The notes under the pieces were generated by a model, which saw only the letters and a list, made by a program, of their open reading frames with translations, searched no databases and was not told the origin of the DNA. 64,000 nucleotides of DNA from Streptomyces sp. NL15-2K (lineage in GTDB: Bacteria > Actinomycetota > Actinomycetes > Streptomycetales > Streptomycetaceae). The stretch spans positions 930,001 through 994,000 of the forward strand of contig NZ_CP130630.1 in assembly GCF_030551255.1 (NCBI RefSeq), in the 5' to 3' direction. Position numbers and translations under genes: made by a program. Each line of letters starts with the position of its first letter. Position 1 is the stretch's first letter. Shown piece after piece: positions 1 through 64,000 of this stretch.

Positions 1-1253
1 AACCAGGCGCGGTACGTCGTCGGGGTGAGCGTGCCGTCGTAGAAGAGGCGGCCGCGGGTCATGTCGAGCTGGGTGTTCCAGCCGCGTGCCAGATTCACGT
101 ACGGGGCCAGCACGGCGGACTCGCGGTGGTCGTGGGCCGGGACGACCTCCACCCGGGTGCGGTCGGCGCCGAGCCGGTCCAGGGCCCGTACGACACCCTG
201 GCTGTCGGCGGCCCAGGCCGGGACCTGCCCCGTCCCCCGCAGGAACGAGGTGGGCGTGCCCGATCCCAGCCAGAGCAGGGAGCCGGCGAGCGCCACGGCC
301 AGCGCACCGCGCCCGTACCGGGGCCGCCGGTCCGCCGAGAGCACGGCGGCGAGCAGCACGGCGGGCGCGAACAGCAGGGCGAACCGCTCCACGTTGGCGC
401 CGATCGGCGAGGGGATCAGGTACGTCAGGAGGACACCCACCGCGTATACGGCACCGCCCAGCCGCACCACCCGCCAGCGGCGCGGCGAGAAGACCGCCAC
501 GGCCACGCCCAGCAGCGCGGGCCACGGGATCCGACCCGCCGCCATCGGCTCCTCCCCATGGAAGGGGAACATCAGCGTGGTCGTCCCCACCACCAGGAAC
601 GGCGGGACCGTCAGCGCGGCGGCCCGCTTCCAGTCGCGGAGCAGGCCGTAGGCCGCGCCCGCCACGACGAGGAAGAGCCCGGCCACCGGGCTGCCCGCCG
701 TCGCGAGCATCGCGTACCCGGCGGCCAGCCACACGCGCCGCTCACCCACCAGCAGCACACAAGCGGCGAGAGCGAAGGCGACGCCGAGCGCGAAGGTCAC
801 GCGTCCCGCCGCGATGTTGACCCAGAGGCCGAACGCGGCCATCAGGGCCGGAGGCAGCGGGCGCCGGATCCCGGACCGTTCGAAGAGGACCGCGGCCAGC
901 CACCCGGCGGCCAGTCCGGAGGCGACGCCGATCGTGCGCACGCCGAAGAAGCCCATCAGGTACGGGGAGATCACGCTGTAGTTCGCGGTGTGGATCCCGC
1001 CGAACCAGAACAGGCCGTAGGCGGAATCGCCGTGCTCGGCGGCGAACCGTGCCCAGGTCTCCTGGGCCGCGAGATCTCCGCCGCCGTTGGCGCGGAAGAG
1101 CGCCCACACCAGATACAGCGGCAGCATGGTCACGGTGGCGAGCAGCGGCACACGTCGACGACGCAGAAACGATGCGACCCGGCGGTACGGCGGCTTCCGA
1201 GGCGGGGCGGCGATGTCCGCCGGGGCAGGGGCCGACGCGGCACGAACTGTCAT
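1..1253 (-). CDS. polytopic membrane protein, C-terminus beyond window
   Basis: The reading frame starts at an ATG at 1253 (MTVRAASAPAP...) and stays open to the first base of the window, so at least 417 residues are present and the C-terminus is missing. After a proline- and arginine-rich leader of about 35 residues come many hydrophobic segments separated by short loops, typical of an integral membrane protein with roughly eight to ten helices. A soluble-looking stretch near the left edge contains NLARGWNTQLDMTRG followed by LFYDGTLTPTTYRAW, a combination I associate with conserved Streptomyces integral membrane proteins of unknown role, possibly glycosyltransferase-like. No catalytic motif is visible. 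It is transcribed away from the DUF4333 gene on the same strand. Function is not assigned; that it is a real gene is fairly certain. Confidence 0.75.
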   Translation of the reverse strand, partial: MTVRAASAPAPADIAAPPRKPPYRRVASFLRRRRVPLLATVTMLPLYLVWALFRANGGGDLAAQETWARFAAEHGDSAYGLFWFGGIHTANYSVISPYLMGFFGVRTIGVASGLAAGWLAAVLFERSGIRRPLPPALMAAFGLWVNIAAGRVTFALGVAFALAACVLLVGERRVWLAAGYAMLATAGSPVAGLFLVVAGAAYGLLRDWKRAAALTVPPFLVVGTTTLMFPFHGEEPMAAGRIPWPALLGVAVAVFSPRRWRVVRLGGAVYAVGVLLTYLIPSPIGANVERFALLFAPAVLLAAVLSADRRPRYGRGALAVALAGSLLWLGSGTPTSFLRGTGQVPAWAADSQGVVRALDRLGADRTRVEVVPAHDHRESAVLAPYVNLARGWNTQLDMTRGRLFYDGTLTPTTYRAW

Positions 1254-1521
1254 CAGGCGGCGTCTCCGTTCGGACGAGGTCGCAGCCTGGTCGGCCGCCG
1301 GGAACGGGGCGCGAACGACCGGGACACCACGGCGCCGATGCCGTGCGCAGGAATCACCTGGTCAGAGGCTTTCTCCGGCTGCGATCTCATTCTTGGCGGC
1401 GGCCGGAGCTCGCGTCATCGGCCGATCGGCCAGAGGCATCCGCGGTCGGGCGGCCGGGCATCGGCCTTATGACCGAGGTGCCGTCAACGGCCGCTGTGGG
1501 CCTCGCCTGCCTGTCGGGGCA

Positions 1522-1887
1522 CTAGCGTTCGAACACCCAGGTGATGGAGTCGCTCGTCGCGCTGACGGTCCGCACGGGGACGTCGATCAGCGAGCCGTCG
1601 GCACTCGTGCCGTGGCAGGTGAGGGTGGCTCCGGCGACGGCCTTCAGCGCGGCCGGGCAGGACAGGTCGCCGATCGATGTCCCGACCCAGGGTAGCGGGT
1701 GGTACATGCCCAGCGTCCGCCCCGCGACGATGTTGGGTTTCAGGGCCTGCTGACCGTCGATTGTCACAGCGCTGAACTTGTCCAACGAGGTGGTCGACTC
1801 CGTACCGCTGAGCTCGTGGGTGACCAGGACGAGGGGTACGACGACGACCGCCACGCCCACGACGGCACCGAGGACCTTGCTCCGCAC
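1522..1887 (-). CDS. DUF4333 domain membrane-anchored protein
   Basis: The GTG start at 1887 is chosen because an AGGAG lies about seven bases upstream and because translation then begins with a short basic N-terminus (VRSKVLGAVV) and one hydrophobic segment. The 121-residue product has that single N-terminal anchor or signal segment and then a small extracytoplasmic domain. The pattern GDLSCPAALKAVAGATLTC with the later FER-type ending matches the DUF4333 family, in which two cysteines bracket a glycine-rich turn and probably form a disulfide. Proteins of this type are common cell-envelope proteins of actinomycetes with no established function. It stands alone; the divergent DeoR gene begins 429 bases away. 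Confidence 0.75.
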   Translation of the reverse strand: MRSKVLGAVVGVAVVVVPLVLVTHELSGTESTTSLDKFSAVTIDGQQALKPNIVAGRTLGMYHPLPWVGTSIGDLSCPAALKAVAGATLTCHGTSADGSLIDVPVRTVSATSDSITWVFER

Positions 1888-2033
1888 CGAAACTCCTGAC
1901 CGCAGCCCCGTAACCGGCGGCAGCGTAGTGAAAGAAGCGGTCGCCGGCCATGCCGTAGGACACAGCTTGGGGTCGCGTCGCCCCACCTTCCCACGACTCC
2001 CGCAGGTGGCCGGTTTTCTGCGCTTGATCCCGG

Positions 2034-2055
2034 CCGGATGTCTTGATCCATCCGG
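2034..2055. repeat. 7-bp inverted repeat in the DUF4333-deoR intergenic region
   Basis: CCGGATG at 2034-2040 and CATCCGG at 2049-2055 are perfect inverted copies around an 8-base spacer. It lies in the 429-base divergent region 1888-2316 and is followed by five A residues on the plus strand. It could be an operator or a transcript hairpin; nothing else recognisable was seen in this gap. Confidence 0.4.
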
Positions 2056-2316
2056 AAAAACGGGCAGCGAACGGGCACACCTCGGTCGGCGAATGGGCAG
2101 CAGCCTCCCCCGCCGCAGGACCCTCCACCGCGTCACCCAGGGGCTCCGCACTCCGGAAACCGGGCATATTCGGTCACGAGCTGCTCTACGACGAACCTGG
2201 CCAGTACGGGCAATCGCCTTGTAGAAATTGGGCCAACGGGGCTCGAACGGGCCGGTGCTCCGGGAGCCAGCCGGCGCGGGCACAACGCGCGGAGCCGTGA
2301 AACGGAAGGTGTCGCC

Positions 2317-3078
2317 GTGGACGCCGAGGAACGAAGACGCGGAATCCTGGAAACGGCACGCCGTTCCGGATCCGTGGATGTCGGAAAGCTCGCTGCCGGC
2401 CTCGGGGTCTCGAAGGAGACCGTGAGGCGTGATCTGAACCTGTTGGAGGGACACGGGCTGGTCCGGCGGACCCATGGCGGTGCGCATCCCGTGGAGAGCG
2501 CGGGCTTCGAGACCACGCTCGCCTTCCGTACCACCATGCACGTCCCCGAGAAGGCCCGGATCGCGGCCGCCGCGGCCGCACTGCTCGGGGACGCCGGGAC
2601 CGTCTACATCGACGAGGGCTACACCCCGCAGCTCATCGCCGCCGCCCTGCCCCGCGACCGGCCACTGACCGTGGTCACCTCCTCGCTGGCCACCGCAGGT
2701 GACCTGGCTTCGACCGAGAACATCAGCGTGCTGCTGCTCGGCGGCCGGGTACGTGGCGGCACGCTGGCCACAGTCGACCACTGGGCGACCCGCATGCTGT
2801 CCGGCTTCGTCATCGACCTGGCGTACATCGGCGCGAACGGCATCTCCCGCGAGTACGGATGCACCACGCCCGATCCCGCGGTCAGCGAGGTGAAGGCCGA
2901 GGTCATGCGGGTCGCCAAACGCCGGGTGTTCTCCGGCGTCCACATGAAATTCGGTGCCGTGAGCTTCTGTCGATTCGCGAACGTGACGGACTTTGAGGCC
3001 ATCGTCACCGACACGGGGCTGCACACCTCCGAGGCCCACCGCTACGCACTGCTGGGTCCCCAGGTCATCCAGGCCTGA
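2317..3078 (+). CDS. DeoR-family transcriptional regulator
   Basis: A 253-residue protein starting at a GTG preceded by GGAAGG at a suitable distance. The N-terminus is a classic DeoR helix-turn-helix, with DVGKLAAGLGVSKETVRRDL at about residues 19-38 followed by the family signature RRTHGGA. The remainder is the DeoR C-terminal effector domain, which in the family senses phosphorylated sugars (DEGYT, LLLGGRVRGGT, YIGANGI). It sits 81 bases upstream of, and in the same direction as, the ABC-type sugar/polyol importer, so it is very likely its regulator. Which sugar phosphate it senses is not visible in the sequence. Confidence 0.9.
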   Translation: MDAEERRRGILETARRSGSVDVGKLAAGLGVSKETVRRDLNLLEGHGLVRRTHGGAHPVESAGFETTLAFRTTMHVPEKARIAAAAAALLGDAGTVYIDEGYTPQLIAAALPRDRPLTVVTSSLATAGDLASTENISVLLLGGRVRGGTLATVDHWATRMLSGFVIDLAYIGANGISREYGCTTPDPAVSEVKAEVMRVAKRRVFSGVHMKFGAVSFCRFANVTDFEAIVTDTGLHTSEAHRYALLGPQVIQA

Positions 3079-3159
3079 GCCGCAGTTCCTCTCCCCGTCC
3101 CACCCCGTAAGGCCGGGGTCCTGGTTCCCCATGCCCTCGAACACTCCCTGGAGTCAGTC

Positions 3160-4512
3160 ATGCGCACACGAAGAATGATCCACGTCCTCGGCACGGCCAC
3201 GGCCGCAGGCTCGCTGCTGGTCTCCTGCAGCGGGGCGGGCGGCTCCTCGAGCTCCTGTGGCGGCAAGAGCATCAATGTGCTGATGGTCGGCAACCCGCAG
3301 ATGGAGGACATCGCGCAGCTGACGAAGAGCACGTTCACGAAGGACACCGGCATCAAGGTCAACTTCACGATCCTTCCCGAGAACGAGCTGCGCGACAAGG
3401 TCACCCAGGACATCGCAACGCAGGCCGGCCAGTACGACGTCGCCACCGTCGGGGCCTACGAGGTGCCTGTCTGGCACGAGAACGGCTGGCTGCACGAGCT
3501 GGACTCCTACGCCGACAAGGACACCGCATTCGACAAGGGCGACCTGCTGAAGCCGATGGTGCAGTCGCTGTCCGGCTCGGACGGCAAGATGTACGCGCTG
3601 CCCTTCTACGGGGAGTCCTCCTTCCTGATGTACAACAAGGAGGTCATGGCGGAGAAGGGCATCACGGTGCCCGAACGGCCGACCTGGCAGCAGGTCGCCG
3701 ACATCGCCGCCAAGGCCGACGGCGCCCGTCCCGGGATGAAGGGCATCTGTCTGCGCGGTCTGCCAGGTTGGGGTGAGCTGGGCGCGCCGCTGACTACCAT
3801 GGTCAACACCTTCGGCGGCACCTGGTTCACCAAGGACTGGAAGGCGCAGGTCAACAGCCCCGAGTTCAAGAAGGCGACGAACTTCTACGTCGATCTGGTC
3901 AGGAAGCACGGTGAGGCGGGGGCCCCGCAGGCCGGGTTCACCGAGTGCCTGAACGCCATGAGCCAGGGCAAGGTCGCGATGTGGTACGACGCGACCAGCG
4001 CGGCCGGGTCGCTGGAGGACCCCAAGGTCAGCAAGGTCGCCGGCAAGGCCGGGTACGCCTACGCACCGGTGGTGGAGACCAAGAACAGCGGCTGGCTGTG
4101 GACATGGGCGTGGGCCATGCCCAAGACCACGAAGAAGGCCGACGCCGCCTCGCAGTTCATGCTGTGGGCCTCCAGCAAGAAGTACGAGCAGCTCGTCGGC
4201 GAGAAGCTCGGCTGGCCCCGCGTCCCGGCCGGAAAGCGGTCCAGCACCTACGAGATCCCCGAGTACGAGAAGGCCTCCCAGGCCTTTGGTGACATCACCC
4301 TGAACTCCATCCAGGAGGCCGACCCGACCAACCCGGGTGTGCAGCCCCGCCCCACGGTCGGCGTCCAGTTCGTGGCCGTCCCCGAGTTCCAGGATCTGGG
4401 GACGAAGGTGACCCAGGAGATCTCCGCGGCCATCGCCGGCCAGACCAGCGTGGACAAGGCACTGAACGACGGCCAGAAGCTCGCCGAGGAAGTCGCCGAG
4501 AAGCACCAGTGA
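3160..4512 (+). CDS. ABC transporter polyol/sugar-binding lipoprotein
   Basis: A 450-residue extracellular solute-binding protein (family 1, SmoE/MtlE-like). The N-terminus has a basic region, a hydrophobic stretch and the lipobox LVSC, so Cys23 should be lipid-modified and the protein tethered to the outer face of the membrane. The mature part has the usual binding-protein landmarks (YDVATVGAYEVP, YALPFYGESSFLMYN, GKVAMWYDATSAAGS). It is the first gene of the importer operon and is followed directly by two permeases and a zinc dehydrogenase, which points to sorbitol, mannitol or a related polyol. The substrate is inferred from context and resemblance only. Confidence 0.9.
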   Translation: MRTRRMIHVLGTATAAGSLLVSCSGAGGSSSSCGGKSINVLMVGNPQMEDIAQLTKSTFTKDTGIKVNFTILPENELRDKVTQDIATQAGQYDVATVGAYEVPVWHENGWLHELDSYADKDTAFDKGDLLKPMVQSLSGSDGKMYALPFYGESSFLMYNKEVMAEKGITVPERPTWQQVADIAAKADGARPGMKGICLRGLPGWGELGAPLTTMVNTFGGTWFTKDWKAQVNSPEFKKATNFYVDLVRKHGEAGAPQAGFTECLNAMSQGKVAMWYDATSAAGSLEDPKVSKVAGKAGYAYAPVVETKNSGWLWTWAWAMPKTTKKADAASQFMLWASSKKYEQLVGEKLGWPRVPAGKRSSTYEIPEYEKASQAFGDITLNSIQEADPTNPGVQPRPTVGVQFVAVPEFQDLGTKVTQEISAAIAGQTSVDKALNDGQKLAEEVAEKHQ

Positions 4513-4601
4513 CCCGGACGTGCCCGGCCGACCCCACCCGCCGGCCGGGCACCCGCCGCGACCCGACCGCGACCCGGCCGTCACCGGCCAAGGAAAGCCT
4601 C

Positions 4602-5561
4602 ATGACCACGCTCATCAACACATCCAGAACAGCACCACCTCCGGTGCGTCCGCGAACATCCACCGTCATCAGCAAATGGCGGCGGCGCGCTCCGCTGCTG
4701 CCCGCGCTGATCTTCACCATCGTCGTCACGCAGCTGCCCTTCGTGGCCACGCTCGTGATCTCCACCTTCCAGTGGAACATCCTGCAACCGGGCGACCGGC
4801 ACTTCACCGGTCTGGACAATTACGGAACCGTCTTCACCGATGGGCGGCTGCGCGCGGCCGTGCTCAACACCGTCGTCCTCACCGCGTCGGTGGTCATCAT
4901 CAGCGTCGTCCTCGGCCTGGCTCTGGCACTGCTGCTCGACCGCCGGTTCGCCGGCCGGGGACTGGCCCGCACCCTGCTCATCGCCCCGTTCCTCGTCATG
5001 CCGGTCGCCGCCGCGCTGCTGTGGAAGCACGCCATCTACAACCCCGACTACGGCCTGCTCAACGGCACCCTCAACGCCGTCTACCGGTTCTTCGGCGCCG
5101 ACCACGGCCCCACCATCGACTGGGTGTCCAACTTCCCCATGCCGGCTGTCGTGCTGTCGCTGGTGTGGCAGTGGACCCCGTTCATGATGCTGATCCTGCT
5201 GGCGGGTCTGCAGGCGCAGCCCGGTGACGTGCTGGAGGCGGCCCGGGTGGACGGGGCGTCGGCCATGGCCACCTTCCGCCACATCACCCTGCCGCACCTG
5301 CGGCAGTACATCGAACTGGGCGTCCTGCTCGGCACGATCTACGTCGTGCAGACCTTCGACGCGGTCTACACCATCACCCAGGGCGGCCCCGGCTCCCGGA
5401 CCACCAACCTGCCCTACGAGATCTACCTGACCATGTTCCGCAAGTACGAGTACGGCGAGGCGGCCGCCGCCGGTGTCGTGGTCGTACTCGGCTCCATCGT
5501 CATCGCCACCTTCGCCCTGCGCACCATCGCGTCGCTGTTCCGCGAGGAGGTATCGCGATGA
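4602..5561 (+). CDS. ABC sugar/polyol permease, SmoF-like
   Basis: A 319-residue inner-membrane permease with about six hydrophobic segments. It carries the cytoplasmic EAA-loop motif (EAARVDGASAMATFRHITLPHL) that contacts the ATPase. The ATG at 4602 is preferred because AAGGAAAG precedes it and the protein then begins MTTLINTSRT. The frame is also open from a GTG at 4509 that overlaps the stop of the binding-protein gene, but this would add an arginine/proline-rich tail unlike the family. It pairs with the next gene as the heterodimeric membrane pore. Confidence 0.88.
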   Translation: MTTLINTSRTAPPPVRPRTSTVISKWRRRAPLLPALIFTIVVTQLPFVATLVISTFQWNILQPGDRHFTGLDNYGTVFTDGRLRAAVLNTVVLTASVVIISVVLGLALALLLDRRFAGRGLARTLLIAPFLVMPVAAALLWKHAIYNPDYGLLNGTLNAVYRFFGADHGPTIDWVSNFPMPAVVLSLVWQWTPFMMLILLAGLQAQPGDVLEAARVDGASAMATFRHITLPHLRQYIELGVLLGTIYVVQTFDAVYTITQGGPGSRTTNLPYEIYLTMFRKYEYGEAAAAGVVVVLGSIVIATFALRTIASLFREEVSR

Positions 5562-6370
5562 CCGTACGGCTCACTCCCCTGTGGACCTTCGTCGCCTGGC
5601 TCGCCACGCTGGCCTTCTTCGCACCTGTGGCGTGGATGGTGCTCACCTCCTTCCACCAGGAGGCCGACGCGGCGACCAACCCGCCCAGCCTGCTGGCCCC
5701 CCTCACCCTCGACCAGTACAAGCTGCTGTTCAGCCGGGACATCACGCCGTTCCTCCTCAACTCGGCCATGGCCAGCGTCCTTTCGACGCTGCTCGTCCTC
5801 GCCCTGGCGGTGCCGACGGCCTACGCGCTGTCCATCAAGCCGGTCGAGAAGTGGACCGACGTGATGTTCTTCTTCCTGTCCACCAAGTTCCTCCCGGCCA
5901 TCGCGGCCCTGCTGCCGGTGTACCTGATCGTCAAGGACATCGGGATGCTCGACAACGTGTGGACACTGATCGTGCTCTACACCGCCATGAACCTCCCGAT
6001 CGCGGTGTGGATGATGCGCTCGTTCCTCGCCGAGGTCCCCAGGGAGATCCTGGAGGCGGCCGAGATGGACGGGGCCAACCTGCTCACCGTGCTGTGGCGG
6101 GTCGTCGCGCCGATCGCCATGCCCGGACTCGCCGCCACCTCGCTGATCTGCTTCATCTTCAGCTGGAACGAGTTCATGTTCGCCGTCAACCTCACCGCGA
6201 CGCAGGCATCCACCGCGCCGGTGTTCCTGGTCGGCTTCATCACCAGCGAGGGCCTCTTCCTCGCCCGGCTCTGCGCGGCGGCCACGCTGGTGTCGCTGCC
6301 GGTCCTCATCGCCGGTTTCGCCGCCCAGGACAAACTGGTCCGCGGCCTCTCCCTAGGAGCAGTCAAGTGA
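5558..6370 (+). CDS. ABC sugar/polyol permease, SmoG-like
   Basis: A 270-residue second permease whose ATG overlaps the stop codon of the first permease (ATGA), indicating translational coupling. Hydrophobic segments span the protein, and the EAA loop reads LEAAEMDGANLLTVLWRVVAP. The MalG/SmoG-type C-terminal region FIFSWNEFMFAVNL is typical of carbohydrate importers. No ABC ATPase gene follows. In Streptomyces, importers of this class usually borrow the shared ATPase MsiK, which would explain its absence. Confidence 0.9.
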   Translation: MTVRLTPLWTFVAWLATLAFFAPVAWMVLTSFHQEADAATNPPSLLAPLTLDQYKLLFSRDITPFLLNSAMASVLSTLLVLALAVPTAYALSIKPVEKWTDVMFFFLSTKFLPAIAALLPVYLIVKDIGMLDNVWTLIVLYTAMNLPIAVWMMRSFLAEVPREILEAAEMDGANLLTVLWRVVAPIAMPGLAATSLICFIFSWNEFMFAVNLTATQASTAPVFLVGFITSEGLFLARLCAAATLVSLPVLIAGFAAQDKLVRGLSLGAVK

Positions 6371-7356
6371 AAGCCGCTGTCATCGAAGCCCCCGGCAAGG
6401 TCAGCGTCACCACGGTCCCCGACCCCACCCCCGGGCCGCGCGAGGTCGTGATCGACGTGGCGGCCTGCGGGTTGTGCGGGACCGATCTGCACATCCTGCA
6501 GGGCGAGTTCGCACCGACCCTGCCGGTCGTGCCGGGCCACGAGTTCGCCGGGGAGGTCGTGGGCCTCGGCAGCGAGGTCACCGAACTCACGATCGGCGAC
6601 CGGGTCGCCGTGGACCCCTCGCTGTACTGCAACGAGTGCCGCTACTGCCGGGCGGGACGCAACAACCTCTGCGACCGGTGGCAGGCGATCGGCGTGACCG
6701 TGGCCGGTGGCGCCGCCGAGTACGCCGTGGCGCCCGTCGCCAACTGCGTACGGCTGCCGGACCACGTGGACGTCCAGGACGCGGCGCTGATCGAGCCGCT
6801 GTCCTGCGCCGTACGCGGCTACGACGTGCTCAGCAGCAGGCTCGGCTCCCATGTGCTGATCTACGGCAGCGGGACGATGGGCCTGATGATGCTGGAGCTG
6901 GCCAAGCGCACCGGTGCCACCTCGGTGGATGTCGTCGACGTCAACGCCGAGCGGCTGGCGACGGCTGAGAAGCTGGGCTGTTCCCGTGCGGCGCTGTCGG
7001 CCGACGAGATGGGGCGACCGGGTGGCTGGGATGTGGTGGTCGACGCGACCGGCAACGCCGCGGCCATCCAGGACGGCCTGGAACGGGTCGCCAAAGCCGG
7101 GACATTTCTGCAGTTCGGGGTCTCCGACTACGCGACCACGGCCACCATTTCGCCGTACCGCATCTACAACGAGGAGATCACCATCACCGGTTCCATGGCG
7201 GTGCTGCACAGCTATGAGCGCGCGGCGGAACTGTTCGCCACCGGGGTACTCGATCCCCAGGTCTTCATCAGCCACCGGCTGCCGCTGACGGAGTACCCGC
7301 AGGCACTGGACCGGTTCGCCGCCGGCCAGGGACGCAAGATCGTCGTGCTTCCCTGA
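6367..7356 (+). CDS. zinc-dependent alcohol/polyol dehydrogenase (MDR family)
   Basis: A 329-residue medium-chain dehydrogenase whose GTG start overlaps the permease stop (GTGA). The catalytic zinc region is recognisable (CGLCGTDLHILQGE, GHEFAGEVV), as is the structural-zinc cysteine cluster CNECRYCRAGRNNLC. The nucleotide-binding loop (YGSGTMGLMMLELAK) and a following DVVDVN suggest NAD rather than NADP. As the last gene of the polyol importer operon it probably oxidises the incoming polyol to a ketose, in the manner of sorbitol or arabitol dehydrogenases. The exact substrate is not determined by the sequence. Confidence 0.88.
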   Translation: MKAAVIEAPGKVSVTTVPDPTPGPREVVIDVAACGLCGTDLHILQGEFAPTLPVVPGHEFAGEVVGLGSEVTELTIGDRVAVDPSLYCNECRYCRAGRNNLCDRWQAIGVTVAGGAAEYAVAPVANCVRLPDHVDVQDAALIEPLSCAVRGYDVLSSRLGSHVLIYGSGTMGLMMLELAKRTGATSVDVVDVNAERLATAEKLGCSRAALSADEMGRPGGWDVVVDATGNAAAIQDGLERVAKAGTFLQFGVSDYATTATISPYRIYNEEITITGSMAVLHSYERAAELFATGVLDPQVFISHRLPLTEYPQALDRFAAGQGRKIVVLP

Positions 7357-7479
7357 CCTGTGTCTGAGGGCTCACGCCAGCCATAATGAAGTCATGTCCT
7401 CCAGCCCACAGCATCCCGCACCACAAGAGACCGCCCAGGCAATGGATCACTCCCCGAATCTCTCCGGTAGCGTCAAGGT

Positions 7480-9165
7480 ATGAGCCATCCACACCCAGAG
7501 CTGACCACCGCCCCACCCCTGCCCGAGGGAGGGCTGCGGGTCGTCGCCCTGGGCGGCCTGGGTGAGATCGGCCGCAACATGACCGTCTTCGAACACGCGG
7601 GCAAGCTGCTGATCGTCGACTGCGGTGTGCTGTTCCCGGAGGAGACCCAGCCCGGCGTGGACGTGATCCTGCCGGACTTCACCTCGATCCGGGAGCGCTT
7701 GAACGACGTCGTGGCCGTCGTGCTCACCCATGGGCACGAGGACCACATCGGGGGCGTGCCGTATCTGCTGCGCGAGCGGTCCGACATTCCGGTCGTCGGA
7801 TCGAAGCTGACGCTCGCGTTCCTGGAGGCCAAGCTCAAGGAGCACGGCATCCGGCCGCGCACGGTGCGGGTACGCGAGGGCGACCGGCGCGGGTTCGGAC
7901 CCTTCGACTGCGAGTTCGTGGCGGTCAACCACTCGATCCCGGACGGTCTCGCGGTCGCGATCCGCACCGGCGCCGGGATGGTGCTGCACACCGGCGACTT
8001 CAAGATGGACCAGTTTCCGCTGGATGACCGCATCACCGACCTGCGTGCCTTCGCCCGCCTCGGCGAGGAGGGCGTCGACCTCTTCCTCACCGACTCCACC
8101 AACGCCGAGGTGCCCGGCTTCACCACGTCCGAGCGCGAGCTGAACCCGGCGATCGAGCAGGTGATGCGGACCGCCCCGCGCCGGGTGATCGTCTCCAGTT
8201 TCGCCAGCCATGTGCACCGCATCCAGCAGGTCCTGGACGCCGCGCACCAGCACGGCCGCAAGGTCGCCTTCGTGGGCCGCTCCATGGTCCGGAACATGGG
8301 GATCGCCCGCGACCTCGGTTACCTGAAGGTGCCCTCGGGCCTGGTGGTGAGTACCAAGGAAATGGAGAAGCTGGCGGACCACAAGATCACGCTGGTGTGC
8401 ACCGGGTCCCAGGGCGAGCCGATGGCGGCTCTGTCCCGGATGGCCAACCGCGACCACGTGATCCGCATCGGCAAGGGCGACACCGTCCTGCTCGCCAGCT
8501 CCCTCATTCCCGGCAACGAGAACGCCATCTACCGGGTGATCAACGGCCTGACCCGCTGGGGCGCCAACGTCGTCCACAAGGGCAACGCCAAGGTGCACGT
8601 GTCCGGACACGCCAGCGCCGGGGAACTCGTCTACTGCTACAACATCGTCAAACCCCGCAATGTCATGCCCGTCCACGGCGAATGGCGCCACCTGCGGGCC
8701 AACGGCGACCTCGCCATCCGTACCGGCGTCGACCCCGAGCGGGTCGTCATCGCCGAGGACGGCGTCGTCGTCGACCTCGTCGACGGCCGCGCGTCCATCA
8801 CCGGCAAGGTGCCCGCGGGCAACGTCTACGTGGACGGCATGGAAGTCGGCGGCGCCACCGAAGCCTCCCTCAAGGACCGCCTCACCCTCGCCTCCGAAGG
8901 CGTGGTCACCGTCGTGGCGATCGTCGACGCCGACACCGGCTCCCTCGCCGAAGCTCCCGACTTCCTGGCCCGCGGATTCGTCCACGACGACACCACCTTC
9001 GAGCCCGTCATCCCTGTCATCGAGAAAACTCTGGCGACCGCGGCCCAGGAAGGCGTGGGAGACGCGCACCAGCTCGAACAGCTCATCGCCCGCGCCGTGG
9101 CGAACTGGGCGTTCCGGACCCACCGCCGCAAGCCCCTCATCATCCCCGTCATCATCGACGCCTGA
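7480..9165 (+). CDS. rnj: ribonuclease J (RNase J-type metallo-beta-lactamase nuclease)
   Basis: A 561-residue protein with the complete metallo-beta-lactamase/beta-CASP architecture of RNase J. GGLGEIGRNM leads into the metal-binding motif THGHEDH at about residues 86-92. Later motifs include NHSIPD, HTGDFKMD, the beta-CASP segments (SFASHVHRIQQVLDAA, GRSMVRNMGIARDLGYL) and the ribonucleotide-specific HVSGHAS. A C-terminal domain of about 100 residues follows. From memory of the S. coelicolor enzyme encoded beside dapA, this copy is similar throughout but clearly divergent, and here dapA is absent, so it is probably a second paralogue. It likely acts in 5-prime exonucleolytic and endonucleolytic RNA decay. 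Upstream there is only a weak ribosome-binding site (AAGG). A strong hairpin terminator follows. Confidence 0.93.
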   Translation: MSHPHPELTTAPPLPEGGLRVVALGGLGEIGRNMTVFEHAGKLLIVDCGVLFPEETQPGVDVILPDFTSIRERLNDVVAVVLTHGHEDHIGGVPYLLRERSDIPVVGSKLTLAFLEAKLKEHGIRPRTVRVREGDRRGFGPFDCEFVAVNHSIPDGLAVAIRTGAGMVLHTGDFKMDQFPLDDRITDLRAFARLGEEGVDLFLTDSTNAEVPGFTTSERELNPAIEQVMRTAPRRVIVSSFASHVHRIQQVLDAAHQHGRKVAFVGRSMVRNMGIARDLGYLKVPSGLVVSTKEMEKLADHKITLVCTGSQGEPMAALSRMANRDHVIRIGKGDTVLLASSLIPGNENAIYRVINGLTRWGANVVHKGNAKVHVSGHASAGELVYCYNIVKPRNVMPVHGEWRHLRANGDLAIRTGVDPERVVIAEDGVVVDLVDGRASITGKVPAGNVYVDGMEVGGATEASLKDRLTLASEGVVTVVAIVDADTGSLAEAPDFLARGFVHDDTTFEPVIPVIEKTLATAAQEGVGDAHQLEQLIARAVANWAFRTHRRKPLIIPVIIDA

Positions 9166-9193
9166 CCGGGCCCCTTCCCGAAGCAAAAAGAGA

Positions 9194-9236
9194 CCCGGCC
9201 GCGGGCTCCCGTGGCGACGGGGAGTCCGCGGCCGGG
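9194..9236. terminator. strong hairpin terminator between rnj and the subtilase gene
   Basis: CCCGGCCGCGG at 9194-9204 pairs perfectly with 9226-9236. The stem continues inward through a G-T wobble to CTCCC/GGGAG (9206-9210 with 9220-9224), giving about 17 paired positions and a 9-base loop. It lies between two convergent genes, so it can serve both. Confidence 0.8.
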
Positions 9237-9313
9237 CGTTCACCGCACCTGCCCCGTCCCCACGGGCGATGCGGACCGGGCACGCGCGCCGCACCCTGCG
9301 CGTGCCCGGGGGG

Positions 9314-12300
9314 CTACGGGGTGACCGCCAGTGGAGTGGTGCCCACGGTCCTGCTGCCGTCGCCGTACTCGACCAGGCCGAGGTAGGCCTGGCCGGCCTC
9401 GAGGTCGCGCCAGGAGACGGTTGCCTCGGCGGGGTCACCCGCGCTCACCCGCCGCTCGGCCGGGGTGATGGTGGCCGGCCGGTCCGGCTTGGTGTCCTTG
9501 CCGATCAGCCAGGTGTGCAGGGTGTACGTCTGGCTGGTGGCCCCCTTCGGGAGGGCGTACTGGACGACGTACACCTCGTAGGTGCCGGACTCGGTGAGGT
9601 CGACGTGCTCGTCGTTGCCGCTGGTGGGGCTGGAGAGCAGGTTGCCGTCCTTGTCGAGCACCCACAGATCCACGTCGCTGTCCGCGCGGAAGTCGGAGGG
9701 CAGGATCGCGATGCGGGTGAGATCGGTGCCGTCGGGCACGGTGACCTCGGTCCTGGCCACGGCGGCCGGCAGTGGCGACTGCGAGGGGTCGAAGTCGGGG
9801 GCGGTGCCGGTCAAAGTGCCGGTCTTCGCTGTGCCCGTGTACAGGCCGTTCACCGAGGTGGTGAGCGTGCCGTCCCACCCGGCCCGCGCGGTGACGGTGG
9901 CCGAGCCCGCAGCGCCCGTGCCGGTGATCTCAGCCGGCGCGGAGAGGCGGGTGGCACGCAACGCGACCGCGCTGTGCACCTGGTGCGTCCCGTCGCTCAA
10001 GGTGACCCTGCCGAAGGACCAGTCGCCGTAGGCGGCGTCGGTGCGAGTGAAGGTGACCTTGTAGGTGGCCGACCCGCCGGCGGGCACGACCAGCTTCTTC
10101 GGTGAGATCTCGGCCTTGTAGCCGGGCGGCGTCCGCAGCGCGGCGGTGTAGACGCCGGTCCTGCCGGTGATGTCGGTGACCGTGCGGGTGACGGTCTGCT
10201 TGCCGGCGAGGTCGCCCACCGAGATCGTCGGGGCGTTCAGGTCGCTCGCGTCGGTCTTCCTCGCGGTGGCGCAGGCGTCCGCGCCACCGATGGTCACCGG
10301 GTGGTCGCCGACAGCGCACATGTACGACGTCCAGTCGGCGGAGGTGGAGTCGTAGACCAGGCCGGGGTCGTCGGCGGCGTTCGGGACCACGTACCCGGCG
10401 CCGTAGTCGAGCGGTGTGGCCGGTCCGTCGACGTTGGCGCGGCCGATCGGCCTGCCCTTGTCGTCCTCGGTGGTCGCGGTGGTCATCAGCGCGGACTTGA
10501 CCTCCATGGGAGACCAGTCGGGGTGCAGCGACCGCAGCAGCAGGGCCAGCCCGGCCACATGCGGCGCGGACATCGACGTACCGGACATGACGCCCTGCGA
10601 ACCCTTGAACATGCCGCCGGAGCCGCCCGGGACGGTGCCCGCGGTGATGTCCACGCCCGGGGCCGTGATGTCGGGCTTGAGCAGGTCGCCGCCACTCTTG
10701 ACGTCCGGGCCGCCGGAGGAGAATCCGGCCATCCTCGGGGCCTGTTGGCGCTCGGCGAACGCCGCGCCGATCCCGGCGGTGGCGCCACTGCCCGCACTGG
10801 CGGCGTACGCCTTGACCGCCCGGCCCGCGTCGGGGGCGAGGTAGGCGGTCGGGACGGTGTGGGCGTCGACGACCAGGTCGTCGGAGACGCTGGTGTAGTA
10901 CAGGACCGTGCCTGCGCCGCCCGCCGCCTTCACCGCGTCGCTCTTGTCGAGGCGGCCGCTGCCGCCACTCGCGCAGATCACGATCGCGCCCTTGACCTTG
11001 GCCGGGTCGAGGCTGTCCGCCAGGCAGCGCGCGGCGTCGGCCGAGTCCACGCCGCTCTTGGCGGCCTTCGCCCCGTCGACGAGGGGCGCGGACGGTACGG
11101 CGGAGGGGCTGGCGCCGACGCCGGTGTAGGAGGCGCCGTTGCCGAGGGTGATGGTCGTGCGGTAGCCGAGATCGTGCGTGGAGGCGGCCACGGTGGTCAC
11201 CCACGGGACGGTGTTGGAGGTGGTGCCGGGCCCGTCGTTGCCCGCGGAGGTGGAGATGAAGACGCCCGCCTTGGCCGCGTTGAACATGGCCGTGTACTCG
11301 GGAGAGGTGGTCTCCTCACCGTTGCCGGAACCGAACGAGGCGTTGATGACGTCCACGCCGTCGGACACGGCCTTCTCCAGGGCGGCGGCGATGTCCACCG
11401 TTCTGCACGAGCCGTCGAAGCAGACCTTGTACGCCGCGACGCGGGCTGCCGGAGCGATCCCGGATATACGGCCGGATATGGCGGTGTCGGGCACGGTGGC
11501 GGGCACGCCGTAGTTGCCCGCCGCGGTGGTCGCGGTGTGCGTGCCGTGGCTGTCGGCGTCCATCGGGGAGGCCCAGTCGCCCTCGCCGGGGTCGGCGAGG
11601 CCCTTGTTGAAGTACTGGGCACCGATCAGCTTGTTGTTGCAGGTGACCGGCGTGGGGGCGTCGCCGGTCTCACAGCCGCCCTTCCACTTCTTGGCGATGA
11701 TCGAGGCGTCGGGACGGGGTTCCGGGAGGGCCTTGAGCGACGGATTGCCGGGGTCGATTCCGGTGTCGAGGACACCGATGATCGTGCCTGCGCCCGCGTT
11801 CCGCCGGCCGCCGGAGAACTTGGAGTACAGGCCGCCGGGCTTCTGCAGAGCGAGGAAAGCAGCAGTGTCGGCAACGGGCAGGCCGCCGGCGGCGGATGCG
11901 GCCTTCGTCGTACTCGTACTGCTCTTCGCCTTTGGCGTGCCGCTCCGGGCCGTCGTCGCACCGGACACGGCCGCAGTCGTGCCGCTCTTGGCCTCGGTCG
12001 TGGCACCGGCGGCCGTCGCGGTCTCCGCCGTGGCCGTGTCGGCCAGCCGGTGCATCTCGTTGCGGGCCAGCGAGACGACGCCGGGAGTGCGGGCCAGCTC
12101 GTTCGCCTGACGTGCCGTCAGTTTCGCGGCGAATCCGTTCAGCAGAAGCTGGTAACTGTAGAGCGGACGGACGCCGTCCACCGCGTCCAGCACCTTGTCG
12201 CGTTCCCGCTTCAGTCGGCCGGTGTAGTCGCGGACGGCTTCGGTCCGCGTGTTGAGCCTCTCGCCGGCGGCCGGTGCGGTCCTTGAGTAGGTGGCGATGG

Positions 12301-12499
12301 GCTTGTCCTGGAGCTGGACGAGGTAGATACCGGCGGGGTACGTCTGCCGGGCGGGGCCGGTCGGTCGGGCCGACGCCTGGTCGATCGAGGCCGGGGCGGC
12401 CGGGCCGGAGGACAGGATCAGGCCGCCGACGAGCGCCGGGGCCAGCAGGAAGGCAGCTCTGCGGCCGAGGCTGCCTCTGCCGGGTTGGTGCTGGGACAA
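9314..12499 (-). CDS. secreted S8 subtilisin-like serine protease with PA insert
   Basis: A 1061-residue exported protease. The N-terminus has a signal peptide (RRAAFLLAPALVGGLILSS, ending near 32), then an inhibitor-like propeptide (YLVQLQDKP... to about 150) and an Ala/Thr/Ser-rich linker (about 152-203). The catalytic domain shows Asp245 in VLDTGID, His318 in DSHGTHTA, the oxyanion Asn in SAGNDGPG and Ser642 in MSGTSMSAPH. Between His and Ser is a protease-associated insert of the kind seen in large subtilases. The C-terminal 350 residues are beta-rich with a fibronectin-like segment and a pre-peptidase-like module (VDLWVLDKDGNLLSS). Probable role: extracellular protein degradation. It is monocistronic and ends at the shared terminator. 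Confidence 0.93.
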   Translation of the reverse strand: MSQHQPGRGSLGRRAAFLLAPALVGGLILSSGPAAPASIDQASARPTGPARQTYPAGIYLVQLQDKPIATYSRTAPAAGERLNTRTEAVRDYTGRLKRERDKVLDAVDGVRPLYSYQLLLNGFAAKLTARQANELARTPGVVSLARNEMHRLADTATAETATAAGATTEAKSGTTAAVSGATTARSGTPKAKSSTSTTKAASAAGGLPVADTAAFLALQKPGGLYSKFSGGRRNAGAGTIIGVLDTGIDPGNPSLKALPEPRPDASIIAKKWKGGCETGDAPTPVTCNNKLIGAQYFNKGLADPGEGDWASPMDADSHGTHTATTAAGNYGVPATVPDTAISGRISGIAPAARVAAYKVCFDGSCRTVDIAAALEKAVSDGVDVINASFGSGNGEETTSPEYTAMFNAAKAGVFISTSAGNDGPGTTSNTVPWVTTVAASTHDLGYRTTITLGNGASYTGVGASPSAVPSAPLVDGAKAAKSGVDSADAARCLADSLDPAKVKGAIVICASGGSGRLDKSDAVKAAGGAGTVLYYTSVSDDLVVDAHTVPTAYLAPDAGRAVKAYAASAGSGATAGIGAAFAERQQAPRMAGFSSGGPDVKSGGDLLKPDITAPGVDITAGTVPGGSGGMFKGSQGVMSGTSMSAPHVAGLALLLRSLHPDWSPMEVKSALMTTATTEDDKGRPIGRANVDGPATPLDYGAGYVVPNAADDPGLVYDSTSADWTSYMCAVGDHPVTIGGADACATARKTDASDLNAPTISVGDLAGKQTVTRTVTDITGRTGVYTAALRTPPGYKAEISPKKLVVPAGGSATYKVTFTRTDAAYGDWSFGRVTLSDGTHQVHSAVALRATRLSAPAEITGTGAAGSATVTARAGWDGTLTTSVNGLYTGTAKTGTLTGTAPDFDPSQSPLPAAVARTEVTVPDGTDLTRIAILPSDFRADSDVDLWVLDKDGNLLSSPTSGNDEHVDLTESGTYEVYVVQYALPKGATSQTYTLHTWLIGKDTKPDRPATITPAERRVSAGDPAEATVSWRDLEAGQAYLGLVEYGDGSRTVGTTPLAVTP

Positions 12500-12556
12500 G
12501 GTCGTTCCTTCTCGTGCGGAGTGGTCAAATCCCCGAGATCTGGGCCAACTTGATGC

Positions 12557-13477
12557 TCATGGGCGGGAGTTCGCACGACCGGGCCGCTGGGATGTGCCGC
12601 TCTGCGGCAGGACCGCCGCGAAGGTGCTTGCGATCACCTTGTGGCCGAGAGGGTTCGCGTGGGGGTCCCGCATGGTGCAGGCCCAGGTCAGTCGGCAGAT
12701 GGTGGCCACGTTCGCGGGAACCTCGCCGTAGCCGGGCAGGCTGACGGTGCTGACGTCGCCCGAGAGGAAGGCTCCGGACACATCCGCCACGTTGAATCCG
12801 GCGGCGGCGTACACCTGCGATATGGCCGTGTTCGCAGCCTTGATGAGGGACACCGAGCCCTGGGCGGTCTGCTGCCCGGCCTCACCGCGGAGCCATTCCG
12901 CCAGGAACGGGTTGTAGTACGTCGCGCCCGCGTACCGGGTGTTCGGCGTACCCGCCTGGCGCAGGGCGCGCGTGATCCGGGCCAGGTTCGTCGGGATGGC
13001 CTGACCGGCGCGGTTCGCACAGTTCTGCTCGATGGCGCCGGTCGTGTCGTCGGCGCAGGCCAGGATGTCGTTGGCGCCGATGTCGATGGTCACGTAGCTG
13101 ACGTGGCCGCGGTGCTTGGCCAAGGCCTTCACGGCGGCGTCCAGCTGGGACTTGGCGTTCGGGTAGTGGCACGTACCGCCCTCGATCAGCGATGCGGTGG
13201 TCTCCCCGGCGCAGCCGAGGCGGATGTGCTTCAGGCCGGGCTGACGCTGCTTGAGCTGTGCGTAGAGCTGGTCGGTGTAGGCGACGTGGGTGTCTTTGTT
13301 GACGTCCGGCTGGTAGCCGGAGGCAAGTGAGTCACCGATGGAGATGTAGTAGGTGGTGGCGTCCTTGCCGTTCTTCGGTGAGTGCGCGGCGGCCACGCCG
13401 GGCGTGCTCAGTACGACCGCCAAGGCGGCGGCGACGAGTTGGGGGGACTTGCGCGTGGTCGACGCTGTTGTGCTCAT
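12557..13477 (-). CDS. secreted SGNH/GDSL-type hydrolase
   Basis: A 306-residue exported esterase or lipase of the SGNH superfamily. A signal peptide ends after VAAAHS near residue 33. Block I (ISIGDSLASGY) carries the nucleophile Ser50, block III is GANDI, and block V near the C-terminus (DPHANPLGHKV) supplies the catalytic Asp and His. Cysteines occur in pairs along the chain as in disulfide-stabilised Streptomyces SGNH enzymes. It lies 57 bases upstream of the subtilase gene on the same strand; the intervening sequence has no obvious terminator, so co-transcription is possible. Substrate is unknown. Confidence 0.88.
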   Translation of the reverse strand: MSTTASTTRKSPQLVAAALAVVLSTPGVAAAHSPKNGKDATTYYISIGDSLASGYQPDVNKDTHVAYTDQLYAQLKQRQPGLKHIRLGCAGETTASLIEGGTCHYPNAKSQLDAAVKALAKHRGHVSYVTIDIGANDILACADDTTGAIEQNCANRAGQAIPTNLARITRALRQAGTPNTRYAGATYYNPFLAEWLRGEAGQQTAQGSVSLIKAANTAISQVYAAAGFNVADVSGAFLSGDVSTVSLPGYGEVPANVATICRLTWACTMRDPHANPLGHKVIASTFAAVLPQSGTSQRPGRANSRP

Positions 13478-13526
13478 CGGTTACGTGCGCTCTCTTCATT
13501 TTTTGGTGGGGGGTGATTTTCCGGGC

Positions 13527-13812
13527 TCAACGCACCCGGTGGCCCGCGCGGTACACCGCGCGGATGTCTGTGACCGCCGAAACCTCATGGACCGGCGAAC
13601 GGCCGAGTGTGCGGGGGTCGGCGTCCGCGCCGGGGCGCAGCGCACCCATCGTGAGGTTCGGCGGAACCGGTGCCGGCGTCGGTTCCGGCAACGACCCGGG
13701 CGCCCGAGGCGATGACGTTTGCCACGAGGTCCACCATGGCGTCGATGCGGCCGCCACGGATCACGCCGTGCCCTGCTCGAAGCGCCAGCATTTCGCTGCG
13801 CATAACAGTCAT
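13527..13812 (-). pseudogene. frameshifted remnant of an amidohydrolase C-terminal region
   Basis: Reading leftward from an ATG at 13812, one frame gives ANVIASGARVVAGTDAGTG followed by PHD. This is the metal-ligand GTDAG region and the PHG-like turn of imidazolonepropionase-type amidohydrolases. A second frame on the same strand, ending at 13527, gives LRPGADADPRTLG and RAVYRAGHRVR, the family's terminal L.PG.DADL...VYR.G.RV signature. The two halves are in different frames and about 60 family residues between them are missing, so the gene is deleted and frameshifted. It lies downstream of the LysR gene on the same strand. The rest of the 647-base gap 13478-14124 holds only the repeats listed separately. 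Confidence 0.65.
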
Positions 13813-13831
13813 CTCCATGGAACCGCAAAAA

Positions 13832-13858
13832 TGTGGGGAGTTGTGGGGAATTGTGGGG
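13832..13858. repeat. three tandem TGTGGGG decamers
   Basis: TGTGGGGAGT, TGTGGGGAAT and TGTGGGGCGG occur back to back at a 10-base period, about one helical turn, immediately upstream of the amidohydrolase remnant. The spacing is compatible with tandem protein-binding half-sites, or simply with a slippage repeat. Confidence 0.4.
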
Positions 13859-13949
13859 CGGGGGACAAGCTCAGTCGTCGCAGGGCAGGCCGCAGATGGA
13901 TGAGCCATACCGGTCGGGGGGACGACACTGACGACTCGCCATACGCCAA

Positions 13950-14011
13950 TGGCATGCTCGCGAGTCCAACTCTTGCCGTTGACCAGGTGTTTTGGGAATG
14001 AGAGATCACCG
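13950..14011 (-). repeat. left copy of a 62-bp diverged inverted repeat flanking lysR
   Basis: Read on the minus strand, this segment matches 15109-15170 read on the plus strand at 44 of 62 positions without gaps, including ATTC.CAAAA and CCTGGT. It points toward the decayed amidohydrolase. Together with the right copy it brackets the LysR gene. Confidence 0.6.
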
Positions 14012-14124
14012 ATGGCGGGCATAGACGAGATCAATACCGCCGCGCAAGCCATACCCCGAAGCCTTGGCCCGGACCGGCCGAAGCCATGCCCGCGCTGAGC
14101 ATGGGCCTGCCGCTTGATGCCCGA

Positions 14125-15063
14125 TCAGCTGTGCCGTGTGTCGCGGGGTGCGGTCTCTGCCGTACTGGCGGCGACCAGTTGGCCGGCCTCGGCCGCGGTC
14201 TTCCTCAGCCAGATGTGCGCGGGGTCACGTTCGTGCTGGGGGTGCCACCACAGGGATTCCACCAGCCGCCCGGTACCGAACGGCAGCTCGACGACGGCCG
14301 TGCCGCTGCCGACGCGAAACAGGCGGGCGGCGCGTTCGGGGACCACACCCACCCGGTCGGTGCCGGCGATCAGGTACGGCATGGCGAGGAAGTTCTCGAT
14401 GACGATCTCGACCCGCGGTTCGATGCCCTGGACGTGCAGCCCGTGCAGGGGCGAGAAGCCGAACGGCGGGACGTGGTAGGGCAGCACCCAGGGACGTGCG
14501 GCGAGTTCCTCGGGGGTCGGCGGCCCCGAGTTGACGGTGTCGGAGGAGACGACGCACACCCAGCGATCCTCGTACAGATCGATGGCCGGGACGTTCGCCA
14601 ACAGGCCCTGCGCCAGCAGCATGCCGTCAACGGTGCGCAGATGCTCCGGGGCGCGGCGGACGATGTGCGGGGTGTTGTGCTGGAACCGCAGCCGTACCCC
14701 CGGCGCCGCGACGCGCACCAGGGCGGCCAGCGTCCGGCCGAAGGTGGCCAGATGCATGTCCGTCACCACCAGGGTGAACTCGCGCAGCGCGTGGGCGGGG
14801 TCGAAGACGGGGCGGGTCTCGAAGACCCGGTCTGCCGAGCCGAGCGCCTGCGCCGCGTGTGCGGCCAGACGCTCGGCCAGCGGGGTGAGCTCATAGGTGT
14901 TCCCCACTCGGGTGAGCAGTTCGTCGCCGAAGTGGCGGCGCAGCCGGGCCAGCGCGGCGCTCACGGTGGGCTGGCTCAGCCCAAGCCGCTGGGCCGCCCG
15001 CGTCACACTGCGCTCCTGCAACAGGGCGTCCAACGGCACCAGCAGGTTCAGATCCAGACCCAC
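14125..15063 (-). CDS. LysR-family transcriptional regulator
   Basis: A 312-residue regulator. The GTG at 15063 is chosen because a GGAGG sits nine bases upstream and because translation then starts at the usual LysR N-terminus (GLDLNLLVPLDALL). An ATG at 15108 would add 15 unconserved residues. The winged helix-turn-helix reads RSVTRAAQRLGLSQPTVSAA, followed by LARLRRHFGDELLTR. The rest is the periplasmic-binding-protein-like effector domain. It is divergent from the PLP-enzyme gene and convergent in orientation with the amidohydrolase remnant, so both were plausible targets. The effector is unknown. Confidence 0.9.
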   Translation of the reverse strand: MGLDLNLLVPLDALLQERSVTRAAQRLGLSQPTVSAALARLRRHFGDELLTRVGNTYELTPLAERLAAHAAQALGSADRVFETRPVFDPAHALREFTLVVTDMHLATFGRTLAALVRVAAPGVRLRFQHNTPHIVRRAPEHLRTVDGMLLAQGLLANVPAIDLYEDRWVCVVSSDTVNSGPPTPEELAARPWVLPYHVPPFGFSPLHGLHVQGIEPRVEIVIENFLAMPYLIAGTDRVGVVPERAARLFRVGSGTAVVELPFGTGRLVESLWWHPQHERDPAHIWLRKTAAEAGQLVAASTAETAPRDTRHS

Positions 15064-15410
15064 GATGCCAGGCCTCCGCGCAGTATCGCTGTTGTCGACG
15101 GACAGCATAGGCGATCTCGGATTCTCAAAACTCCTGGTGAGCGGCGGGAATTGGGACCACGGGCACACCACGAACGGCTACGCCGCGGCCGAGAGACGAC
15201 AACTGGACGAGCGGTCGTTCTAATGTACTCTAAAGTCATAGCAATGAACCATGAGTGTGCTCCGCTGTTCGACGCGGGCTGCTCTGTCGTCCGCCGTCGG
15301 ACTCCGGCGATCTTTTGTCCGGCCTCGCGGGGCCCGTCGGACGGCAGCAACCGGGCCGCTCCACCCAACGCCGGGCGCACAGATCGCCCACAGTGATTCA
15401 AGGGAGTCCC
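15064..15410. promoter_or_regulatory. lysR / PLP-enzyme divergent intergenic region with right repeat copy (15109-15170)
   Basis: This 347-base gap separates the divergent LysR and PLP-enzyme genes. It contains the right copy of the 62-bp repeat (15109-15170), oriented toward the PLP enzyme, and an A/T-rich patch near 15220-15245. LysR regulators normally bind such divergent regions through T-N11-A dyads. No gene was recognised here. Confidence 0.5.
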
Positions 15411-16640
15411 ATGACGAACCCGAGCACTCCGCCCTCCCGGCCCGACAAGCACGATCCGGCCACGCTCGCCTTCCAGACCCAGGCGGTGCACTGCGGGAAC
15501 CAGGCCGACATCGGCACGGGAGCGATCCGTACACCGATCATCATGGCGAACTCCTACACCCTGCCGGAGGACCCGTTCACGCTCGACCCGGACAACCCTG
15601 ACCTGCTCGTCTACACCCGCGAGTCCGGCGCGAACCAGCTCGGGCTCCAGGCCAAGCTCGCCACCCTGGAGGGAGGCGAGGACGCGGTCGTGCTGGGCAG
15701 CGGCGTAGCGGCCTTGTACGCCGTGTTCTTCACGCACCTACGCGCCGGGGACCACGTCATCGTCTCCGATGTCACCTACAGCGCCGTATGGCGGCTGTTC
15801 GCCGAGCTGCTGCCGGTCAAGTCGGGCATCGAGGCGACGTTCGTAGACGTCACCGATCTTGATGCCGTGCGCGCTGCGATGCGTCCCACCACGCGGATCA
15901 TCCACACCGAGGTCATCGCCAACCCGACCGCCAAGACAGCCGACATCCAGGCCCTGGCCGACATCGCCCATGCGGCAGACGCACTGCTGACCGTGGACTC
16001 CACCTGCACACCTCCACCGCTGTTCCGACCGCTGGGACACGGCGCCGACCTGGTGGTCCATTCCCTGACCAAGTACATCAACGGGCACGGCGACGCGATG
16101 GGCGGAGCAGTCATCGGGACACGGGAACTGGTCCTCCCGATCAAGGCCGAGGCCATGGTCAACGTGGGCGCCGCCATCTCCCCGTTCAACGCATGGCTGA
16201 TCTCACGCGGTTCGATCACGCTGCCCCTTCGCCTGCGCCAGCACCTCGCCGGCGCCCAGCGCGTGGCGGAATTCCTGGACAGTGACCCCCGCGTGCTGCA
16301 CGTCGCCTACCCGGGACTCCCCTCACACCCGCAGCACGAGCTCGCCGAGCGACAGTTCGCCGGGCAGGGCTTCGGCGCACTGATCGCGTTCGCTCTCGAT
16401 GCCGATCACGACACCCGCAATGCCTTCGTCAACAGCCTGCGGCTGATCACCTCCGCAGTGTCCCTGGGCCACGACGAGACCCTCATCGTCTACGAGGACA
16501 CCGCCGCCGGCCGGGCCGCCATGTTCCCCGAGGTATTCCGCACCCACGGCCTGCTGCGCCTGGCGGTGGGACTCGAAGACCCCGAAGACCTCATCGCGGA
16601 CTTGGCCGCAGCCCTGGACACGGCGGTACCCACGCCCTGA
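15411..16640 (+). CDS. Cys/Met-metabolism PLP-dependent enzyme (gamma-lyase/synthase type)
   Basis: A 409-residue enzyme of the trans-sulfuration family (cystathionine gamma-synthase, cystathionine or methionine gamma-lyase). The ATG at 15411 follows AGGGAG and gives the family-like start FQTQAVHCGNQADIGTGAI. Landmarks are YTRESGANQLGLQAKLATLE, the phosphate/ring-binding VLGSGVAALYAVF, and VDSTCTPPPLFRPL where most family members read VDNTF. The PLP lysine is in VHSLTKYINGHGD. The divergent LysR gene is the likely regulator. The precise reaction (lyase or synthase) cannot be settled from sequence alone. Confidence 0.87.
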   Translation: MTNPSTPPSRPDKHDPATLAFQTQAVHCGNQADIGTGAIRTPIIMANSYTLPEDPFTLDPDNPDLLVYTRESGANQLGLQAKLATLEGGEDAVVLGSGVAALYAVFFTHLRAGDHVIVSDVTYSAVWRLFAELLPVKSGIEATFVDVTDLDAVRAAMRPTTRIIHTEVIANPTAKTADIQALADIAHAADALLTVDSTCTPPPLFRPLGHGADLVVHSLTKYINGHGDAMGGAVIGTRELVLPIKAEAMVNVGAAISPFNAWLISRGSITLPLRLRQHLAGAQRVAEFLDSDPRVLHVAYPGLPSHPQHELAERQFAGQGFGALIAFALDADHDTRNAFVNSLRLITSAVSLGHDETLIVYEDTAAGRAAMFPEVFRTHGLLRLAVGLEDPEDLIADLAAALDTAVPTP

Positions 16641-16715
16641 CTCAGGCAGAAAGAAGCCTTTTCCACGCCCCGCAGCCACGACCCGATCGAAACGGACCAC
16701 GCCCGTGCGCGCCGC

Positions 16716-16743
16716 CCCCGCCGGAACTGACCGACCGGCGGGG
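16716..16743. terminator. GC hairpin between convergent genes
   Basis: CCCCGCCGG at 16716-16724 pairs perfectly with CCGGCGGGG at 16735-16743 around a 10-base loop. It sits in the 245-base gap between the PLP-enzyme stop and the convergent reductase stop, the expected place for a shared terminator. Confidence 0.6.
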
Positions 16744-16885
16744 ACCGGGACCGCGGCGCCGCCCCCGACGGCGCCCACCCGCCCGCCGCGCACGCCTCAA
16801 TCCCCACGCCGTCCACCTGATGTCCTCTTCCGGGGTCACCGAACCACCGCGCTTCCCTGTGATCCGGACCGCGACCGACAGCGAC

Positions 16886-17845
16886 TCAGCAGTCGATGGT
16901 GACCCCGGGCCCGGCGATCCGGGACACACAGGCACACATCTGACGGCCCTCTGCCCTCTGCCGGGAGGACAGGAACACGTCACGGTGATCGACGGTCCCG
17001 TCGGTCCCCAGTATCCGGACGCGGCACAGTCCGCATTCGCCGCGCAGACAGTCGTACATGATCTCGACACCGGCCGACTGCAGGGCGTCCAGCATGCTGG
17101 TGCCGACCGGGACTTGGACCGTCACACCGTGGCGTGGCACGGTGACCTGATACGGACGGGCGGGATGGCCGCCGCTCGTCCCGAACGTCTCGAACCGGAG
17201 GTCGGCGGGCGGCCGTCCGTCCTGCTGCCAGGCCTGGCGAACGTCCTTGAGCAGTCCCATCGGCCCGCAGACGTAGAGCACGCCGTTCCGAGGGACCCCG
17301 GCGACCGCCTCGGCGGGGCTCACGCGTCCTCCGTGTGCGGATTCGGCCAGGGTCACCAGGCCGGGGTGAGCGGACTCCAGTTCCGTCGTGAACGCCATGC
17401 GATCGCGTGACCGGCCGGCGTAGATGATCCGGTAGTCGCTGCCACGGGCGCGCAGGGCCCGGGCGAGCCCGAGGACGGGGGTGATACCGATTCCGGCGGC
17501 GAGCAGCACGCTGGGCGCCGCCCCCGGGTTGAGCGGGAACTCGTCGAAGGGGCCCATGACTTCGAGTTCGTCACCCGGTTTCAGCGAGTGCATCCACACG
17601 GATCCACCCCGGCTGTCCTGCTGCCGGCGCACGGCCATGCGCAGAAGACCGTCGTCGTGGCCCAGATCGACGAGGGAGTACGACCGGGTGTCGCTGCCGC
17701 CCGGAAGAGGCACGGTGACGTCCAGATGGCTGCCGGGCGGTGGTGTGGGTGCCGGGTCCGGCAGGCCGAGCGTGATCAGGACGGTGTCCGGCGCCACTTC
17801 GTCGCGGGCCTCGACGGTCGCCACGCGTTTCGTACCGCCGCTCAT
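16886..17845 (-). CDS. VanB-like oxygenase reductase (flavin, NAD and 2Fe-2S domains)
   Basis: A 319-residue single-component electron-transfer protein of the phthalate dioxygenase reductase/VanB type. The flavin site is at DTRSYSLVDLG, the NAD-binding region at AAGIGITPVLGLARAL and VCGPMGL. A C-terminal plant-type [2Fe-2S] domain has ligands in CLRGECGLC and a fourth cysteine near MCACV. Its ATG overlaps the stop of the Rieske oxygenase gene (ATGA), so the two are translationally coupled. It should pass electrons from NADH to that oxygenase. It is the last gene of the padR operon. Confidence 0.9.
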   Translation of the reverse strand: MSGGTKRVATVEARDEVAPDTVLITLGLPDPAPTPPPGSHLDVTVPLPGGSDTRSYSLVDLGHDDGLLRMAVRRQQDSRGGSVWMHSLKPGDELEVMGPFDEFPLNPGAAPSVLLAAGIGITPVLGLARALRARGSDYRIIYAGRSRDRMAFTTELESAHPGLVTLAESAHGGRVSPAEAVAGVPRNGVLYVCGPMGLLKDVRQAWQQDGRPPADLRFETFGTSGGHPARPYQVTVPRHGVTVQVPVGTSMLDALQSAGVEIMYDCLRGECGLCRVRILGTDGTVDHRDVFLSSRQRAEGRQMCACVSRIAGPGVTIDC

Positions 17846-18933
17846 GCCGTCCGCCGTGTCGCGGCGGCGACGGACGCGAGCACGGTGGGGTGTGTACGCT
17901 CGCGGCCCTGCTCGGCGGCGACCTTGGCGTCGATGATGCGTCGCACCCACATGCCGCCGATGTCGATGTTGAGGTTGTAGAAGTCGTGGTCGGGGTTGGC
18001 CTCGATGGCCCGCTGCTGGGCGTTCAGCATGTCGGTGTCCTGGCCGAAGACGCGGGAGACGCTCTGCCGCAGGAGAGTCGTGAGCCCCTGGTCTCCGAGG
18101 TGGTAGTTGCGCGTGAACGCCCAGAAGTAGTGGCAGCTGCCGGGTCCGGCAGGCGTGATGGTGTTGAGCACCTGACCGTTGACGCCCGCGCTCCGGTCCC
18201 CCTGCGGCGCTCCTGTACCGACGGGCGCGACACCGACATCGATGGTGACCGTCGAGGGCGCGGTGAACCGGATGATCTGCCAGCGGTCGACCGGGCCGCG
18301 GTACTCCGGTGCCTTCCGCTTCAGCTGCATGCCCAGGAACGGGGGCGCCTCGATGCCGTGCATCCAGCGGGTGAGCGTGACCGAGTCCTCGTCGTGTTCC
18401 ACGTCCGGTTCGGAGTCGGACAGTTCCTCGTTGGCGAGGCTGTCGGCGTGCAGGAACTGCTCGTGCGTCAGGTCCATCAGGTTGTCCAGCACCAGACGGT
18501 AGTCGCAGTCGAGTTCGATCAGCTCGCCGTCTCCGGCCCACGAGGGATCGTCGTTCCAGTGGAGATCGGGGACGAGCGCAGGGTCGGCCTTGTCGGGATC
18601 GCCGGGCCAGATCCAGACGTAGCGGTGCCGCTCGACGACCGGATAGGCGGTCACGGCAGCCGAGGGGTTGAGCGTCTCCTGGGCCGGCATCCGCGTGCAG
18701 CGCCCGTTGGGGCCGTACGCCAGTCCGTGGTAGCCGCACACCAGGTCGTCCCCGTCGAGTCGCCCCATCGACAGCGGGACGAGCCGGTGCCAGCACGCGT
18801 CGGCCAGGGCCACGGGCCTTCCCTCCCCCGTGCGGTACAGGACGACGGGGCGTTCGCAGATCGTGCGCGCGAGGAGCGTCCGGCCGACCTCGGTGTCCCA
18901 GGCCGCCGCGTACCAGGCGTTCAGCGGGTACAT
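17842..18933 (-). CDS. Rieske oxygenase, vanillate O-demethylase oxygenase-like
   Basis: A 363-residue oxygenase with an N-terminal Rieske domain (Cys47 and His49 in CWHRL, Cys66 and His69 in CGYHG) and a catalytic domain with the mononuclear-iron motif DLTHEQFLH. The ATG at 18933 is preferred: GGAGG lies ten bases upstream and MYPLNAWYAAAW is the usual VanA beginning. A GTG at 18975 would overlap the upstream gene's stop and add 14 residues. The VanA family removes methyl groups from methoxylated benzoates, releasing formaldehyde. Here the gene is preceded by padR and an NTF2-like gene and followed by its reductase. Vanillate is the leading candidate substrate; veratrate or a related acid is possible. 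Confidence 0.88.
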   Translation of the reverse strand: MYPLNAWYAAAWDTEVGRTLLARTICERPVVLYRTGEGRPVALADACWHRLVPLSMGRLDGDDLVCGYHGLAYGPNGRCTRMPAQETLNPSAAVTAYPVVERHRYVWIWPGDPDKADPALVPDLHWNDDPSWAGDGELIELDCDYRLVLDNLMDLTHEQFLHADSLANEELSDSEPDVEHDEDSVTLTRWMHGIEAPPFLGMQLKRKAPEYRGPVDRWQIIRFTAPSTVTIDVGVAPVGTGAPQGDRSAGVNGQVLNTITPAGPGSCHYFWAFTRNYHLGDQGLTTLLRQSVSRVFGQDTDMLNAQQRAIEANPDHDFYNLNIDIGGMWVRRIIDAKVAAEQGRERTHPTVLASVAAATRRTA

Positions 18934-18971
18934 GCGGGGAGTTCCTCCCTGCGGAGCCGGTGCCGGGCGGG

Positions 18972-19577
18972 TCACTGGGGAACTCCGGGTCGCTCGGAGC
19001 CGGCCAGCCAGGCGGCGCCCTCCGTGTAGAGCCGGTCGACCGCCTCACCGACCAGGCCCGGCAGACCGGGCTTCACCGTGAATCCGGCCTTCGTCTGCAC
19101 GTACCCGAGGTGGCGGTACCCGGCGGGGAACCGAGCGAGCAACTCGGGGTCGAGCTTGAGGGAGGCGGCGGGGTCTACGACGTCGAGGCGGTCCTTCTCG
19201 TAGATGGGCTGCCTGCGGACGATCGTCCACTCGCCGTCGTCCCGGGACAGGAAGTCGTAGAACCGGCCGGTGCACACCACGTCCACCAGCACGCCGTCGA
19301 CCTCCGCCCGCTGACTGATCGTCATCTTGGTCTGCGCGATCGCGCGCTCCCCCGCCACATCCGAGGTGTGCCCGCCCAGGAAGTGGAGGATGCTGACCCC
19401 GTTCTCGAAGGCCTGCTTGCTGGCGGCGATGAACTCCGCGGCCGGGCCCTGAAGCCATGTGGCGCTCATCCACCCGTCCGGATGCCAGACGGTGGCGAAG
19501 CGTTCCCAGTCGCCGGCGTCCCGCCACAGCGCCCAGTTCTCCACCAGCTGCCTGATCTTTGCCTGATCCGCGTTCAT
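18972..19577 (-). CDS. NTF2/SnoaL-like protein of the Rieske operon
   Basis: A 201-residue protein starting at ATG 19577 with a GGAG upstream. The first 140 residues have the SnoaL/NTF2-like look (QLVENWALWRDAGDWERFATVWHPDGWM, then GGHTSDVAGERAIAQTKM and RFYDFLSRDDGEW). The last 60 residues (RFPAGYRHLGYVQTKAGF) extend beyond the simple fold. The fold is shared by small hydrolases, cyclases and the beta subunits of ring-hydroxylating dioxygenases. It lies between padR and the Rieske oxygenase, about 39 bases from the latter, so a role with the oxygenase is likely but unproved. Confidence 0.8.
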   Translation of the reverse strand: MNADQAKIRQLVENWALWRDAGDWERFATVWHPDGWMSATWLQGPAAEFIAASKQAFENGVSILHFLGGHTSDVAGERAIAQTKMTISQRAEVDGVLVDVVCTGRFYDFLSRDDGEWTIVRRQPIYEKDRLDVVDPAASLKLDPELLARFPAGYRHLGYVQTKAGFTVKPGLPGLVGEAVDRLYTEGAAWLAGSERPGVPQ

Positions 19578-19636
19578 CGAGATCTCCGTCTCTGATTGCC
19601 GGCATCGCTCGCCGGGCGCTTCCCTTGACCGAGCGG

Positions 19637-20257
19637 TCAAGCGTCCGGCTGCTCGGAGGCTTCTCCTTCGGACCGTTCCGGGTGGAGGCGGTCCAGCAGC
19701 CGCAGTCCCTCCTGCGCCCACTCCACTTCCGCGCGGGCGCGGGCGATGAGACCGTCGTACGCGAAGGCCTTGAACTCCACGACCGCCTCCTGCTCGCTCG
19801 GTGGCGTTCGCTCCAGGCGGGCCTGGAGCAGGGGAACGCGGCGCGCGAGGATGTCCTCGCGCTGCTTCTCGTACGACGCCAGGGCGTCTTCGTGGAACCG
19901 TGCGTGCGCCTCCAGTTGGGCACGCGCCGCTTGCGGACTCGCCCATTCGAAGTACGCCGCCTTGAGCCGCTGGGGGTCCCGCTCACGCCGCGGTTCCTCG
20001 ACCTCCTCCACCCAGGCCCGCAACTGCTCTCGGCCGGCCTCGGTGAGGCTGTACCGGCGCTTCCTCGCGTGCTCGCCGCGAGGCACCTCCTCGCCGTCAA
20101 CGAGACCTGCGGCCTCAAGCTTGCGCAGCTCGGGGTAGATCTGGGTGTGCGGCGCATGCCAGAGGTAGTCGACGGACACATCGAACTGCCTCATGGCATC
20201 GAAGCCCGTCATCGGCCGGGCGGCCAGCAGTGCCAGCAGTGCCATGCGCAGCGACAT
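19637..20257 (-). CDS. PadR-family transcriptional repressor
   Basis: A 206-residue regulator. ATG 20257 is chosen because a GGAGG lies seven bases upstream and the product then starts at the family's conserved MSLRMALLALLAARPMTG. The PadR winged helix (YLWHAPHTQIYPELRKLEAAGLV, then KRRYSLTEAGREQL) is followed by the coiled-coil dimerisation domain of the longer PadR group. It heads an operon with the NTF2-like gene, the Rieske oxygenase and the reductase, and a PadR-type dyad stands upstream. In Corynebacterium glutamicum the vanillate demethylase genes are controlled by a PadR-type repressor (VanR), which supports the same role here. Confidence 0.9.
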   Translation of the reverse strand: MSLRMALLALLAARPMTGFDAMRQFDVSVDYLWHAPHTQIYPELRKLEAAGLVDGEEVPRGEHARKRRYSLTEAGREQLRAWVEEVEEPRRERDPQRLKAAYFEWASPQAARAQLEAHARFHEDALASYEKQREDILARRVPLLQARLERTPPSEQEAVVEFKAFAYDGLIARARAEVEWAQEGLRLLDRLHPERSEGEASEQPDA

Positions 20258-20308
20258 GGAGGGACCTCCGCAAGGGCCCGCGTTCACCGCCGAGCCGGAC
20301 AGCTATTA

Positions 20309-20324
20309 ATGTATCTCCATACAT
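20309..20324. promoter_or_regulatory. PadR operator (ATGT-N8-ACAT)
   Basis: ATGTATCTCCATACAT is a perfect 6-bp dyad with a 4-base spacer and fits the established PadR consensus ATGT-N8-ACAT. It lies 52 bases upstream of the padR start. The remainder of the 386-base gap 20258-20643 shows nothing else recognisable apart from the ribosome-binding site of the aminotransferase gene. Confidence 0.75.
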
Positions 20325-20643
20325 ACCTGCGTCAAGGGTTCCGACAAAGCTCGCGGCACTGCGGCACTCAGGCGCTCCGCGCCTGCCACGCAGATGGTGG
20401 GGGGGGCGCCGCCCAGCGGGGTAGGCGTCCCGCGCGGCGTCGGCCGCCCGGTCGAGGTCGCGGCCCTGGGCGAGCCGTCCGGCTGCCACCGTCTCGTGGG
20501 GACGCGCGGGGTTGACCGCGGCCCCGCACTCGACGAGATGTCCTGTGCCCTGCAGCCAGAGCACTCCGTTCCGTCCATGGCTGTGGGACCGCGGCGGTGA
20601 TTGGCTCGGCGTTCCCCATCCCCGCACACCCGGAGGACGATTC

Positions 20644-22020
20644 ATGTCCGGTGTTTCCCAGCCGGTCGGCGGTCCCGATCTCGCGCAGGTGCGACGCGTT
20701 GTGAGCGAGATCCCGGGCCCGCGTTCCCGTGAACTGCTGGCCCGTCAGCGCGGCCTGGTGCCGGCCGGAGTCGGCGCGACCCTGCCTGTGTTCGTCGAGG
20801 CGGCCGGAGGCGGGGTGATCGTCGACGTGGACGGCAACTCCTTCATCGACTTCGGCAGTGGCATCGCGGTGACCACGGTCGGCAACTCCGCCCCGGCGGT
20901 GGCGGAGCGCGCGGCCGCGCAGCTGCGCCGGTTCACGCACACCTGCTTCCTGGTCAACCCGTACGAGTCGTATCTGGACGTGTGCGAGAGGCTGAACGAG
21001 CTGGCGCCCGTCCCCGGCCAGAAGCGCACGATCCTGGTGAACTCCGGCGCCGAGGCCGTGGAGAACGCGGTCAAGATCGCCCGTGCCGCCACCGGCCGCC
21101 CCGGCATCGTCGTCTTCGACCATGCGTTCCACGGACGCACGCTGCTCACCATGAGCCTCACCGCCAAGAACAAGCCCTACAAGCAGGGCTTCGGACCGTT
21201 CGCACCCGAGGTCCACCGGGCCCCGATGGCGTACCCGTACCGCTGGCCCACCGGCCCCGTCCGGTGTGCCGAGGAGGCGGCGTACGCGCTTGCGGATCTG
21301 CTCGACCGTCAGGTGGGCGCGGAGAACGTGGCCGCTGTCCTGGTCGAGCCGATCCAGGGCGAGGGCGGCTTCGTCGTCCCGGCTCCCGGATTTCTGGGCA
21401 GCGTCGCCAATATCTGCCGTGCCCGGGGCATCCTGCTGATCGTCGACGAGATCCAGGCCGGCATCGCGCGCACCGGCCGGATGTTCGCCTGCGAGCACGA
21501 GGGCATCCAGCCGGATCTGATCACGACCGCCAAGGGACTCGCCGGTGGACTGCCGCTGGGTGCGGTGACCGGCCGCGCCGAGCTGATGGACGCGGTGCCG
21601 GCGGGCGGTCTGGGCGGGACCTTCAGCGGCAACCCGGTGGCCTGTGAAGCGGCACTCGGCGTCTTCGAGGAGATCGAGGCGCATGACCTGCTGGAACGGG
21701 CCCGGGAGATCGGCGACACCATGCTGGAGCACCTGGGCGAGCTCGCCGACGCGTATGCGGCGATCGGTGACGTCCGGGGCCGGGGCGCAATGATCGCGAT
21801 CGAGCTGGTGGAGCCGGAGGGTGACAGGGTGCCCGCTCCCGACCTCGCCACCCGCGTGGCCAGGCGCTGCCACGCGGACGGGCTGCTGGTCCTGACGGCG
21901 GGCAGCTACGGCAATGTGCTGCGGTTCCTGCCGCCTCTGTCGATCTCGGACGCCTTGCTGGAGGAGGGGTTGACCGTCCTGGGAGAGGCCATCGCCAAGG
22001 AGCTGGCCTCGACCGCGTGA
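20644..22020 (+). CDS. gabT: class III aminotransferase, 4-aminobutyrate aminotransferase-like
   Basis: A 458-residue PLP enzyme starting at ATG 20644, seven bases after GGAGG. Family motifs are NSGAEAVENAVKIAR, FDHAFHGRTLLTMSLTAK, VLVEPIQGEGGFVVP, VDEIQAGIARTGRMFA and the PLP-lysine segment TTAKGLAGGLPLGAV. These are typical of GabT. It converts 4-aminobutyrate and 2-oxoglutarate to succinic semialdehyde and glutamate, or acts on a related omega-amine. It is convergent with the PucR gene, and an aldehyde dehydrogenase and an amino-acid permease follow nearby, consistent with an aminobutyrate or polyamine catabolic locus. Only seven bases separate its stop from that of pucR. Confidence 0.88.
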   Translation: MSGVSQPVGGPDLAQVRRVVSEIPGPRSRELLARQRGLVPAGVGATLPVFVEAAGGGVIVDVDGNSFIDFGSGIAVTTVGNSAPAVAERAAAQLRRFTHTCFLVNPYESYLDVCERLNELAPVPGQKRTILVNSGAEAVENAVKIARAATGRPGIVVFDHAFHGRTLLTMSLTAKNKPYKQGFGPFAPEVHRAPMAYPYRWPTGPVRCAEEAAYALADLLDRQVGAENVAAVLVEPIQGEGGFVVPAPGFLGSVANICRARGILLIVDEIQAGIARTGRMFACEHEGIQPDLITTAKGLAGGLPLGAVTGRAELMDAVPAGGLGGTFSGNPVACEAALGVFEEIEAHDLLERAREIGDTMLEHLGELADAYAAIGDVRGRGAMIAIELVEPEGDRVPAPDLATRVARRCHADGLLVLTAGSYGNVLRFLPPLSISDALLEEGLTVLGEAIAKELASTA

Positions 22021-22027
22021 TCCTCGG

Positions 22028-23587
22028 TCAGCCGGTGCGGTCGCTGCCGCCGGGCTCCTGCCAGGCGGACAACGCCAGCAGGAGTTCGGCGCGCACGTGC
22101 GCCGAGTCGAGGTCCGCGCCGAGCAGGCCGCGCACCCGCTCGATGCGGTTGCGCAGGGTGTGCCGGTGCACGCCGAGATCCGCCGAGGCGGCCTCCCACT
22201 GGCCGTTGTGCTCCAGGAAGGCGCGCAGCGAGTGGAGCAGGTCGGTGCCGTGTGCGGTGTCGTGCGCGGCGAGCGGAGCCATCTGGGTCTCGGCCAGCGT
22301 CGCAAGGATCTTCCTGGTCTCGGGGGTGGCGGTGAGTATGCGGCCGGCCAGGGACTCGAACGGCACCACGGCCAGGCTGCCGCGGGCCTGGGCCGCCGAA
22401 GCGGCGTTCAGGGCCTCGGTCAGGGCCGCGGGCCCGTCGGTCAGATCGTGGACGGCGCTCAGGCCGGCCCACAGAGGCGGCCTCAGCCGCGCACGCGCGC
22501 CGTCCGTGGCCGTTTGTGCCGTGGCCGCGTGACCGGCCGGCAACAGCACCGCCGCGCATCCGGCGTGCCCATGGCCGAACAGGGGCAGGCCGCGCTCGGC
22601 CAGCTCCTCCCCCACGATCTGAAGGGACTGGCGTGGGCTGCCGCCGCGCAGGGCGAGGACACGGATGCCGTCACGGACGGGAAAGCCCGCCTCGGTCAGG
22701 TGGTCCCGGGCGAGGGGTGCGGCTACGGTGCCGTCCAGCAGCAGCCGCAGGAACAGACCGTTGACACGGTGCTGCTCGTCGCGCAGCGACAGGGGCTTCT
22801 CCGCCTCCAGCGCGACCAGCGATGCCGCGTGCCCGAGCAGAAGGTGGTCGACCGGAGTGAGAGCCCGCTCCGCCGCCACGACCAGACGGCCGTGAACACG
22901 CGGTCCCACGCGGACCTGCTGCACGGCCGTCACACCGCCCTGGCCGCTGCTCACCGCTGCCGTCGTCTGCTCCGCGGTGCCGAGACCGGCGAGCACGGCG
23001 GCCTCGGGTGCTGCGGCGCCGGGCGGATGGGCCGCGCGCACCTTGCTCTCCTGGTCCAGGAAAACGACGGATGTGCGGGTGGAGACGGCCAGCTCCCGTA
23101 CCACCGCCTGGGCCCCGCCGCGCAGCGCGGCCCGGGTCATCCGCGGCTGGATGCGTGACGCCTGGACGACACCCTCGTACTGCTGCTGAGCCAGACGTTC
23201 CATGACCACCTTGGTGACGGCCACGAACGGCGTGGGCAGCGGCACCTCGAGCAACGGCAGCCCAGCCTCCTCGGCCGCGCCGACGAGCGCCTCGGGCACC
23301 TGCTCGTGCGACAGACCGACCCCGAAACCCAGAGCGGCCACCCCGGCTTTCGTGAGCCGGGTGACGTAGTCCGCGCAGGCTCCCGTGTCCGCCGCCAGCC
23401 GGAGACCGGTGGTGAGCACCAGCTCACCACCGGTCAACCACGGTGCCGGGTCCGCGAGTTCGATACTGTGCGCCCAGACCACGTCCCGGTCCAGGCCGCC
23501 GCGGCCCGCCAGCACCCGCAGACGCAGATCCTGGCGCCGCGTCAGCCAGGCAAGCGGTACGCCCACCGCCCTCACCATCCATGACAT
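22028..23587 (-). CDS. PucR-family transcriptional regulator
   Basis: A 519-residue regulator. The N-terminal purine catabolism PucR domain spans about residues 10-130 (DRDVVWAHSIELADPAPWLTGGELVLTTG). A GGDEF-like middle segment follows, and at the C-terminus is the PucR helix-turn-helix (FLEHNGQWEAASADLGVHRHTLRNRIERV). The annotated ATG at 23587 lacks a clear Shine-Dalgarno; ATG 23578 is an alternative. In Streptomyces, PucR proteins of this layout often neighbour gabT and activate aminobutyrate or polyamine catabolism. It is convergent with the aminotransferase gene and shares direction with the aldehyde dehydrogenase operon behind it. Confidence 0.88.
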   Translation of the reverse strand: MSWMVRAVGVPLAWLTRRQDLRLRVLAGRGGLDRDVVWAHSIELADPAPWLTGGELVLTTGLRLAADTGACADYVTRLTKAGVAALGFGVGLSHEQVPEALVGAAEEAGLPLLEVPLPTPFVAVTKVVMERLAQQQYEGVVQASRIQPRMTRAALRGGAQAVVRELAVSTRTSVVFLDQESKVRAAHPPGAAAPEAAVLAGLGTAEQTTAAVSSGQGGVTAVQQVRVGPRVHGRLVVAAERALTPVDHLLLGHAASLVALEAEKPLSLRDEQHRVNGLFLRLLLDGTVAAPLARDHLTEAGFPVRDGIRVLALRGGSPRQSLQIVGEELAERGLPLFGHGHAGCAAVLLPAGHAATAQTATDGARARLRPPLWAGLSAVHDLTDGPAALTEALNAASAAQARGSLAVVPFESLAGRILTATPETRKILATLAETQMAPLAAHDTAHGTDLLHSLRAFLEHNGQWEAASADLGVHRHTLRNRIERVRGLLGADLDSAHVRAELLLALSAWQEPGGSDRTG

Positions 23588-23624
23588 TCAAAAATGGAGG
23601 TAAAGAGCTGCCGGAATCGTCCGG

Positions 23625-24104
23625 TCAGCGCTCCACCGCGAACGTGAAGTCGTACGCGCTTCCCTTGGCGTCGCGGGCGTGCAGGTACATCTGCCCGCGC
23701 GCCGTACGCCACTTCCCCGTTCCGCCGGTGATGGCGAGCGTGGAGTCGGCCGCGTCGTAGAACGGGCCCTGGACGACGATCGATCCGCCGCTCAGCGTCG
23801 TCGTCCAGCTGCACTCCCATGCCGTGCCGACCTTGGTCCGCACACAGGAGCCCTGGGAGTCGCCGACCTTGCTCCCTGCCGTGTCGTAGACGGGGTTTCC
23901 GAAGGCCAGCGTGTCCCCGATGCTGTCGCCGCGCGGTCCGAGGTCGACGACCGTGTCGGTGTCGGCGTGCTCGATCACGGTGAAGGTGATGGCCTTTCCG
24001 TGTCGGCTGGTGGACTGCGGTTCAGCCTGAGCGGCGGAGAGTCCCACGGCGGCAAGCACGCAGACGGTGCCGCCGACTACGGCGGCGAGACGGAACTTCC
24101 TCAT
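23625..24104 (-). CDS. secreted allene-oxide-cyclase/dirigent-like barrel protein
   Basis: A 159-residue exported protein. The ATG at 24104 follows AAGGAGG by nine bases. A signal peptide (LAAVVGGTVCVLAAVGLSAAQA) ends near residue 28. The mature part has the pattern GDSQGSCVRT..ECSWTTTLSGGSIVVQG and LAITGGTGKWRTARGQMYL, which resembles the allene oxide cyclase/dirigent beta-barrel family. Two cysteines could form a disulfide. The start lies only two bases after the aldehyde dehydrogenase stop, so the two are translationally linked, an unexpected pairing of a cytoplasmic enzyme with an exported barrel. The function is unknown. Confidence 0.8.
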   Translation of the reverse strand: MRKFRLAAVVGGTVCVLAAVGLSAAQAEPQSTSRHGKAITFTVIEHADTDTVVDLGPRGDSIGDTLAFGNPVYDTAGSKVGDSQGSCVRTKVGTAWECSWTTTLSGGSIVVQGPFYDAADSTLAITGGTGKWRTARGQMYLHARDAKGSAYDFTFAVER

Positions 24105-24106
24105 GG

Positions 24107-25582
24107 TCACCAGCCTCCTTCGGCACGGCGGTCGTAGCGCACTTCGCTGTCTCCCAGATCGAAGACGAGCAGCTTGGACTCGGTGAAGGTGTCGAGGAAC
24201 CAGCCGGAGAGTTCGCGGCCGACGCCACTCTTGCCGGTGCCGCCGAAGGGGGCGAGCTGGTCCCAGTAGTTGCTGGTCTCGTTGACGTTGACAGTGCCGT
24301 GCTGCAGAGCCTCACCCACGCGCCAGGCGGTGGCGAGGTCCCGCGTCCACAGGGACGCGATCAGTCCGAGGTCGCTGGAGTTGGCGATCTCCACGGCCTC
24401 CCGCGCCGAGGAGACCTTGATGACGGGAGCGACCGGGCCGAAGGTCTCTTCCTGGGCGATGCGCATCTCGGTCGTGACGCCGGTGAGGACAGTGGCCGGG
24501 AAGAAGAGCCCCTCCTCCTTGCCGAACTGCACGACATCCGCGCCCTTGCTCCGGGCGTCCTCGACGTGTTCCGCGATGCGCCGCAGCGTGGCCTCGTTGC
24601 GTACGGGGCCCATGTCGGTGTCCTCCAGGGCCGGGTCGCCGACGCGGAGCCCGGCGGCACGGGCGGTCAGCTTGGCGACGAACTCGTCGTGGACGTCCTC
24701 GTGGACGAGGAGCCGTTCCGCCGAGGTGCAGACCTGTCCCGCGAAGTAGAAGCAGCCGTTGATCGCCGCATCCACCGCGGCATCGATGTCGGCGTCGGAC
24801 AGGATGATGAAGGGCCCGTCGCCTCCCAGTTCGAGCAGGTGCGGGCGCAGAGCGGCGGCGCGGGCGATGCGTTCGCCGGTGGCGGTGGAGCCGGTGAAGA
24901 ACAGCCCGTCGACGTCCGGGTGTTCGACGATGGCCGCCCCGACGTCGCCGAATCCGTGCACCACGTTGATCACACCGTCGGGCAGTCCGGCCTCTGCGAA
25001 GATCTCCGCCACGAGGTTGCAGCTGATCGGGGCGTATTCCGAGGGCTTCCAGACGGCCGTGTTGCCGGCGGCGACGATGTGCGCCAGCGCGATCGAGGAG
25101 ATGTCGGTGGGGAAGTTGTACGGGGTGATGACGCCGACGACGCCGAGCGGGCGGTGGTTCATGACCAGCCGCTTGTTGTTCGTCTGCTCCTGCGTGGAGG
25201 GGAACGACAGGCCCCGGTGGCGCAGGACCTCCTCACCGGCCTTCTGCCAGGCGGGGGCCGCGTACTCGATGACCTCCTCACGGGCCTCCGCGACGGTCTT
25301 GCCGATCTCCAGCGTCAGCACCCGGGCGATGTCCTCGGCGCGCTCGGCGAAGAGCGCGTGGACCCGGCGCAGGATCTTGACCCGTTCGATGAGGGGCGTC
25401 GCGGCCCACTGCGGTTGCGCCCGCCGGGCGGCCTCCACGGCGCGCTCGGCGTCCTGGGCGTCACAGCGGGTCACCTGCGCGATGAGCTCACCGGACTGCG
25501 GGGAGTGCACCGGGAAGGTGCCCGCGCCGCCGTCCTGCCATGAACCGTCGACCAGAGCCTGCGTGGGCAGGGTTGTGGACAT
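24107..25582 (-). CDS. NAD(P)-dependent aldehyde dehydrogenase
   Basis: A 491-residue enzyme of the aldehyde dehydrogenase superfamily. ATG 25582 is preferred over an in-frame GTG at 25594 because GGAG lies upstream at a normal distance. Motifs include PYNFPTDISSIALAHIVAAG, FTGSTATGERIARAAA, the general base glutamate in LELGGDGPF and the catalytic cysteine in AGQVCTSAERLLV. The neighbouring aminotransferase and amino-acid permease suggest succinic-semialdehyde or another amino-aldehyde substrate. An aromatic aldehyde cannot be excluded given the aromatic modules elsewhere in the window. Confidence 0.87.
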   Translation of the reverse strand: MSTTLPTQALVDGSWQDGGAGTFPVHSPQSGELIAQVTRCDAQDAERAVEAARRAQPQWAATPLIERVKILRRVHALFAERAEDIARVLTLEIGKTVAEAREEVIEYAAPAWQKAGEEVLRHRGLSFPSTQEQTNNKRLVMNHRPLGVVGVITPYNFPTDISSIALAHIVAAGNTAVWKPSEYAPISCNLVAEIFAEAGLPDGVINVVHGFGDVGAAIVEHPDVDGLFFTGSTATGERIARAAALRPHLLELGGDGPFIILSDADIDAAVDAAINGCFYFAGQVCTSAERLLVHEDVHDEFVAKLTARAAGLRVGDPALEDTDMGPVRNEATLRRIAEHVEDARSKGADVVQFGKEEGLFFPATVLTGVTTEMRIAQEETFGPVAPVIKVSSAREAVEIANSSDLGLIASLWTRDLATAWRVGEALQHGTVNVNETSNYWDQLAPFGGTGKSGVGRELSGWFLDTFTESKLLVFDLGDSEVRYDRRAEGGW

Positions 25583-25669
25583 GTTGGTCTCCACCTTCGG
25601 ATGTCACCGTCGCGCAGCGCGCGACGGACGGATGGGAAGCGGGGCGGGAAGCTGGGCTGCCGACGCGCC

Positions 25670-27193
25670 TCAGACGGAGGCGGGCGCCGAGGCCGGCTCC
25701 TGTGCGGCCGCTGCGGACAGCGCGTCTCCCGCCGGGGCGTCACCACGCTCCTGCGGCTTGGCGAGGGCCATGTACACGGCCCCCACGCCCACGACGACGA
25801 CGCCGCTGACCAGGACGATGTAGTTGTCGTACCAGGGCGTGCCGGGCGTGCGCGGCCAGCTGATGTTGACGAGCGCGACAAGGCCGTAGACCAGGGCGCC
25901 GATCGTGACCGGAAGCGCCCAGCGCCCCAGCCGGTACTCGCCGGACGGCCGCCAGCCGCGCAGCCGCGCCCGCAGCGATGCGAGGACGACCATCTGGAAG
26001 GCCAGGTAGATGCCGAGCGTGGAGAAGGAGATGATCTTCACCAGGGCGTCGGCGGAGTACGCGGAGGCCACGATGATCAGCCCGGGGACGACCGCCGCGA
26101 GCAGCAGGGCGTACGGAGGCACCCGCAGCCGCTCGGAGAACGCCGACAGCACGCGGCTGCCGACGATCATGCGGTCGCGGGCGAAGGAGTAGGTCAGCCG
26201 GCTGGCGGCGGCCTGCAGGCTCATCGCGCAGGAGATGAAGGACAGCAGGACGACGACCAGGACGGCGCGGGCGCCGCCGCTGCCGAAGGCGTCGGTCAGC
26301 ACGGTGGTCACCGGGTCGGCGTCCTTGCCCGAGATCACCGCGCCGAAGTCGCTGACGGCGAGGATGAGCGCGAGGCACACGGCCGTCGCGGCGGCCCCGC
26401 CGATGTAGATGGTGCGCCGCATGGAGGTAGGGATGCGCCGCCCGGGGTTGGGCACCTCCTCGGCCACGTCTCCGCACGCCTCGAAGCCGTAGTACTGGAA
26501 GACACCGATGAGCGAAGCTGCCGCGAAGGCGTAGAAGTACGAGTGGCTGCCCTGCGAGCCGAAGCCGTCGAACAGCACGCCAAGACCGTGATGGCGGTTG
26601 GCGATCAGGAGCCAGGCGCCCACCACGACGGCCCCGACGATCTCGGCCACGAACCCGAACACGGCGACGGCGGAGAGCACCTTCGTGCCGCCGAAGTTGA
26701 TGACCGTCGCGAGCAGGAGGAGTCCCAGCGCGCAGAGGATCGTCGTCGTGGTGCTGGAGGAGAAACCGAACACCGCGGCCACGTACGGTCCGGCGCCGTA
26801 GGCGACCGCCGAGATGGTGGAGAGCAGCGCGAGAAGGTAGATCCAGCCGGTCATCCACCCCCACTTACGGCCCCACAGGCGCCGGGCCCACGGGTACACC
26901 CCGCCGGCCACCGGGAACTGGGCGACGACCTCGCTGAAGACCAGGGCCACCAGCAGCTGACCGACACCCGCGATCACGAAGGCCCAGATCATCGGCGGAC
27001 CGCCGGCCATCAGGGATGCGGCGAACAGGGTGTACACGCCGACGACGGGCGAGAGGTAGGTGAATCCCAGCGAGAAGTTCGCCCACAGGCTCATGTCCCG
27101 TTTGAACTCGGACGCGTACCCGAGAGCGGCAAGTCGCTGGGCGTCGGCGTCTGCTTCAGCCGGGGGTGGCGGGGACTGCGTGGCTTCGTTCAT
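25670..27193 (-). CDS. APC-superfamily amino-acid/amine permease
   Basis: A 507-residue transporter with about twelve hydrophobic segments. The ATG at 27193 follows AAGGAG by seven bases. The conserved first helix region FSLGFTYLSPVVGVYTLF and the later FQYYGFEACGDVAEEVPNP are typical of the amino-acid/polyamine/organocation superfamily (GABA permease-like). It precedes the aldehyde dehydrogenase by 87 bases in the same direction and is divergent from a GntR-type regulator, which probably controls it. It likely imports the amine whose breakdown the neighbouring genes support. Confidence 0.88.
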   Translation of the reverse strand: MNEATQSPPPPAEADADAQRLAALGYASEFKRDMSLWANFSLGFTYLSPVVGVYTLFAASLMAGGPPMIWAFVIAGVGQLLVALVFSEVVAQFPVAGGVYPWARRLWGRKWGWMTGWIYLLALLSTISAVAYGAGPYVAAVFGFSSSTTTTILCALGLLLLATVINFGGTKVLSAVAVFGFVAEIVGAVVVGAWLLIANRHHGLGVLFDGFGSQGSHSYFYAFAAASLIGVFQYYGFEACGDVAEEVPNPGRRIPTSMRRTIYIGGAAATAVCLALILAVSDFGAVISGKDADPVTTVLTDAFGSGGARAVLVVVLLSFISCAMSLQAAASRLTYSFARDRMIVGSRVLSAFSERLRVPPYALLLAAVVPGLIIVASAYSADALVKIISFSTLGIYLAFQMVVLASLRARLRGWRPSGEYRLGRWALPVTIGALVYGLVALVNISWPRTPGTPWYDNYIVLVSGVVVVGVGAVYMALAKPQERGDAPAGDALSAAAAQEPASAPASV

Positions 27194-27389
27194 CGACGGG
27201 CTCCTTGAGGAAACACGTTGTGAGCGGGATGGCGGCGGGGTGGCCGTGGGGGAGGCCGACGAGGACCGGGATGTGTCCGGCATGTCGAATGCGCGAAAAC
27301 CTAATACATTCAAGTTCAAAGGACAATGGTTTCGCTGTTACCCTGGGAGCGATCTCTCGTTACGGATCTTTGACTTCAGAGGAGGGGCC

Positions 27390-28139
27390 GTGGCGGCAGT
27401 GGACGGCCGCTCGCCGGTGATGAGCGCCGCCTTCGCGCCCCTGAGTGACTCCGGCCGAGCGGACATGGTGGTCCGCCGGATCGCAGAAGCGGTCACCATC
27501 GGGCTGATGACGGATGGGGAGCAGCTCCCCAGCGAAAGCGACCTCGCCTGTCAGCTCGGTGTCGCCAACGGCACGGTCCGAGAGGCTCTAGCCATCCTGC
27601 GCGAGCAGGGACTCGTCGAGACGCGGCGCGGCCGCAACGGCGGAAGCTTCATCCGCAGCCCGGAGGAGGGCCTGACTCGGATCCACCTGGCCCGCCTGAG
27701 GGGACTGGGCATCTCGGAGCTGCGCGATCTCGGCGACGAGCAGTTCGCCGTCTCGGGCACCGCGGCCCGCCTCGCCGCCGACCGCGCCCCCTCCGACCTG
27801 GCGAAAGACCTGGACCACCTGGTCACGGCCCTGCGCAAGGCCGAGTCCCCCGCCGAACGGCGCAAGGCCGACGCCCGCTTCCACATCGAGGTGGCCGTCG
27901 CCGCGCAGTCCGTCCGTCTGACGCGGCTGGAGGTCCGGTTGCAGGCGGAGCTCGGGCCGCTTTTGTGGCTGCCAGGGGGCGACGGGCCCGACGCGTCGGC
28001 CTTCGCCGACCAGCATCACGAGATCCTGGTGGCGATCATGGCCGGAGACGCCGCGGAGGCGCGCCGCCTCGCCGAGGCACACACGGTTGTCGGCACTCGC
28101 CATCTGGTACGTACACACCTACGTTTGACCGACGCCTGA
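27390..28139 (+). CDS. GntR/FadR-family regulator with FCD domain
   Basis: A 249-residue regulator. GTG 27390 is chosen after AGGAGG, though the spacing is tight and GTG 27399 is possible. The helix-turn-helix (PSESDLACQLGVANGTVREALAILREQGLV) is followed by an FCD ligand-binding domain with ARFHIEVAVAAQS and HHEILVAIMAGDAAEARRLAEAH, carrying the metal-binding histidines of that domain. It diverges from the APC permease across a 196-base gap, which contains a TTCAAGTTCAA direct repeat, and is followed closely by the cache-domain gene. Likely a metabolite-responsive repressor of the permease/dehydrogenase operon. Confidence 0.9.
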   Translation: MAAVDGRSPVMSAAFAPLSDSGRADMVVRRIAEAVTIGLMTDGEQLPSESDLACQLGVANGTVREALAILREQGLVETRRGRNGGSFIRSPEEGLTRIHLARLRGLGISELRDLGDEQFAVSGTAARLAADRAPSDLAKDLDHLVTALRKAESPAERRKADARFHIEVAVAAQSVRLTRLEVRLQAELGPLLWLPGGDGPDASAFADQHHEILVAIMAGDAAEARRLAEAHTVVGTRHLVRTHLRLTDA

Positions 28140-28183
28140 CCCGGTGGCGCACGCCACGCCGCCCTCCTTGACGGAGCACAGTG

Positions 28184-28924
28184 ATGACCAGCACCCCAGC
28201 CACCGGCATCCTCCAGTGCAGCGCGTCCATCCGGGACGCGGTGGAATCCGTCTTCTCGGCGCTGGCAGTCCTGGAGGCCGCAGCGCGAGAACGCCTGAGC
28301 GCGGCCGGCCGGGAGAGCAGGCATCCCGGGACGAGCGACCTCGCCGCCCTGCGGCCGACCATCCAGACCCTGCTCCGCGAGCAGGGCGAGCGATTCAACG
28401 GCACGGGCGTGGTCATGGCACCCGACGCGCTCACCGACGCCGCCTTCCACCTCGAGTGGTGGCAGCGGGCCGGAGACCAGGCCGCCCGGCCGCTGCGGCT
28501 GAACCTGGACCCGCGGAGCGAGAGTTTCTACGACTACACGCTCAAGCCGTGGTTCGTGATCCCCCGCGACGAGGGCCATGGCACGGTCATGGGGCCCTAT
28601 GTCGACCTGCACTGCGCCGGCCTCTACATCCTCACCTTCACCAGGCCGTTGACGGTGCACGGTGAGTTCGTCGGCGTCGTCGGGGCCGACGTCCCGGTGG
28701 CCGCCTTCGAGCAGATCGTCATCCGCTCCCTCAAACACCTGGGCGGCGAAGCCGTGGTGATCACCAGCGAGGGCCGGGTCCTGGCCGCGAACACACCCAC
28801 ATGGGCCGTCGGGGAGATCGCGCGCGAACTGCTCGGTCATGAGGCCGCGGTGGAGCGCGCAGCGGTGCCGGCTCCGGAGGTCGACTGGAGCGTGGTCCGC
28901 GTGGAGTCCTCGGCCCTCGGCTGA
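28184..28924 (+). CDS. stand-alone cache-domain sensor protein
   Basis: A 246-residue protein starting at ATG 28184 after GGAG. It matches the ligand-binding cache fold: FYDYTLKPWFVIPRDEGHG, then GPYVDLHCAGLYILTFTRP and HGEFVGVVGADVPV. Cache domains normally sit outside the membrane in chemoreceptors and kinases. Here no signal peptide, membrane segment or output domain is visible, so it would be a cytoplasmic free-standing sensor. It lies 44 bases after the GntR gene in the same direction, so the pair probably forms an operon and the protein may bind the same metabolite. Confidence 0.8.
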   Translation: MTSTPATGILQCSASIRDAVESVFSALAVLEAAARERLSAAGRESRHPGTSDLAALRPTIQTLLREQGERFNGTGVVMAPDALTDAAFHLEWWQRAGDQAARPLRLNLDPRSESFYDYTLKPWFVIPRDEGHGTVMGPYVDLHCAGLYILTFTRPLTVHGEFVGVVGADVPVAAFEQIVIRSLKHLGGEAVVITSEGRVLAANTPTWAVGEIARELLGHEAAVERAAVPAPEVDWSVVRVESSALG

Positions 28925-28945
28925 GTGGGCACAACGCCACAAGTA

Positions 28946-28960
28946 GTTGGCCTGTCCAAC
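28946..28960. promoter_or_regulatory. candidate operator upstream of tetR
   Basis: GTTGG at 28946-28950 and CCAAC at 28956-28960 form a perfect dyad around CCTGT, 25 bases before the tetR start. TetR regulators commonly bind such a site to repress themselves. Confidence 0.45.
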
Positions 28961-28984
28961 AAGACCGCCGGTAAGGTCGTCGAC

Positions 28985-29689
28985 GTGACAGGGGAAGAGA
29001 CGACACCAGGAAAGTCGGAAGCAGCGTCCGGCAGGCAGCAGCGCCGAAGGCACCCCGATGATCCCGGTCGTCAGCGGGATCCGGTGGGCACCCGACGCGC
29101 CATTCTGGCCGCGGCCGGCGCGGAGTTCGGCGCCCACGGTTTCGACGGGGCCCGGGTCGTACGTATCGCGGAGGCGGCCGGCGTCAGCCATCAGCTGATC
29201 ACCTACTACTTCGGGGGAAAGCGTGGGCTGTACGAGGCGCTGAGCGAGCAGTGGCTCGAGGAGTCCATCCGCGTCAGCCAGACCCACACCTTCGCGGAGG
29301 CCGTACGGCGCTACGTCCGCTGGGCCGGGGAGGACCCGGCGTGGGTGCACACGCTGACGCGCGAAGAGCCCGGCACGCGCCCACCGGCCGAGGACGAGCG
29401 GGCCGCCGAGCTGTTCAAGCATGTCGAGGAACTCCGCGAGCGGCAGGCGCGCGGGGAGTTCCGCGGCGACCTCGACGTCGGGGCCATGGCCCTTGTCTTC
29501 TTCGCCGCCTCGATCGCTCCGGTGGCCGTCCCGTGGATCGCTCGTGAACTCACTCAGCAGGACCCCGCCTCACCGGAGTTCCTCGACCACTACGCGGAGC
29601 AGGTGGGCCGGATCATCTCCGCACTCGCCGAAGCGACACAGGCGACGCGGGACGAGGGCCCGCCGGTGAACGGCGAGCCCAAGGACTGA
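28985..29689 (+). CDS. TetR-family transcriptional regulator
   Basis: A 234-residue regulator; the GTG at 28985 is used because the frame upstream covers a dyad that is likely an operator. The N-terminal helix-turn-helix reads RRAILAAAGAEFGAHGFDGARV followed by GVSHQLITYYFGGKRGLYEAL, the usual TetR recognition helix. The C-terminal domain is helical with no known ligand signature. It is convergent with the NTF2-like/reductase/Rieske operon, so it could control either itself alone or nearby genes; its target is not evident. Confidence 0.88.
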   Translation: MTGEETTPGKSEAASGRQQRRRHPDDPGRQRDPVGTRRAILAAAGAEFGAHGFDGARVVRIAEAAGVSHQLITYYFGGKRGLYEALSEQWLEESIRVSQTHTFAEAVRRYVRWAGEDPAWVHTLTREEPGTRPPAEDERAAELFKHVEELRERQARGEFRGDLDVGAMALVFFAASIAPVAVPWIARELTQQDPASPEFLDHYAEQVGRIISALAEATQATRDEGPPVNGEPKD

Positions 29690-29723
29690 CGACGACGGCT
29701 GCCGGGCCCGGGAGCCCGGATGC

Positions 29724-30170
29724 TCAGCCCGGCGGCAGCCGCCTGGCCATCTGCAGGTGCGCCAGCAGCCAGCCGCCCGACTCGGCCGCCACCCAGACCC
29801 GGCTGACGGCGGCCTGGATGACGAACGGGGTCAGTTCCGGCACGAAGGCGACCCGCATCTCCTGCAGACAGCTCACCACGGCCGTGGTGCCGAATCGCCC
29901 GACAGTCACGTCGTAGGTGTCCACCTGACTGGTCCGGCCCAGGCGGGCCGCGTACCGCAACCAGTCGTCCACACCATGGATGTGGCCCACCGCCGAGTGC
30001 ACGACCACGCAGTCGGGATGCATCAGGGCACGAAGGCTCTGCTCCGGATCCGGGAGCGTCTGTGCGGCGAGCCATGCGGCCTCGGCCTCCTCGACCGTGG
30101 CCGGTGCGGGGGCAGGGGCCGGGTCGGGGCGGTCCGTCGCTGCTGTCGCCTTTGTCGATGAGTCGGTCAC
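29724..30170 (-). CDS. NTF2/SnoaL-like protein of the second Rieske operon
   Basis: A 148-residue protein with a Pro/Ala-rich N-terminal extension (about residues 10-25) followed by an NTF2-like domain: WLAAQTLPDPEQSLRALMHPDCVVVHSAVGHIHG, then GTTAVVSCLQEMRVAF and VWVAAESGGWLLAH. Its GTG start overlaps the stop of the reductase gene (GTGA), so it is translationally coupled to the oxygenase system. It is shorter than, and only loosely similar to, the NTF2-like gene of the padR operon. A GC-rich hairpin overlaps its stop codon near 29697-29743 and may terminate transcription from both sides. Confidence 0.8.
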   Translation of the reverse strand: MTDSSTKATAATDRPDPAPAPAPATVEEAEAAWLAAQTLPDPEQSLRALMHPDCVVVHSAVGHIHGVDDWLRYAARLGRTSQVDTYDVTVGRFGTTAVVSCLQEMRVAFVPELTPFVIQAAVSRVWVAAESGGWLLAHLQMARRLPPG

Positions 30171-31120
30171 AGTTCAAGCTCCAGGATCGGGGTCCTCGAC
30201 CGCGAGGAGCACGGGGTGAACAGTCCCTCCGCGCGCTCCTCGTCGGTCAGGACGTCGTCTCGGTGATCGGGCTCGCCGGCACGCACCCGCACGATGCACT
30301 CGCCGCAGATCCCCTGCCCGCACGAGTACGGGGCCTCGACCCCGTTCGCCAGCAGGACGTCGAGGACGCTCTGGTCCTCGGAGACGAGGTATTCCGCTCC
30401 CGTCGAGGACAGGCGCACGGTGAAGCCGCCCCCGTCGGGCTCCGCGGCGGACGGCGAGGCGCTGAAGCGTTCCTTGTGCAGGGCGGACGCGGGCCATCCC
30501 AGCTCGGCCGCCCGTCCCAGCACGTAGTCCATGAACCCACCGGGACCGCAGACGTAGACCGCGGTGTCGGGGGCGGGCTCCCCCAGGTCGCGCCCCGGGT
30601 CGAGGAGCTGCTCCGGCGCCTGGTCGTCGAAGTGGAAGGTGACCCGCGGATGTTCCTCCAACTCGGCGAGGAAGGCCGCCTCGCTCCGGCTGCGCACGCA
30701 GCAGTGCAGGTGGAAGTCGCCGCCGGCGGCGTCGAGGGTCTGGGCCATCGACAGCAGCGGAGTGATGCCGATGCCACCCGCGAGGAGCACATGCCGACGC
30801 GCGGACGTCAGGCCGAAGCGGTTCCGCGGTGCGGCGATGCGCAGCGTGTCGCCCTCGGCGAGGGCGTGCATGGCGCGTGAACCGCCGCGCGACGCGGGCT
30901 CGTTGAGCACCGCGAGCCGGTACTGCTTGCGGGTGCCCGGAGGTCCGCACAGGGAGTACTGCCGGATCAGTCCCGCCGTACCGACAGTTACGTCGATGTG
31001 GGCGCCGGGCTCGTACTCCCACAGCTCGCCGCCGTCGGCCCGGGCGAGGTCGAAGACCGCGATTCTCGGCGTGGCGTCGTACCGGGCCACGACGACCGCG
31101 TCCGTCCAGGTGGTGCTCAC
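30167..31120 (-). CDS. VanB-like oxygenase reductase (flavin, NAD and 2Fe-2S domains)
   Basis: A 317-residue reductase starting at GTG 31120, seven bases after the Rieske oxygenase stop. The flavin-binding RQYSLCGPPG, the NAD-binding LAGGIGITPLLSMAQ and VCGPGGFMDYV, and the C-terminal [2Fe-2S] ligands CGQGICGEC with a distal FTPC are all present. It belongs to the same phthalate dioxygenase reductase class as the proteins at 16.9 and 41.0 kb. It most likely feeds electrons to the Rieske enzyme encoded just upstream. Confidence 0.9.
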   Translation of the reverse strand: MSTTWTDAVVVARYDATPRIAVFDLARADGGELWEYEPGAHIDVTVGTAGLIRQYSLCGPPGTRKQYRLAVLNEPASRGGSRAMHALAEGDTLRIAAPRNRFGLTSARRHVLLAGGIGITPLLSMAQTLDAAGGDFHLHCCVRSRSEAAFLAELEEHPRVTFHFDDQAPEQLLDPGRDLGEPAPDTAVYVCGPGGFMDYVLGRAAELGWPASALHKERFSASPSAAEPDGGGFTVRLSSTGAEYLVSEDQSVLDVLLANGVEAPYSCGQGICGECIVRVRAGEPDHRDDVLTDEERAEGLFTPCSSRSRTPILELEL

Positions 31121-31127
31121 GCCTCGG

Positions 31128-32432
31128 TCACGCCCCTGCCGCCACGTCCGGGGCGCTCGGGGTCGGGACAAGCTCGCCCTCTTCCTCCCGCCGGATGAAG
31201 AGACCGGCCTCCACGCGGCGGACCGGATCGCCGGGAGCGCCGACGCCGAGCGGGGTCCGTCCGGCCTCGACGTCGTCCAGCATCGTGCGCAGCATGCGCC
31301 GGAGCATGACGACGCCCTTGTCGGAAGGCGCCAGGGTCTCCTCGGAGTGCTGGGTGATGTCGCCCTGCGAGCGCTGGGCCTCGTAGTCGCCGGGGAAGCG
31401 CTGCTTCTCCTCGTCGGTCAGCTCCCAGCCGTCCTTGCCGTTCTGCTTGATGCCGAACATGAAGGAGGTGGCCCGCTCCGGGCCGGCCGCGCGGATCGAG
31501 AAGACCAGGCGGTGGTGTGTGTCGTCGGCCGGGACCACCCAGATCAGCATGTCGTTGCGGCCGTCGGGCGTGGACTTGACGAAGTTGGGCAGGGCGACGA
31601 TGTTCGGCAGCATGCACTGCGCCGTCCACTCCAAGTCGACGAGCGCACCGTCGGGGCCCTTGGCGTCCTGGTAGCGCCAGACGTACCCCACGCCGAGGTC
31701 GGTGCGGTGGTAGGTGGTGCGCTCCGCGGCGGTGCGGTGGTCGTAGTAGCTCTCGGGAAAGCCGATCGTCCCGGTGCCCTCGAACTGGTACCCGCTGTGG
31801 TTGGAGTGCAGCCACGCCGCGTGCACGGGGTCGACGGCGTTCTCGAACAGCTGGAGCCAGTTGTAGTCCTGCTCCAGGCCGACGACCTCGGCGCCGGGGA
31901 CCATCCAGCTGGTGCAGTAGCTCTCGCCCTCCCCGAGGGGCTCCAGGCTGTCGAAGCGCGGCAGTGGGGGTTTGAGCTCGGGCGGGCCCATATAGACGAA
32001 GACCAGGCCGTACCGCTCCTCCACCGGGTACCACGGCTGACGTGCGAGATTGCGACGGCGGCCGCCGTCGAGTTCACAGGCCTGGTCCAGGCAGTGGCCC
32101 TGCACGTCGAACTTCCAGCCGTGGTAGCAGCAGCGGATGCCGTCCTCTTCGACGCGGCCGAAGAAGAGGCTGCTGCCGCGGTGCGAGCACCGCTCGAAAA
32201 CGACGCCGGGGCGGCCCTGGCCGTCCCGGAAGACGATCAGGTCCTCGCCCAGTAGGCGGGCGCGGTGCGGAACATCGCTGGTCAGGGCGGTGGAGCTGGC
32301 GATCGGCTGCCAGTAGCGGCGCAGTGCCTCGCCCATGGGCGTGCCAGCGCCGACCTCGGTCAGGCGGGCGTCATGAGAGGAGGGCTTGCGCCCGTAGCCG
32401 GTACCCGTGTCGGTCACGGTCGTGTCGGTCAT
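31128..32432 (-). CDS. aromatic ring-hydroxylating/O-demethylating Rieske oxygenase
   Basis: A 434-residue oxygenase. The Rieske ligands are Cys82/His84 in CSHRG and Cys101/His104 in CCYHGW. The catalytic domain has NWLQLFENAVDPVHAAWLH, with the bridging Asp and two iron-ligating His residues. ATG 32432 is used; an in-frame ATG at 32453 is possible, but the GAGGAG ribosome site fits the later start. It resembles the phthalate/phenoxybenzoate dioxygenase-type alpha-only oxygenases more than VanA. Reductase and NTF2-like genes follow in one operon. The substrate is probably a substituted benzoate or aryl ether; this is inference. Confidence 0.88.
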   Translation of the reverse strand: MTDTTVTDTGTGYGRKPSSHDARLTEVGAGTPMGEALRRYWQPIASSTALTSDVPHRARLLGEDLIVFRDGQGRPGVVFERCSHRGSSLFFGRVEEDGIRCCYHGWKFDVQGHCLDQACELDGGRRRNLARQPWYPVEERYGLVFVYMGPPELKPPLPRFDSLEPLGEGESYCTSWMVPGAEVVGLEQDYNWLQLFENAVDPVHAAWLHSNHSGYQFEGTGTIGFPESYYDHRTAAERTTYHRTDLGVGYVWRYQDAKGPDGALVDLEWTAQCMLPNIVALPNFVKSTPDGRNDMLIWVVPADDTHHRLVFSIRAAGPERATSFMFGIKQNGKDGWELTDEEKQRFPGDYEAQRSQGDITQHSEETLAPSDKGVVMLRRMLRTMLDDVEAGRTPLGVGAPGDPVRRVEAGLFIRREEEGELVPTPSAPDVAAGA

Positions 32433-32835
32433 GATCAACCATCTCCTCGGCATTGAGGCAGGGGGACGCGTGGCTGAGGGCCACCGGCGGATAGTGGTGG
32501 CGAGCCTGCGGCCGAGGCCCTTCCCCGGCTCGGGCAGACGCGGCAGGCGGTGCGGCCCACGTGGCGCTTTAGCCGTTGTACGACTCTGATGAAAAACTGT
32601 CAATGGCTTCGACCTGCTTTGATGAATTACTTGCAGGCCTCTGTTGAATCAATGAGAGCCCTGTTACGTTGAGCCTGCGCCGAGGCAATGAGCCGGTCGC
32701 GGACGTACTGCCGCCTCGCGATCACATCTGAGAACACGCCGCGCGAGTGACTGCCTCCCGCGCTTCCCGCACCTCAGCCTCCACCGCGCGTTCGTACCAG
32801 GCCCCGAAGGAGACGATGATGTCTGGACCTTCCGC
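32433..32835. promoter_or_regulatory. divergent Rieske / GMC-operon control region
   Basis: This 403-base gap separates two divergent operons and is locally A/T-rich around 32580-32670. It contains CCTGC (32613-32617) and GCAGG (32633-32637) as an inverted pair 15 bases apart, the palindrome TTGAATCAA at 32644-32652, and AATCAATGAGAG at 32647-32658. The last differs by one base from the tandem motif in front of the P450 operon at 42.06 kb. No gene was seen. Confidence 0.6.
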
Positions 32836-34509
32836 ATGAGCGCCGGGCACGGCGCCGAGTACGACTACATCGTCGTCGGCGCGGGCACGGCCGGCTGTGT
32901 TCTTGCCGCGCGACTGTCCACCGACCCAGGCACACGCGTGCTGCTGATCGAGGCCGGCCCGCCCGCCGATCGCGGTCTGCTCGTTCAACTGCCCCTGGGA
33001 GTCGGGCTGTTGTCAGGGCGCAAGGACATAAGCTGGGGATACGAGACGGAGCCCGAGCCGGGCCTCAACGGCAGATCCATCCCCGTCCCGCGCGGCCGGC
33101 TGGTCGGCGGCACCGGATCGATCAACGGCTCGACCCATGTCCGCGCTCACCGCCTCGACTACGACGACTGGGTCAAGTCCGGTGCCACCCACTGGGGTTG
33201 GGATGACCTACTGCCCTACTTTCGCCGCTCGGAGAGCAGTTGGCGCGGGGACACCGAGCACCACGGCGGGTATGGACCCGTCACCGTGTCGACCTCCGTC
33301 CGACGAGGCCCCTTCGGCCGGCGTCTCGACCGCGCCGCCCGCTCACTGGGCATCGAGTTCCCCGACGACACCCAGAGCGGGGACCCCACCGGAGCAGGCC
33401 AGATCGAGAACGCCATCCACCGCGGCCGACGGCACAGCACCGCCGCCGCCTACCTGCGCCCCGCGCTACGGCGACGGCCCAACCTCACCCTGCTCACCGG
33501 GGTGCTGGTGGACACGCTCGTCCTCGAGGACGGACGCGCCACCGGCGTCCGGGTCGTGAAGGGCGGACACGATCGGACGATCCGGGCCGCCCGCGAGATC
33601 GTGGTCTGTGCGGGCGTCTACAACTCGCCGCAGCTGCTGATGCGTTCGGGCATCGGACCGGCGGATCACCTGCGCGACAGCGGCATCGAACCGGTGGCGG
33701 ACCTGGTCGGCGTCGGCGCCAATCTCCAGGATCACCCGGCGGCACCCGTGCTGTTCGACGTCAAGGATCCGGTGACCTTCCACGAGCACCTGCGCGCCGA
33801 CCGGGCGGCGGTGGGCGCGCTCCGCTGGCTCGTCACCGGGAACGGTCCGCTCGCGCAGATGCCGGAGTTCCTCTCCGCGTACATCCGCACCCGCCCCGAC
33901 CTGGACCGTCCCGACGGGTTCCTCGGCATCCTGGCCGGCGGTTTCGGCGCCCGGCCCTGGTTCCCCGGCATACGCCCGCTGAAGGACCGCCACTGCGTGG
34001 CCCTCAACGCCGTCGCGACCCCCCGCAGCCGCGGCGAGGTCCGGCTGCGTTCCGCCGACCCGGCCGCGGCTCCGCGCATCACCTTCAACCTGCTCACCGA
34101 GCCGGAGGACGTCGCCGCCCTGCGGGAGACGGTGCGTACCACGCTGGCCATCCTGCGCAGTCCCGAGGTCGCCCCGATGATCGGCGCGGAACTCGCACCG
34201 GGCCCCGATGTGCGCACCGACCAGGACTTCGAGCGCTATCTGCGGGAGACCGGCTACTCCGCCAACCACGCCTGCGGCACCTGCGCCATCGGCACCTCCG
34301 AGAACGCCGTCGTCGACCCCGAACTCCGGGTGCGCGGCATCGCCGGACTGCGCGTCGTCGACGCGTCGGTCCTGCCGAGCGTGCCCGGGGCGAACATCAA
34401 CGCCACCGTCATCGCCGTCGCCGAGAAGGCGTCGGACCTGATCCGCGGGGTGCCGGTGGCCGGTTCCGGGGTCACCGGAACCCCGCTTCGTGAGAGGACC
34501 GCAGGATGA
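32836..34509 (+). CDS. GMC-family FAD-dependent oxidoreductase (choline dehydrogenase-like)
   Basis: A 557-residue flavoprotein. The FAD dinucleotide-binding motif is YDYIVVGAGTAGCVLAARL at residues 9-27, followed by the GMC signatures GRLVGGTGSINGSTHVR and GVYNSPQLLMRSGIG. The C-terminal substrate domain includes NHACGTCAIG, with the catalytic His, and DASVLPSVPGANINATVIAVAE. GMC enzymes oxidise alcohols or aryl alcohols. It is the first gene of a tightly coupled six-gene operon and diverges from the second Rieske oxygenase, which suggests an aromatic alcohol or ether-derived substrate. The natural substrate is not known. Confidence 0.9.
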   Translation: MSAGHGAEYDYIVVGAGTAGCVLAARLSTDPGTRVLLIEAGPPADRGLLVQLPLGVGLLSGRKDISWGYETEPEPGLNGRSIPVPRGRLVGGTGSINGSTHVRAHRLDYDDWVKSGATHWGWDDLLPYFRRSESSWRGDTEHHGGYGPVTVSTSVRRGPFGRRLDRAARSLGIEFPDDTQSGDPTGAGQIENAIHRGRRHSTAAAYLRPALRRRPNLTLLTGVLVDTLVLEDGRATGVRVVKGGHDRTIRAAREIVVCAGVYNSPQLLMRSGIGPADHLRDSGIEPVADLVGVGANLQDHPAAPVLFDVKDPVTFHEHLRADRAAVGALRWLVTGNGPLAQMPEFLSAYIRTRPDLDRPDGFLGILAGGFGARPWFPGIRPLKDRHCVALNAVATPRSRGEVRLRSADPAAAPRITFNLLTEPEDVAALRETVRTTLAILRSPEVAPMIGAELAPGPDVRTDQDFERYLRETGYSANHACGTCAIGTSENAVVDPELRVRGIAGLRVVDASVLPSVPGANINATVIAVAEKASDLIRGVPVAGSGVTGTPLRERTAG

Positions 34510-34928
34510 GGGAGCCCCTGACCTACGCCATCGCGCACGGCGCGGCCGAGGCCGCGCTGGACGCCGCCCGGGCCGGTGGCGCGCGCATCTGCGTGGTGGT
34601 CGTCAACCGCGGGGGCACCACCAAGGTGCTGCTCAGTGACGACGGAGTCGGCCCCATCGGGGTCGAGACCGCGCGCCGCAAGGCTTACACAGCCGCCGTC
34701 ACCGGCATGCCGACCGCGGCGTTCGCCGAGTTCGCGGCGTCCCCCGCGATGGCGGTCGCGCCCGTGCACCTCGTCGACGCCGGCCTCCTCCCAGTGCCGG
34801 GCGGGGTGCCGATCACCGTGGACGACGGCGAGGTCATCGGCGGAATCGGGGTGGGTGGCGCCGACGGGGCCACCGACGACCGTCTCGCGGTGGAGGCGCT
34901 GAAGAGCATCGCGGCGCTGCTGGCATAA
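34506..34928 (+). CDS. GlcG/HbpS-like (DUF336) protein
   Basis: A 140-residue protein whose ATG overlaps the GMC stop codon (ATGA). The core ICVVVVNRGGTTKVLLSDDGVGP, then RRKAYTAAVTGMPTAAFAEF and the terminal GGIGVGGADGATDDRLAVEAL are diagnostic of the GlcG/HbpS family. Members bind haem in some cases and often neighbour redox enzymes such as glycolate oxidase or alcohol dehydrogenases. No signal peptide is present, unlike HbpS, so it should be cytoplasmic. Probably an accessory to the GMC oxidoreductase. Confidence 0.85.
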   Translation: MREPLTYAIAHGAAEAALDAARAGGARICVVVVNRGGTTKVLLSDDGVGPIGVETARRKAYTAAVTGMPTAAFAEFAASPAMAVAPVHLVDAGLLPVPGGVPITVDDGEVIGGIGVGGADGATDDRLAVEALKSIAALLA

Positions 34929-34978
34929 GCGCGAACACACAAGCTCACCTGACGGGACACCAGCACAAGGAGCAGATG

Positions 34979-36052
34979 ATGATCGAAGACACCCTGGTGG
35001 TCGAGGGCGTGGCCCACGACTACAACTTCCTGACCGAGAACTGCGTCAATCCGGCCTTCGGCCGCGCGATCGGCGAGCACATGTACCACCTGCACGAGAA
35101 ATTCGGCGGGCCCGGCTACGCCGTCGAGAAGTCGCTCTACCTCGACCACGGCGCGGGCGCCGAAACCATCGGGCGGGCGATCCTCGCGGAGAGCCAGTCC
35201 GACATCATCGTCTACCACGAGACCCCGATCTACGGACACTTCCGCGACGGCGGCTCCGCGCTCTCCACCGGCCTCGAGATGCGGGAGCTGTGGCCGAACC
35301 GGGTGCTGGTCTACGGGGCGGTGTCCCCGTTGCGGCCGGGTGCGGTGGACCGCGTCGACGAACTGGTCGACGTGCACCACGTCAACGCTCTCAAGCTCTA
35401 CCCGATCGACCTGGTCGAGGGCCGGGTCACCTCGCTGGACATGAGTGACCCGGAAGTGTGTTTCCCGGTGTTCGAGCGGGCCCAGGAGCGCGGGCTGAAG
35501 GTCATAGGGATCCACAAGGCACTCCCGGTCGGGCCCGGTCCGGCCTCCGCCCTGCGGATCGACGACATCGAGGGGGCCGCGGCGGCGTTCCCCGACCTGA
35601 CCTTCGAGGTGGTGCACGGCGGGCTGGCGTTCGTCGAGGAAACAGCCATGTTGATGGAGTGTGCCCCGAACGTCATGGTCAACCTGGAAGTCACCTCCGC
35701 TCTGGCGCGCACGGCACCGCGCCGGTTCGCCGAAGCGATGGGAGCCTTCCTCGCCGTACCCGGCGGGGCCAGGCGCATCATCTGGGGCACCGGAGTCATC
35801 GCGGCCCATCCGCGCCCGCTGATCGAGGCGTTCTGGGATCTCGAAACACCGCAGGACCTGATCGAGGAACGCGGCGTGGAGCCGCTGACCAGGGAAGTGA
35901 AGAAGGCCATCCTCGGCAGCAACTTCCTGCGTCTGCACGGCATCGACGAGGACAAGTTGCGGACCACGATCGCCGGCGACGAGTTCGACACCACCGAGCT
36001 GGCACCGCCGTGGGGCGGGAAGGTCCAGCCCGAGCCGGTGGCGGTGGCGTGA
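34979..36052 (+). CDS. amidohydrolase-fold protein of the propane-monooxygenase-operon type, metal ligands depleted
   Basis: A 357-residue TIM-barrel protein; ATG 34979 is chosen over 34976 because of spacing to AAGGAG. The barrel landmarks NALKLYPIDL, IGIHKALPVG, FPDLTFEVVHGG and ILGSNFLRLHGID match, from memory, the amidohydrolase encoded in rhodococcal and mycobacterial propane monooxygenase operons. Two usual metal ligands seem lost: the early HxH is VAH, keeping only the second His, and the late G(S/T)D is GTG in IIWGTGVI. It may therefore not be a metal hydrolase at all. The MIP18-like gene follows with a one-base overlap, the same pairing as in those operons. Confidence 0.8.
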   Translation: MIEDTLVVEGVAHDYNFLTENCVNPAFGRAIGEHMYHLHEKFGGPGYAVEKSLYLDHGAGAETIGRAILAESQSDIIVYHETPIYGHFRDGGSALSTGLEMRELWPNRVLVYGAVSPLRPGAVDRVDELVDVHHVNALKLYPIDLVEGRVTSLDMSDPEVCFPVFERAQERGLKVIGIHKALPVGPGPASALRIDDIEGAAAAFPDLTFEVVHGGLAFVEETAMLMECAPNVMVNLEVTSALARTAPRRFAEAMGAFLAVPGGARRIIWGTGVIAAHPRPLIEAFWDLETPQDLIEERGVEPLTREVKKAILGSNFLRLHGIDEDKLRTTIAGDEFDTTELAPPWGGKVQPEPVAVA

Positions 36053-36453
36053 TGAGCGGCGTCACCGAGGACCGCGTCCGGAACGTGCTCAACGGGATCG
36101 TCGACCCGTGCAGCATCACCGCGGGTGTCCCGGCCGGGATGGACGACATGGGGCTGATCACCGGCATCCAGGTGCGCGATGACGGCTCGGGCGGCCGGCG
36201 GATCAGCGTGACGTTCGGACTCACCGACCCGACCTGCATGCTGCTGGGCTCGTTCGCCAACGAGGCCCGCGAACGGCTCTCCGCGCTACCGGGCGTCACC
36301 GGCGTCGACGTCACGCTGGACCACGAACTGGAGTGGACCGAGGACAGGTTCGCCCCGCACTATCGACAGCGGCTCGCCGAGCACCGCGAGGGGAGGCGTC
36401 GTGACCTCCCTCTCCTGGCCGTGACCACGAGGGGACGAGCCGGTGACCAGTGA
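36052..36453 (+). CDS. MIP18/DUF59 (PaaD-like) metal-sulfur assembly protein
   Basis: A 133-residue protein. ATG 36052 shares its first base with the upstream stop (TGATG). The motif IVDPCSITAGVPAGMDDMGL, then FGLTDPTCMLLGSFANEARERL and GVDVTLDHELEWT, places it in the MIP18/DUF59 family, whose members help load iron-sulfur or other metal sites. The DPCS and DPTC cysteines are conserved. A charged tail (HYRQRLAEHREGRRRDL) follows. It overlaps the next gene by 11 bases. A likely role is maturation of an iron enzyme in this region; the Rieske oxygenase is the nearest candidate. Confidence 0.85.
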   Translation: MSGVTEDRVRNVLNGIVDPCSITAGVPAGMDDMGLITGIQVRDDGSGGRRISVTFGLTDPTCMLLGSFANEARERLSALPGVTGVDVTLDHELEWTEDRFAPHYRQRLAEHREGRRRDLPLLAVTTRGRAGDQ

Positions 36454-37483
36454 GACCGCACAACAGCCGCCCAGCTCCGACCTCACGGCTGTGCTGGCGA
36501 ACAACGCCGACGTCATGGGCCGTTTCATGGAAGGGCTCAGCCGGGCGCCCCGTCCTCCCGAGAGGGTCGACCCTGCTCCCGTCCGGGTGGTGCGCGACCT
36601 CGTCTTCAGCACTCCGCCCGGCGCCGAGGGCCGTACGGAGCTGCGGATGGACCTGTACCTGCCGCGGTCCGCACCGACCCCCACCCCCGTGATCGTGTGG
36701 CTTCCGGGTGGCGGCTGGCGCACTCAACGGCGTGGTTACGGCCCGCAGTTGACACGACTCTTCGCCGAACGCGGGTACGCCATGGCGGACATCGAGTACC
36801 GGTCCTCCGAGATCTCTCCCTGGCCGGCCCAACTGCACGACGTGATCGCCGCATTGCGCCACCTGCACGACATCGCGGACACCTATGGCTTGGACCCGGC
36901 GTCGATCGGGCTCTGGGGCAGCTCGGCCGGCGCGCACCTGGCACTGCTCGCGGCCTTCGCGGGCGACGCCGACGGCTCCCTCGACACCGGCAGCTCCCTC
37001 GCGGCGCCCGGCGTACGAGCCGTGGTGGCGGGCTATCCGCCCACCGACCTGCTGCATCTCAACGACGACTCCCTGCCCGGTGGAGTGCTGGGCGTGGATC
37101 CCTCCGACCCGGCCTGGGGACTGCTGGGCGGACACCCGTCGGACCGGACCGCCACCGCCGTCGAGGCCAGCCCGGCCCGGCAGGCCCGCCCTCATGTCCC
37201 GCCCGTGCTCCTGCTGCACGGCGACGCCGACCTCCTCATCGGCCCGGCACAGAGCCGCCGACTCCACAACGCGCTGATCGCCGCGGGCGCCGAGTCCCAC
37301 CTGCTGCTGGTGCACGGCGCCGACCACGGCTTCCTCAACACCGGCGCCTGGGAACTGAACCCCATGACGGCCACCGTGCTGTCCTCCCGCACTCCGGACG
37401 CCGAACGCTCCGTGCTGCTGACCCCCGCGCTGATCGAGCGCTTCTTCGACCGCCACCTGCGAACGGACCCATGGAATGCCTGA
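36443..37483 (+). CDS. alpha/beta hydrolase, hormone-sensitive-lipase-like
   Basis: A 346-residue hydrolase starting at GTG 36443 within the end of the DUF59 gene. The oxyanion region is VWLPGGGW instead of HGGG, the nucleophile elbow is LWGSSAGAHLALLAAF, and the Asp and His of the triad are in HGDADLLIG and HGADHGFL. These features fit the bacterial hormone-sensitive lipase/carboxylesterase group. No signal peptide is seen, so it is probably cytoplasmic. In this operon it may hydrolyse an ester or lactone generated by the oxidative steps. Confidence 0.85.
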   Translation: MTSETAQQPPSSDLTAVLANNADVMGRFMEGLSRAPRPPERVDPAPVRVVRDLVFSTPPGAEGRTELRMDLYLPRSAPTPTPVIVWLPGGGWRTQRRGYGPQLTRLFAERGYAMADIEYRSSEISPWPAQLHDVIAALRHLHDIADTYGLDPASIGLWGSSAGAHLALLAAFAGDADGSLDTGSSLAAPGVRAVVAGYPPTDLLHLNDDSLPGGVLGVDPSDPAWGLLGGHPSDRTATAVEASPARQARPHVPPVLLLHGDADLLIGPAQSRRLHNALIAAGAESHLLLVHGADHGFLNTGAWELNPMTATVLSSRTPDAERSVLLTPALIERFFDRHLRTDPWNA

Positions 37484-37910
37484 CACACCACCGCGCTACG
37501 ACGACATCGGCCACGCCCTCTCCCGTCTCGCGCTCGCCGCAGTCTTCGTCTCCGGAGGCCGCCACGTCTGGCAGCACCCGGACGGCCCCGCGCAGGGGGC
37601 GGAAACCTTCCTGAAGCGGTGCCGCCGCGCGGTGCCCCTCCTGGACCGGTTCACCGACCGCCAACTGGTGCGCGCCAACGCGGCCGTGCACATGACCGCC
37701 GGAGCGACACTCGCGGCCGGCATCGCCCCCGCGGCCTCCGCCACGGCACTCACCGGCTCGCTCGTGCCCACGACCCTCGCCGCCTTCCCGTTCTGGGCCC
37801 AGCCGGACGGCCCGCAACGCGTGCGCCAGCAGGGCGACTTCCTCAAGAACCTGGCCCTGGCCGGCGGCCTGCTCGCGGTCATGGTCAACAGCGAGCGACG
37901 AACCAAGTAG
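37476..37910 (+). CDS. DoxX-family membrane protein
   Basis: A 144-residue protein with an ATG overlapping the preceding gene's end by 8 bases. Its hydrophobic segments and the motifs LSRLALAAVFVSGGRHVW, LVRANAAVHMTAGATLAAG and GDFLKNLALAGGLLAVMVN match the DoxX family of small integral membrane proteins with four helices. Family members have been linked to quinone or thiosulfate redox chemistry. Here it closes the six-gene operon and could connect the GMC or Rieske redox steps to the membrane; this is inference. Confidence 0.82.
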   Translation: MPDTPPRYDDIGHALSRLALAAVFVSGGRHVWQHPDGPAQGAETFLKRCRRAVPLLDRFTDRQLVRANAAVHMTAGATLAAGIAPAASATALTGSLVPTTLAAFPFWAQPDGPQRVRQQGDFLKNLALAGGLLAVMVNSERRTK

Positions 37911-37979
37911 ACGGCGCGACCGACGCCCCCGCACCGGACGCGCCGGGAGAACGAACGCCTCTGACGGCATCCGCCGGCC

Positions 37980-38612
37980 TCAGTAGCCCCGGTCGACCCA
38001 CTCTCGCAGATGTGGAGACTCGGCGCCGATGGTGCTCGGCTCGCCATGGCCGGTGCGGACCACCGTCTCGGGCGGCAGGACGAGGAGCCGGTCGCGGATG
38101 GAGCGGATGATCGTCGGGAAGTCGGAGTACGACCGCCCGGTGGCCCCCGGTCCGCCTGCGAACAGCGTGTCGCCGGTGAACACCGTGCCCAGGTCCGGGG
38201 CGTGCAGCGAGATCGCTCCAGGCGTGTGGCCAGGGGTGTGAAGCACCGTCAGTTCGATTCCGGCCACGGTGATCCGGCGCATGTCCGAGAGATAGCCGTC
38301 CGGCTTCCGGTCGGGGTGGGTGTGCTTCCACAGCAGGCGGTCGTCGAGATGGATCAGGATCGGCGCACCGGTCGCGTCGGCGAGCGCGGGAGCGGCGTCT
38401 ATGTGGTCGTCGTGGCCATGGGTGCACACGATGGCCCGAAGCCGCCGGTCGCCGACGGTGGCCGCGATGGTGTCGGCGTCGTGAGCGGCGTCGATGACGA
38501 TCGCCTCTTCGTCGTCGCCCACGATCCACACGTTGTTGTCGACGTCCCAGGTGCCGCCGTCGAGGCTGAAGGTGCCGGACGTGACCAGATGCTCGATACG
38601 GGCGGCCGTCAC
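37980..38612 (-). CDS. metallo-beta-lactamase-fold hydrolase partner of mycothiol-formaldehyde dehydrogenase
   Basis: A 210-residue hydrolase. The metal motif is [13 protein letters not shown], with further ligands in [13 protein letters not shown] and FTGDTLF and a C-terminal [14 protein letters not shown], as in glyoxalase II-like enzymes. Its GTG start overlaps the dehydrogenase stop (GTGA). In actinomycetes this gene regularly accompanies S-(hydroxymethyl)mycothiol dehydrogenase and is thought to hydrolyse the S-formylmycothiol produced, giving formate and free mycothiol. It is the last gene of the P450 operon. Confidence 0.88.
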
Positions 38613-39694
38613 AGCATGACCACCGAGCGGAGCACGTCGCCCTTGTGCATCCGGGCGAAGGCGTCCTCGACCCCGTCCAGGGCGATCGTCTCGCTGACGA
38701 ACGCGTCGAGGTCCAGACGGCCCTGGAGGTACAGGTCGATCAGCAGGGGGAAGTCGCGGGAGGGCAGGCAGTCGCCGTACCAGCTCGACTTCAGCGCCCC
38801 GCCCCGCCCGAAGACATCCAGCAGCGGCAGTTCCAGCTTCATTTCCGGCGTCGGCACGCCGACGAGGACGACCGTGCCGGCCAGGTCGCGAGCGTAGAAG
38901 GCTTGCTTGTACGTCTCCGGGCGGCCGACCGCCTCGATGACCACATCCGCGCCGAAGCCACCGGTCAGCTCGCGTACCGCCTCCACCAGGTCCCGTTCAC
39001 GTGAGTTGACGGTGTGCGTGGCACCCAAGGATGCCGCGGTGGCTAGCTTGCGCTCGTCGATGTCCACCGCGATGATCTTCGCGGCGCCCGCCAGCCGGGA
39101 GCCCACCACCGCCGCGTCGCCGACGCCGCCGCAGCCGATGACGGCCACGGAGTCACCACGGTTGACCGCACCGGTGTTGATCGCCGCGCCGATGCCCGCC
39201 ATCACGCCACAACCCAGCAGGCCCGCGGCGGCCGGTGACGCGACGGGGTCGACCTTGGTGCACTGTCCCGACGCCACCAGGGTCTTCTCGGCGAAGGCAC
39301 CGATGCCCAGGGCCGGGGACAGCTCGGTGCCGTCGGTGAGGGTCATCTTCTGCTGGGCATTGTGGGTGTCGAAGCAGTACCAGGGCCTGCCGCGCAGACA
39401 GGCCCGGCACTGGCCGCACACCGCGCGCCAGTTGAGGATCACGAAGTCACCGGGCTCGACATCGGTCACACCGTCGCCGACCGACTCCACGACACCGGCG
39501 GCCTCGTGGCCGAGGAGGAACGGGAACTCGTCGTTGATGCCACCCTCACGGTAGTGGAGGTCGGTGTGACACACACCGCACGCCTGGATCCGTACCACCG
39601 CCTCCCCCGGCCCCGGATCGGGGATCACGATCGTCTCGATGCCGACCGGCTCGCCCTTCGCCCGCGCGACGACGCCTCGTACCTGCTGGGACAT
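38609..39694 (-). CDS. S-(hydroxymethyl)mycothiol dehydrogenase (formaldehyde detoxification)
   Basis: A 361-residue zinc medium-chain dehydrogenase. The catalytic zinc motif [13 protein letters not shown] and [12 protein letters not shown], the structural cysteines [15 protein letters not shown], and the NAD loop [19 protein letters not shown] are present. [17 protein letters not shown] and the C-terminal [15 protein letters not shown] are characteristic of the mycothiol-dependent formaldehyde dehydrogenase group. It oxidises the spontaneous adduct of formaldehyde and mycothiol. It sits 42 bases downstream of the P450 in the same operon, consistent with removing formaldehyde released by O-demethylation. 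Confidence 0.9.
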
Positions 39695-39736
39695 TGTTGG
39701 ATTTCCTCACTTCTATGGAATGGACGAGGCAGCTGA

Positions 39737-40951
39737 TCAAGCAGCCGGCTGGACGCGCAGTGGCAGGGACGCCCACGAGCGCAGGGTGTTGTTGGGGTGG
39801 CGGTGCGGTGTGCCGGTGAGTTCCATTCGCTCGACGCGGCGGGCCAGGGCGGTCAGCAGCGCCTCGGCCTCCAGGCGGGCCACGTGCTGGCCGATGCACT
39901 GGTGCAGGCCCATGCCGAAGCCGACATGACCGGAGGGGTCGCGGGTGAGGTCGAAGCGGTCGGGGTCGTGCCAGCGGGCCGGGTCGCGGTTGGCCGCGCC
40001 GAGGAACATGAGGATCTTCGTGTCCGCGGGGATGACTGTGCCGGCGATGGCGACATCGGTGGTGGCGGTGCGGAAGAAGGTCTGCACCGGCGACTGCCAG
40101 CGGACCGCCTCCTCGAACGCGGCTCGCGCCAACTCCGGCCGCTCCCGCAGCCGTCGCCACTCCTCGGGGTGGGTGGCGAAGGCGTAGAGGCAGGCCGCCA
40201 GACCGTGCACGGTGGTGTCGACGCCGGCGGTGAGCAGGGAGCGCACCACCAACGGCGCCTGTTCGTGCGTCAGGTCGCCGCGGTCGGCAGCGTCCCAGAT
40301 CTGCCTTCCGAAGCCGTCCTCGCTCAACGCCTCCCGCTCGCACTGGGCGTTCACCCATACCGACAGCTCCGCCACCCGGTGCGCGTCCGCCGCGACCAGG
40401 TCGTTGCGCGGGCCGAAGGCGTTGAAGGCCATGTTGCCGTACGGCAGGAGGTGCTCCCGGCCGTCCGGGCCGAGGCCCACCGCGTCCGGAAACGCCCGCA
40501 GCGGGAACGCCTCCGCCAGCGCCGCGAAGCCGTCGAACTCGGTTCCTCCGGCGAGGACTTGGTCGACCAGTTCCTCAGCCACGGTGTGCCATGTCTCGCG
40601 CAGGCGACGCAATGCGGGCGGAGCGAGGACCTCCCTCAGCACCCGGCGTGGGGCGTCGTGTCGGGGCGGGTCGGCCTCCAGCAGCAGGCTCGGCGTGCGC
40701 CACGGCTCCTCGTGGCGGAAGTTGGCGAGACCCACGCCCGAACCCGACTCGAAGTGCTGCCAGTCCACCAGGGCGGCGTGCACCTGTTCGTAGCGGGCGA
40801 GCGCGTGGACGTCGTAGCGCGACAGGTACACGACCGGACCGGCCTCGCGCAGGGCCTGGTGCAGCGGTTCGGGTTCCACGAGGACCTCGTGGGCGAACGG
40901 GTCGGCGTCACTGACGGGCGGCACGACGGCACGCTCCAGTGCCTCGGTCAT
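39737..40951 (-). CDS. cytochrome P450, CYP199-like (aryl O-demethylase)
   Basis: A 404-residue soluble P450. ATG 40951 is used, following AAGGAG. The I-helix is LLTAGVDTTVHGL, the ExxR motif is in FEEAVRWQSPVQ, and the haem loop is FGMGLHQCIGQ. Compared from memory with CYP199A4, the 4-methoxybenzoate demethylase of Rhodopseudomonas, it shares GPVVYL, PSLLLEADPP, REHLLPYGNMAFNAFGP and FFRTATTDV, strongly suggesting a para-substituted benzoate demethylase. The reductase gene lies 29 bases upstream and the formaldehyde dehydrogenase gene follows, which fits release of formaldehyde. The substrate remains inference. Confidence 0.9.
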   Translation of the reverse strand: MTEALERAVVPPVSDADPFAHEVLVEPEPLHQALREAGPVVYLSRYDVHALARYEQVHAALVDWQHFESGSGVGLANFRHEEPWRTPSLLLEADPPRHDAPRRVLREVLAPPALRRLRETWHTVAEELVDQVLAGGTEFDGFAALAEAFPLRAFPDAVGLGPDGREHLLPYGNMAFNAFGPRNDLVAADAHRVAELSVWVNAQCEREALSEDGFGRQIWDAADRGDLTHEQAPLVVRSLLTAGVDTTVHGLAACLYAFATHPEEWRRLRERPELARAAFEEAVRWQSPVQTFFRTATTDVAIAGTVIPADTKILMFLGAANRDPARWHDPDRFDLTRDPSGHVGFGMGLHQCIGQHVARLEAEALLTALARRVERMELTGTPHRHPNNTLRSWASLPLRVQPAA

Positions 40952-40980
40952 CGGGGCTCCTTGGGGCAGGTGAAGATATC

Positions 40981-41988
40981 TCAGATGTCGAGGACGAGAC
41001 GGTCGCCGCAGGAACGCGACACGCACAGGAACATGCAGTCGTTCGCCGCCCGTTCATGGTCGGCCAGCACCGAGTCCCGGTGGTCCGGCTGCCCTTCCAG
41101 CACCGTTGTCAGACACGTTCCGCAGGTGCCCTGCTCGCAGGAGGACAGCACGTCCGCACCGGCGCGGCGCACCGCCTCCAGAACCGAGATGTCCGGGGTG
41201 ACGGTGACGGTGTGTCCGGTACGTCGCAACTCCACCTCGAACGGAGTGTTCCGCACCGGCGCGGTCTGCGCGCCGGCGGAGAACCGCTCGACCCGCAGGG
41301 CGTACGGCGGCCAGGAGACGCACGCGGCTTCGACGGCGGCGAGCAGCGGGGCGGGGCCGCAGCAGTACACCTTGGTGTCCGGTCGCGGTGTGCCCAGCCA
41401 GGCCGCCAGGTCCAGCAGCCCGAGCTCGTCCTGCGGGACGACATGCACCCGCTCGCCGTAGGCCGCCGTCAGCTCCTCGCGAAAGGCCATCGACGACCGT
41501 GTGCGCCCGCCGTACAGCAACTGCCAGTCCGCGCCAAGCAGTTCGGCCTGGTGCATCATGGGCAGCAGCGGGGTGATGCCGATGCCGCCCGCGATGAACA
41601 GGTACTTCTCCGACGGCACCAGGGGGAAGTGGTTGCGCGGGCCGCCGACCCCGACGCGGTCCCCCGGACGCAGCCGGTCGTGCACATGAGCGGATCCACC
41701 CCGTCCCGCAGGCTCCCGCAGCACGGCGACCCGGTAGGCGTACGCGTCCCATCGGTCGCCGCACAGTGAGTACTGCCGGACAGCCCCGCCCGGCAGAACC
41801 ACATCGATGTGGGAGCCGGGCGTCCAGTCCGGCAAACGGGCACCGCCCGGGTGGGTGAGGGTGAGTGACACGACACCCTCGGCGATGTCCTCCTTGGCGG
41901 AGACCGTCAGTGTCGCCGCCTTCGTCGGCGTCGGGCGTTCCGCGCCCGCGCCGGACCCGGCGTCCGCAACCAGGCTGGTTCCGACCAC
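40981..41988 (-). CDS. VanB-like reductase, redox partner of the CYP199-like P450
   Basis: A 335-residue reductase. The GTG at 41988 is favoured by GGAGG seven bases upstream. The first 20 residues form a short Ala/Gly/Pro-rich leader, then come the flavin site (RQYSLCGDRW), the NAD region (IAGGIGITPLLPMM, CCGPAPLL) and the C-terminal [2Fe-2S] cluster (CEQGTCGTC, distal FLC). It heads the operon whose second gene is the P450. It is thus the likely single-protein electron donor, in place of the ferredoxin plus ferredoxin reductase usual for CYP199 enzymes. Confidence 0.9.
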   Translation of the reverse strand: MVGTSLVADAGSGAGAERPTPTKAATLTVSAKEDIAEGVVSLTLTHPGGARLPDWTPGSHIDVVLPGGAVRQYSLCGDRWDAYAYRVAVLREPAGRGGSAHVHDRLRPGDRVGVGGPRNHFPLVPSEKYLFIAGGIGITPLLPMMHQAELLGADWQLLYGGRTRSSMAFREELTAAYGERVHVVPQDELGLLDLAAWLGTPRPDTKVYCCGPAPLLAAVEAACVSWPPYALRVERFSAGAQTAPVRNTPFEVELRRTGHTVTVTPDISVLEAVRRAGADVLSSCEQGTCGTCLTTVLEGQPDHRDSVLADHERAANDCMFLCVSRSCGDRLVLDI

Positions 41989-42054
41989 GTTGTCGCCTCC
42001 CGTCGTTGGGTTGCATGCAGGATGCGCGGCGGCGAGGGACGGTCGCGACGGCAT

Positions 42055-42090
42055 TCTCAATCAGTGAGAGACGAAATCAGTGAGAGACGA
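42055..42090. promoter_or_regulatory. tandem 16-bp repeat with embedded dyad, candidate IclR operator
   Basis: AATCAGTGAGAGACGA occurs twice in perfect tandem at 42059-42074 and 42075-42090. The first copy overlaps the dyad TCTCA-ATCAG-TGAGA at 42055-42069. It lies 67 bases upstream of the reductase/P450 operon and just behind the IclR gene, the only regulator beside it. Confidence 0.7.
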
Positions 42091-42104
42091 ACTTCCGCCG
42101 GCTG

Positions 42105-42929
42105 TCATCCGCCCGTCGCACGACCGTCACGTGGGTCACCGGGCTCTCGACCGCGCCCCGGAACATCCGGGGCACCCAACGCACCCGGGGCACCCAACGC
42201 ACGAGAGACACCGCGTGCCGCGGTCCGCACCACGGGCACGACGGACGAGGCCCCCGCCTCGTTGGGGACGATCACCGCCAGCGCGGCCACCACCTCACCG
42301 CGCGCGTCGCGCACCGGCGCCGCGACGCCCAGCGCGTCCGGGTGGACGTATCCCGGGCAGTACGCGTACCCCTGGCGACGGATCTCGGCCAGCACGGCTC
42401 GCAGCCGCGCGGCGGTGGCGGGAGTGTCCGGGGTGTAGCGGGGCAGGGGTCCTTCGAGCACCCGCTCCCGCAGGTCGGCGGGGCCGTGGGCGAGGAGGAC
42501 CAGGCCGCTTGAGGAGGCGTGCAGGGGAAGGCGGCCCGCGATACGGGTGTAGTTGATCACGGCCTCCGGTGCGGTCAGCCGTTCCAGGAACAGCGCCTCG
42601 TCGCCGTCGAGCACGCCGAGCTGAACGTGGTGGCCGACGACGTCGTGGACGCCCTCCATGAACGGCATGGCCGCGTTGCGCAGCGACAGGGTGGGCGAGG
42701 CCCGGGTGGCCAGCTCCCACAGGCGCATGCCGATCCGCACCCGGCGGTCGTCGTCCCGGGTCAGGAACCCGTACGAGACCAGCTCGGCCACCAGGCGCGA
42801 CGCGGTCGCCACGTGCAGCCCCGTACGCCGGGAGATCTCCGAGACGGTCAGGGCCGACTCCTCCGGCGTGAACGCCTCGAAGATCCGCACGGCCCTCGCC
42901 AGAACCGACTCGCCGTTCTGTGTCCTCAC
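42105..42929 (-). CDS. IclR-family transcriptional regulator
   Basis: A 274-residue regulator. The winged helix (ESALTVSEISRRTGLHVATASRLVAELVSYGFL) is followed by the IclR effector domain with GVLDGDEALFLERLTAPEAV, RLPLHASSSGLVLLAHGP and AAPVRDARGEVVAALAVIVP. The last 25 residues are low-complexity (GAPGALGAPDVPGRGREPGD), encoded by GGCACCCAACG-type DNA repeats near 42175-42200. It is oriented in the same direction as the reductase/P450 operon, and a tandem repeat stands between the two. IclR members often control aromatic catabolism, so it is a good candidate regulator of the demethylase operons. Confidence 0.88.
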   Translation of the reverse strand: MRTQNGESVLARAVRIFEAFTPEESALTVSEISRRTGLHVATASRLVAELVSYGFLTRDDDRRVRIGMRLWELATRASPTLSLRNAAMPFMEGVHDVVGHHVQLGVLDGDEALFLERLTAPEAVINYTRIAGRLPLHASSSGLVLLAHGPADLRERVLEGPLPRYTPDTPATAARLRAVLAEIRRQGYAYCPGYVHPDALGVAAPVRDARGEVVAALAVIVPNEAGASSVVPVVRTAARGVSRALGAPGALGAPDVPGRGREPGDPRDGRATGG

Positions 42930-43222
42930 CTCGCCATCATCGGTTTCTCTCCGGACGCGTCAAGCCCTCGGTTCGTCCTGGTGGTGGTCCTGTGGGCCGG
43001 GGTGCTTGTAGTCGCGTCGTTGCGTCGCCCGTCCCAGTAGTCGAGGCGGGTCGTGGCTCGGTACCCGCGCCTACGTCCAGCTGGGCTGAGGTGCCGTCCG
43101 CGCGCTCGTCGCCCTTGGCGCACTCCTCGCGCCCGCCGTGTACCTGGCCGGTCGCCGCGGGCGGCGCAGCGGCCAGGAGGCCCGGCCCCAGTTGGCCGAC
43201 GTCTCGTGGTGAGGCGCCTCCA

Positions 43223-43783
43223 TCAGGCGCCGACGTCGGCAGCGGCCTCGGCGCCGGCACCGGCACCGGCACCGGCACCGGCACCGGCGCATTCGGTCTC
43301 GTCGGCCGCGGCACGAGTTTCGCCGGGGCCGGCAGCCATACGGCGGCTCGCTTCGCCGAGGCCGTCGGCGATCGCCCGCACCTGGTCCGGCGTCAGCACA
43401 TCGATGAGCAGTTCCCTGACCAACTCCACATGACTTGGCGCCGCCCGCTCCAGCAGAGCCATGCCCTCGTCGGTGAGTACGGCGAAGACCGCACGATCGT
43501 CACTGGGACAGGAGCGCCGACGCACCAGCCCGGCCTTCTCCATCTGCCCGATCTGATAAGTCAGCCCGCTCTTGGAGTTGACCAGGGCGCCGGCCAGTTC
43601 AGCCATCCGCATCTCCCGGTCGGGGACTCCGCTGAGCCGGGCGAGGATCTCGTACTGCAGGCCGGACAGGCCGAAATCACGCTTGAGCCGCAGCTCCAGC
43701 CGCCGGTACAGCAGCGCGTGCGCGGTCGTGAAGGCCGTCCAGGCACGCTTCTCGTCGTCGTCAAGCCAACGCGTATGGCTCAC
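43223..43783 (-). CDS. MarR-family transcriptional regulator with repeat-derived tail
   Basis: A 186-residue regulator. GTG 43783 is chosen because GGAGGGG lies eight bases upstream; an in-frame ATG at 43813 would place the start inside an operator-like repeat. The MarR winged helix is recognisable in LQYEILARLSGVPDREMRMAELAGALVNSKSG and RRRSCPSDDRAVFAVLTDEG. The C-terminus ends in an Ala/Gly-alternating tail (AGAGAGAGAGAEAAADVGA) encoded by a hexanucleotide repeat. It diverges from ribA over a 90-base gap with a perfect palindrome. It probably represses the ribA/oxidoreductase operon in response to an aromatic or oxidant. Confidence 0.88.
   Translation of the reverse strand: MSHTRWLDDDEKRAWTAFTTAHALLYRRLELRLKRDFGLSGLQYEILARLSGVPDREMRMAELAGALVNSKSGLTYQIGQMEKAGLVRRRSCPSDDRAVFAVLTDEGMALLERAAPSHVELVRELLIDVLTPDQVRAIADGLGEASRRMAAGPGETRAAADETECAGAGAGAGAGAGAEAAADVGA
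43254..43283. repeat. CCGGCA hexanucleotide repeat in the marR 3-prime end
   Basis: Five perfect CCGGCA units (a sixth ends in G) lie in frame in the last 30 codons of the marR gene and encode its alternating Ala-Gly tail. Unit gain or loss would change only the tail length, not the frame. Confidence 0.8.
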
Positions 43784-43801
43784 GTCACACCCCTCCATGT
43801 T

Positions 43802-43851
43802 GTTCAAATTCAAACTTCATCCTATCGTAGGTGCTGCGTTCAAATTTGAAC
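43802..43851. promoter_or_regulatory. MarR operator region with palindrome 43838-43851
   Basis: GTTCAAATTTGAAC at 43838-43851 is a perfect 14-bp palindrome. A degenerate second copy, GTTCAAATTCAAAC, lies at 43802-43815. They occupy the divergent marR/ribA gap and are spaced 36 bases apart, fitting autoregulation and control of ribA. Confidence 0.7.
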
Positions 43852-43873
43852 GACCTGACATACGGGAGAGGCC

Positions 43874-44515
43874 ATGACCACCAGCACCGCCGCAGCCACC
43901 GTCCGCACCCAGGTCCGCGTTCCGCTGAGCTTCTCGGACGGCTACCAGGTGACCGCCGACGTGATCACGTTCAACGGCCTGGCCGACGGCGCCGAGCATG
44001 TCGCCCTGGTCCTTGGAGACCCGGCCGCGGCTGCCGCCCCGCTGGTGCGTCTGCACTCCGAATGCCTCACCGGTGACGTCTTCGGCTCCGCCCGCTGCGA
44101 CTGCGGACCCCAGCTGCGCGAGGCCACCGAGCGCATCGCCGCCACCGGAGGCGTCCTGCTCTACCTCCGCCAGGAAGGCCGCGGCATCGGCCTCTACAAC
44201 AAGCTCGACGCCTACGCCCTGCAGGACGCCGGCCTGGACACCTACGAGGCCAACCTGGCCCTCGGCCTGCCGGAGGACGCCCGCAACTACACCGCCGCAG
44301 CCCAGATGCTGACCGCCCTCGGCATCACCGATCTGAACCTGCTCACCAACAACCCTGACAAGGCCCACCAGTTGCGCGGTCTCGGCCTCTCGGTCACCCG
44401 GACCGTCCCCACCGGCGTGCACACCACGCCCAGCAACCTGCGCTACCTGCACGCCAAGGTCCAGCACACCCACCACACCATCGCCCTCGCACCGATGGCG
44501 AGCCTGGCCGTCTGA
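43874..44515 (+). CDS. ribA: GTP cyclohydrolase II
   Basis: A 213-residue single-domain GTP cyclohydrolase II. The zinc-binding cysteines are in SECLTGDVFGSARCDCG, the GTP-binding and catalytic segments in YLRQEGRGIGLYNKLDAYALQD, and the later NNPDKAHQLRGLGL is diagnostic. It opens the GTP imidazole ring, the first step of riboflavin synthesis. Streptomyces usually also encode a fused ribBA elsewhere, so this is probably a paralogue. Here it is under the MarR-type operator and is followed by two flavin-independent oxidoreductase genes; extra flavin supply for reductases is one possible rationale. Confidence 0.9.
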   Translation: MTTSTAAATVRTQVRVPLSFSDGYQVTADVITFNGLADGAEHVALVLGDPAAAAAPLVRLHSECLTGDVFGSARCDCGPQLREATERIAATGGVLLYLRQEGRGIGLYNKLDAYALQDAGLDTYEANLALGLPEDARNYTAAAQMLTALGITDLNLLTNNPDKAHQLRGLGLSVTRTVPTGVHTTPSNLRYLHAKVQHTHHTIALAPMASLAV

Positions 44516-44555
44516 CGCCCGGAACAGTCATCCACCAGGCCAGAAAGGCATCGAC

Positions 44556-45503
44556 ATGAAAGCCGTCGTCGTCACCGATTTCGGAGCCCAACCCGAGTTC
44601 GTCGACCTGCCCACACCCGAGCCCGGCGCCGGTGAAATCCTGGTGCGCGTCCACGCCGCCGGAGTGAACCCCTTCGACTGGAAGGTCACGGACGGCGCCC
44701 TCAAGGACTCCGTGGAGCACACCTTCCCCCTGGTCATGGGCTCGGACGGCGCGGGCGTCGTCGAAAGGACGGGACCGGGCGTCACCCGCTTCCGTCCCGG
44801 GGACCGTGTCTACGGACAGTTCATGCGGCTGCCCCACGGCCACGGCTCCTACGCCGAGTACACCGTCGCCGAGCAGGACGGCAACATCGCCCTCATACCT
44901 CAGGCTCTCCCCTTCACACTCGCCGCCGCCCTCCCCACCGCGAGCGTCACCGCCTACCAGGCCGTCCAGGCCGCGCGCGTCGAGAGCGGGCACACCCTTC
45001 TGATCAACGGCGCCAGTGGCGGCGTAGGCCAGTCGGCCATCCAGTTCGCCGCCCGGGCCGGAGCCCGTGTCCTGGCCACCGGAACCTCCGATCTCGCCGA
45101 CCACCTTCGCGATCTCGGTGCTCACCACGTCATCGACTTCACCCAGGCCCCCACCCATGAGCAAGTGGCCGCCGCGTACCCCGAGGGCATCGACGCCGTC
45201 ATCGACCTCGTCACCCCGACCGGCGGCGACATCAACCCCATGGCCGAGCTGCTTCGCGCCGGCTCCACCCTGGTCAGCACCAACTACGCCACTGATCCCG
45301 ACGCCCTGGCCGCCCGCGACATCCTCGGCGTCAACCTCGGCAACCGTCCCACCGTCGAGACGCTGACGACACTCGCCGAACTCGCCGCCGCCGGAGAACT
45401 GCGCGTCCGTATCGACGCGGAAGTCCCGCTCGCCGACGCCCCGGCCATCGTTGCCAGGGCCCGCGCCGGCCATGCCACCGGAAAGACCGTCATCGTCCCC
45501 TGA
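44556..45503 (+). CDS. NADPH:quinone oxidoreductase-like MDR enzyme (first copy)
   Basis: A 315-residue zinc-free medium-chain dehydrogenase. The N-terminal GAGEILVRVHAAGVNPFDWKV, the glycine-rich NADPH loop INGASGGVGQSAIQFA and the C-terminal ARAGHATGKTVIVP define the quinone-oxidoreductase group. No zinc-binding cysteines are present. The start ATG is 40 bases after the ribA stop, so it is likely in the same MarR-controlled operon. Probable function is NADPH-dependent reduction of quinones or unsaturated carbonyls. Confidence 0.87.
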   Translation: MKAVVVTDFGAQPEFVDLPTPEPGAGEILVRVHAAGVNPFDWKVTDGALKDSVEHTFPLVMGSDGAGVVERTGPGVTRFRPGDRVYGQFMRLPHGHGSYAEYTVAEQDGNIALIPQALPFTLAAALPTASVTAYQAVQAARVESGHTLLINGASGGVGQSAIQFAARAGARVLATGTSDLADHLRDLGAHHVIDFTQAPTHEQVAAAYPEGIDAVIDLVTPTGGDINPMAELLRAGSTLVSTNYATDPDALAARDILGVNLGNRPTVETLTTLAELAAAGELRVRIDAEVPLADAPAIVARARAGHATGKTVIVP

Positions 45504-45535
45504 CCGCGTCCCGCCCCACACATCACGGAGCAGCC

Positions 45536-46468
45536 ATGAACCGAACAGCACAGGCAGTACGTTTTGACCAGTACGGCGATCGTGACGTGCTGCGCGTCAC
45601 CGATGTCCCGATGCCCGAGCCGGCGCCGGGGGAAGTCGTCGTCGAGGTGCGTGCCGCCGCCGTCAACCCTTTTGACACCACGCTCCGCTCCGGGGTGATC
45701 CGGCATCTGTTCCCGCTGGACTTCCCCTCCGGCCAGGGCAGCGACCTCGCCGGGGTCGTCACAGCCGTCGGTGCCGAGGTCGACGGACTCGCCGTCGGCG
45801 ACGAGGTGCTCGGCTGGACGCCGGCGGCGGGTGCGCACGCGACGCACCTGGCTGTCCCGGCGGACCGGCTGGTGACCAAACCGCCTCGGATGAGCTGGGA
45901 GGTGGCGGGCTCCCTGCACATGGTCGGCGCCACGGCCTACGCCGCCGCCCGCGCCGTCACCGTCCAGCCCGGCGAGACCGTCGCGGTGTCCGCTGCCGCG
46001 GGCGGGGTCGGTTCGTTCCTCGTACAGATGCTCGCCGGCCGGGGAGTGCGCGTGCTCGGCATCGCCTCACCGGCCAACACCGAGTGGCTGGACAGGCACG
46101 GCGTCATCCCGGTGCCGTACGGAGACGGCCTTCGCGAACGGCTCGAACACGCGGCCGGGGCGGGTGGAGTCGACGTGTTCATCGACCTCTACGGGCCCGA
46201 GTACCTCGACCTGGCGGTCGATCTCGGCATCAAGCCGGAACGCATCCAGACGACAGTCGCCATGGAACGCGCCGCGGAGATCGGCGCCAGGACCGACGGC
46301 CGCCACAACGCGACCGCCCGCGAGATCCTGCTGGAGCTGGTCGATCTGGTCGCCTCGGGCGCCGTCGAGATACCGATCGCCGCCACGTACCCGCTCGACC
46401 GCGTCGCCGACGCCTTCGCGGAGCTGGAGCAGCGGCACACCCGCGGCAAGATCGTCCTGATCCCCTGA
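45536..46468 (+). CDS. NADPH:quinone oxidoreductase-like MDR enzyme (second copy)
   Basis: A 310-residue zinc-free medium-chain dehydrogenase resembling the previous gene in layout: GEVVVEVRAAAVNPFDTTLRSG at the start, VSAAAGGVGSFLVQMLAGRG as nucleotide loop and ELEQRHTRGKIVLIP at the end. Sequence identity to its neighbour appears moderate, so it is an old duplication or independent recruitment. It begins 32 bases downstream. The 223 bases that follow (46469-46691) contain no gene I can recognise. Confidence 0.87.
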   Translation: MNRTAQAVRFDQYGDRDVLRVTDVPMPEPAPGEVVVEVRAAAVNPFDTTLRSGVIRHLFPLDFPSGQGSDLAGVVTAVGAEVDGLAVGDEVLGWTPAAGAHATHLAVPADRLVTKPPRMSWEVAGSLHMVGATAYAAARAVTVQPGETVAVSAAAGGVGSFLVQMLAGRGVRVLGIASPANTEWLDRHGVIPVPYGDGLRERLEHAAGAGGVDVFIDLYGPEYLDLAVDLGIKPERIQTTVAMERAAEIGARTDGRHNATAREILLELVDLVASGAVEIPIAATYPLDRVADAFAELEQRHTRGKIVLIP

Positions 46469-46691
46469 ACCTCGACGCGCAGACGCGCAAGGAACTGAGG
46501 GTCGATCTCGGTTTCCTGCCCGTGGCGGTCGATGTCGCCACGGTGACCGGCGTGCGGCTCACGGAGTTCGCCCACCACAGCTGGGACGAGCGAGGTGTCC
46601 CTGGCGAGCGCCTCCCTCACCCTCGACGACCTGCGCCGGGTCTCCCCGGCTTCTGACAGGAAACGGGCGTTCCCGTCGCCCACTCGTTCTC

Positions 46692-47765
46692 TCAGGCGTG
46701 CGCGGACGCCTGCTCCCGCAGGACCGGGAAGACCACGTAGACGCGCGTGCCCTTGCCCGGCGTGCTGTCGAGTTCGACACGCGCGTGATGGACTTCGGCG
46801 ATGGCGGCGACGATGGACAGGCCCAGCCCGCTGCCGCCGCTGGCCCGGCTGCGACTCTTGTCCGCACGGTAGAAGCGGTCGAAGACATGGGCGACGGCAT
46901 CCGAGGGAACACCCGGCCCTTCGTCCTGGACCAGCAACGTCACCTCGTCACCGCTCGTGCTCAGTGCCACCACGCAGCGCGCGGTGGCGGGAGTGTGCAT
47001 ACGGACGTTGCCCAGCAGGTTGGCCAGCAGGCCGCGCAATTGTGCTTCGTCGCCCAGCACGGACGCGCCGGGCTCGATGTGTTTCTCCAGCGGGCGTCCG
47101 GGTTCGGCCGCGAGCGCGTCGCGGCAGGACTCGTCGACGATCCTGCTGAGATCGACGGGTTCCAGATCCGCTGTGTCCTCTTCGTACTCCTCGTCGAAGC
47201 GGGCGAGCATGAGCAGCGCCTCGACGAGCCGGGTCATGCGGTGGACCTCGGACAGGACGCGGGCCATGGCCTCGTCGACCGCCGCCATGTCCGGCAGGGC
47301 ACCGCGCTGGTGGAGTTCGGCGTAGCCGCGCAGGGACTGCAAAGGGGTGCGCAGTTCGTGGGAGGCGTCGGCGACGAACTGACGCATCCGGGATTCCGAG
47401 CGCTCGCGGGCCGTGAGGGCGGCCTGGATCTGGTCGACCATGCGGTTCAGGGCCTCGGCGAGGCGGCCGACCTCGGTGGTGGGGTCGGTGACGGCCTCGG
47501 GCAGTCGGCGGGCCAGATCGCCGGCGGCGATCGAGTCGGCCATCGCCGCGGCCTGTTCGAGGGGCCGCAGCTCACGCCGCACCAGCGCCGTGGTCACCAG
47601 CGCCACCACGCAGAGCCCCACCAGCTCCGCGGTCACGATGGCGACGGGATCGGCCCCGCTCGCGAGCCAGGTGAGGGCGACGACGGCGATGGCCCCCGCG
47701 CACAGGGCGGTGACGATCACGCCGACCCGGGCGCGCAGCGGCCACCTCCGGAAGCGGCTCCTCAA
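46692..47765 (-). CDS. sensor histidine kinase (HAMP, HisKA, HATPase)
   Basis: A 357-residue kinase beginning at a TTG (47765) that overlaps the response-regulator stop (TTGA). Two hydrophobic segments near the N-terminus with almost no extracytoplasmic loop are followed by a HAMP region, the phosphoacceptor His in FVADASHELRTPLQSL, the N box in LLANLLGNVRMHTP, and the G boxes in DEGPGVP and SGGSGLGLSIV. The near absence of an external sensor loop suggests sensing within the membrane. It is downstream of and coupled to the OmpR-type regulator. Confidence 0.9.
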   Translation of the reverse strand: MRSRFRRWPLRARVGVIVTALCAGAIAVVALTWLASGADPVAIVTAELVGLCVVALVTTALVRRELRPLEQAAAMADSIAAGDLARRLPEAVTDPTTEVGRLAEALNRMVDQIQAALTARERSESRMRQFVADASHELRTPLQSLRGYAELHQRGALPDMAAVDEAMARVLSEVHRMTRLVEALLMLARFDEEYEEDTADLEPVDLSRIVDESCRDALAAEPGRPLEKHIEPGASVLGDEAQLRGLLANLLGNVRMHTPATARCVVALSTSGDEVTLLVQDEGPGVPSDAVAHVFDRFYRADKSRSRASGGSGLGLSIVAAIAEVHHARVELDSTPGKGTRVYVVFPVLREQASAHA

Positions 47766-48487
47766 CTCGGCTCCCGGATGCTGTAGCCGACGCCGCGCTG
47801 GGTGTGGATGAGGCCGGGCCCCAGGGAGTCGACCTTCCGGCGCAGGTAGCTGATGTACGTGGCGACCACCGTGTCGTCGCCGTTGAAGTCGTACGACCAG
47901 ACGTGCTCGAGGAGTTGGGCGCGGGGCAGGACCCGCCCGCTGTACAGCATCAGATAGCGCAGGAGGCGGAACTCGGTGGGTGACAGGTCGATCGGTGTGC
48001 CGGAGCGGCGTACGGAGTAGGTGCGTGTGTCCAGTTCCAGGTCGGCCACGCGCAGCACCGGATCAGTGGTCCGGGGACGCCGAGTGCGGCGCAGTACGGC
48101 GCTGATGCGGGCGGCCACCTCGTCGAACCCGAAGGGCTTGGTGATGTAGTCGTCCCCGCCCTCGGTCAGTCCCCTGACCAGGTCCTTGCGGGTGTCGCGG
48201 GCGGTGAGGAAGACGACGGCGTGCGGGAGTCCGTCGGCGCGCAAGCGTCGCATGACCTCGAAGCCGTCGCCGTCCGGCAGCATCACGTCCAGCAGGACCA
48301 GGTCGGGCAGGAAGTCGCGGGCCGAGGCGAGGGCCTCATGCGCGGTGGACGCCGTGCGCACGTCGTACCCGATGAACCGCAGGAACCGGCTGACCGTGTC
48401 CAGGATCGCCGGTTCGTCGTCGACCACCAGCAGTCGGCCATGTGCGCCATCGGCGGTGCCGGGGGGCGTTGAGGGCTCGTCAGCCAT
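47762..48487 (-). CDS. OmpR-family response regulator
   Basis: A 241-residue regulator with a receiver domain (acidic LLVVDDEPA, phosphorylatable Asp in PDLVLLDVMLPDGDG, Lys in YITKPFGFDE) and a C-terminal winged-helix DNA-binding domain (LSPTEFRLLRYLMLYSGRVLPRAQLLEHVW). It forms an operon with the following kinase. The divergent MMPL transporter gene begins 178 bases away and is the natural target, a pairing common in Streptomyces. Confidence 0.92.
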   Translation of the reverse strand: MADEPSTPPGTADGAHGRLLVVDDEPAILDTVSRFLRFIGYDVRTASTAHEALASARDFLPDLVLLDVMLPDGDGFEVMRRLRADGLPHAVVFLTARDTRKDLVRGLTEGGDDYITKPFGFDEVAARISAVLRRTRRPRTTDPVLRVADLELDTRTYSVRRSGTPIDLSPTEFRLLRYLMLYSGRVLPRAQLLEHVWSYDFNGDDTVVATYISYLRRKVDSLGPGLIHTQRGVGYSIREPS

Positions 48488-48665
48488 CCGGTCGTTCCTG
48501 TCCCTTCCTGGTTCTTGCTTCGATCATGTCCGACGTGACCGGGCCGTCTCCATGGGAGTTCCGTGTGAACATCGGCGGTCCAGGGGCTTTTCACCGTGAC
48601 TGGATCCGGGGCGCTCCTAGCGTGAGGGGACTTCCCCACTTTTCCTGTTCTTCGGGAGTCTGTGC

Positions 48666-50912
48666 GTGTCCACTCTCTTGTACCGCCTCGGTCGTTTCTG
48701 CTACCGGCGCAAAGGGACCGTCTTCGGTGCCTGGTTCATCGTGCTTCTCACCACTGTGACGGCAGCGGTGGGGCTGATGAAACCCTTCGAGTCCTCCACC
48801 ACCATCCCCGGCACCGAAGCCCAGCGCGCCCTCGACGTGGTGGAGAGCAGGTTCCCGACCGACGACCATCTCGCCGGGAAGTTGGTGTTCCGGGCGCCGG
48901 ACGGGGCGACGGTCTCCGAGGGAGCTCCCCGGGACGCCGTGGCGAAGGCGGTCGCGGAGGCCGAAGCGGTACCCGGCGTGAGGTCGGCGACTGCTCCGTC
49001 GGCCCGCGCCGGCACGGTCTCGGCGGACGGGGACACGGGCATCGCCCAGCTCACCTTCACCGTGGAGAAGAACGAGAAGATCACCGAGGCCACGAAGCAC
49101 CGCATGGAGTCGATCGCGGAGCAGGCCCGGCGCACGGGACTGACCGTGGAGCTCGGCGGTGACGCCTTCCCCGGCGCCGAGGTCAAGGTGCTGGGTCCGG
49201 GCGAGGCGGTCGGCGTGCTGATCGCCCTGGGTGTCCTGGTCTTCGTCTTCCGTTCGCTGCGGACGTCGATCGTGCCGATCGCCACCGCGCTCGTCGGTGT
49301 GGCCGTCGGTGTGCTCGGCCTGATGGCCATGACCAGCGTCGTCACCATGGACAGCACGTCGATCATCCTCGCGGTGATGCTGGGCATGGCCGTCGGCATC
49401 GACTACGCGCTGTTCATCGTCTCCCGCCACCAGACCCAGGTACGGGACGGGATGGACCCGGAGGAGTCCGCGGGGCTCGCGACCGGTACGGCGGGCGGCG
49501 CGGTGGTCTTCGCCGGCGCCACCGTGGTGATCGCACTGGCCGCGCTGGCCGTGGTCAACATCCCGTTCCTCACGGTCATGGGCCTGGGTGCCGCGGCCAC
49601 GGTGGCGGTCTCCGTGCTGATCGCCGTCACGCTGCTTCCGGCTGTACTCGGCCTGCTGGGCGGGAAGATCGCCGACAGCTCGATACCGGTGCTGCGTCGC
49701 TCCGCCGAGCGTGCTCATCAGCGCTTCTCCGGCCGGGAGGGACGGACCACCGCGGGCCGGCGCTGGGCTGCGATGACGGCGCGGCGACGCTGGAGCGTCC
49801 TGACCGTGTCCGTCCTGGGGTTGGGCATCATGGCCGTTCCGGTGGCCGACCTGCAGCTCGGGCTCGGCGGCGGCAAGGACCCGGACACCTCGGCGGCCCG
49901 GGCCCAGAAGATGATCGACGACGGCTTCGGCCCCGGCTACAGCGGCACCCTGGTCGTCCTGCTCCAGGGCGCCAAGAACGACGTCGTGCCCGCCGCCGAC
50001 GAACTCGCCGCCACCGTCAAGGACCTGCCCGGCGTGGCGTCCGTGGCCCCGCCGGTCACCGCCGCATCCGGCGACGCGGCTCTGGTCAGCGTCACCCCCA
50101 CCAGCGGTCCCGAGACCGAGCGGACCAAGCAGGTTCTGGCGGAGATACGTGACGCCCGGGGGGAAGTCGAGCAGCGCACCCGCACGGAGATCGATGTCAC
50201 CGGCACCACCGCCGTCAACATCGACGTGGCCGACAAGCTCTCCGCCGCACTGCCCGTGTACTGCCTGCTGGTGATGGGCCTGGCACTGCTCCTGCTGATC
50301 GTGGTGTTCCGCGCGATCGCCGTGCCGATCAAGGCGGCGCTCGGCTTCCTGCTCTCCGTCGGAGCGTCCCTCGGCGCCATGGTGGCGGTCTTCCAGTGGG
50401 GCTGGCTGTCCGGTCTGCTCGGCATCAAGGACACCGGTCCCGTCCTCAGTTTCCTGCCGATGCTCCTCGTGGGCATCCTGTTCGGCCTGGCGATGGACTA
50501 CGAGGTCTTCCTCGTCTCCCGGATGCGCGAGGAGTACGCCCTCGGCGCGTCGCCGAACGACGCGATGATCCGGGGCTTCGGGCACGGCGCGCAGGTCGTC
50601 ACCGCCGCCGCCCTCATCATGATCGCGGTCTTCGGCTCCTTCGTCTTCGCCGACATGCAGGTCATCAAGGGCATGGGCTTCGCGCTCGGCATCGGCGTCC
50701 TCCTGGACGCGTTCGTCGTCCGTATGGCGCTGGTACCGGCCGTCATGGCGATCCTCGGCGAGCGGGCCTGGTGGCTGCCGCGCTTCCTCCGCAGGGCACT
50801 GCCCAACGTGGACATCGAAGGCGAGCGGCTCACCCGCCACCTCGTCGCCGAACAGCTCCCGCCCCCGGCCAGGGCGGAAGACGCGCTCGCTGGGCGGACA
50901 AACTCTTCATGA
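48666..50912 (+). CDS. MMPL/RND-family exporter
   Basis: A 748-residue integral membrane transporter starting at GTG 48666 after GGGAG. Two repeated halves each carry a long extracytoplasmic domain and a bundle of helices. The MMPL motifs are AVMLGMAVGIDYALFIVSRH in the first half and LVGILFGLAMDYEVFLVSRM in the second, including the proton-relay Asp-Tyr pairs. Such transporters export lipids, lipid-like or hydrophobic compounds. Divergent location from the two-component system suggests regulated export in response to envelope stress or a hydrophobic metabolite. Confidence 0.92.
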   Translation: MSTLLYRLGRFCYRRKGTVFGAWFIVLLTTVTAAVGLMKPFESSTTIPGTEAQRALDVVESRFPTDDHLAGKLVFRAPDGATVSEGAPRDAVAKAVAEAEAVPGVRSATAPSARAGTVSADGDTGIAQLTFTVEKNEKITEATKHRMESIAEQARRTGLTVELGGDAFPGAEVKVLGPGEAVGVLIALGVLVFVFRSLRTSIVPIATALVGVAVGVLGLMAMTSVVTMDSTSIILAVMLGMAVGIDYALFIVSRHQTQVRDGMDPEESAGLATGTAGGAVVFAGATVVIALAALAVVNIPFLTVMGLGAAATVAVSVLIAVTLLPAVLGLLGGKIADSSIPVLRRSAERAHQRFSGREGRTTAGRRWAAMTARRRWSVLTVSVLGLGIMAVPVADLQLGLGGGKDPDTSAARAQKMIDDGFGPGYSGTLVVLLQGAKNDVVPAADELAATVKDLPGVASVAPPVTAASGDAALVSVTPTSGPETERTKQVLAEIRDARGEVEQRTRTEIDVTGTTAVNIDVADKLSAALPVYCLLVMGLALLLLIVVFRAIAVPIKAALGFLLSVGASLGAMVAVFQWGWLSGLLGIKDTGPVLSFLPMLLVGILFGLAMDYEVFLVSRMREEYALGASPNDAMIRGFGHGAQVVTAAALIMIAVFGSFVFADMQVIKGMGFALGIGVLLDAFVVRMALVPAVMAILGERAWWLPRFLRRALPNVDIEGERLTRHLVAEQLPPPARAEDALAGRTNSS

Positions 50913-51135
50913 CCAGCTGCATGTCGTCGCCACTCTGCCGGATGGTCCAGTTGAGACCCTCGCCCCAGGTCTTGCCGACGGGTTCGGCGCGCAGCAGCAG
51001 GGACAGCCCGCCGGCGGCGTCGGAACCGCCACGGAAGACGACGCTGGCGGTGAGGTCCTTCCAGTCGTGGTCCTGCGCCTCGCGGCCGCCGATCCACCGC
51101 GCACCCACCACCAGGCAGATCCCGACCAGTCCTTC
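50913..51135 (-). pseudogene. unrecognised truncated reading frame
   Basis: Between the MMPL gene and the maleylacetate reductase gene, one minus-strand frame opens after a TGA at 51136-51138. It reads a hydrophobic LVGICLVVGARWIGG, then DWKDLTASVVFRGGSD, SLLLRAEPVGKTWGEGL and NWTIRQSGDDMQLVMK. This looks like a membrane-anchored beta-rich extracytoplasmic domain. It has no good start and runs into the antisense of the MMPL 3-prime end, so it appears to be a gene fragment cut at both sides. I do not recognise the family. Confidence 0.3.
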
Positions 51136-51209
51136 TCACCCCCTTCAGCAGGCCCGTCTCCCACATCGCCGGCTCGCTCCAGGCGCCGGGGGTGGCTGTG
51201 CAGGCCCGG

Positions 51210-52265
51210 TCAGGGTGCGAGCGCTCCGTTGAGGGCGTCGGTGAGGAGTGCGCGTAGCGCCTCCTCGGTGACCGGTCGTGGATTGGCGTAGGGATGGGCC
51301 TGTGCCTGGACGGCGATCTCGTCGAAGTCGCCTTCGGTGAGGCCGAGTTCGGCGAGTGAGCGGGGAGCACCCAGGTCAGCGCTCGCCCGCGCAAGGTGCT
51401 TGGGTACGTCGTCGGTGGCCAGGGCGCGGCGGAGGGCCTGCTCGGCGGCCGGTGCCGTGGGGAGGTTGAAGGCGGCGACATACGGGAGCACGACCGTGTG
51501 TACGGCGGCGTGGGGCAGGTCGAAGGTGCCGCCCAGGATGTGGCACAGCTTGTGGTGCAGCGACATGGTCGTGGCCCCCAGGCACGCCCCGCACAGCCAC
51601 GCCCCACGCAGCGCGTCCGTCCGGGCCTCGATGTCTCGAGGGCCGGTGGCGACGGCAGGCAGGGCGGTGGCCAGCGAGCGCACCCCTTCCTCGGCCATCA
51701 GGGACACGATCGGTGAGGCGTCGGGCGCGTACAGGGCCTCCACGGCATGGGCGATGGCGTTGAAGCCGCTGGTCACCGACACGTCCACGGGGAGGCCGAC
51801 GGTGAGTTCGGGGTCGTAGACCACGCTGCGAGGCAGGACGGCCCGGTCGCGGCCGGTGCGCTTGCGGCCGTCCTGGGTGAGCCCCCACACGGTGATCATC
51901 TCCGAGCCGGCGTAGGTGGTCGGCACGCTGATCACGGGCAGGCCGGAGCTCAGGGCGATCGCCTTGCCCAGGCCGATGGTGGAGCCGCCGCCGATGGCCA
52001 GGCAGCCGTCCGCGCCGACACCGCGCGCGGCCGTGCGGGCCGCTTCGGCCACGTCGACCGGCACGTGCATCCGCGCTTCGGTGAACAACCCGACGCACGT
52101 GTCGCCGAGCAAGGCGGCCGCGTGCTCGGCGAGGACGCGCTGACCGGGGGTGGAGAGCACCAGCAGCCGCCGCAGGCCCAACCGCTCGGCTTCCTGGGGC
52201 AGTTGGCGCAGGCTTCCGGCGCCGAAGACCACCCGCATCGGCAAGGCATCGTAGGTGAAGGTCAT
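51210..52265 (-). CDS. maleylacetate reductase
   Basis: A 351-residue enzyme of the iron-containing alcohol dehydrogenase-like group. ATG 52265 overlaps the dioxygenase stop (ATGA). The beginning TYDALPMRVVFGAGSLRQL, the nucleotide region AIGGGSTIGLGKAIAL, SVPTTYAGSEMITVWGLT and SLHHKLCHILGGTFDLPHA are typical of maleylacetate reductases. The enzyme converts maleylacetate to 3-oxoadipate with NAD(P)H, the step after hydroxyquinol ring cleavage. Pairing with an intradiol dioxygenase in one operon makes the assignment firm. Confidence 0.92.
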   Translation of the reverse strand: MTFTYDALPMRVVFGAGSLRQLPQEAERLGLRRLLVLSTPGQRVLAEHAAALLGDTCVGLFTEARMHVPVDVAEAARTAARGVGADGCLAIGGGSTIGLGKAIALSSGLPVISVPTTYAGSEMITVWGLTQDGRKRTGRDRAVLPRSVVYDPELTVGLPVDVSVTSGFNAIAHAVEALYAPDASPIVSLMAEEGVRSLATALPAVATGPRDIEARTDALRGAWLCGACLGATTMSLHHKLCHILGGTFDLPHAAVHTVVLPYVAAFNLPTAPAAEQALRRALATDDVPKHLARASADLGAPRSLAELGLTEGDFDEIAVQAQAHPYANPRPVTEEALRALLTDALNGALAP

Positions 52266-53131
52266 CGTGCCGACTCGGCTTCCGGTGCCAGCACGATGTC
52301 GAACCGGGCGTGTGTGAAGGGCACGGTCACGCCGAAGCGCCCGGCCTCCTGCTCCTCGTACGACTCGGTGAAGTCGGTGATCAGGCCCCGCTTGACCGCG
52401 AAGACCGCGTCGGAGTCGACGTACGGGCTGCCCGCGACGAACGTGTGTGTGGTGACCGGCCGGTGGTGCTCGGCGCTCGCGATGAAGTGGATGTGGGCGG
52501 GCCGGTAGGGGTGCCGGGCGGTGGCTTCGAGGAGGCGGCCGACGGGGCCGTCGGTGGGGATCGGGTAGTGGGAGGGGACGACGGTGCGGAACCAGAAGCG
52601 GCCCTCGTCGTCCGTACGGAACAGCCCACGGCCGTTGCCCGGCGGCTGAATGTCGGGCTGCTGCACGTCGTAGAAACCGTCCTCGGTGCACTGCCATACG
52701 TCGAGTTCGGCACCCGGCAGAGGGGTGCCGTCGGCCGCGAGCACCTGGCCGGAGACCACGCAGGGGCGGCCGGTGCCGAGCAGGTCGATGGAGTCGCCTG
52801 GCTCGCGGCGCGGGGACTCGGTCATGTGGAAGGGGCCGAGGACGGTGCTCTCGGTTCCCTCCTCGGACCCGTTCAGGGTTTCGACGAGCATGGAGACGCC
52901 CAGGACGTCGGAGAGCAGGACGAACTCCTGGCGGGTGTCGTCGCATGTCTGGCCGACGGCGGTGAGGAAGCCGATCGCGGACTCCCATTCCTCCATGGTG
53001 GGTTCGATGTCCCGGACGAAGTCGTGGAGGTGGTGGGTCAGGCTCTCCATGACCCGCCGCAGCCGCTGGTCCTTGGTCTGTCGAAAGCTTTCCACGACCG
53101 CGTCGGTGGCGGTCTCGACGGTGAAGTCCAT
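52262..53131 (-). CDS. hydroxyquinol 1,2-dioxygenase (intradiol)
   Basis: A 289-residue non-haem Fe(III) dioxygenase. An N-terminal helical dimerisation region (about residues 1-100, LRRVMESLTHHLHDFVRDIEP) precedes the beta-sandwich. Likely iron ligands are Tyr154 in DGFYDVQ, Tyr189 in SHYPIPTDGP, and His213 and His215 in PAHIHF. The order and spacing fit hydroxyquinol rather than catechol 1,2-dioxygenases, as does the adjacent maleylacetate reductase. It opens 1,2,4-trihydroxybenzene to maleylacetate. The ATG at 53131 has only a weak upstream ribosome site; a small frame ends nine bases before it. Confidence 0.92.
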   Translation of the reverse strand: MDFTVETATDAVVESFRQTKDQRLRRVMESLTHHLHDFVRDIEPTMEEWESAIGFLTAVGQTCDDTRQEFVLLSDVLGVSMLVETLNGSEEGTESTVLGPFHMTESPRREPGDSIDLLGTGRPCVVSGQVLAADGTPLPGAELDVWQCTEDGFYDVQQPDIQPPGNGRGLFRTDDEGRFWFRTVVPSHYPIPTDGPVGRLLEATARHPYRPAHIHFIASAEHHRPVTTHTFVAGSPYVDSDAVFAVKRGLITDFTESYEEQEAGRFGVTVPFTHARFDIVLAPEAESAR

Positions 53132-53139
53132 TGCTGTTC

Positions 53140-53316
53140 CTAGTTGTTCGGGCCGTCCCGGTCGATGAGGTGATCCGCGAACCAGTCTCCGGTGTACGCG
53201 TCGCGTTCGGCCGCGTGGTTGTAGAGGACCGCGTGGTTGTAGAGGGCCGCCTGGCTGTAGAGGACCGCCGGGTTGTAGAGGGTGTGCTCGCCGTCGGGCC
53301 AGACGCGGACGGTCAC
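53140..53316 (-). CDS. small repeat-bearing ORF upstream of the hydroxyquinol genes
   Basis: A minus-strand frame ending at TAG (53142-53140), nine bases before the dioxygenase start, encodes VRVWPDGEHTLYNPAVLYSQ and then two LYNHAVLYNHAA-type units, closing with YTGDWFADHLIDRDG. The only internal start candidate is a GTG at 53316 (58 residues) without a good ribosome site. The frame is open upstream to 53453 with coding-like composition (EPRPRTTRDGWPNFLRAADP). It could be a leader peptide, the C-terminal fragment of a lost gene, or a small accessory protein. I do not recognise the family. Confidence 0.4.
   Translation of the reverse strand: MTVRVWPDGEHTLYNPAVLYSQAALYNHAVLYNHAAERDAYTGDWFADHLIDRDGPNN
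53209..53280. repeat. four tandem 18-bp units encoding LYN/S-x-A-x
   Basis: On the minus strand CTCTACAACCCGGCGGTC is followed by three further 18-base units of the form CTCTACARCCASGCGGYC. They run in frame within the small ORF upstream of the hydroxyquinol dioxygenase and encode LYNPAV, LYSQAA, LYNHAV and LYNHAA. Confidence 0.8.
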
Positions 53317-53403
53317 GGTGGGCGGGTCCGCGGCGCGAAGGAAGTTCGGCCACCCGTCCCGCGTCGTCCGTGGACGCGGCTCGACCGTCCACCTCGAGTC
53401 CGC

Positions 53404-53457
53404 ATGTGAACCTGATTCATGTCCGATGTGATGTCCAATGTGATTGGAGATTCACAT
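53404..53457. promoter_or_regulatory. two TetR-type operator dyads
   Basis: Site 1 is TGAA-N5-TTCA at 53407-53419, preceded by ATG. Site 2 is ATGTGA-N8-TCACAT at 53438-53457, a perfect 6-bp dyad. Both lie in the divergent region between the hydroxyquinol operon and tetR and share the half-site ATGTGA(A). Confidence 0.65.
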
Positions 53458-53501
53458 GTCAGTGACATGGACGTCAAGAGCCCGGTCGATAAACTGCGCG
53501 A

Positions 53502-54149
53502 GTGACCGAGTCCCCCACCGGCAGGCCCGCCGCCCTCCAGGAACGCAGCCGCCGTTCACAGCAGGACATCCTGCGGGCCGGATACGCATTGCTCGAAGAG
53601 GGCGGAGTGGACGCACTCACGGTTGCCGCCGTCGCCGAGCGGGCCGGCATGGCGGTCGGCAGCATCTACCGCCGGTTCGGCGACAAGGAAGGGCTCCTGC
53701 TGGCCATCCAGCACGCCTTCACCGAAAACCTCCAGGCCGAGATCACGGAACGCATGTCCTTGGAGCGGTTGCGCATCCTGCGCGATCCGGCCGTGGCGAT
53801 CGGCGAGGCGGTCGGCGCGATCACCGACGGCTTCCAGAGGCATGAGGCCCTGCTGCGCGTCTTCCTGCTGCTCGGCACCCGGCACGAAGCGGTACGGGCC
53901 GAGGGCTCCCGCGTCAGCGTCGAGGGCAATCGCCAGTTCGCCGAGGCACTGCGTCACACACCCGTCGCGCATCCGGACCCCGAGGCCGCGCTGGACTTCG
54001 CCTTCCGCCTGGTCTACGCCACGATCGCGCACCGCGTCACACAGGGAGAGTTCCTGGAGTCCGAGCGCCCACTGCCCTGGAACGAGCTGCGCAGCCACCT
54101 TCAGACGGCGGTCGTCTCCTACCTCCTCGGTACCCCGGAAGGTCCGTGA
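53502..54149 (+). CDS. TetR-family regulator of the hydroxyquinol operon
   Basis: A 215-residue regulator starting at GTG 53502. The helix-turn-helix is RAGYALLEEGGVDALTVAAVAERAGMAVGSIYRRFGDKEGLLLA, a standard TetR N-terminus. The C-terminal ligand domain has no recognised signature (HEALLRVFLLLGTRHEAV). It diverges from the hydroxyquinol dioxygenase/maleylacetate reductase operon, and matching dyads lie in the shared upstream region and also behind the gene. It is therefore the likely repressor, probably relieved by hydroxyquinol or a precursor. Confidence 0.9.
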   Translation: MTESPTGRPAALQERSRRSQQDILRAGYALLEEGGVDALTVAAVAERAGMAVGSIYRRFGDKEGLLLAIQHAFTENLQAEITERMSLERLRILRDPAVAIGEAVGAITDGFQRHEALLRVFLLLGTRHEAVRAEGSRVSVEGNRQFAEALRHTPVAHPDPEAALDFAFRLVYATIAHRVTQGEFLESERPLPWNELRSHLQTAVVSYLLGTPEGP

Positions 54150-54208
54150 GCCCTCGACTCGCCGCCGCACACAAGTGCGTGCAGAGCTCTCGACGAGCGA
54201 CGGACCGT

Positions 54209-54253
54209 ATGTGAACGCTGACTCAGAAACCGACCGTGAGTCGCCATTCACAT
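54209..54253. repeat. 45-bp nested dyad downstream of tetR
   Basis: ATGTGAA (54209-54215) pairs with TTCACAT (54247-54253), and GACTCA (54220-54225) with TGAGTC (54237-54242). Both pairs are centred exactly on 54231. The outer half-sites match those of the tetR promoter dyads. Confidence 0.65.
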
Positions 54254-54302
54254 GTAGGTGCCGGTGACTACCCCCATCAGCAGCGACCCCAGCCCACCGG
54301 CC

Positions 54303-54366
54303 GACTGCCCGACTGCCCGACTGCCCGGCTGCCCGGCTGCCCGGCTGCCCGGCTGCCCGGCTGCCC
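54303..54366. repeat. eight tandem 8-bp units (GRCTGCCC)
   Basis: Three GACTGCCC units are followed by five GGCTGCCC units without interruption. They lie in the non-coding 836-base region 54150-54985, which otherwise holds the 45-bp dyad, the LacI operators and the arabinofuranosidase promoter but no gene that I can support. Confidence 0.85.
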
Positions 54367-54635
54367 GACTCTGCCGACGATGTCAGGAGCGACATGTCCA
54401 CCGCAGATCGCCGATCAGGCTGACGCCCCGCAAAAAGGAAGCACGGCCGTCGAGCCGACGCCCGCGGCGCAGCCCGCCGAAGGCAGGGCGGCACGGGAGG
54501 GGCGCCGAAGGGCGTTGAGGGTTGAAGCGCAGGGCCCGCTCAGTCCACGGGGCGCACTCGCCATCGCGGCAGCCGACCACGGGCGGACGTTCCGCCTGGC
54601 GGTTGGGCATGGGACGGAACGTCCAGGACAACGGT

Positions 54636-54649
54636 TTGTATCGATAAAA
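54636..54649. promoter_or_regulatory. LacI operator, upstream copy
   Basis: TTGTATCGATAAAA has the palindromic core TATCGATA at 54639-54646. Its left half TTGTA is the perfect-consensus half. It is the reverse complement of the downstream copy at 54936-54949. Confidence 0.7.
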
Positions 54650-54908
54650 GCTGGCACCGGGTTACGGATGCGTCAAGACACGTGCGGAAACTGCTTGGTC
54701 GTCGTACTGGTCGCAGTGCCGCGACGCCACGAGGCCTGGATTGCGCCATCTGGGGAAACCGGCTGCTGAGACTTCGGCGGACAGTAGGTGGTGGCGTCGG
54801 AAGACGTCAAGGGGGTCTGGCGCGGTGTCCCCCGAGCGGCCTCCTGACATGAGGAGGGGCCGGGGAAGGGAGGGTGGCTCCCGGCGGCCAGTAGTTTCTG
54901 CACCTCTC

Positions 54909-54949
54909 TTGACACGCTCGTAACACGATGTCAATTTTTATCGATACAA
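54909..54949 (+). promoter_or_regulatory. promoter with overlapping LacI operator for the arabinofuranosidase operon
   Basis: TTGACA at 54909-54914 is a consensus -35 element. About 17 bases later lies the -10 region (CAATTT), which abuts the operator TTTTATCGATACAA at 54936-54949. The core TATCGATA (54939-54946) is 300 bases from the upstream copy. Repressor bound here would block the promoter directly. Confidence 0.65.
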
Positions 54950-54985
54950 GACCTCTGCTCACACACCCAGCCCTGGAGCACCTCC

Positions 54986-56503
54986 GTGGCCAACGCCACC
55001 GCGATCATCAGCCTCGACATCGAGGGCCCGAAGATCAGCCGTCACCTCTACGGTCACTTCGCCGAGCACCTCGGCCGCTGCATCTACGGCGGCTTCTGGG
55101 TCGGGGAGGACTCACCGATCCCCAACGAGGGCGGCATCCGCCTCGACGTCGTCGAGGCACTGCGCGCCCTGGACATCCCCAACCTGCGCTGGCCCGGCGG
55201 CTGTTTCGCCGACGAGTACCACTGGAAGGACGGCATCGGCCCCCGGGACCAGCGGCCCAGGATGGTCAACACCCACTGGGGCAACGTCGAGGAGAACAAC
55301 CACTTCGGCACCCATGAGTTCATGGCCCTGTGCGAACTCCTCGGCACCGAGCCGTACATCAGCGGCAACGTCGGCTCCGGCACCGTGCAGGAGATGAGCG
55401 AGTGGGTCGAGTACCTCACGCGCGACGGCGACAGCCCCATGGTGCGGCTGCGCAAGGCCAACGGCCGCGAGGAACCCTGGCGGGTGAAGTTCTGGGGCAT
55501 CGGCAACGAGACGTGGGGCTGCGGCGGCAACATGCGCGCCGAGTACTCCGCCGACCTGGCCCGGCAGTACGCCACGTACTGCCGCGACCACGGCCACAAC
55601 AAGCTCTACCGCATCGCCTCGGGGGCGTCCGACGATGACTACAAGTGGACCGAGACGCTGATGCAGCAGATCAGCTGCTTCGGCTGCGAGGCCACCCCGC
55701 GTAACTTCTTCCAGGGCATCTCCGTGCACTACTACACGATCGCCGGCCCCTGGGAGGCGAAGGGCAGCGCCACCGTCTTCGACACGGACGACTACTACCG
55801 GACGATGGTCTCCGCCCAGAAGATCGACCGCATCCTAACCGGCCACTCCACGGTCATGGACTGCTACGACCCGGGCCGCAAGGTCGGTCTGGTCCTGGAC
55901 GAGTGGGGCACCTGGTGGGACGTCGAGCCGGGCACCAACCCCGGTTTCCTGTTCCAGCAGAACACCCTGCGCGACGCCCTCGTGGCGAGCACGCATTTCG
56001 ACATCTTCCACAAGCACGCCGAGCGCCTGCACATGGCCAACATCGCGCAGACCGTCAACGTCCTGCAGGCGATGGTCCTCACCGACGGCGACGCGCTGGT
56101 CCTGACTCCGACCTACCACGTCTTCGAGATGAACAAGGGCCACCAGGACGCCGCCTCCCTCGCCGTGCACCTGCGCACCGACAACGCCCGCCGCCCGGTG
56201 GGCGACGCCGAGCTGGACACGCTGTCCGTCTCGGCCAGCGTCAAGGACGGGACCGTTCTCGTCTCGCTGTCCAACCTCGACGCCGAAGAGCCCGCCGAGG
56301 TGACGCTCGACCTGCGCGGCCGTTCCATCGCCGAACCGACGGCCCGCATCCTGACCGCCGACGGACTGCAGGACCACAACACCGCCGACGCACCCGCAGC
56401 GGTCAGCCCGCGCCCCTTCGACGACCTGAAGGTCACCGCCCAGGGCCTGACCCTGACACTGCCGCCCCACTCGTTCCTCACCGTCCAAGCCACACTGGCC
56501 TGA
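54986..56503 (+). CDS. abfA: intracellular alpha-L-arabinofuranosidase, GH51
   Basis: A 505-residue enzyme starting at GTG 54986, eight bases after GGAG. It has the GH51 layout: [41 protein letters not shown], the acid/base Glu in [15 protein letters not shown], and the nucleophile Glu in [22 protein letters not shown]-terminal beta-sandwich ([24 protein letters not shown]) follows. There is no signal peptide, so it acts on imported arabino-oligosaccharides. The paired LacI operators upstream indicate sugar-controlled expression. Confidence 0.93.
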
Positions 56504-56551
56504 CCAGCACCACCATCCATGACGACCAACAACCGAGGAGTTACGAGGGCG

Positions 56552-58990
56552 ATGAGTGAATCCGCGAGACCCGTCGAGACGGTTGTCGAGGTGGACGCGG
56601 CGGCACGGGGCACCGCCATCTCGCCCGATCTGTTCGGGGTGTTCTTCGAGGACCTCAACCACGCGGCGGACGGCGGTCTCTACGCCGAGCTGGTGCAGAA
56701 CCGGTCGTTCGAGTACACGCCCGCCCACCGGCCGGAATGGCACGCTCTGACCGCCTGGGACCTATTGGAGCGAGACGGCGCCGCCGGGTCGGTCTCGGTT
56801 GCCGTCGAAGCGCCGCCGCACCCGGCCAATCCGCATTACGCGGTGCTGCGCACCACCACGGCCAGTACGGCCGGACGCGGGGCAGGGCTACGCAACGAGG
56901 GCTTCGACGGCGTGGCCGTACGGGAGGGCGAACGCTACGACGTCAGCCTCTTCGCCCGCCTGGCAGAGGGCACCGCGGACCGTCTGGTGACGCAGATCGA
57001 GAGCCGGGACGGCAGCCGGGTGTACGGCCGGGCGGAGCTGGGTCCGGTGCACGGGTCCTGGGAGCAGCACTCAGCGGTGATCACGTGTGAGGTGACGGAC
57101 CCGGAGGCCAGGTTCACCGTGGTGGCGGGCGGGATCGGCACCGTACATCTGGACCTGGTCTCGCTCTTTCCGCAGAGCACCTTCCGCGACCGGCCGGGCG
57201 GCCTGCGCGCCGACCTGGCTCAGGCCATCGCGGACCTGAAGCCGAAGTTCGTACGTTTCCCGGGCGGCTGCCTCGCGCACGGAGTGGGGCTCGGCAACAT
57301 GTACCGCTGGCCCGAGACCGTCGGGCCGCTGCAGTCGCGCCGGCAGCAGCGCAACCTGTGGGGCTACCACCAGTCGATGGGCCTGGGCTACTACGAGTAC
57401 TTCCAGTTCTGCGAGGACATCGGCGCCAAGCCGCTGCCCGTCGTACCGGCCGGCGTCTGCTGCCAGAACACCGAGCCGACCGGCCAGGTCGGCATCCCCG
57501 AGGAGGAGATGCCCGACTACATCGACGAGGTATTGGCCCTGGTGGAATGGGCCAACGGCCCCGCCGACTCCCGCTGGGGCGCCCTGCGCGCGGCCGCCGG
57601 GCACCCCGAGCCCTTCGGGCTCGAATACCTGGGGGTCGGCAACGAAGACACCATCACCGACACCTTCCGCGACCGCTTCTCCCGCATCCACGACGCGCTG
57701 CGCGAGCACCACCCCGAGATCACGGTCGTCGGCACCGTCGGCCCCTCCCCCACCGGCGAGGACTGGGAGAAAGGCTTGGCGTTCGCCCGGGAGAGGAGCG
57801 TCCCGGTCGTCGACGAACACTCGTACAAATCCCCGCGCTGGTTCCTGGAGAGCACCGGCCGCTTCGACGCGATGGACCGCGGGGGCCCGCACCTGTACAT
57901 CGGCGAGTACGCGGCCCGGGACAACGACATGCGCAGCGCCGTCGCCGAAGCGACCTACATGATCGCCATGGAGCGCAACGGCGACGTCGTCCGGCTGGCC
58001 TCCTACGCGCCGCTGCTCGCCAAGCGCGGCCACACCCAGTGGCTTCCGGACCTGATCTACTTCGACAACACGAACGTCTGGCCCACCCTCAACTACCACG
58101 TCCAGCGCATGCACTCGGTGAACTCGGGCGACACCGCCCTGCCCGTCACCGTCGTCGGAGCACCCCAGGCGCGGCCCGTCCCGGAGCCGGCCCGGCACAG
58201 TGTCCACATCGGTACGAGTCACGGCACCCGCGCCGAGTTCACCGATGCGCGCGTCGGCCCGCTGGGCGCCGACGCGGCACCTGCCCCGGATTTCGCCGAC
58301 TGGCACGCCGAGTTGGGCCATTGGAAGCCGGGGGGCGACGGCCGCATCCGGCAGACGGCGCACGGAACGGACGCCAGGCTGGTCCTGACGGACGCCGTGG
58401 ACGGACCGTCGTACGCCTTCTCCGTGCGGGCCAGGAAGAACAGCGGCGGCCAGGGGTTCACCATCGGCTTCGCCAGGACTTCCCCCGGCAACTGGTACCA
58501 GTGGTCGGTCGGCGACTGGCTCAATCGTGGCATGCGACTCCAGCGCATGGACGACGGTGTGCTGCACGACCTCAACGACTCGGTGGACGGCCCCGTCGAG
58601 ACCGGTCGCTGGTACGACCTGCGGGTCGAGGTGGACGGCCGGCGCATCCGCTGCTACCGCGACGGTGAGCTGATCCACGACTTGGAGGACGACCCGGCGC
58701 CCCCGGAGGTCTTCGCCGTCTCAGCCGTCCGCGACAGCTCGGCCGGTGACGTGATCGTCAAGATCGCCAACTCGACGTCCGAGCCCGTCATCGTTCATCT
58801 CCGTCTGACCGGCGCAGAGGTCGTCACCGGTTTCGAGCGGACCGCGCTCGCCGCACCTCCACACGCCACCAGCATGTTCGGGACCGCCCCGGCCACCCCC
58901 GTCGAGGACCGGCTGCCCGGGCCGGTCTGCGACATCCCGCCGCACTCCTTCACCGTTCTCCGCACCCGTCCAGAAGAAGATCAGGAATAG
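56552..58990 (+). CDS. alpha-L-arabinofuranosidase, GH51, with accessory sugar-binding-type domains
   Basis: An 812-residue multidomain enzyme. ATG 56552 is favoured by GAGG-type sequence upstream; ATG 56519 is also in frame. Residues about 1-65 begin a GH51-type fold (LFGVFFEDLNHAADGGLYAELVQNRSFEY). A CBM4/9-like insert follows to about 210, then the TIM barrel (FVRFPGGCLAHG; acid/base Glu in YLGVGNEDT; nucleophile Glu in YIGEYAARD), a beta-sandwich, and a LamG/concanavalin-like domain at about 570-705 (FSVRARKNSGGQGFTIGFAR). No clear signal peptide is seen, unusual for this class. It is 48 bases after the first GH51 gene. Confidence 0.9.
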   Translation: MSESARPVETVVEVDAAARGTAISPDLFGVFFEDLNHAADGGLYAELVQNRSFEYTPAHRPEWHALTAWDLLERDGAAGSVSVAVEAPPHPANPHYAVLRTTTASTAGRGAGLRNEGFDGVAVREGERYDVSLFARLAEGTADRLVTQIESRDGSRVYGRAELGPVHGSWEQHSAVITCEVTDPEARFTVVAGGIGTVHLDLVSLFPQSTFRDRPGGLRADLAQAIADLKPKFVRFPGGCLAHGVGLGNMYRWPETVGPLQSRRQQRNLWGYHQSMGLGYYEYFQFCEDIGAKPLPVVPAGVCCQNTEPTGQVGIPEEEMPDYIDEVLALVEWANGPADSRWGALRAAAGHPEPFGLEYLGVGNEDTITDTFRDRFSRIHDALREHHPEITVVGTVGPSPTGEDWEKGLAFARERSVPVVDEHSYKSPRWFLESTGRFDAMDRGGPHLYIGEYAARDNDMRSAVAEATYMIAMERNGDVVRLASYAPLLAKRGHTQWLPDLIYFDNTNVWPTLNYHVQRMHSVNSGDTALPVTVVGAPQARPVPEPARHSVHIGTSHGTRAEFTDARVGPLGADAAPAPDFADWHAELGHWKPGGDGRIRQTAHGTDARLVLTDAVDGPSYAFSVRARKNSGGQGFTIGFARTSPGNWYQWSVGDWLNRGMRLQRMDDGVLHDLNDSVDGPVETGRWYDLRVEVDGRRIRCYRDGELIHDLEDDPAPPEVFAVSAVRDSSAGDVIVKIANSTSEPVIVHLRLTGAEVVTGFERTALAAPPHATSMFGTAPATPVEDRLPGPVCDIPPHSFTVLRTRPEEDQE

Positions 58991-59055
58991 TTCAGCCGTG
59001 ATCCTATCCGCGCGACCGATCCCCGAACGACGCCTGCGTCCGCCGATGACGTACC

Positions 59056-59276
59056 CGCTACGCCGCCGTATTCGCCCTCGCCGACAGCCCCAGGCAGGTC
59101 ACCGTGGCGCTCGGCTCCATCGGTGGCCGCAGCGACAACCACGTCCGGAACTGTGGACCCGCACCGACACGACTCACGACGGCCAATGCCTGCCGACCGA
59201 CCTCCCCGCATACGGCGCGGCCCTCTACCGCCTCGCACCGCCCGACCCCACCGGCTGTCGCAGGACTGAGGTGTAA
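59056..59276 (+). pseudogene. remnant of a glycoside hydrolase C-terminal domain
   Basis: In the 326-base gap between the arabinofuranosidase and lacI, one plus-strand frame reads RYAAVFALADSPRQVTVALG. Shortly after, a different frame reads PELWTRTDTTHDGQCLPTDL and then PAYGAALYRLAPP, ending at TAA (59274-59276). Together they match the terminal beta-sandwich of many glycoside hydrolases, with the pattern VALFNLGDsp..VTV...RDLWtg......LPayGAaLYRL. The frame change and the missing N-terminal part show decay. It was presumably a third hydrolase of this sugar locus. Confidence 0.55.
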
Positions 59277-59316
59277 TGGGGAGGGGTGTCCTGAGACCGC
59301 ATACCGAGGGGCGAAC

Positions 59317-60324
59317 GTGGCAACGATCCAGGACGTGGCGATAGCGGCCGGAGTCTCGGCCATGACCGTCTCGAACGTCATCAATGACCATCCCAATGTA
59401 CGCAAGGCGACGCGGGAAAAGGTCCTCGACGCGATGGCCCGGCTCGACTACCGCGTCAACGTGGCGGCCCGCAATCTGCGCAAGGGCCGAACCGGCACCA
59501 TCGGTCTCGCCGTCCCCACCGTGAACAGCCCCTACTACGGCCGGCTGGCCGTCGCCATCATCGCCGCGGCCGAGCGGTACAGCCTCCGGGTGTGCATCGA
59601 GCAGACCGGTGCCTCACGGGAGAACGAACTGGACGCGCTGTCCCAGTCGCGCAACCGGCTCTACGACGGGCTCATCCTCAGCACCGTCGGCATGGGGCCG
59701 GCCGACGTCGAACGGCTCAAGGTGGACTACCCGGTGGTCATCCTCGGCGAGAAGATCTTCGGAGGCCCCGTAGACCACGTCGCCATGCCCAATGTCGACG
59801 CGTCACAAGCGGCCACCCGCCACCTGATCGAACGGGGCTGCCGCCGTATCGCGATGCTGCGCGGACCGGTGGGCGAGGACATCGACGTGTCCAGCCTCCG
59901 CTTCACGGGCTACCAGAAGGCGCTGCGGGGCGCCGGCCTGCCTCTGGGCCCCGACCTCGTGCAGAGCATGGAGACGCTCACCATGCGCGCGGGTGCGCGA
60001 TGCGCCCGGGAGATGGTCGCGAGCGGGCTCGACTTCGACGGCGTGTTCTGCGTGACCGACACCGTGGCCATGGGCGTGCTGCGTGGTCTGGCCGACGCCG
60101 GGGTACGAGTGCCGGAGCAGGTGAAGGTGATCGGCTTCGACGACGTCGAGGAGAGCGAGTTCCTCGTCCCCTCGCTGTCCACCATCGATCCGGACCACGA
60201 CATCATGGCGCGGCGAGCAGTCGACCTGCTGGCCGGGCGGATCGAGCAGACCGAGCCCGGGGCGGACCACGAGGAGTTCATCAGCCACTTCTCCGTGGTG
60301 ATCCGGGAGTCGACGGGCGGCTGA
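59317..60324 (+). CDS. LacI-family transcriptional repressor
   Basis: A 335-residue repressor starting at GTG 59317 after GAGGGG. The helix-turn-helix and hinge are TIQDVAIAAGVSAMTVSNVI and YRVNVAARNLRKGRTGTIGL. The effector domain is the periplasmic-binding-like fold (VNSPYYGRLAVAIIAAAER, VTDTVAMGVLRGLADAGVRVPEQVKVIGFDD). It follows the two GH51 genes in the same direction, and the operators with core TATCGATA lie in front of the first GH51 gene. The inducer is probably arabinose or an arabino-oligosaccharide; this is inference. Confidence 0.92.
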   Translation: MATIQDVAIAAGVSAMTVSNVINDHPNVRKATREKVLDAMARLDYRVNVAARNLRKGRTGTIGLAVPTVNSPYYGRLAVAIIAAAERYSLRVCIEQTGASRENELDALSQSRNRLYDGLILSTVGMGPADVERLKVDYPVVILGEKIFGGPVDHVAMPNVDASQAATRHLIERGCRRIAMLRGPVGEDIDVSSLRFTGYQKALRGAGLPLGPDLVQSMETLTMRAGARCAREMVASGLDFDGVFCVTDTVAMGVLRGLADAGVRVPEQVKVIGFDDVEESEFLVPSLSTIDPDHDIMARRAVDLLAGRIEQTEPGADHEEFISHFSVVIRESTGG

Positions 60325-60447
60325 GCCCGGCCGGCTCACTCCGGCGCCTCGTCGGTGGCCGGAGTAAGCGGGCTGTCGCTGCTCGGTCTCGGGACGTTCT
60401 CGGTCATGCGTCCTGCCGCTGGCTTGCGAGTAACGGCTCTTGATCGG

Positions 60448-60699
60448 TGACGCCCTGGACAACGCGCTCATGGAGTCCCAGATCGGCCTCTACAAAACGA
60501 AGCTGCTCAAACCCCGCAAGCCCTGGCACGGCTCGCCGACGTCGAACTCGGCACCGCGGAATGGGTCGATTGGTTCAACAACCAGCGCCTCCACACCGCG
60601 ATCGGCGACATCCCGCCCCACGAGCACGAAACCAACCACTACGCGGCGGCGGGCACTCCCGCGCCGAGCCGCTTTAGTTTGATCACGGGGAGGCGGTGA
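60448..60699 (+). mobile_element. IS3-family transposase remnant (frameshifted C-terminal part of OrfB)
   Basis: GDALDNALMESQIGLYKTKL at 60448 onward corresponds to the conserved integrase segment G.A.DNA.AES..GLYK.E of IS3 OrfB. A second frame then continues LADVELGTAEWVDWFNNQRL and HTAIGDIPPHEHE, ending at TGA (60697-60699). The frame change and lack of the upstream DDE portion and terminal repeats mark it as a fossil. It overlaps the last codons of the ferredoxin reductase on the opposite strand. Confidence 0.75.
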
Positions 60700-61757
60700 T
60701 TGACAGCGACGGCTGTGGCCGTGCCTGCGTCATTCCGCCACCTCAGCAGCGCACTGCGGTCGTTCACCGAGCCGGCTAGGACTTCGGGGGCCCCGGTGAG
60801 CGGCAGTTCGCCGCTGATCTTGATGTCGAGTCCGGACTGCTCGGTCCAGAAATACGGGTCCGGTCGGTAGGGCCGGGCCGACGCGCCGTGCAGCAGGCCG
60901 GCCGCGGCCGCCCGGCCTTGCTCGACTGCGTTGGTCCAGTGCGGAGTTCGGCGTCCCTGCCGGGACACGACGTCCCCGGCGGCGACCACGCCCGGCGCGA
61001 CGCGGCAGCACGTGTCGGCGACGAGGCCGCCGCCGGCATCCAGGGGCAGGCCGGAGTCCTTCAGCCAGTCGGTGTTGGGTAGGTCTCCGGCCGCGCACAC
61101 GATCACGTCGGCCTCGAAGATCTGCTCACCACAGCGCACTCGGTGTTCACCCAGGACGTCGACGCCGTCCGGCGCGACCCGGACACGTATGCCGTGATCC
61201 CGCGCGGCCGCGACGGCGAGATCGGCCAGCCATGGTCCGAGGAGCCTGAGCAACGGTGGGACGAGGTCGACCACCGTGACGTCCAGGCCCAGGGCGCGGC
61301 AGGTCGTGGCGATCTCCATGCCGAGGAAGCCGCCGCCCAGCACGATCGCGCTCCGGGCGACGGCAAGCCGGGAAGCGAGGGCCGCGGCGTCATCCAGAGT
61401 GCGCAGCGCCAGATCGTTGCGGCCGGTCAGGCGACGGGCCCGGGCACCGGTGGCGACGACCAGCCCGTCGTACGGTACCTGCGTGCCGTCGGTCAGCGTC
61501 ACCGCACGGCCGCGGACGTCCAGTTGTACGGCCCGTGCCCCGGTGCGGAACTGGATGTCCTCGCCCGGAGGGGCAAGCAGGGCTGAATCCGCGGGTTCCC
61601 TGCCAGCCAGGACGCCCTTGGACAGCGGGACCCGCGAGTAGGGCTGGTGAGGCTCGTCGGACAGGACGGTCACCTGTCCGTTGAACCCCTCTGCCCGCAG
61701 GCTCTCCGCTGCCGTCAGCGCGGCAATGGACCCGCCGACCACGACGATCCGCTTCAC
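60639..61757 (-). CDS. FAD-dependent ferredoxin reductase of the P450 operon
   Basis: A 372-residue reductase of the rubredoxin/putidaredoxin reductase type. GTG 61757 overlaps the ferredoxin stop (GTGA). The FAD motif IVVVGGSIAALTAAESLRAE, the NAD motif AIVLGGGFLGMEIATTCRAL and the second FAD motif VAPGVVAAGDVVS are intact. The C-terminus (VNHRLPVIKLKRLGAGVPAAA) is shorter than usual, and its last 20 or so codons lie antisense to the IS3 remnant, so the original end was probably replaced. It should reduce the neighbouring ferredoxin with NAD(P)H. Confidence 0.88.
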   Translation of the reverse strand: MKRIVVVGGSIAALTAAESLRAEGFNGQVTVLSDEPHQPYSRVPLSKGVLAGREPADSALLAPPGEDIQFRTGARAVQLDVRGRAVTLTDGTQVPYDGLVVATGARARRLTGRNDLALRTLDDAAALASRLAVARSAIVLGGGFLGMEIATTCRALGLDVTVVDLVPPLLRLLGPWLADLAVAAARDHGIRVRVAPDGVDVLGEHRVRCGEQIFEADVIVCAAGDLPNTDWLKDSGLPLDAGGGLVADTCCRVAPGVVAAGDVVSRQGRRTPHWTNAVEQGRAAAAGLLHGASARPYRPDPYFWTEQSGLDIKISGELPLTGAPEVLAGSVNDRSALLRWRNDAGTATAVAVNHRLPVIKLKRLGAGVPAAA

Positions 61758-61948
61758 GGCTGGACCTTCAGGGCCGCGACGGGGCAGACCCGTACTGCGG
61801 CGGCGACGGCGCTCTCGCGCTCCGGGGCCACCTCCGCGTGGGTCAGGTGCAGTTCGCCCTCGTCGTCGAGCTGGAACACGTCGGGCGCGGTCTGCTCACA
61901 CAGCCCGTGGCCCTCGCAACGGTCGAAGTCCACCACGATCCTCGACAT
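61754..61948 (-). CDS. [3Fe-4S]/[4Fe-4S]-type ferredoxin for P450
   Basis: A 64-residue ferredoxin with CEGHGLC near residue 11 and VCP at about residue 54. In this group a histidine, as here, commonly replaces the central cysteine of the CxxCxxC motif, so a [3Fe-4S] or histidine-liganded cluster is expected. The sequence FDRCEGHGLCEQTAPDVFQL is typical of actinobacterial P450 ferredoxins. It overlaps the reductase gene and lies one base after the P450 stop, so the three form a complete electron-transfer chain. Confidence 0.92.
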   Translation of the reverse strand: MSRIVVDFDRCEGHGLCEQTAPDVFQLDDEGELHLTHAEVAPERESAVAAAVRVCPVAALKVQP

Positions 61949-61949
61949 C

Positions 61950-63146
61950 TCACTTCCCTTCCGCGCGTACCGTGACGGGGAGCGAGGCCAGGCCCCTGAT
62001 CACGTTGTTGAGCTTGCGGACCGGCTCGCCCGCGAGCTCGATCGACGACGTGTGCCGCACCAGCGCGCCGAGTACGGCCTGCGCCTCCAGACGGGCCAGC
62101 CCCTGGCCGGCGCAGCCGTGGACGCCGTAGCCGAAGCCGACGTGGTCGACCGGGTTGCGGCGGACGAGGAACTCCTCGGGGCGCTCCCACCTGCGTTCGT
62201 CCCGGTTGGCCGAGGCCCAGGACAGCAGGACTTTGGTGTCGGCGGGGATGGTGATGCCCTCGATGTCCACCGGCTGGGTGGTGCGCCGGAAGAAGCCCTG
62301 TGCGGGGGACTCCAGCCGCAGTGACTCCTCGAACGCCGGTTGGAGGAGTGCCGGTTCCGCGCGCACCTCCTGGTAGGCCTCGGGATGCTGGGCGAAGAGG
62401 AGGATCGTGTTGCCGATGCCGTTGATGGTGGTGTCCATGCTCGCGACCACGTACGCGGACAACAGGGGGATCACGGAGGCCGGTTCGATTTCTCCCCGGT
62501 CCGCGGCCTGGTGGACGCTGGCGGCCCAGCCGTCCGGGCGGAGGTTCTCCGGCACCATCACCGTGTTCAGATACTCGAACATTTGGCCGACAAAGGGCAG
62601 GGATGCCTGGGCGCGGGCGTTGAACGGGCCGAAGGTGTTGAACGCCGCGTCCGCGAACGACAGCAGCGGGCCCCTTGCTTCCTCGGTGAGTCCGATCAGG
62701 TCGGCGACCACGGTCACGGGGAACACCGCGGCAAGATCCGCCACGGCGTCGAAATCACCCTTGGCCACGGCGTCGGCGACGAGGTCGTCCGCGAGGGCGG
62801 CGATCCGGGTGCGGAGCTTGGCCAGGGCTTTGGGGGCGAGCTTGTCGGACAGCACCGCCCGAAGCCGGGTATGGTCCGGCGGGTCGCTGGCCAGCACGCT
62901 TCCCTTCATCGGGGCGTTGAACTGGTCCTCGTATCCCACTCCCTGCGCGGACGAGAACCGTTCGTGGTCGGCCAGGGCCGCGCGGACGTGGTCGTAGCGG
63001 GGCAGGACCCATGCGTCGTAGGTGGTCAGCCGTACCGCGGGGCCCGCTTCCCGGAGCCGGCGGAGAGCCGGGTACGGGTCGTGCAGCACCTCGTCGGCGA
63101 ACAGGTCGACGTCGGAGGTGGGCAGAGGCAAGGTCGCATGCGTCAC
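61950..63146 (-). CDS. cytochrome P450 (CYP199-related or similar)
   Basis: A 398-residue soluble P450 starting at GTG 63146 after AAAGGAG. The I-helix is YVVASMDTTINGI, where the usual AGxDT glycine is serine; ExxR is in FEESLRLESPAQ; the haem loop is FGYGVHGCAGQ. The N-terminal half (REAGPAVRLTTYDAWVLPRYDHVRAAL, ASDPPDHTRLRAVLSDKL) resembles the CYP199-like aryl-acid hydroxylases, as does the terminal NNVIRGLASLPV. Ferredoxin and reductase genes follow in one operon, so it has a complete redox chain, unlike the other P450 in the window. Substrate is unknown; an aromatic acid is the best guess. Confidence 0.88.
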   Translation of the reverse strand: MTHATLPLPTSDVDLFADEVLHDPYPALRRLREAGPAVRLTTYDAWVLPRYDHVRAALADHERFSSAQGVGYEDQFNAPMKGSVLASDPPDHTRLRAVLSDKLAPKALAKLRTRIAALADDLVADAVAKGDFDAVADLAAVFPVTVVADLIGLTEEARGPLLSFADAAFNTFGPFNARAQASLPFVGQMFEYLNTVMVPENLRPDGWAASVHQAADRGEIEPASVIPLLSAYVVASMDTTINGIGNTILLFAQHPEAYQEVRAEPALLQPAFEESLRLESPAQGFFRRTTQPVDIEGITIPADTKVLLSWASANRDERRWERPEEFLVRRNPVDHVGFGYGVHGCAGQGLARLEAQAVLGALVRHTSSIELAGEPVRKLNNVIRGLASLPVTVRAEGK

Positions 63147-63222
63147 AGCTGACTCTCCTTTGAGTGTTGTTGAACCTGCGGCCCGGTGAGTGTGGTTCTC
63201 GTGACCCCAGGAGGAAACAAAC

Positions 63223-63238
63223 CGTAGTGCGTACTACG
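63223..63238. promoter_or_regulatory. TetR operator upstream of the P450 operon
   Basis: CGTAGT (63223-63228) and ACTACG (63233-63238) form a perfect 6-bp dyad around GCGT. It lies in the divergent region between the P450 and tetR genes, 76 bases from the P450 start and 106 from the tetR start. Confidence 0.65.
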
Positions 63239-63344
63239 ATTAGCGGGAAGCATCCGGCTCACGGCGGGACGCTGTCAATGGGTGCGGCGAGGTTTCCACG
63301 GCGTATCGGCAAGCCGGATGCCGGCGATTCACGGGGAGAATGGC

Positions 63345-63998
63345 GTGGTGACATCCACGGACAGGAACAGCGAGCTCGCGATACGTCCGCCGCGACAGGA
63401 ACGGACCCGGCAGGCATGGATCCGGATCCTCGAGGCGGGTGCCGCGATCATCGAGGAGGGCGGGTACGAGGCTTTCACCATCGCGGCTGTCTGCGAGCGC
63501 GCCAAGGTCGCACCACGGGCCATCTACGACCGTACGACCAGCAAGGAGGCCCTCTTCCTCGCCGTCTACGAGCACGGTCTCAGCCGCATCCGCGCCGACG
63601 AGGAGGTCTTCGACCGCGAGGAGCGCTGGGCCGGCCTCGACGGGCGCACGCTGGTGGTCGAGGCCGTCGCCGAATTCGCCGGGATCTTCGAGCGCCACGC
63701 GGCGTTCCTAAAACCAATGGTGCTGCTCAGCGGAGCCCACTCGGAGGTCTACCGCCGGGCCCGTGCCTACACCGCGCAGATGGCGGACCGGTTCACCGCC
63801 GTGGTCCTCGGCGCCGCGCACGAGATCACACACCCCGATCCCGAAACGGCCGTACGCCTCTGCTTCAGCACGGTCTTCGCCTCTCTCATGATGCGGGTCG
63901 GCTACGGCCCGGACTTCGCCGCTCCCGCCGCCGACACCGACGCCTTCGTGCGACACCTCACCCAGACAGCGGTGCGGTACCTGTTCGGCGGTGAGTGA
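63345..63998 (+). CDS. TetR-family regulator of the P450 operon
   Basis: A 217-residue regulator. GTG 63345 is preferred since GGGGAG lies six bases upstream; an ATG at 63282 would add 21 residues unlike the family. The helix-turn-helix spans about residues 20-70 (ILEAGAAIIEEGGYEAFTIAAVCERAKVAPRAIYDRTTSKEALF). The ligand-binding domain has no recognised signature. It is divergent from the P450/ferredoxin/reductase operon and a dyad lies between, so it probably represses that operon and itself. The stop is only a few bases from the window edge. Confidence 0.9.
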   Translation: MVTSTDRNSELAIRPPRQERTRQAWIRILEAGAAIIEEGGYEAFTIAAVCERAKVAPRAIYDRTTSKEALFLAVYEHGLSRIRADEEVFDREERWAGLDGRTLVVEAVAEFAGIFERHAAFLKPMVLLSGAHSEVYRRARAYTAQMADRFTAVVLGAAHEITHPDPETAVRLCFSTVFASLMMRVGYGPDFAAPAADTDAFVRHLTQTAVRYLFGGE

Positions 63999-64000
63999 GC

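Follow-up and report, generated by a model that had tools for sequence, protein, structure and literature searches.

The amidohydrolase family PF04909 holds more than 100,000 proteins that are largely uncharacterised, according to PMC10811679. Relatives of the protein described here, those of the Prm type, are located in SDIMO operons, as indicated in two reports (PMC6849523, PMC9213486). In SDIMO group V/VI operons (prm, mim) the gene of a homologous amidohydrolase is directly followed by a MIP18-domain gene, and this arrangement is also that of the window, as we call the whole stretch of 64,000 nucleotides from Streptomyces sp. NL15-2K that was analysed. In the open-access literature the amidohydrolase/MIP18 pair turned up only as labelled genes in figures and text on SDIMO operons, and passages of PMC10401708 added nothing on MIP18. 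Here, we report a PF04909 clade of bacteria and haloarchaea that has its own Fe-S-carrier-type gene, the kinds of carrier matching the active-site residues.

Organisation of the locus

The amidohydrolase and MIP18/DUF59 genes lie in an operon with four further genes, opposite a divergent Rieske gene (Table 1), and the GMC, HbpS/GlcG-type and weak DoxX genes as well as the Rieske gene were placed as in the preliminary description of this DNA. For the amidohydrolase the start at 34979 is favoured over that at 34976, because AAGGAG is found 6 nt upstream (34967-34972) and most homologues open M-I-(E/D). The product of this reading frame belongs to PF04909 (Amidohydro_2), scoring 61.4 bits against a cut-off of 26.4, and both its AlphaFold2 model (pLDDT 95.1) and its fold matches, including the structures 8fun, 8sm6 and 8sm8, describe a TIM barrel. 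It contains the motifs NALKLYP, IHKA and VVHGG, with beta-1 reading VEGVAHDYN (V12-A-H14) and beta-8 IIWGTGV (G273). The preliminary reading of these barrel motifs, of VAH replacing HxH and GTG replacing the late Asp motif, and of an overlap with a gene carrying DPCS and DPTC was borne out in the sequence; the overlap is of one base (TGATG), joining the amidohydrolase stop to the MIP18 start.

By profile and fold the smaller product is a member of MIP18/DUF59 (PF01883). It is not SufT proper by the NCBIfam cut-offs, since it reached 40.4 of 143.4 bits for TIGR02945 and 38.1 of 202.6 bits for TIGR03406, and it has DPCS where SufT proper has DPE.

Table 1. Genes and key codons of the locus, in window positions
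Feature	Position	Strand	Remark
2Fe-2S flavin reductase behind the Rieske gene	30167..31171	-	profile match
Divergent Rieske oxygenase	31128..32603	-	in 12/15 Streptomyces-type loci
GMC oxidoreductase (choline-dehydrogenase-like), same operon	32836..34509	+	in 13/15 Streptomyces-type loci, window counted
HbpS/GlcG-like protein, same operon	34506..34928	+	in 14/15 Streptomyces-type loci
Amidohydrolase-fold protein (PF04909)	34979..36052	+	357 aa; alternative start 34976 gives 358 aa (P0003)
Val12	35009..35011	+	site of first HxH His in Prm-type; His in 0/192 of window clade vs 120/120 Prm-type
His14	35015..35017	+	second His of HxH, kept, just past beta-1; 192/193
His81	35216..35218	+	end of beta-2; 189/193; Gln in Prm-type, 116/120
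Lys140	35393..35395	+	on beta-4; 193/193
His180-Lys181	35513..35518	+	end of beta-5; 193/193 and 192/193
His214	35615..35617	+	just past beta-6; 193/193; for the loci set this partly follows from the search pattern, which contained this His
Glu238	35687..35689	+	after beta-7; 193/193; Ala in Prm-type, 115/120
Gly273	35792..35794	+	expected place of late metal Asp; Gly 192/193 vs Asp 120/120 Prm-type
His278	35807..35809	+	loop after beta-8; 192/193
MIP18/DUF59 protein, Cys-type (DPCS ... TDPTC)	36052..36453	+	133 aa; PF01883, 32.0 bits vs cut-off 23.5
Cys20 of MIP18 protein (DPCS)	36109..36111	+	invariant in 44 rows; Glu in Prm-type partners
Cys62 of MIP18 protein (TDPTC)	36235..36237	+	invariant in 44 rows
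BD-FAE-type alpha/beta hydrolase, same operon	36443..37483	+	profile match
DoxX-like small protein, same operon	37476..37910	+	DoxX 19.5 bits, under cut-off 23.6

Active-site residues

An alignment of 193 members of the window clade was compared with a Prm-type set consisting of the best 120 of 4,134 matches to one monooxygenase-operon gene, each at least 73% identical to this query. Judged by the classical PF04909 metal ligands (H/E/D-x-H on beta-1 and Asp on beta-8), the window protein lacks the classical site, having Val12 and Gly273 in these places; the comparison itself is based on the Prm-type sequences. Both losses were upheld by the alignment and are clade-wide, beyond chance. Both residues, first His and late Asp, persist in all 120 Prm-type amidohydrolases, and the window protein therefore falls into another clade of this family; in the tree the two clades separate with an SH-aLRT of 100. 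Compared with the Prm/Mim clade, the window protein is without the first His of HxH, the SDY motif and the Glu-type MIP18 partner.

Eight His, Lys and Glu residues lying on the active-site side show 98-100% conservation (189-193 of 193), and three of these, His81, Glu238 and His278, are newly conserved relative to the Prm-type. The haloarchaeal sequences inspected show the same motifs around His14, His81, Glu238 and His278. To judge from these alignments, the active site of the window clade looks rewired, not dead, and the earlier proposal of a non-catalytic scaffold does not agree with such conservation. An Fe-S cluster held by the amidohydrolase's own Cys was also considered and rejected: no Cys position reaches 60% conservation in the alignment of the window subtype, so that a conventional Cys-bound cluster inside the amidohydrolase is unlikely.

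Pairing and partner types

Pairing of the amidohydrolase with a small carrier gene is near-obligate. A gene of the Fe-S-carrier type was found at most 400 bp away from 120 of 124 amidohydrolase genes, and the genes of a pair are tight and often overlap. The four unpaired genes comprise one at a contig edge (L150), one with MIP18 one gene off (L077), and two without a partner in reach (L083 and one L029 gene); for the NifU-type amidohydrolase of L029, the CxxC pattern found no NifU gene in reach. The amidohydrolase gene is doubled in four loci (L024, L028, L051, L054).

Among the 120 pairs the partners were 97 Cys-type MIP18, 15 Glu-type MIP18 and 8 NifU-type proteins, and partner type sorts with the beta-1 and beta-8 residues without exception. 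Amidohydrolases that have both first His and late Asp go with a Glu-type partner (15/15 with a partner), and all 105 paired ones that lack the first His go with a partner carrying either the Cys of DPC (97) or the CxxC of NifU (8). In the tree, this sorting rests on few events, namely two partner changes, two beta-8 changes and one change of the first His.

The two-gene unit recurs across many bacteria and haloarchaea, where it is also carried on plasmids. In 246 genomes of one class, with scoring confined to the 8 (A1) or 18 (A2) best first-look places of each, the nine with strong amidohydrolase matches were the same nine that had the best Cys-type MIP18 matches; the partner profiles had been built from neighbours, and the whole-genome search was free to match elsewhere. 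The two genes were adjacent in all nine, in reversed order in three. The distances of the two proteins were correlated (Mantel r 0.55 for n 47, against at most 0.18 in 999 permutations), which is what a pair moving as a unit would show.

Eight relatives carry a NifU-type carrier in place of MIP18, three of them (L220, L224, L225) closely related. One such partner is the sole PF01106 gene found in its genome (G235), and another, annotated NifU in Shinella, overlaps the amidohydrolase gene by 4 bases. In Staphylococcus aureus, loss of the DUF59 protein SufT is partly corrected by Nfu from a multicopy plasmid (PMC4982691), and the two carriers can therefore partly replace each other.

Interpretation and genomic contexts

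We give a probability of roughly 0.55 to the reading that the two genes encode a catabolic metalloenzyme and its private iron or Fe-S maturation factor. The likeliest client of the small gene is the adjacent amidohydrolase, and the neighbours of the pairs are of catabolic kinds, including importers, hydrolases, dehydrogenases, cupin and FAH genes; some gene names, gentisate dioxygenase, thiolase and CoA ligase among them, were in part assigned by inspecting the sequences, with a Pfam check on a subset. The amidohydrolase-fold protein would be a catabolic enzyme with a rewired metal site, the first His of beta-1 and the Asp of beta-8 having been replaced. Candidate new ligands are His14, His81, His180, His214, Glu238 and His278, and Lys140 and Lys181 may lie in or near this putative site. 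Genetic linkage and motif suggest that the MIP18-type protein, with its two invariant Cys, may deliver iron or an Fe-S unit to the amidohydrolase; we infer that the latter is its client, binds a metal, probably iron, and performs a catabolic reaction. The clade-specific carriers (Glu-type MIP18, Cys-type MIP18 and NifU-type) would each go with their own variant of the amidohydrolase site.

Alternatively, though we regard it as doubtful, the small protein may stay permanently bound as a subunit and contribute its Cys to a metal or Fe-S site formed between the two proteins, in exchange for the residues lost from the amidohydrolase. The sorting of residues and partners in all 15 Glu-type and all 105 DPC or CxxC pairs, the tight gene arrangement and the correlated distances are consistent with such a shared site. 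The independent switches are few, however, no natural fusion of the two proteins was found among the ORFs searched, and in S. aureus SufT and Nfu take part in maturing Fe-S proteins (PMC4982691). It is likewise a tentative thought that these pairs constitute an undescribed, widespread iron/Fe-S TIM-barrel class with ligands traded across the interface, in which the partner would gain a Cys (DPE to DPC) or be swapped for a NifU-type protein as His and Asp were lost, making the "assembly factor" part of the active site.

In the preliminary description the pair was proposed to mature or hold iron oxygenases, in this locus the divergent Rieske enzyme, with the amidohydrolase serving as a scaffold without catalytic function; we consider this unlikely. 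In its favour, 12 of 15 Streptomyces-type loci have the Rieske gene, G085 (L216) has one immediately behind the pair, and the Prm-type relatives reside in SDIMO operons (PMC6849523 and PMC9213486). The pair does recur near Rieske (6/38) and GMC (4/38) genes without a binuclear monooxygenase, as had been anticipated, when 38 dereplicated contexts were sorted with seed-based profiles; when single loci are counted, those of the Streptomyces type make up 12 of 17 Rieske and 13 of 16 GMC cases. P450 occurred in 12/38 contexts and some oxygenase of the kinds tested in 24/38, a figure that has no background rate and hence is not evidence either way. Against this view, 14/38 contexts were without any oxygenase of the kinds tested and 21/38 without an iron oxygenase of these kinds, and the rewired site is strictly conserved. 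The binuclear monooxygenase profile PF02332 had no match in the window genome, leaving the pair without the adjacent monooxygenase of the Prm/Mim clade, and none in 99 searched loci, the same profile recovering 19 of 20 controls; it matched in just 8 of 47 pair-bearing genomes. Eight genomes have a Prm-type pair and zero PF02332 matches. The pair is general, occurring also outside propane-monooxygenase operons as the earlier proposal implied, but a general service to oxygenases was not supported. The recurrence of the unit suggests a kind of metal-dependent catabolic enzyme rather than an oxygenase helper. A single oxygenase client was also considered and rejected, the contexts being too mixed: Rieske genes (Streptomyces and others), P450, FAD and luciferase-like monooxygenases, gentisate-like sets, sugar-type ABC importers and Myxococcus loci.

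Less probable still, and conceived by analogy, the amidohydrolase itself may be oxygen-activating, as a distant analogue of the amidohydrolase-related dinuclear oxygenases (ARO) AibH2, SfbO and PtmU3, with the carrier supplying its iron. Least of all do we expect a pseudoenzyme of purely structural or regulatory function, in which the absence of both classical ligands would reflect decay, as the active-site-side residues are kept in 189-193 of 193 sequences and four of their motifs extend to haloarchaea.

Our observations point to a cofactor chemistry of the amidohydrolase barrel that has gone unrecognised, and gene order may here reveal which protein a MIP18/DUF59 protein serves. This would bear on the unassigned amidohydrolase and DUF59 genes of propane and acetone monooxygenase operons, a practical gap for reconstitution in other hosts.

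Comparison with known systems

Set beside the metal ligands usually given for ACMSD and the gamma-resorcylate and dihydroxybenzoate decarboxylases (PF04909), the window protein is without the beta-8 Asp and the first beta-1 ligand and has a dedicated small partner gene. The TIM-barrel protein 3irs_A (BB4693 of Bordetella bronchiseptica, described as uncharacterised) is only 15% identical and shows no His-Lys at beta-5 in the alignment. AibH1H2, SfbO and PtmU3 share family and fold with the window protein, and the occasional doubled amidohydrolase genes recall AibH1/AibH2, but their ligand set is another and the partner here is an Fe-S-carrier-type gene, not a Rieske ferredoxin. Membership in the ARO group, defined by O2-dependent hydroxylation at a Mn/Fe or Fe2 cofactor and by a dinuclear site of three His and three carboxylates (D25, H27, H211, E265, D337 and H340 of AibH2, mapped by motif), was considered from the fold matches to 8fun, 8sm6 and 8sm8 and rejected, as the Asp of DxH is Val and the late Asp is Gly. 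At beta-6 a weak alignment sets a His of the window protein against a Glu of 8sm7, and Glu238 could be a displaced carboxylate of an ARO-type site.

The small protein resembles the SufT/MIP18 (DUF59) Fe-S assembly factors in fold, Pfam family and a conserved Cys near the second half, but SufT has DPE and a single conserved Cys, while the window MIP18 has DPCS, two invariant Cys and a tie to the amidohydrolase gene. In the Prm-type pairs the MIP18 protein differs from that of the window in having DPE(L/I), and the three read from end to end are long proteins extended at the C-terminus; the amidohydrolases of both types have Lys140, His180, Lys181 and His214 in common.

Operon organization and genomic context

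The window comes from a 12.4 Mb, Streptomyces-like genome whose closest relatives are Streptomyces. Its amidohydrolase (PF04909) is encoded in a single unit of six genes on the forward strand, 32836-37910, with overlaps at four of the five junctions; in the sequence TGATG, the amidohydrolase stop and the MIP18/DUF59 (PF01883) start have one base in common.

Features of the operon and its surroundings in the window
Feature	Position	Strand	Arrangement
Rieske oxygenase and its reductase	31128-32603, 30167-31171	-	divergent from the six-gene unit
GMC oxidoreductase	32836-34509	+	first gene of unit
HbpS/GlcG-like	34506-34928	+	second gene of unit
Amidohydrolase	34979-36052	+	third gene of unit
MIP18/DUF59	36052-36453	+	fourth gene of unit
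BD-FAE alpha/beta hydrolase	36443-37483	+	fifth gene of unit
DoxX-like	37476-37910	+	sixth gene of unit
Metallo-beta-lactamase-fold protein, Zn-alcohol dehydrogenase, P450, second 2Fe-2S reductase	37980-42060	-	beyond the operon

Among 15 Streptomyces-type loci including the window, some of which end at contig ends, MIP18 was present in 15, HbpS/GlcG in 14, GMC in 13 and Rieske in 12. Elsewhere the pair keeps other company: luciferase-like monooxygenase, a cupin read as gentisate dioxygenase, FAA hydrolase and GST in Paraburkholderia and others, sugar-type ABC importers in Mesorhizobium, GMC and FAH genes in Caballeronia, a PAS sensor kinase in Myxococcus, and P450 clusters. It is also carried on plasmids of Rhodococcus oxybenzonivorans, Bradyrhizobium, Sphingopyxis and haloarchaea. 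HbpS/GlcG-like genes lie upstream of the pair in the window and in loci L035, L049, L051, L054 and L076, and so both in Streptomyces and in alphaproteobacteria, and a P450 is also found near the pair in L010, L011, L015 and L017. In L213 (genome G108) the order is MIP18-amidohydrolase followed by an acetamidase/formamidase gene (PF03069), a possible hint of an amide-releasing step.

The preliminary description proposed that the pair is a maturation or holding module for iron oxygenases. For the context count, 86 loci were reduced to 38 clusters at 70% identity (L053, with no aligned row, was left out), a cluster being credited with a feature when any one member had it; the profiles were seed-based and run on simple ORF calls, in stretches sometimes ended by contig ends. 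The counts, which come without a background rate and therefore show neither enrichment nor its absence, were P450 12, FAD monooxygenase 11, HbpS/GlcG 10, Rieske 6, luciferase-like 6, sugar-type binding protein 6, GMC 4, gentisate-type cupin 2 and binuclear monooxygenase 0. With these profiles, every oxygenase kind tested was absent from 14 of the 38 clusters and the tested kinds of iron oxygenase from 21. The proposal is supported in part: Rieske (6/38) and GMC (4/38) neighbours do recur, and 21/38 clusters have no tested iron oxygenase, all as raw counts.

A binuclear monooxygenase (PF02332) was likewise found in none of 99 loci (the 79 loci of the pairing survey plus 20 from the same class, among which were Prm-type and NifU-type pairs) with a profile that recovered 19 of 20 controls. 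PF02332 was present in 20 of 246 class genomes, including two of the nine bearing the pair, and in 8 of the 47 genomes that supplied the remaining loci; the window genome gave no match. L202, L204, L205 and L207 hold a triad of Prm-type amidohydrolase, Glu-type MIP18 and Zn-alcohol dehydrogenase-like gene (the dehydrogenase identified by Pfam in L207, the remainder by reading the sequence) with no binuclear monooxygenase beside it; prm accessory genes therefore occur alone. L202 also has a divergent GAF/Fis-type activator (Pfam).

Exchanged active-site residues

The loss of metal ligands claimed in the preliminary description, whose named residues were all found in the window sequence, is borne out by alignment with Prm-type relatives, the kind known from propane-monooxygenase (prm/mim) operons. 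Position 12 was His in none of 192 scored clade members and position 273 was Gly in 192/193 (193 sequences in all: 111 homologues from databases, each 300 aa or longer, plus 82 genes taken from the loci, two overlapping samples that both count the window gene), whereas His12 and Asp273 were kept in 120/120 of the Prm-type set, the best 120 of 4,134 matches to one gene from a monooxygenase operon. Both were also present in 14/14 Prm-type genes from class genomes, six of which have Ala for the second His. Against the same best 120 of 4,134, the clade has His81 (189/193) where the Prm-type has Gln (116/120), and Glu238 (193/193) where it has Ala (115/120); His278 (192/193) is the third residue that is new relative to the Prm-type. 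His14, Lys140, His180, Lys181 and His214 are common to both, although around His214 the 82 locus genes are conserved partly by construction, since the locus search pattern contained that His. In the predicted structure (mean pLDDT 95.1, pTM 0.93), strands beta-1 (8-13), beta-2 (75-81), beta-4 (138-141), beta-5 (176-180), beta-6 (209-213) and beta-7 (233-236) stop at, or within two residues of, conserved positions, and this end of a TIM barrel is the active-site side. The conserved residues may converge on one metal.

Pairing with a small carrier-type gene

In 74 of 79 loci (78 from species genomes plus the window) a DPCS-type MIP18 gene followed on the same strand at a distance of at most 500 bp, and in four of the other five one lay close by. 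Relatives from plasmids and from 246 class genomes were then added, and removal of duplicates of the same places took 147 entries to 124 distinct amidohydrolase genes. For 120 of these a partner lay no more than 400 bp away: 97 Cys-type MIP18 (DPC motif), 15 Glu-type MIP18 (DPE) and 8 NifU-type (CxxC). Of the four exceptions, L077 has MIP18 at 864 bp with a hydrolase gene in between and L150 lies at a contig end; the others are L083 and one of the two amidohydrolase genes of L029. In L051 and L054 a single MIP18 gene lies between two amidohydrolase genes, with an HbpS/GlcG gene ahead of the trio.

The association also held reciprocally in the 246 class genomes, scoring in each search being confined to the top 8 or 18 first-look places of a genome. 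Nine genomes matched the amidohydrolase profile strongly (seven with E at most 2.7e-109, two with at most 2.4e-91; the next-best genome reached 9.0e-77), and the nine genomes ranked highest by the Cys-type MIP18 profile, all with E at most 1.2e-19, were the same nine. The two genes adjoin in all nine, with reversed order in G102, G176 and G108, the subtype with Glu at beta-8. The next MIP18 matches, G040, G058 and G086 (E 1.0e-17 to 1.4e-16), were DPE-type, and no such amidohydrolase was found in the stretch fetched around them. Distance matrices of the two proteins correlated at r 0.55 (n=47; permutation maximum 0.18).

The kind of partner sorts with the active-site variant. Amidohydrolases with the first His and a beta-8 Asp had Glu-type MIP18 in 15/15 genes having a partner; those lacking the His, with beta-8 Gly (one Ala), had Cys-type MIP18 in 93/93; and the 12 lacking the His with beta-8 Glu had Cys-type MIP18 upstream in four and NifU-type in eight. 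When 58 dereplicated genes were placed on a tree (a quick search with SH-aLRT as its only support measure, columns in question left out), two changes of partner, two at beta-8 (Ala counted with Gly) and one of the first His were enough; the sorting, though clean, therefore depends on a small number of events. Most telling are the NifU cases. Two of the eight seeded the NifU profile, which then recovered the other six within 400 bp, and three of the eight are closely related to one another. The sole PF01106 (NifU) match of G235 adjoins the amidohydrolase, and in Shinella the amidohydrolase overlaps by 4 bases a small gene annotated as NifU family. In Staphylococcus aureus, loss of the DUF59 protein SufT is partly corrected by Nfu from a multicopy plasmid, according to excerpts of PMC4982691.

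L024 and L028 each hold two family amidohydrolases in one cluster, one partnered by a NifU-type gene and the other by a Cys-type MIP18 gene, FAH and GMC genes being present in this group; such doubled genes possibly encode two-subunit enzymes. A NifU-type gene is also present in L031 and L085. L208, from an actinobacterium with a 1.3-Mb genome (G145), has a variant pair (HTG at beta-1, DPEI MIP18) directly behind what reads from sequence as a sugar-type ABC importer.

Proposed role and known systems

The amidohydrolase was initially taken as a possible non-catalytic scaffold; the simplest explanation of the pair is instead an enzyme and a dedicated metal or Fe-S delivery protein. The amidohydrolase would be the enzyme, MIP18 would deliver its metal or cluster, and the two together would form a single step reused in many catabolic settings. 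Cys20 and Cys62 are invariant in Cys-type MIP18 (44 aligned rows); as excerpted, PMC4982691 gives one strictly conserved Cys for SufT and two or more for most known carriers, so the two invariant Cys suit a carrier role.

Among the open-access papers listed we found no account of the window-type clade or its Cys-type MIP18, nor of carrier exchange for NifU or active-site residue exchange in the clade. The doubled amidohydrolase genes with different carriers in L024 and L028 recall AibH1H2 with its two subunits, but the window-type amidohydrolase does not match the ligands of AibH2 as given in excerpts of PMC7782822. Published prm/mim-type operons already include an amidohydrolase gene together with one for iron-sulfur assembly (PMC6849523 and PMC9213486, both in excerpt). 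Another actinobacterium has the amidohydrolase-like protein of its Mim cluster at 3.2% of the proteome, bracketed by the monooxygenase subunits MimA (1.8%) and MimC (3.8%) (PMC7176365, in excerpt), an abundance more like that of an enzyme than of a helper.
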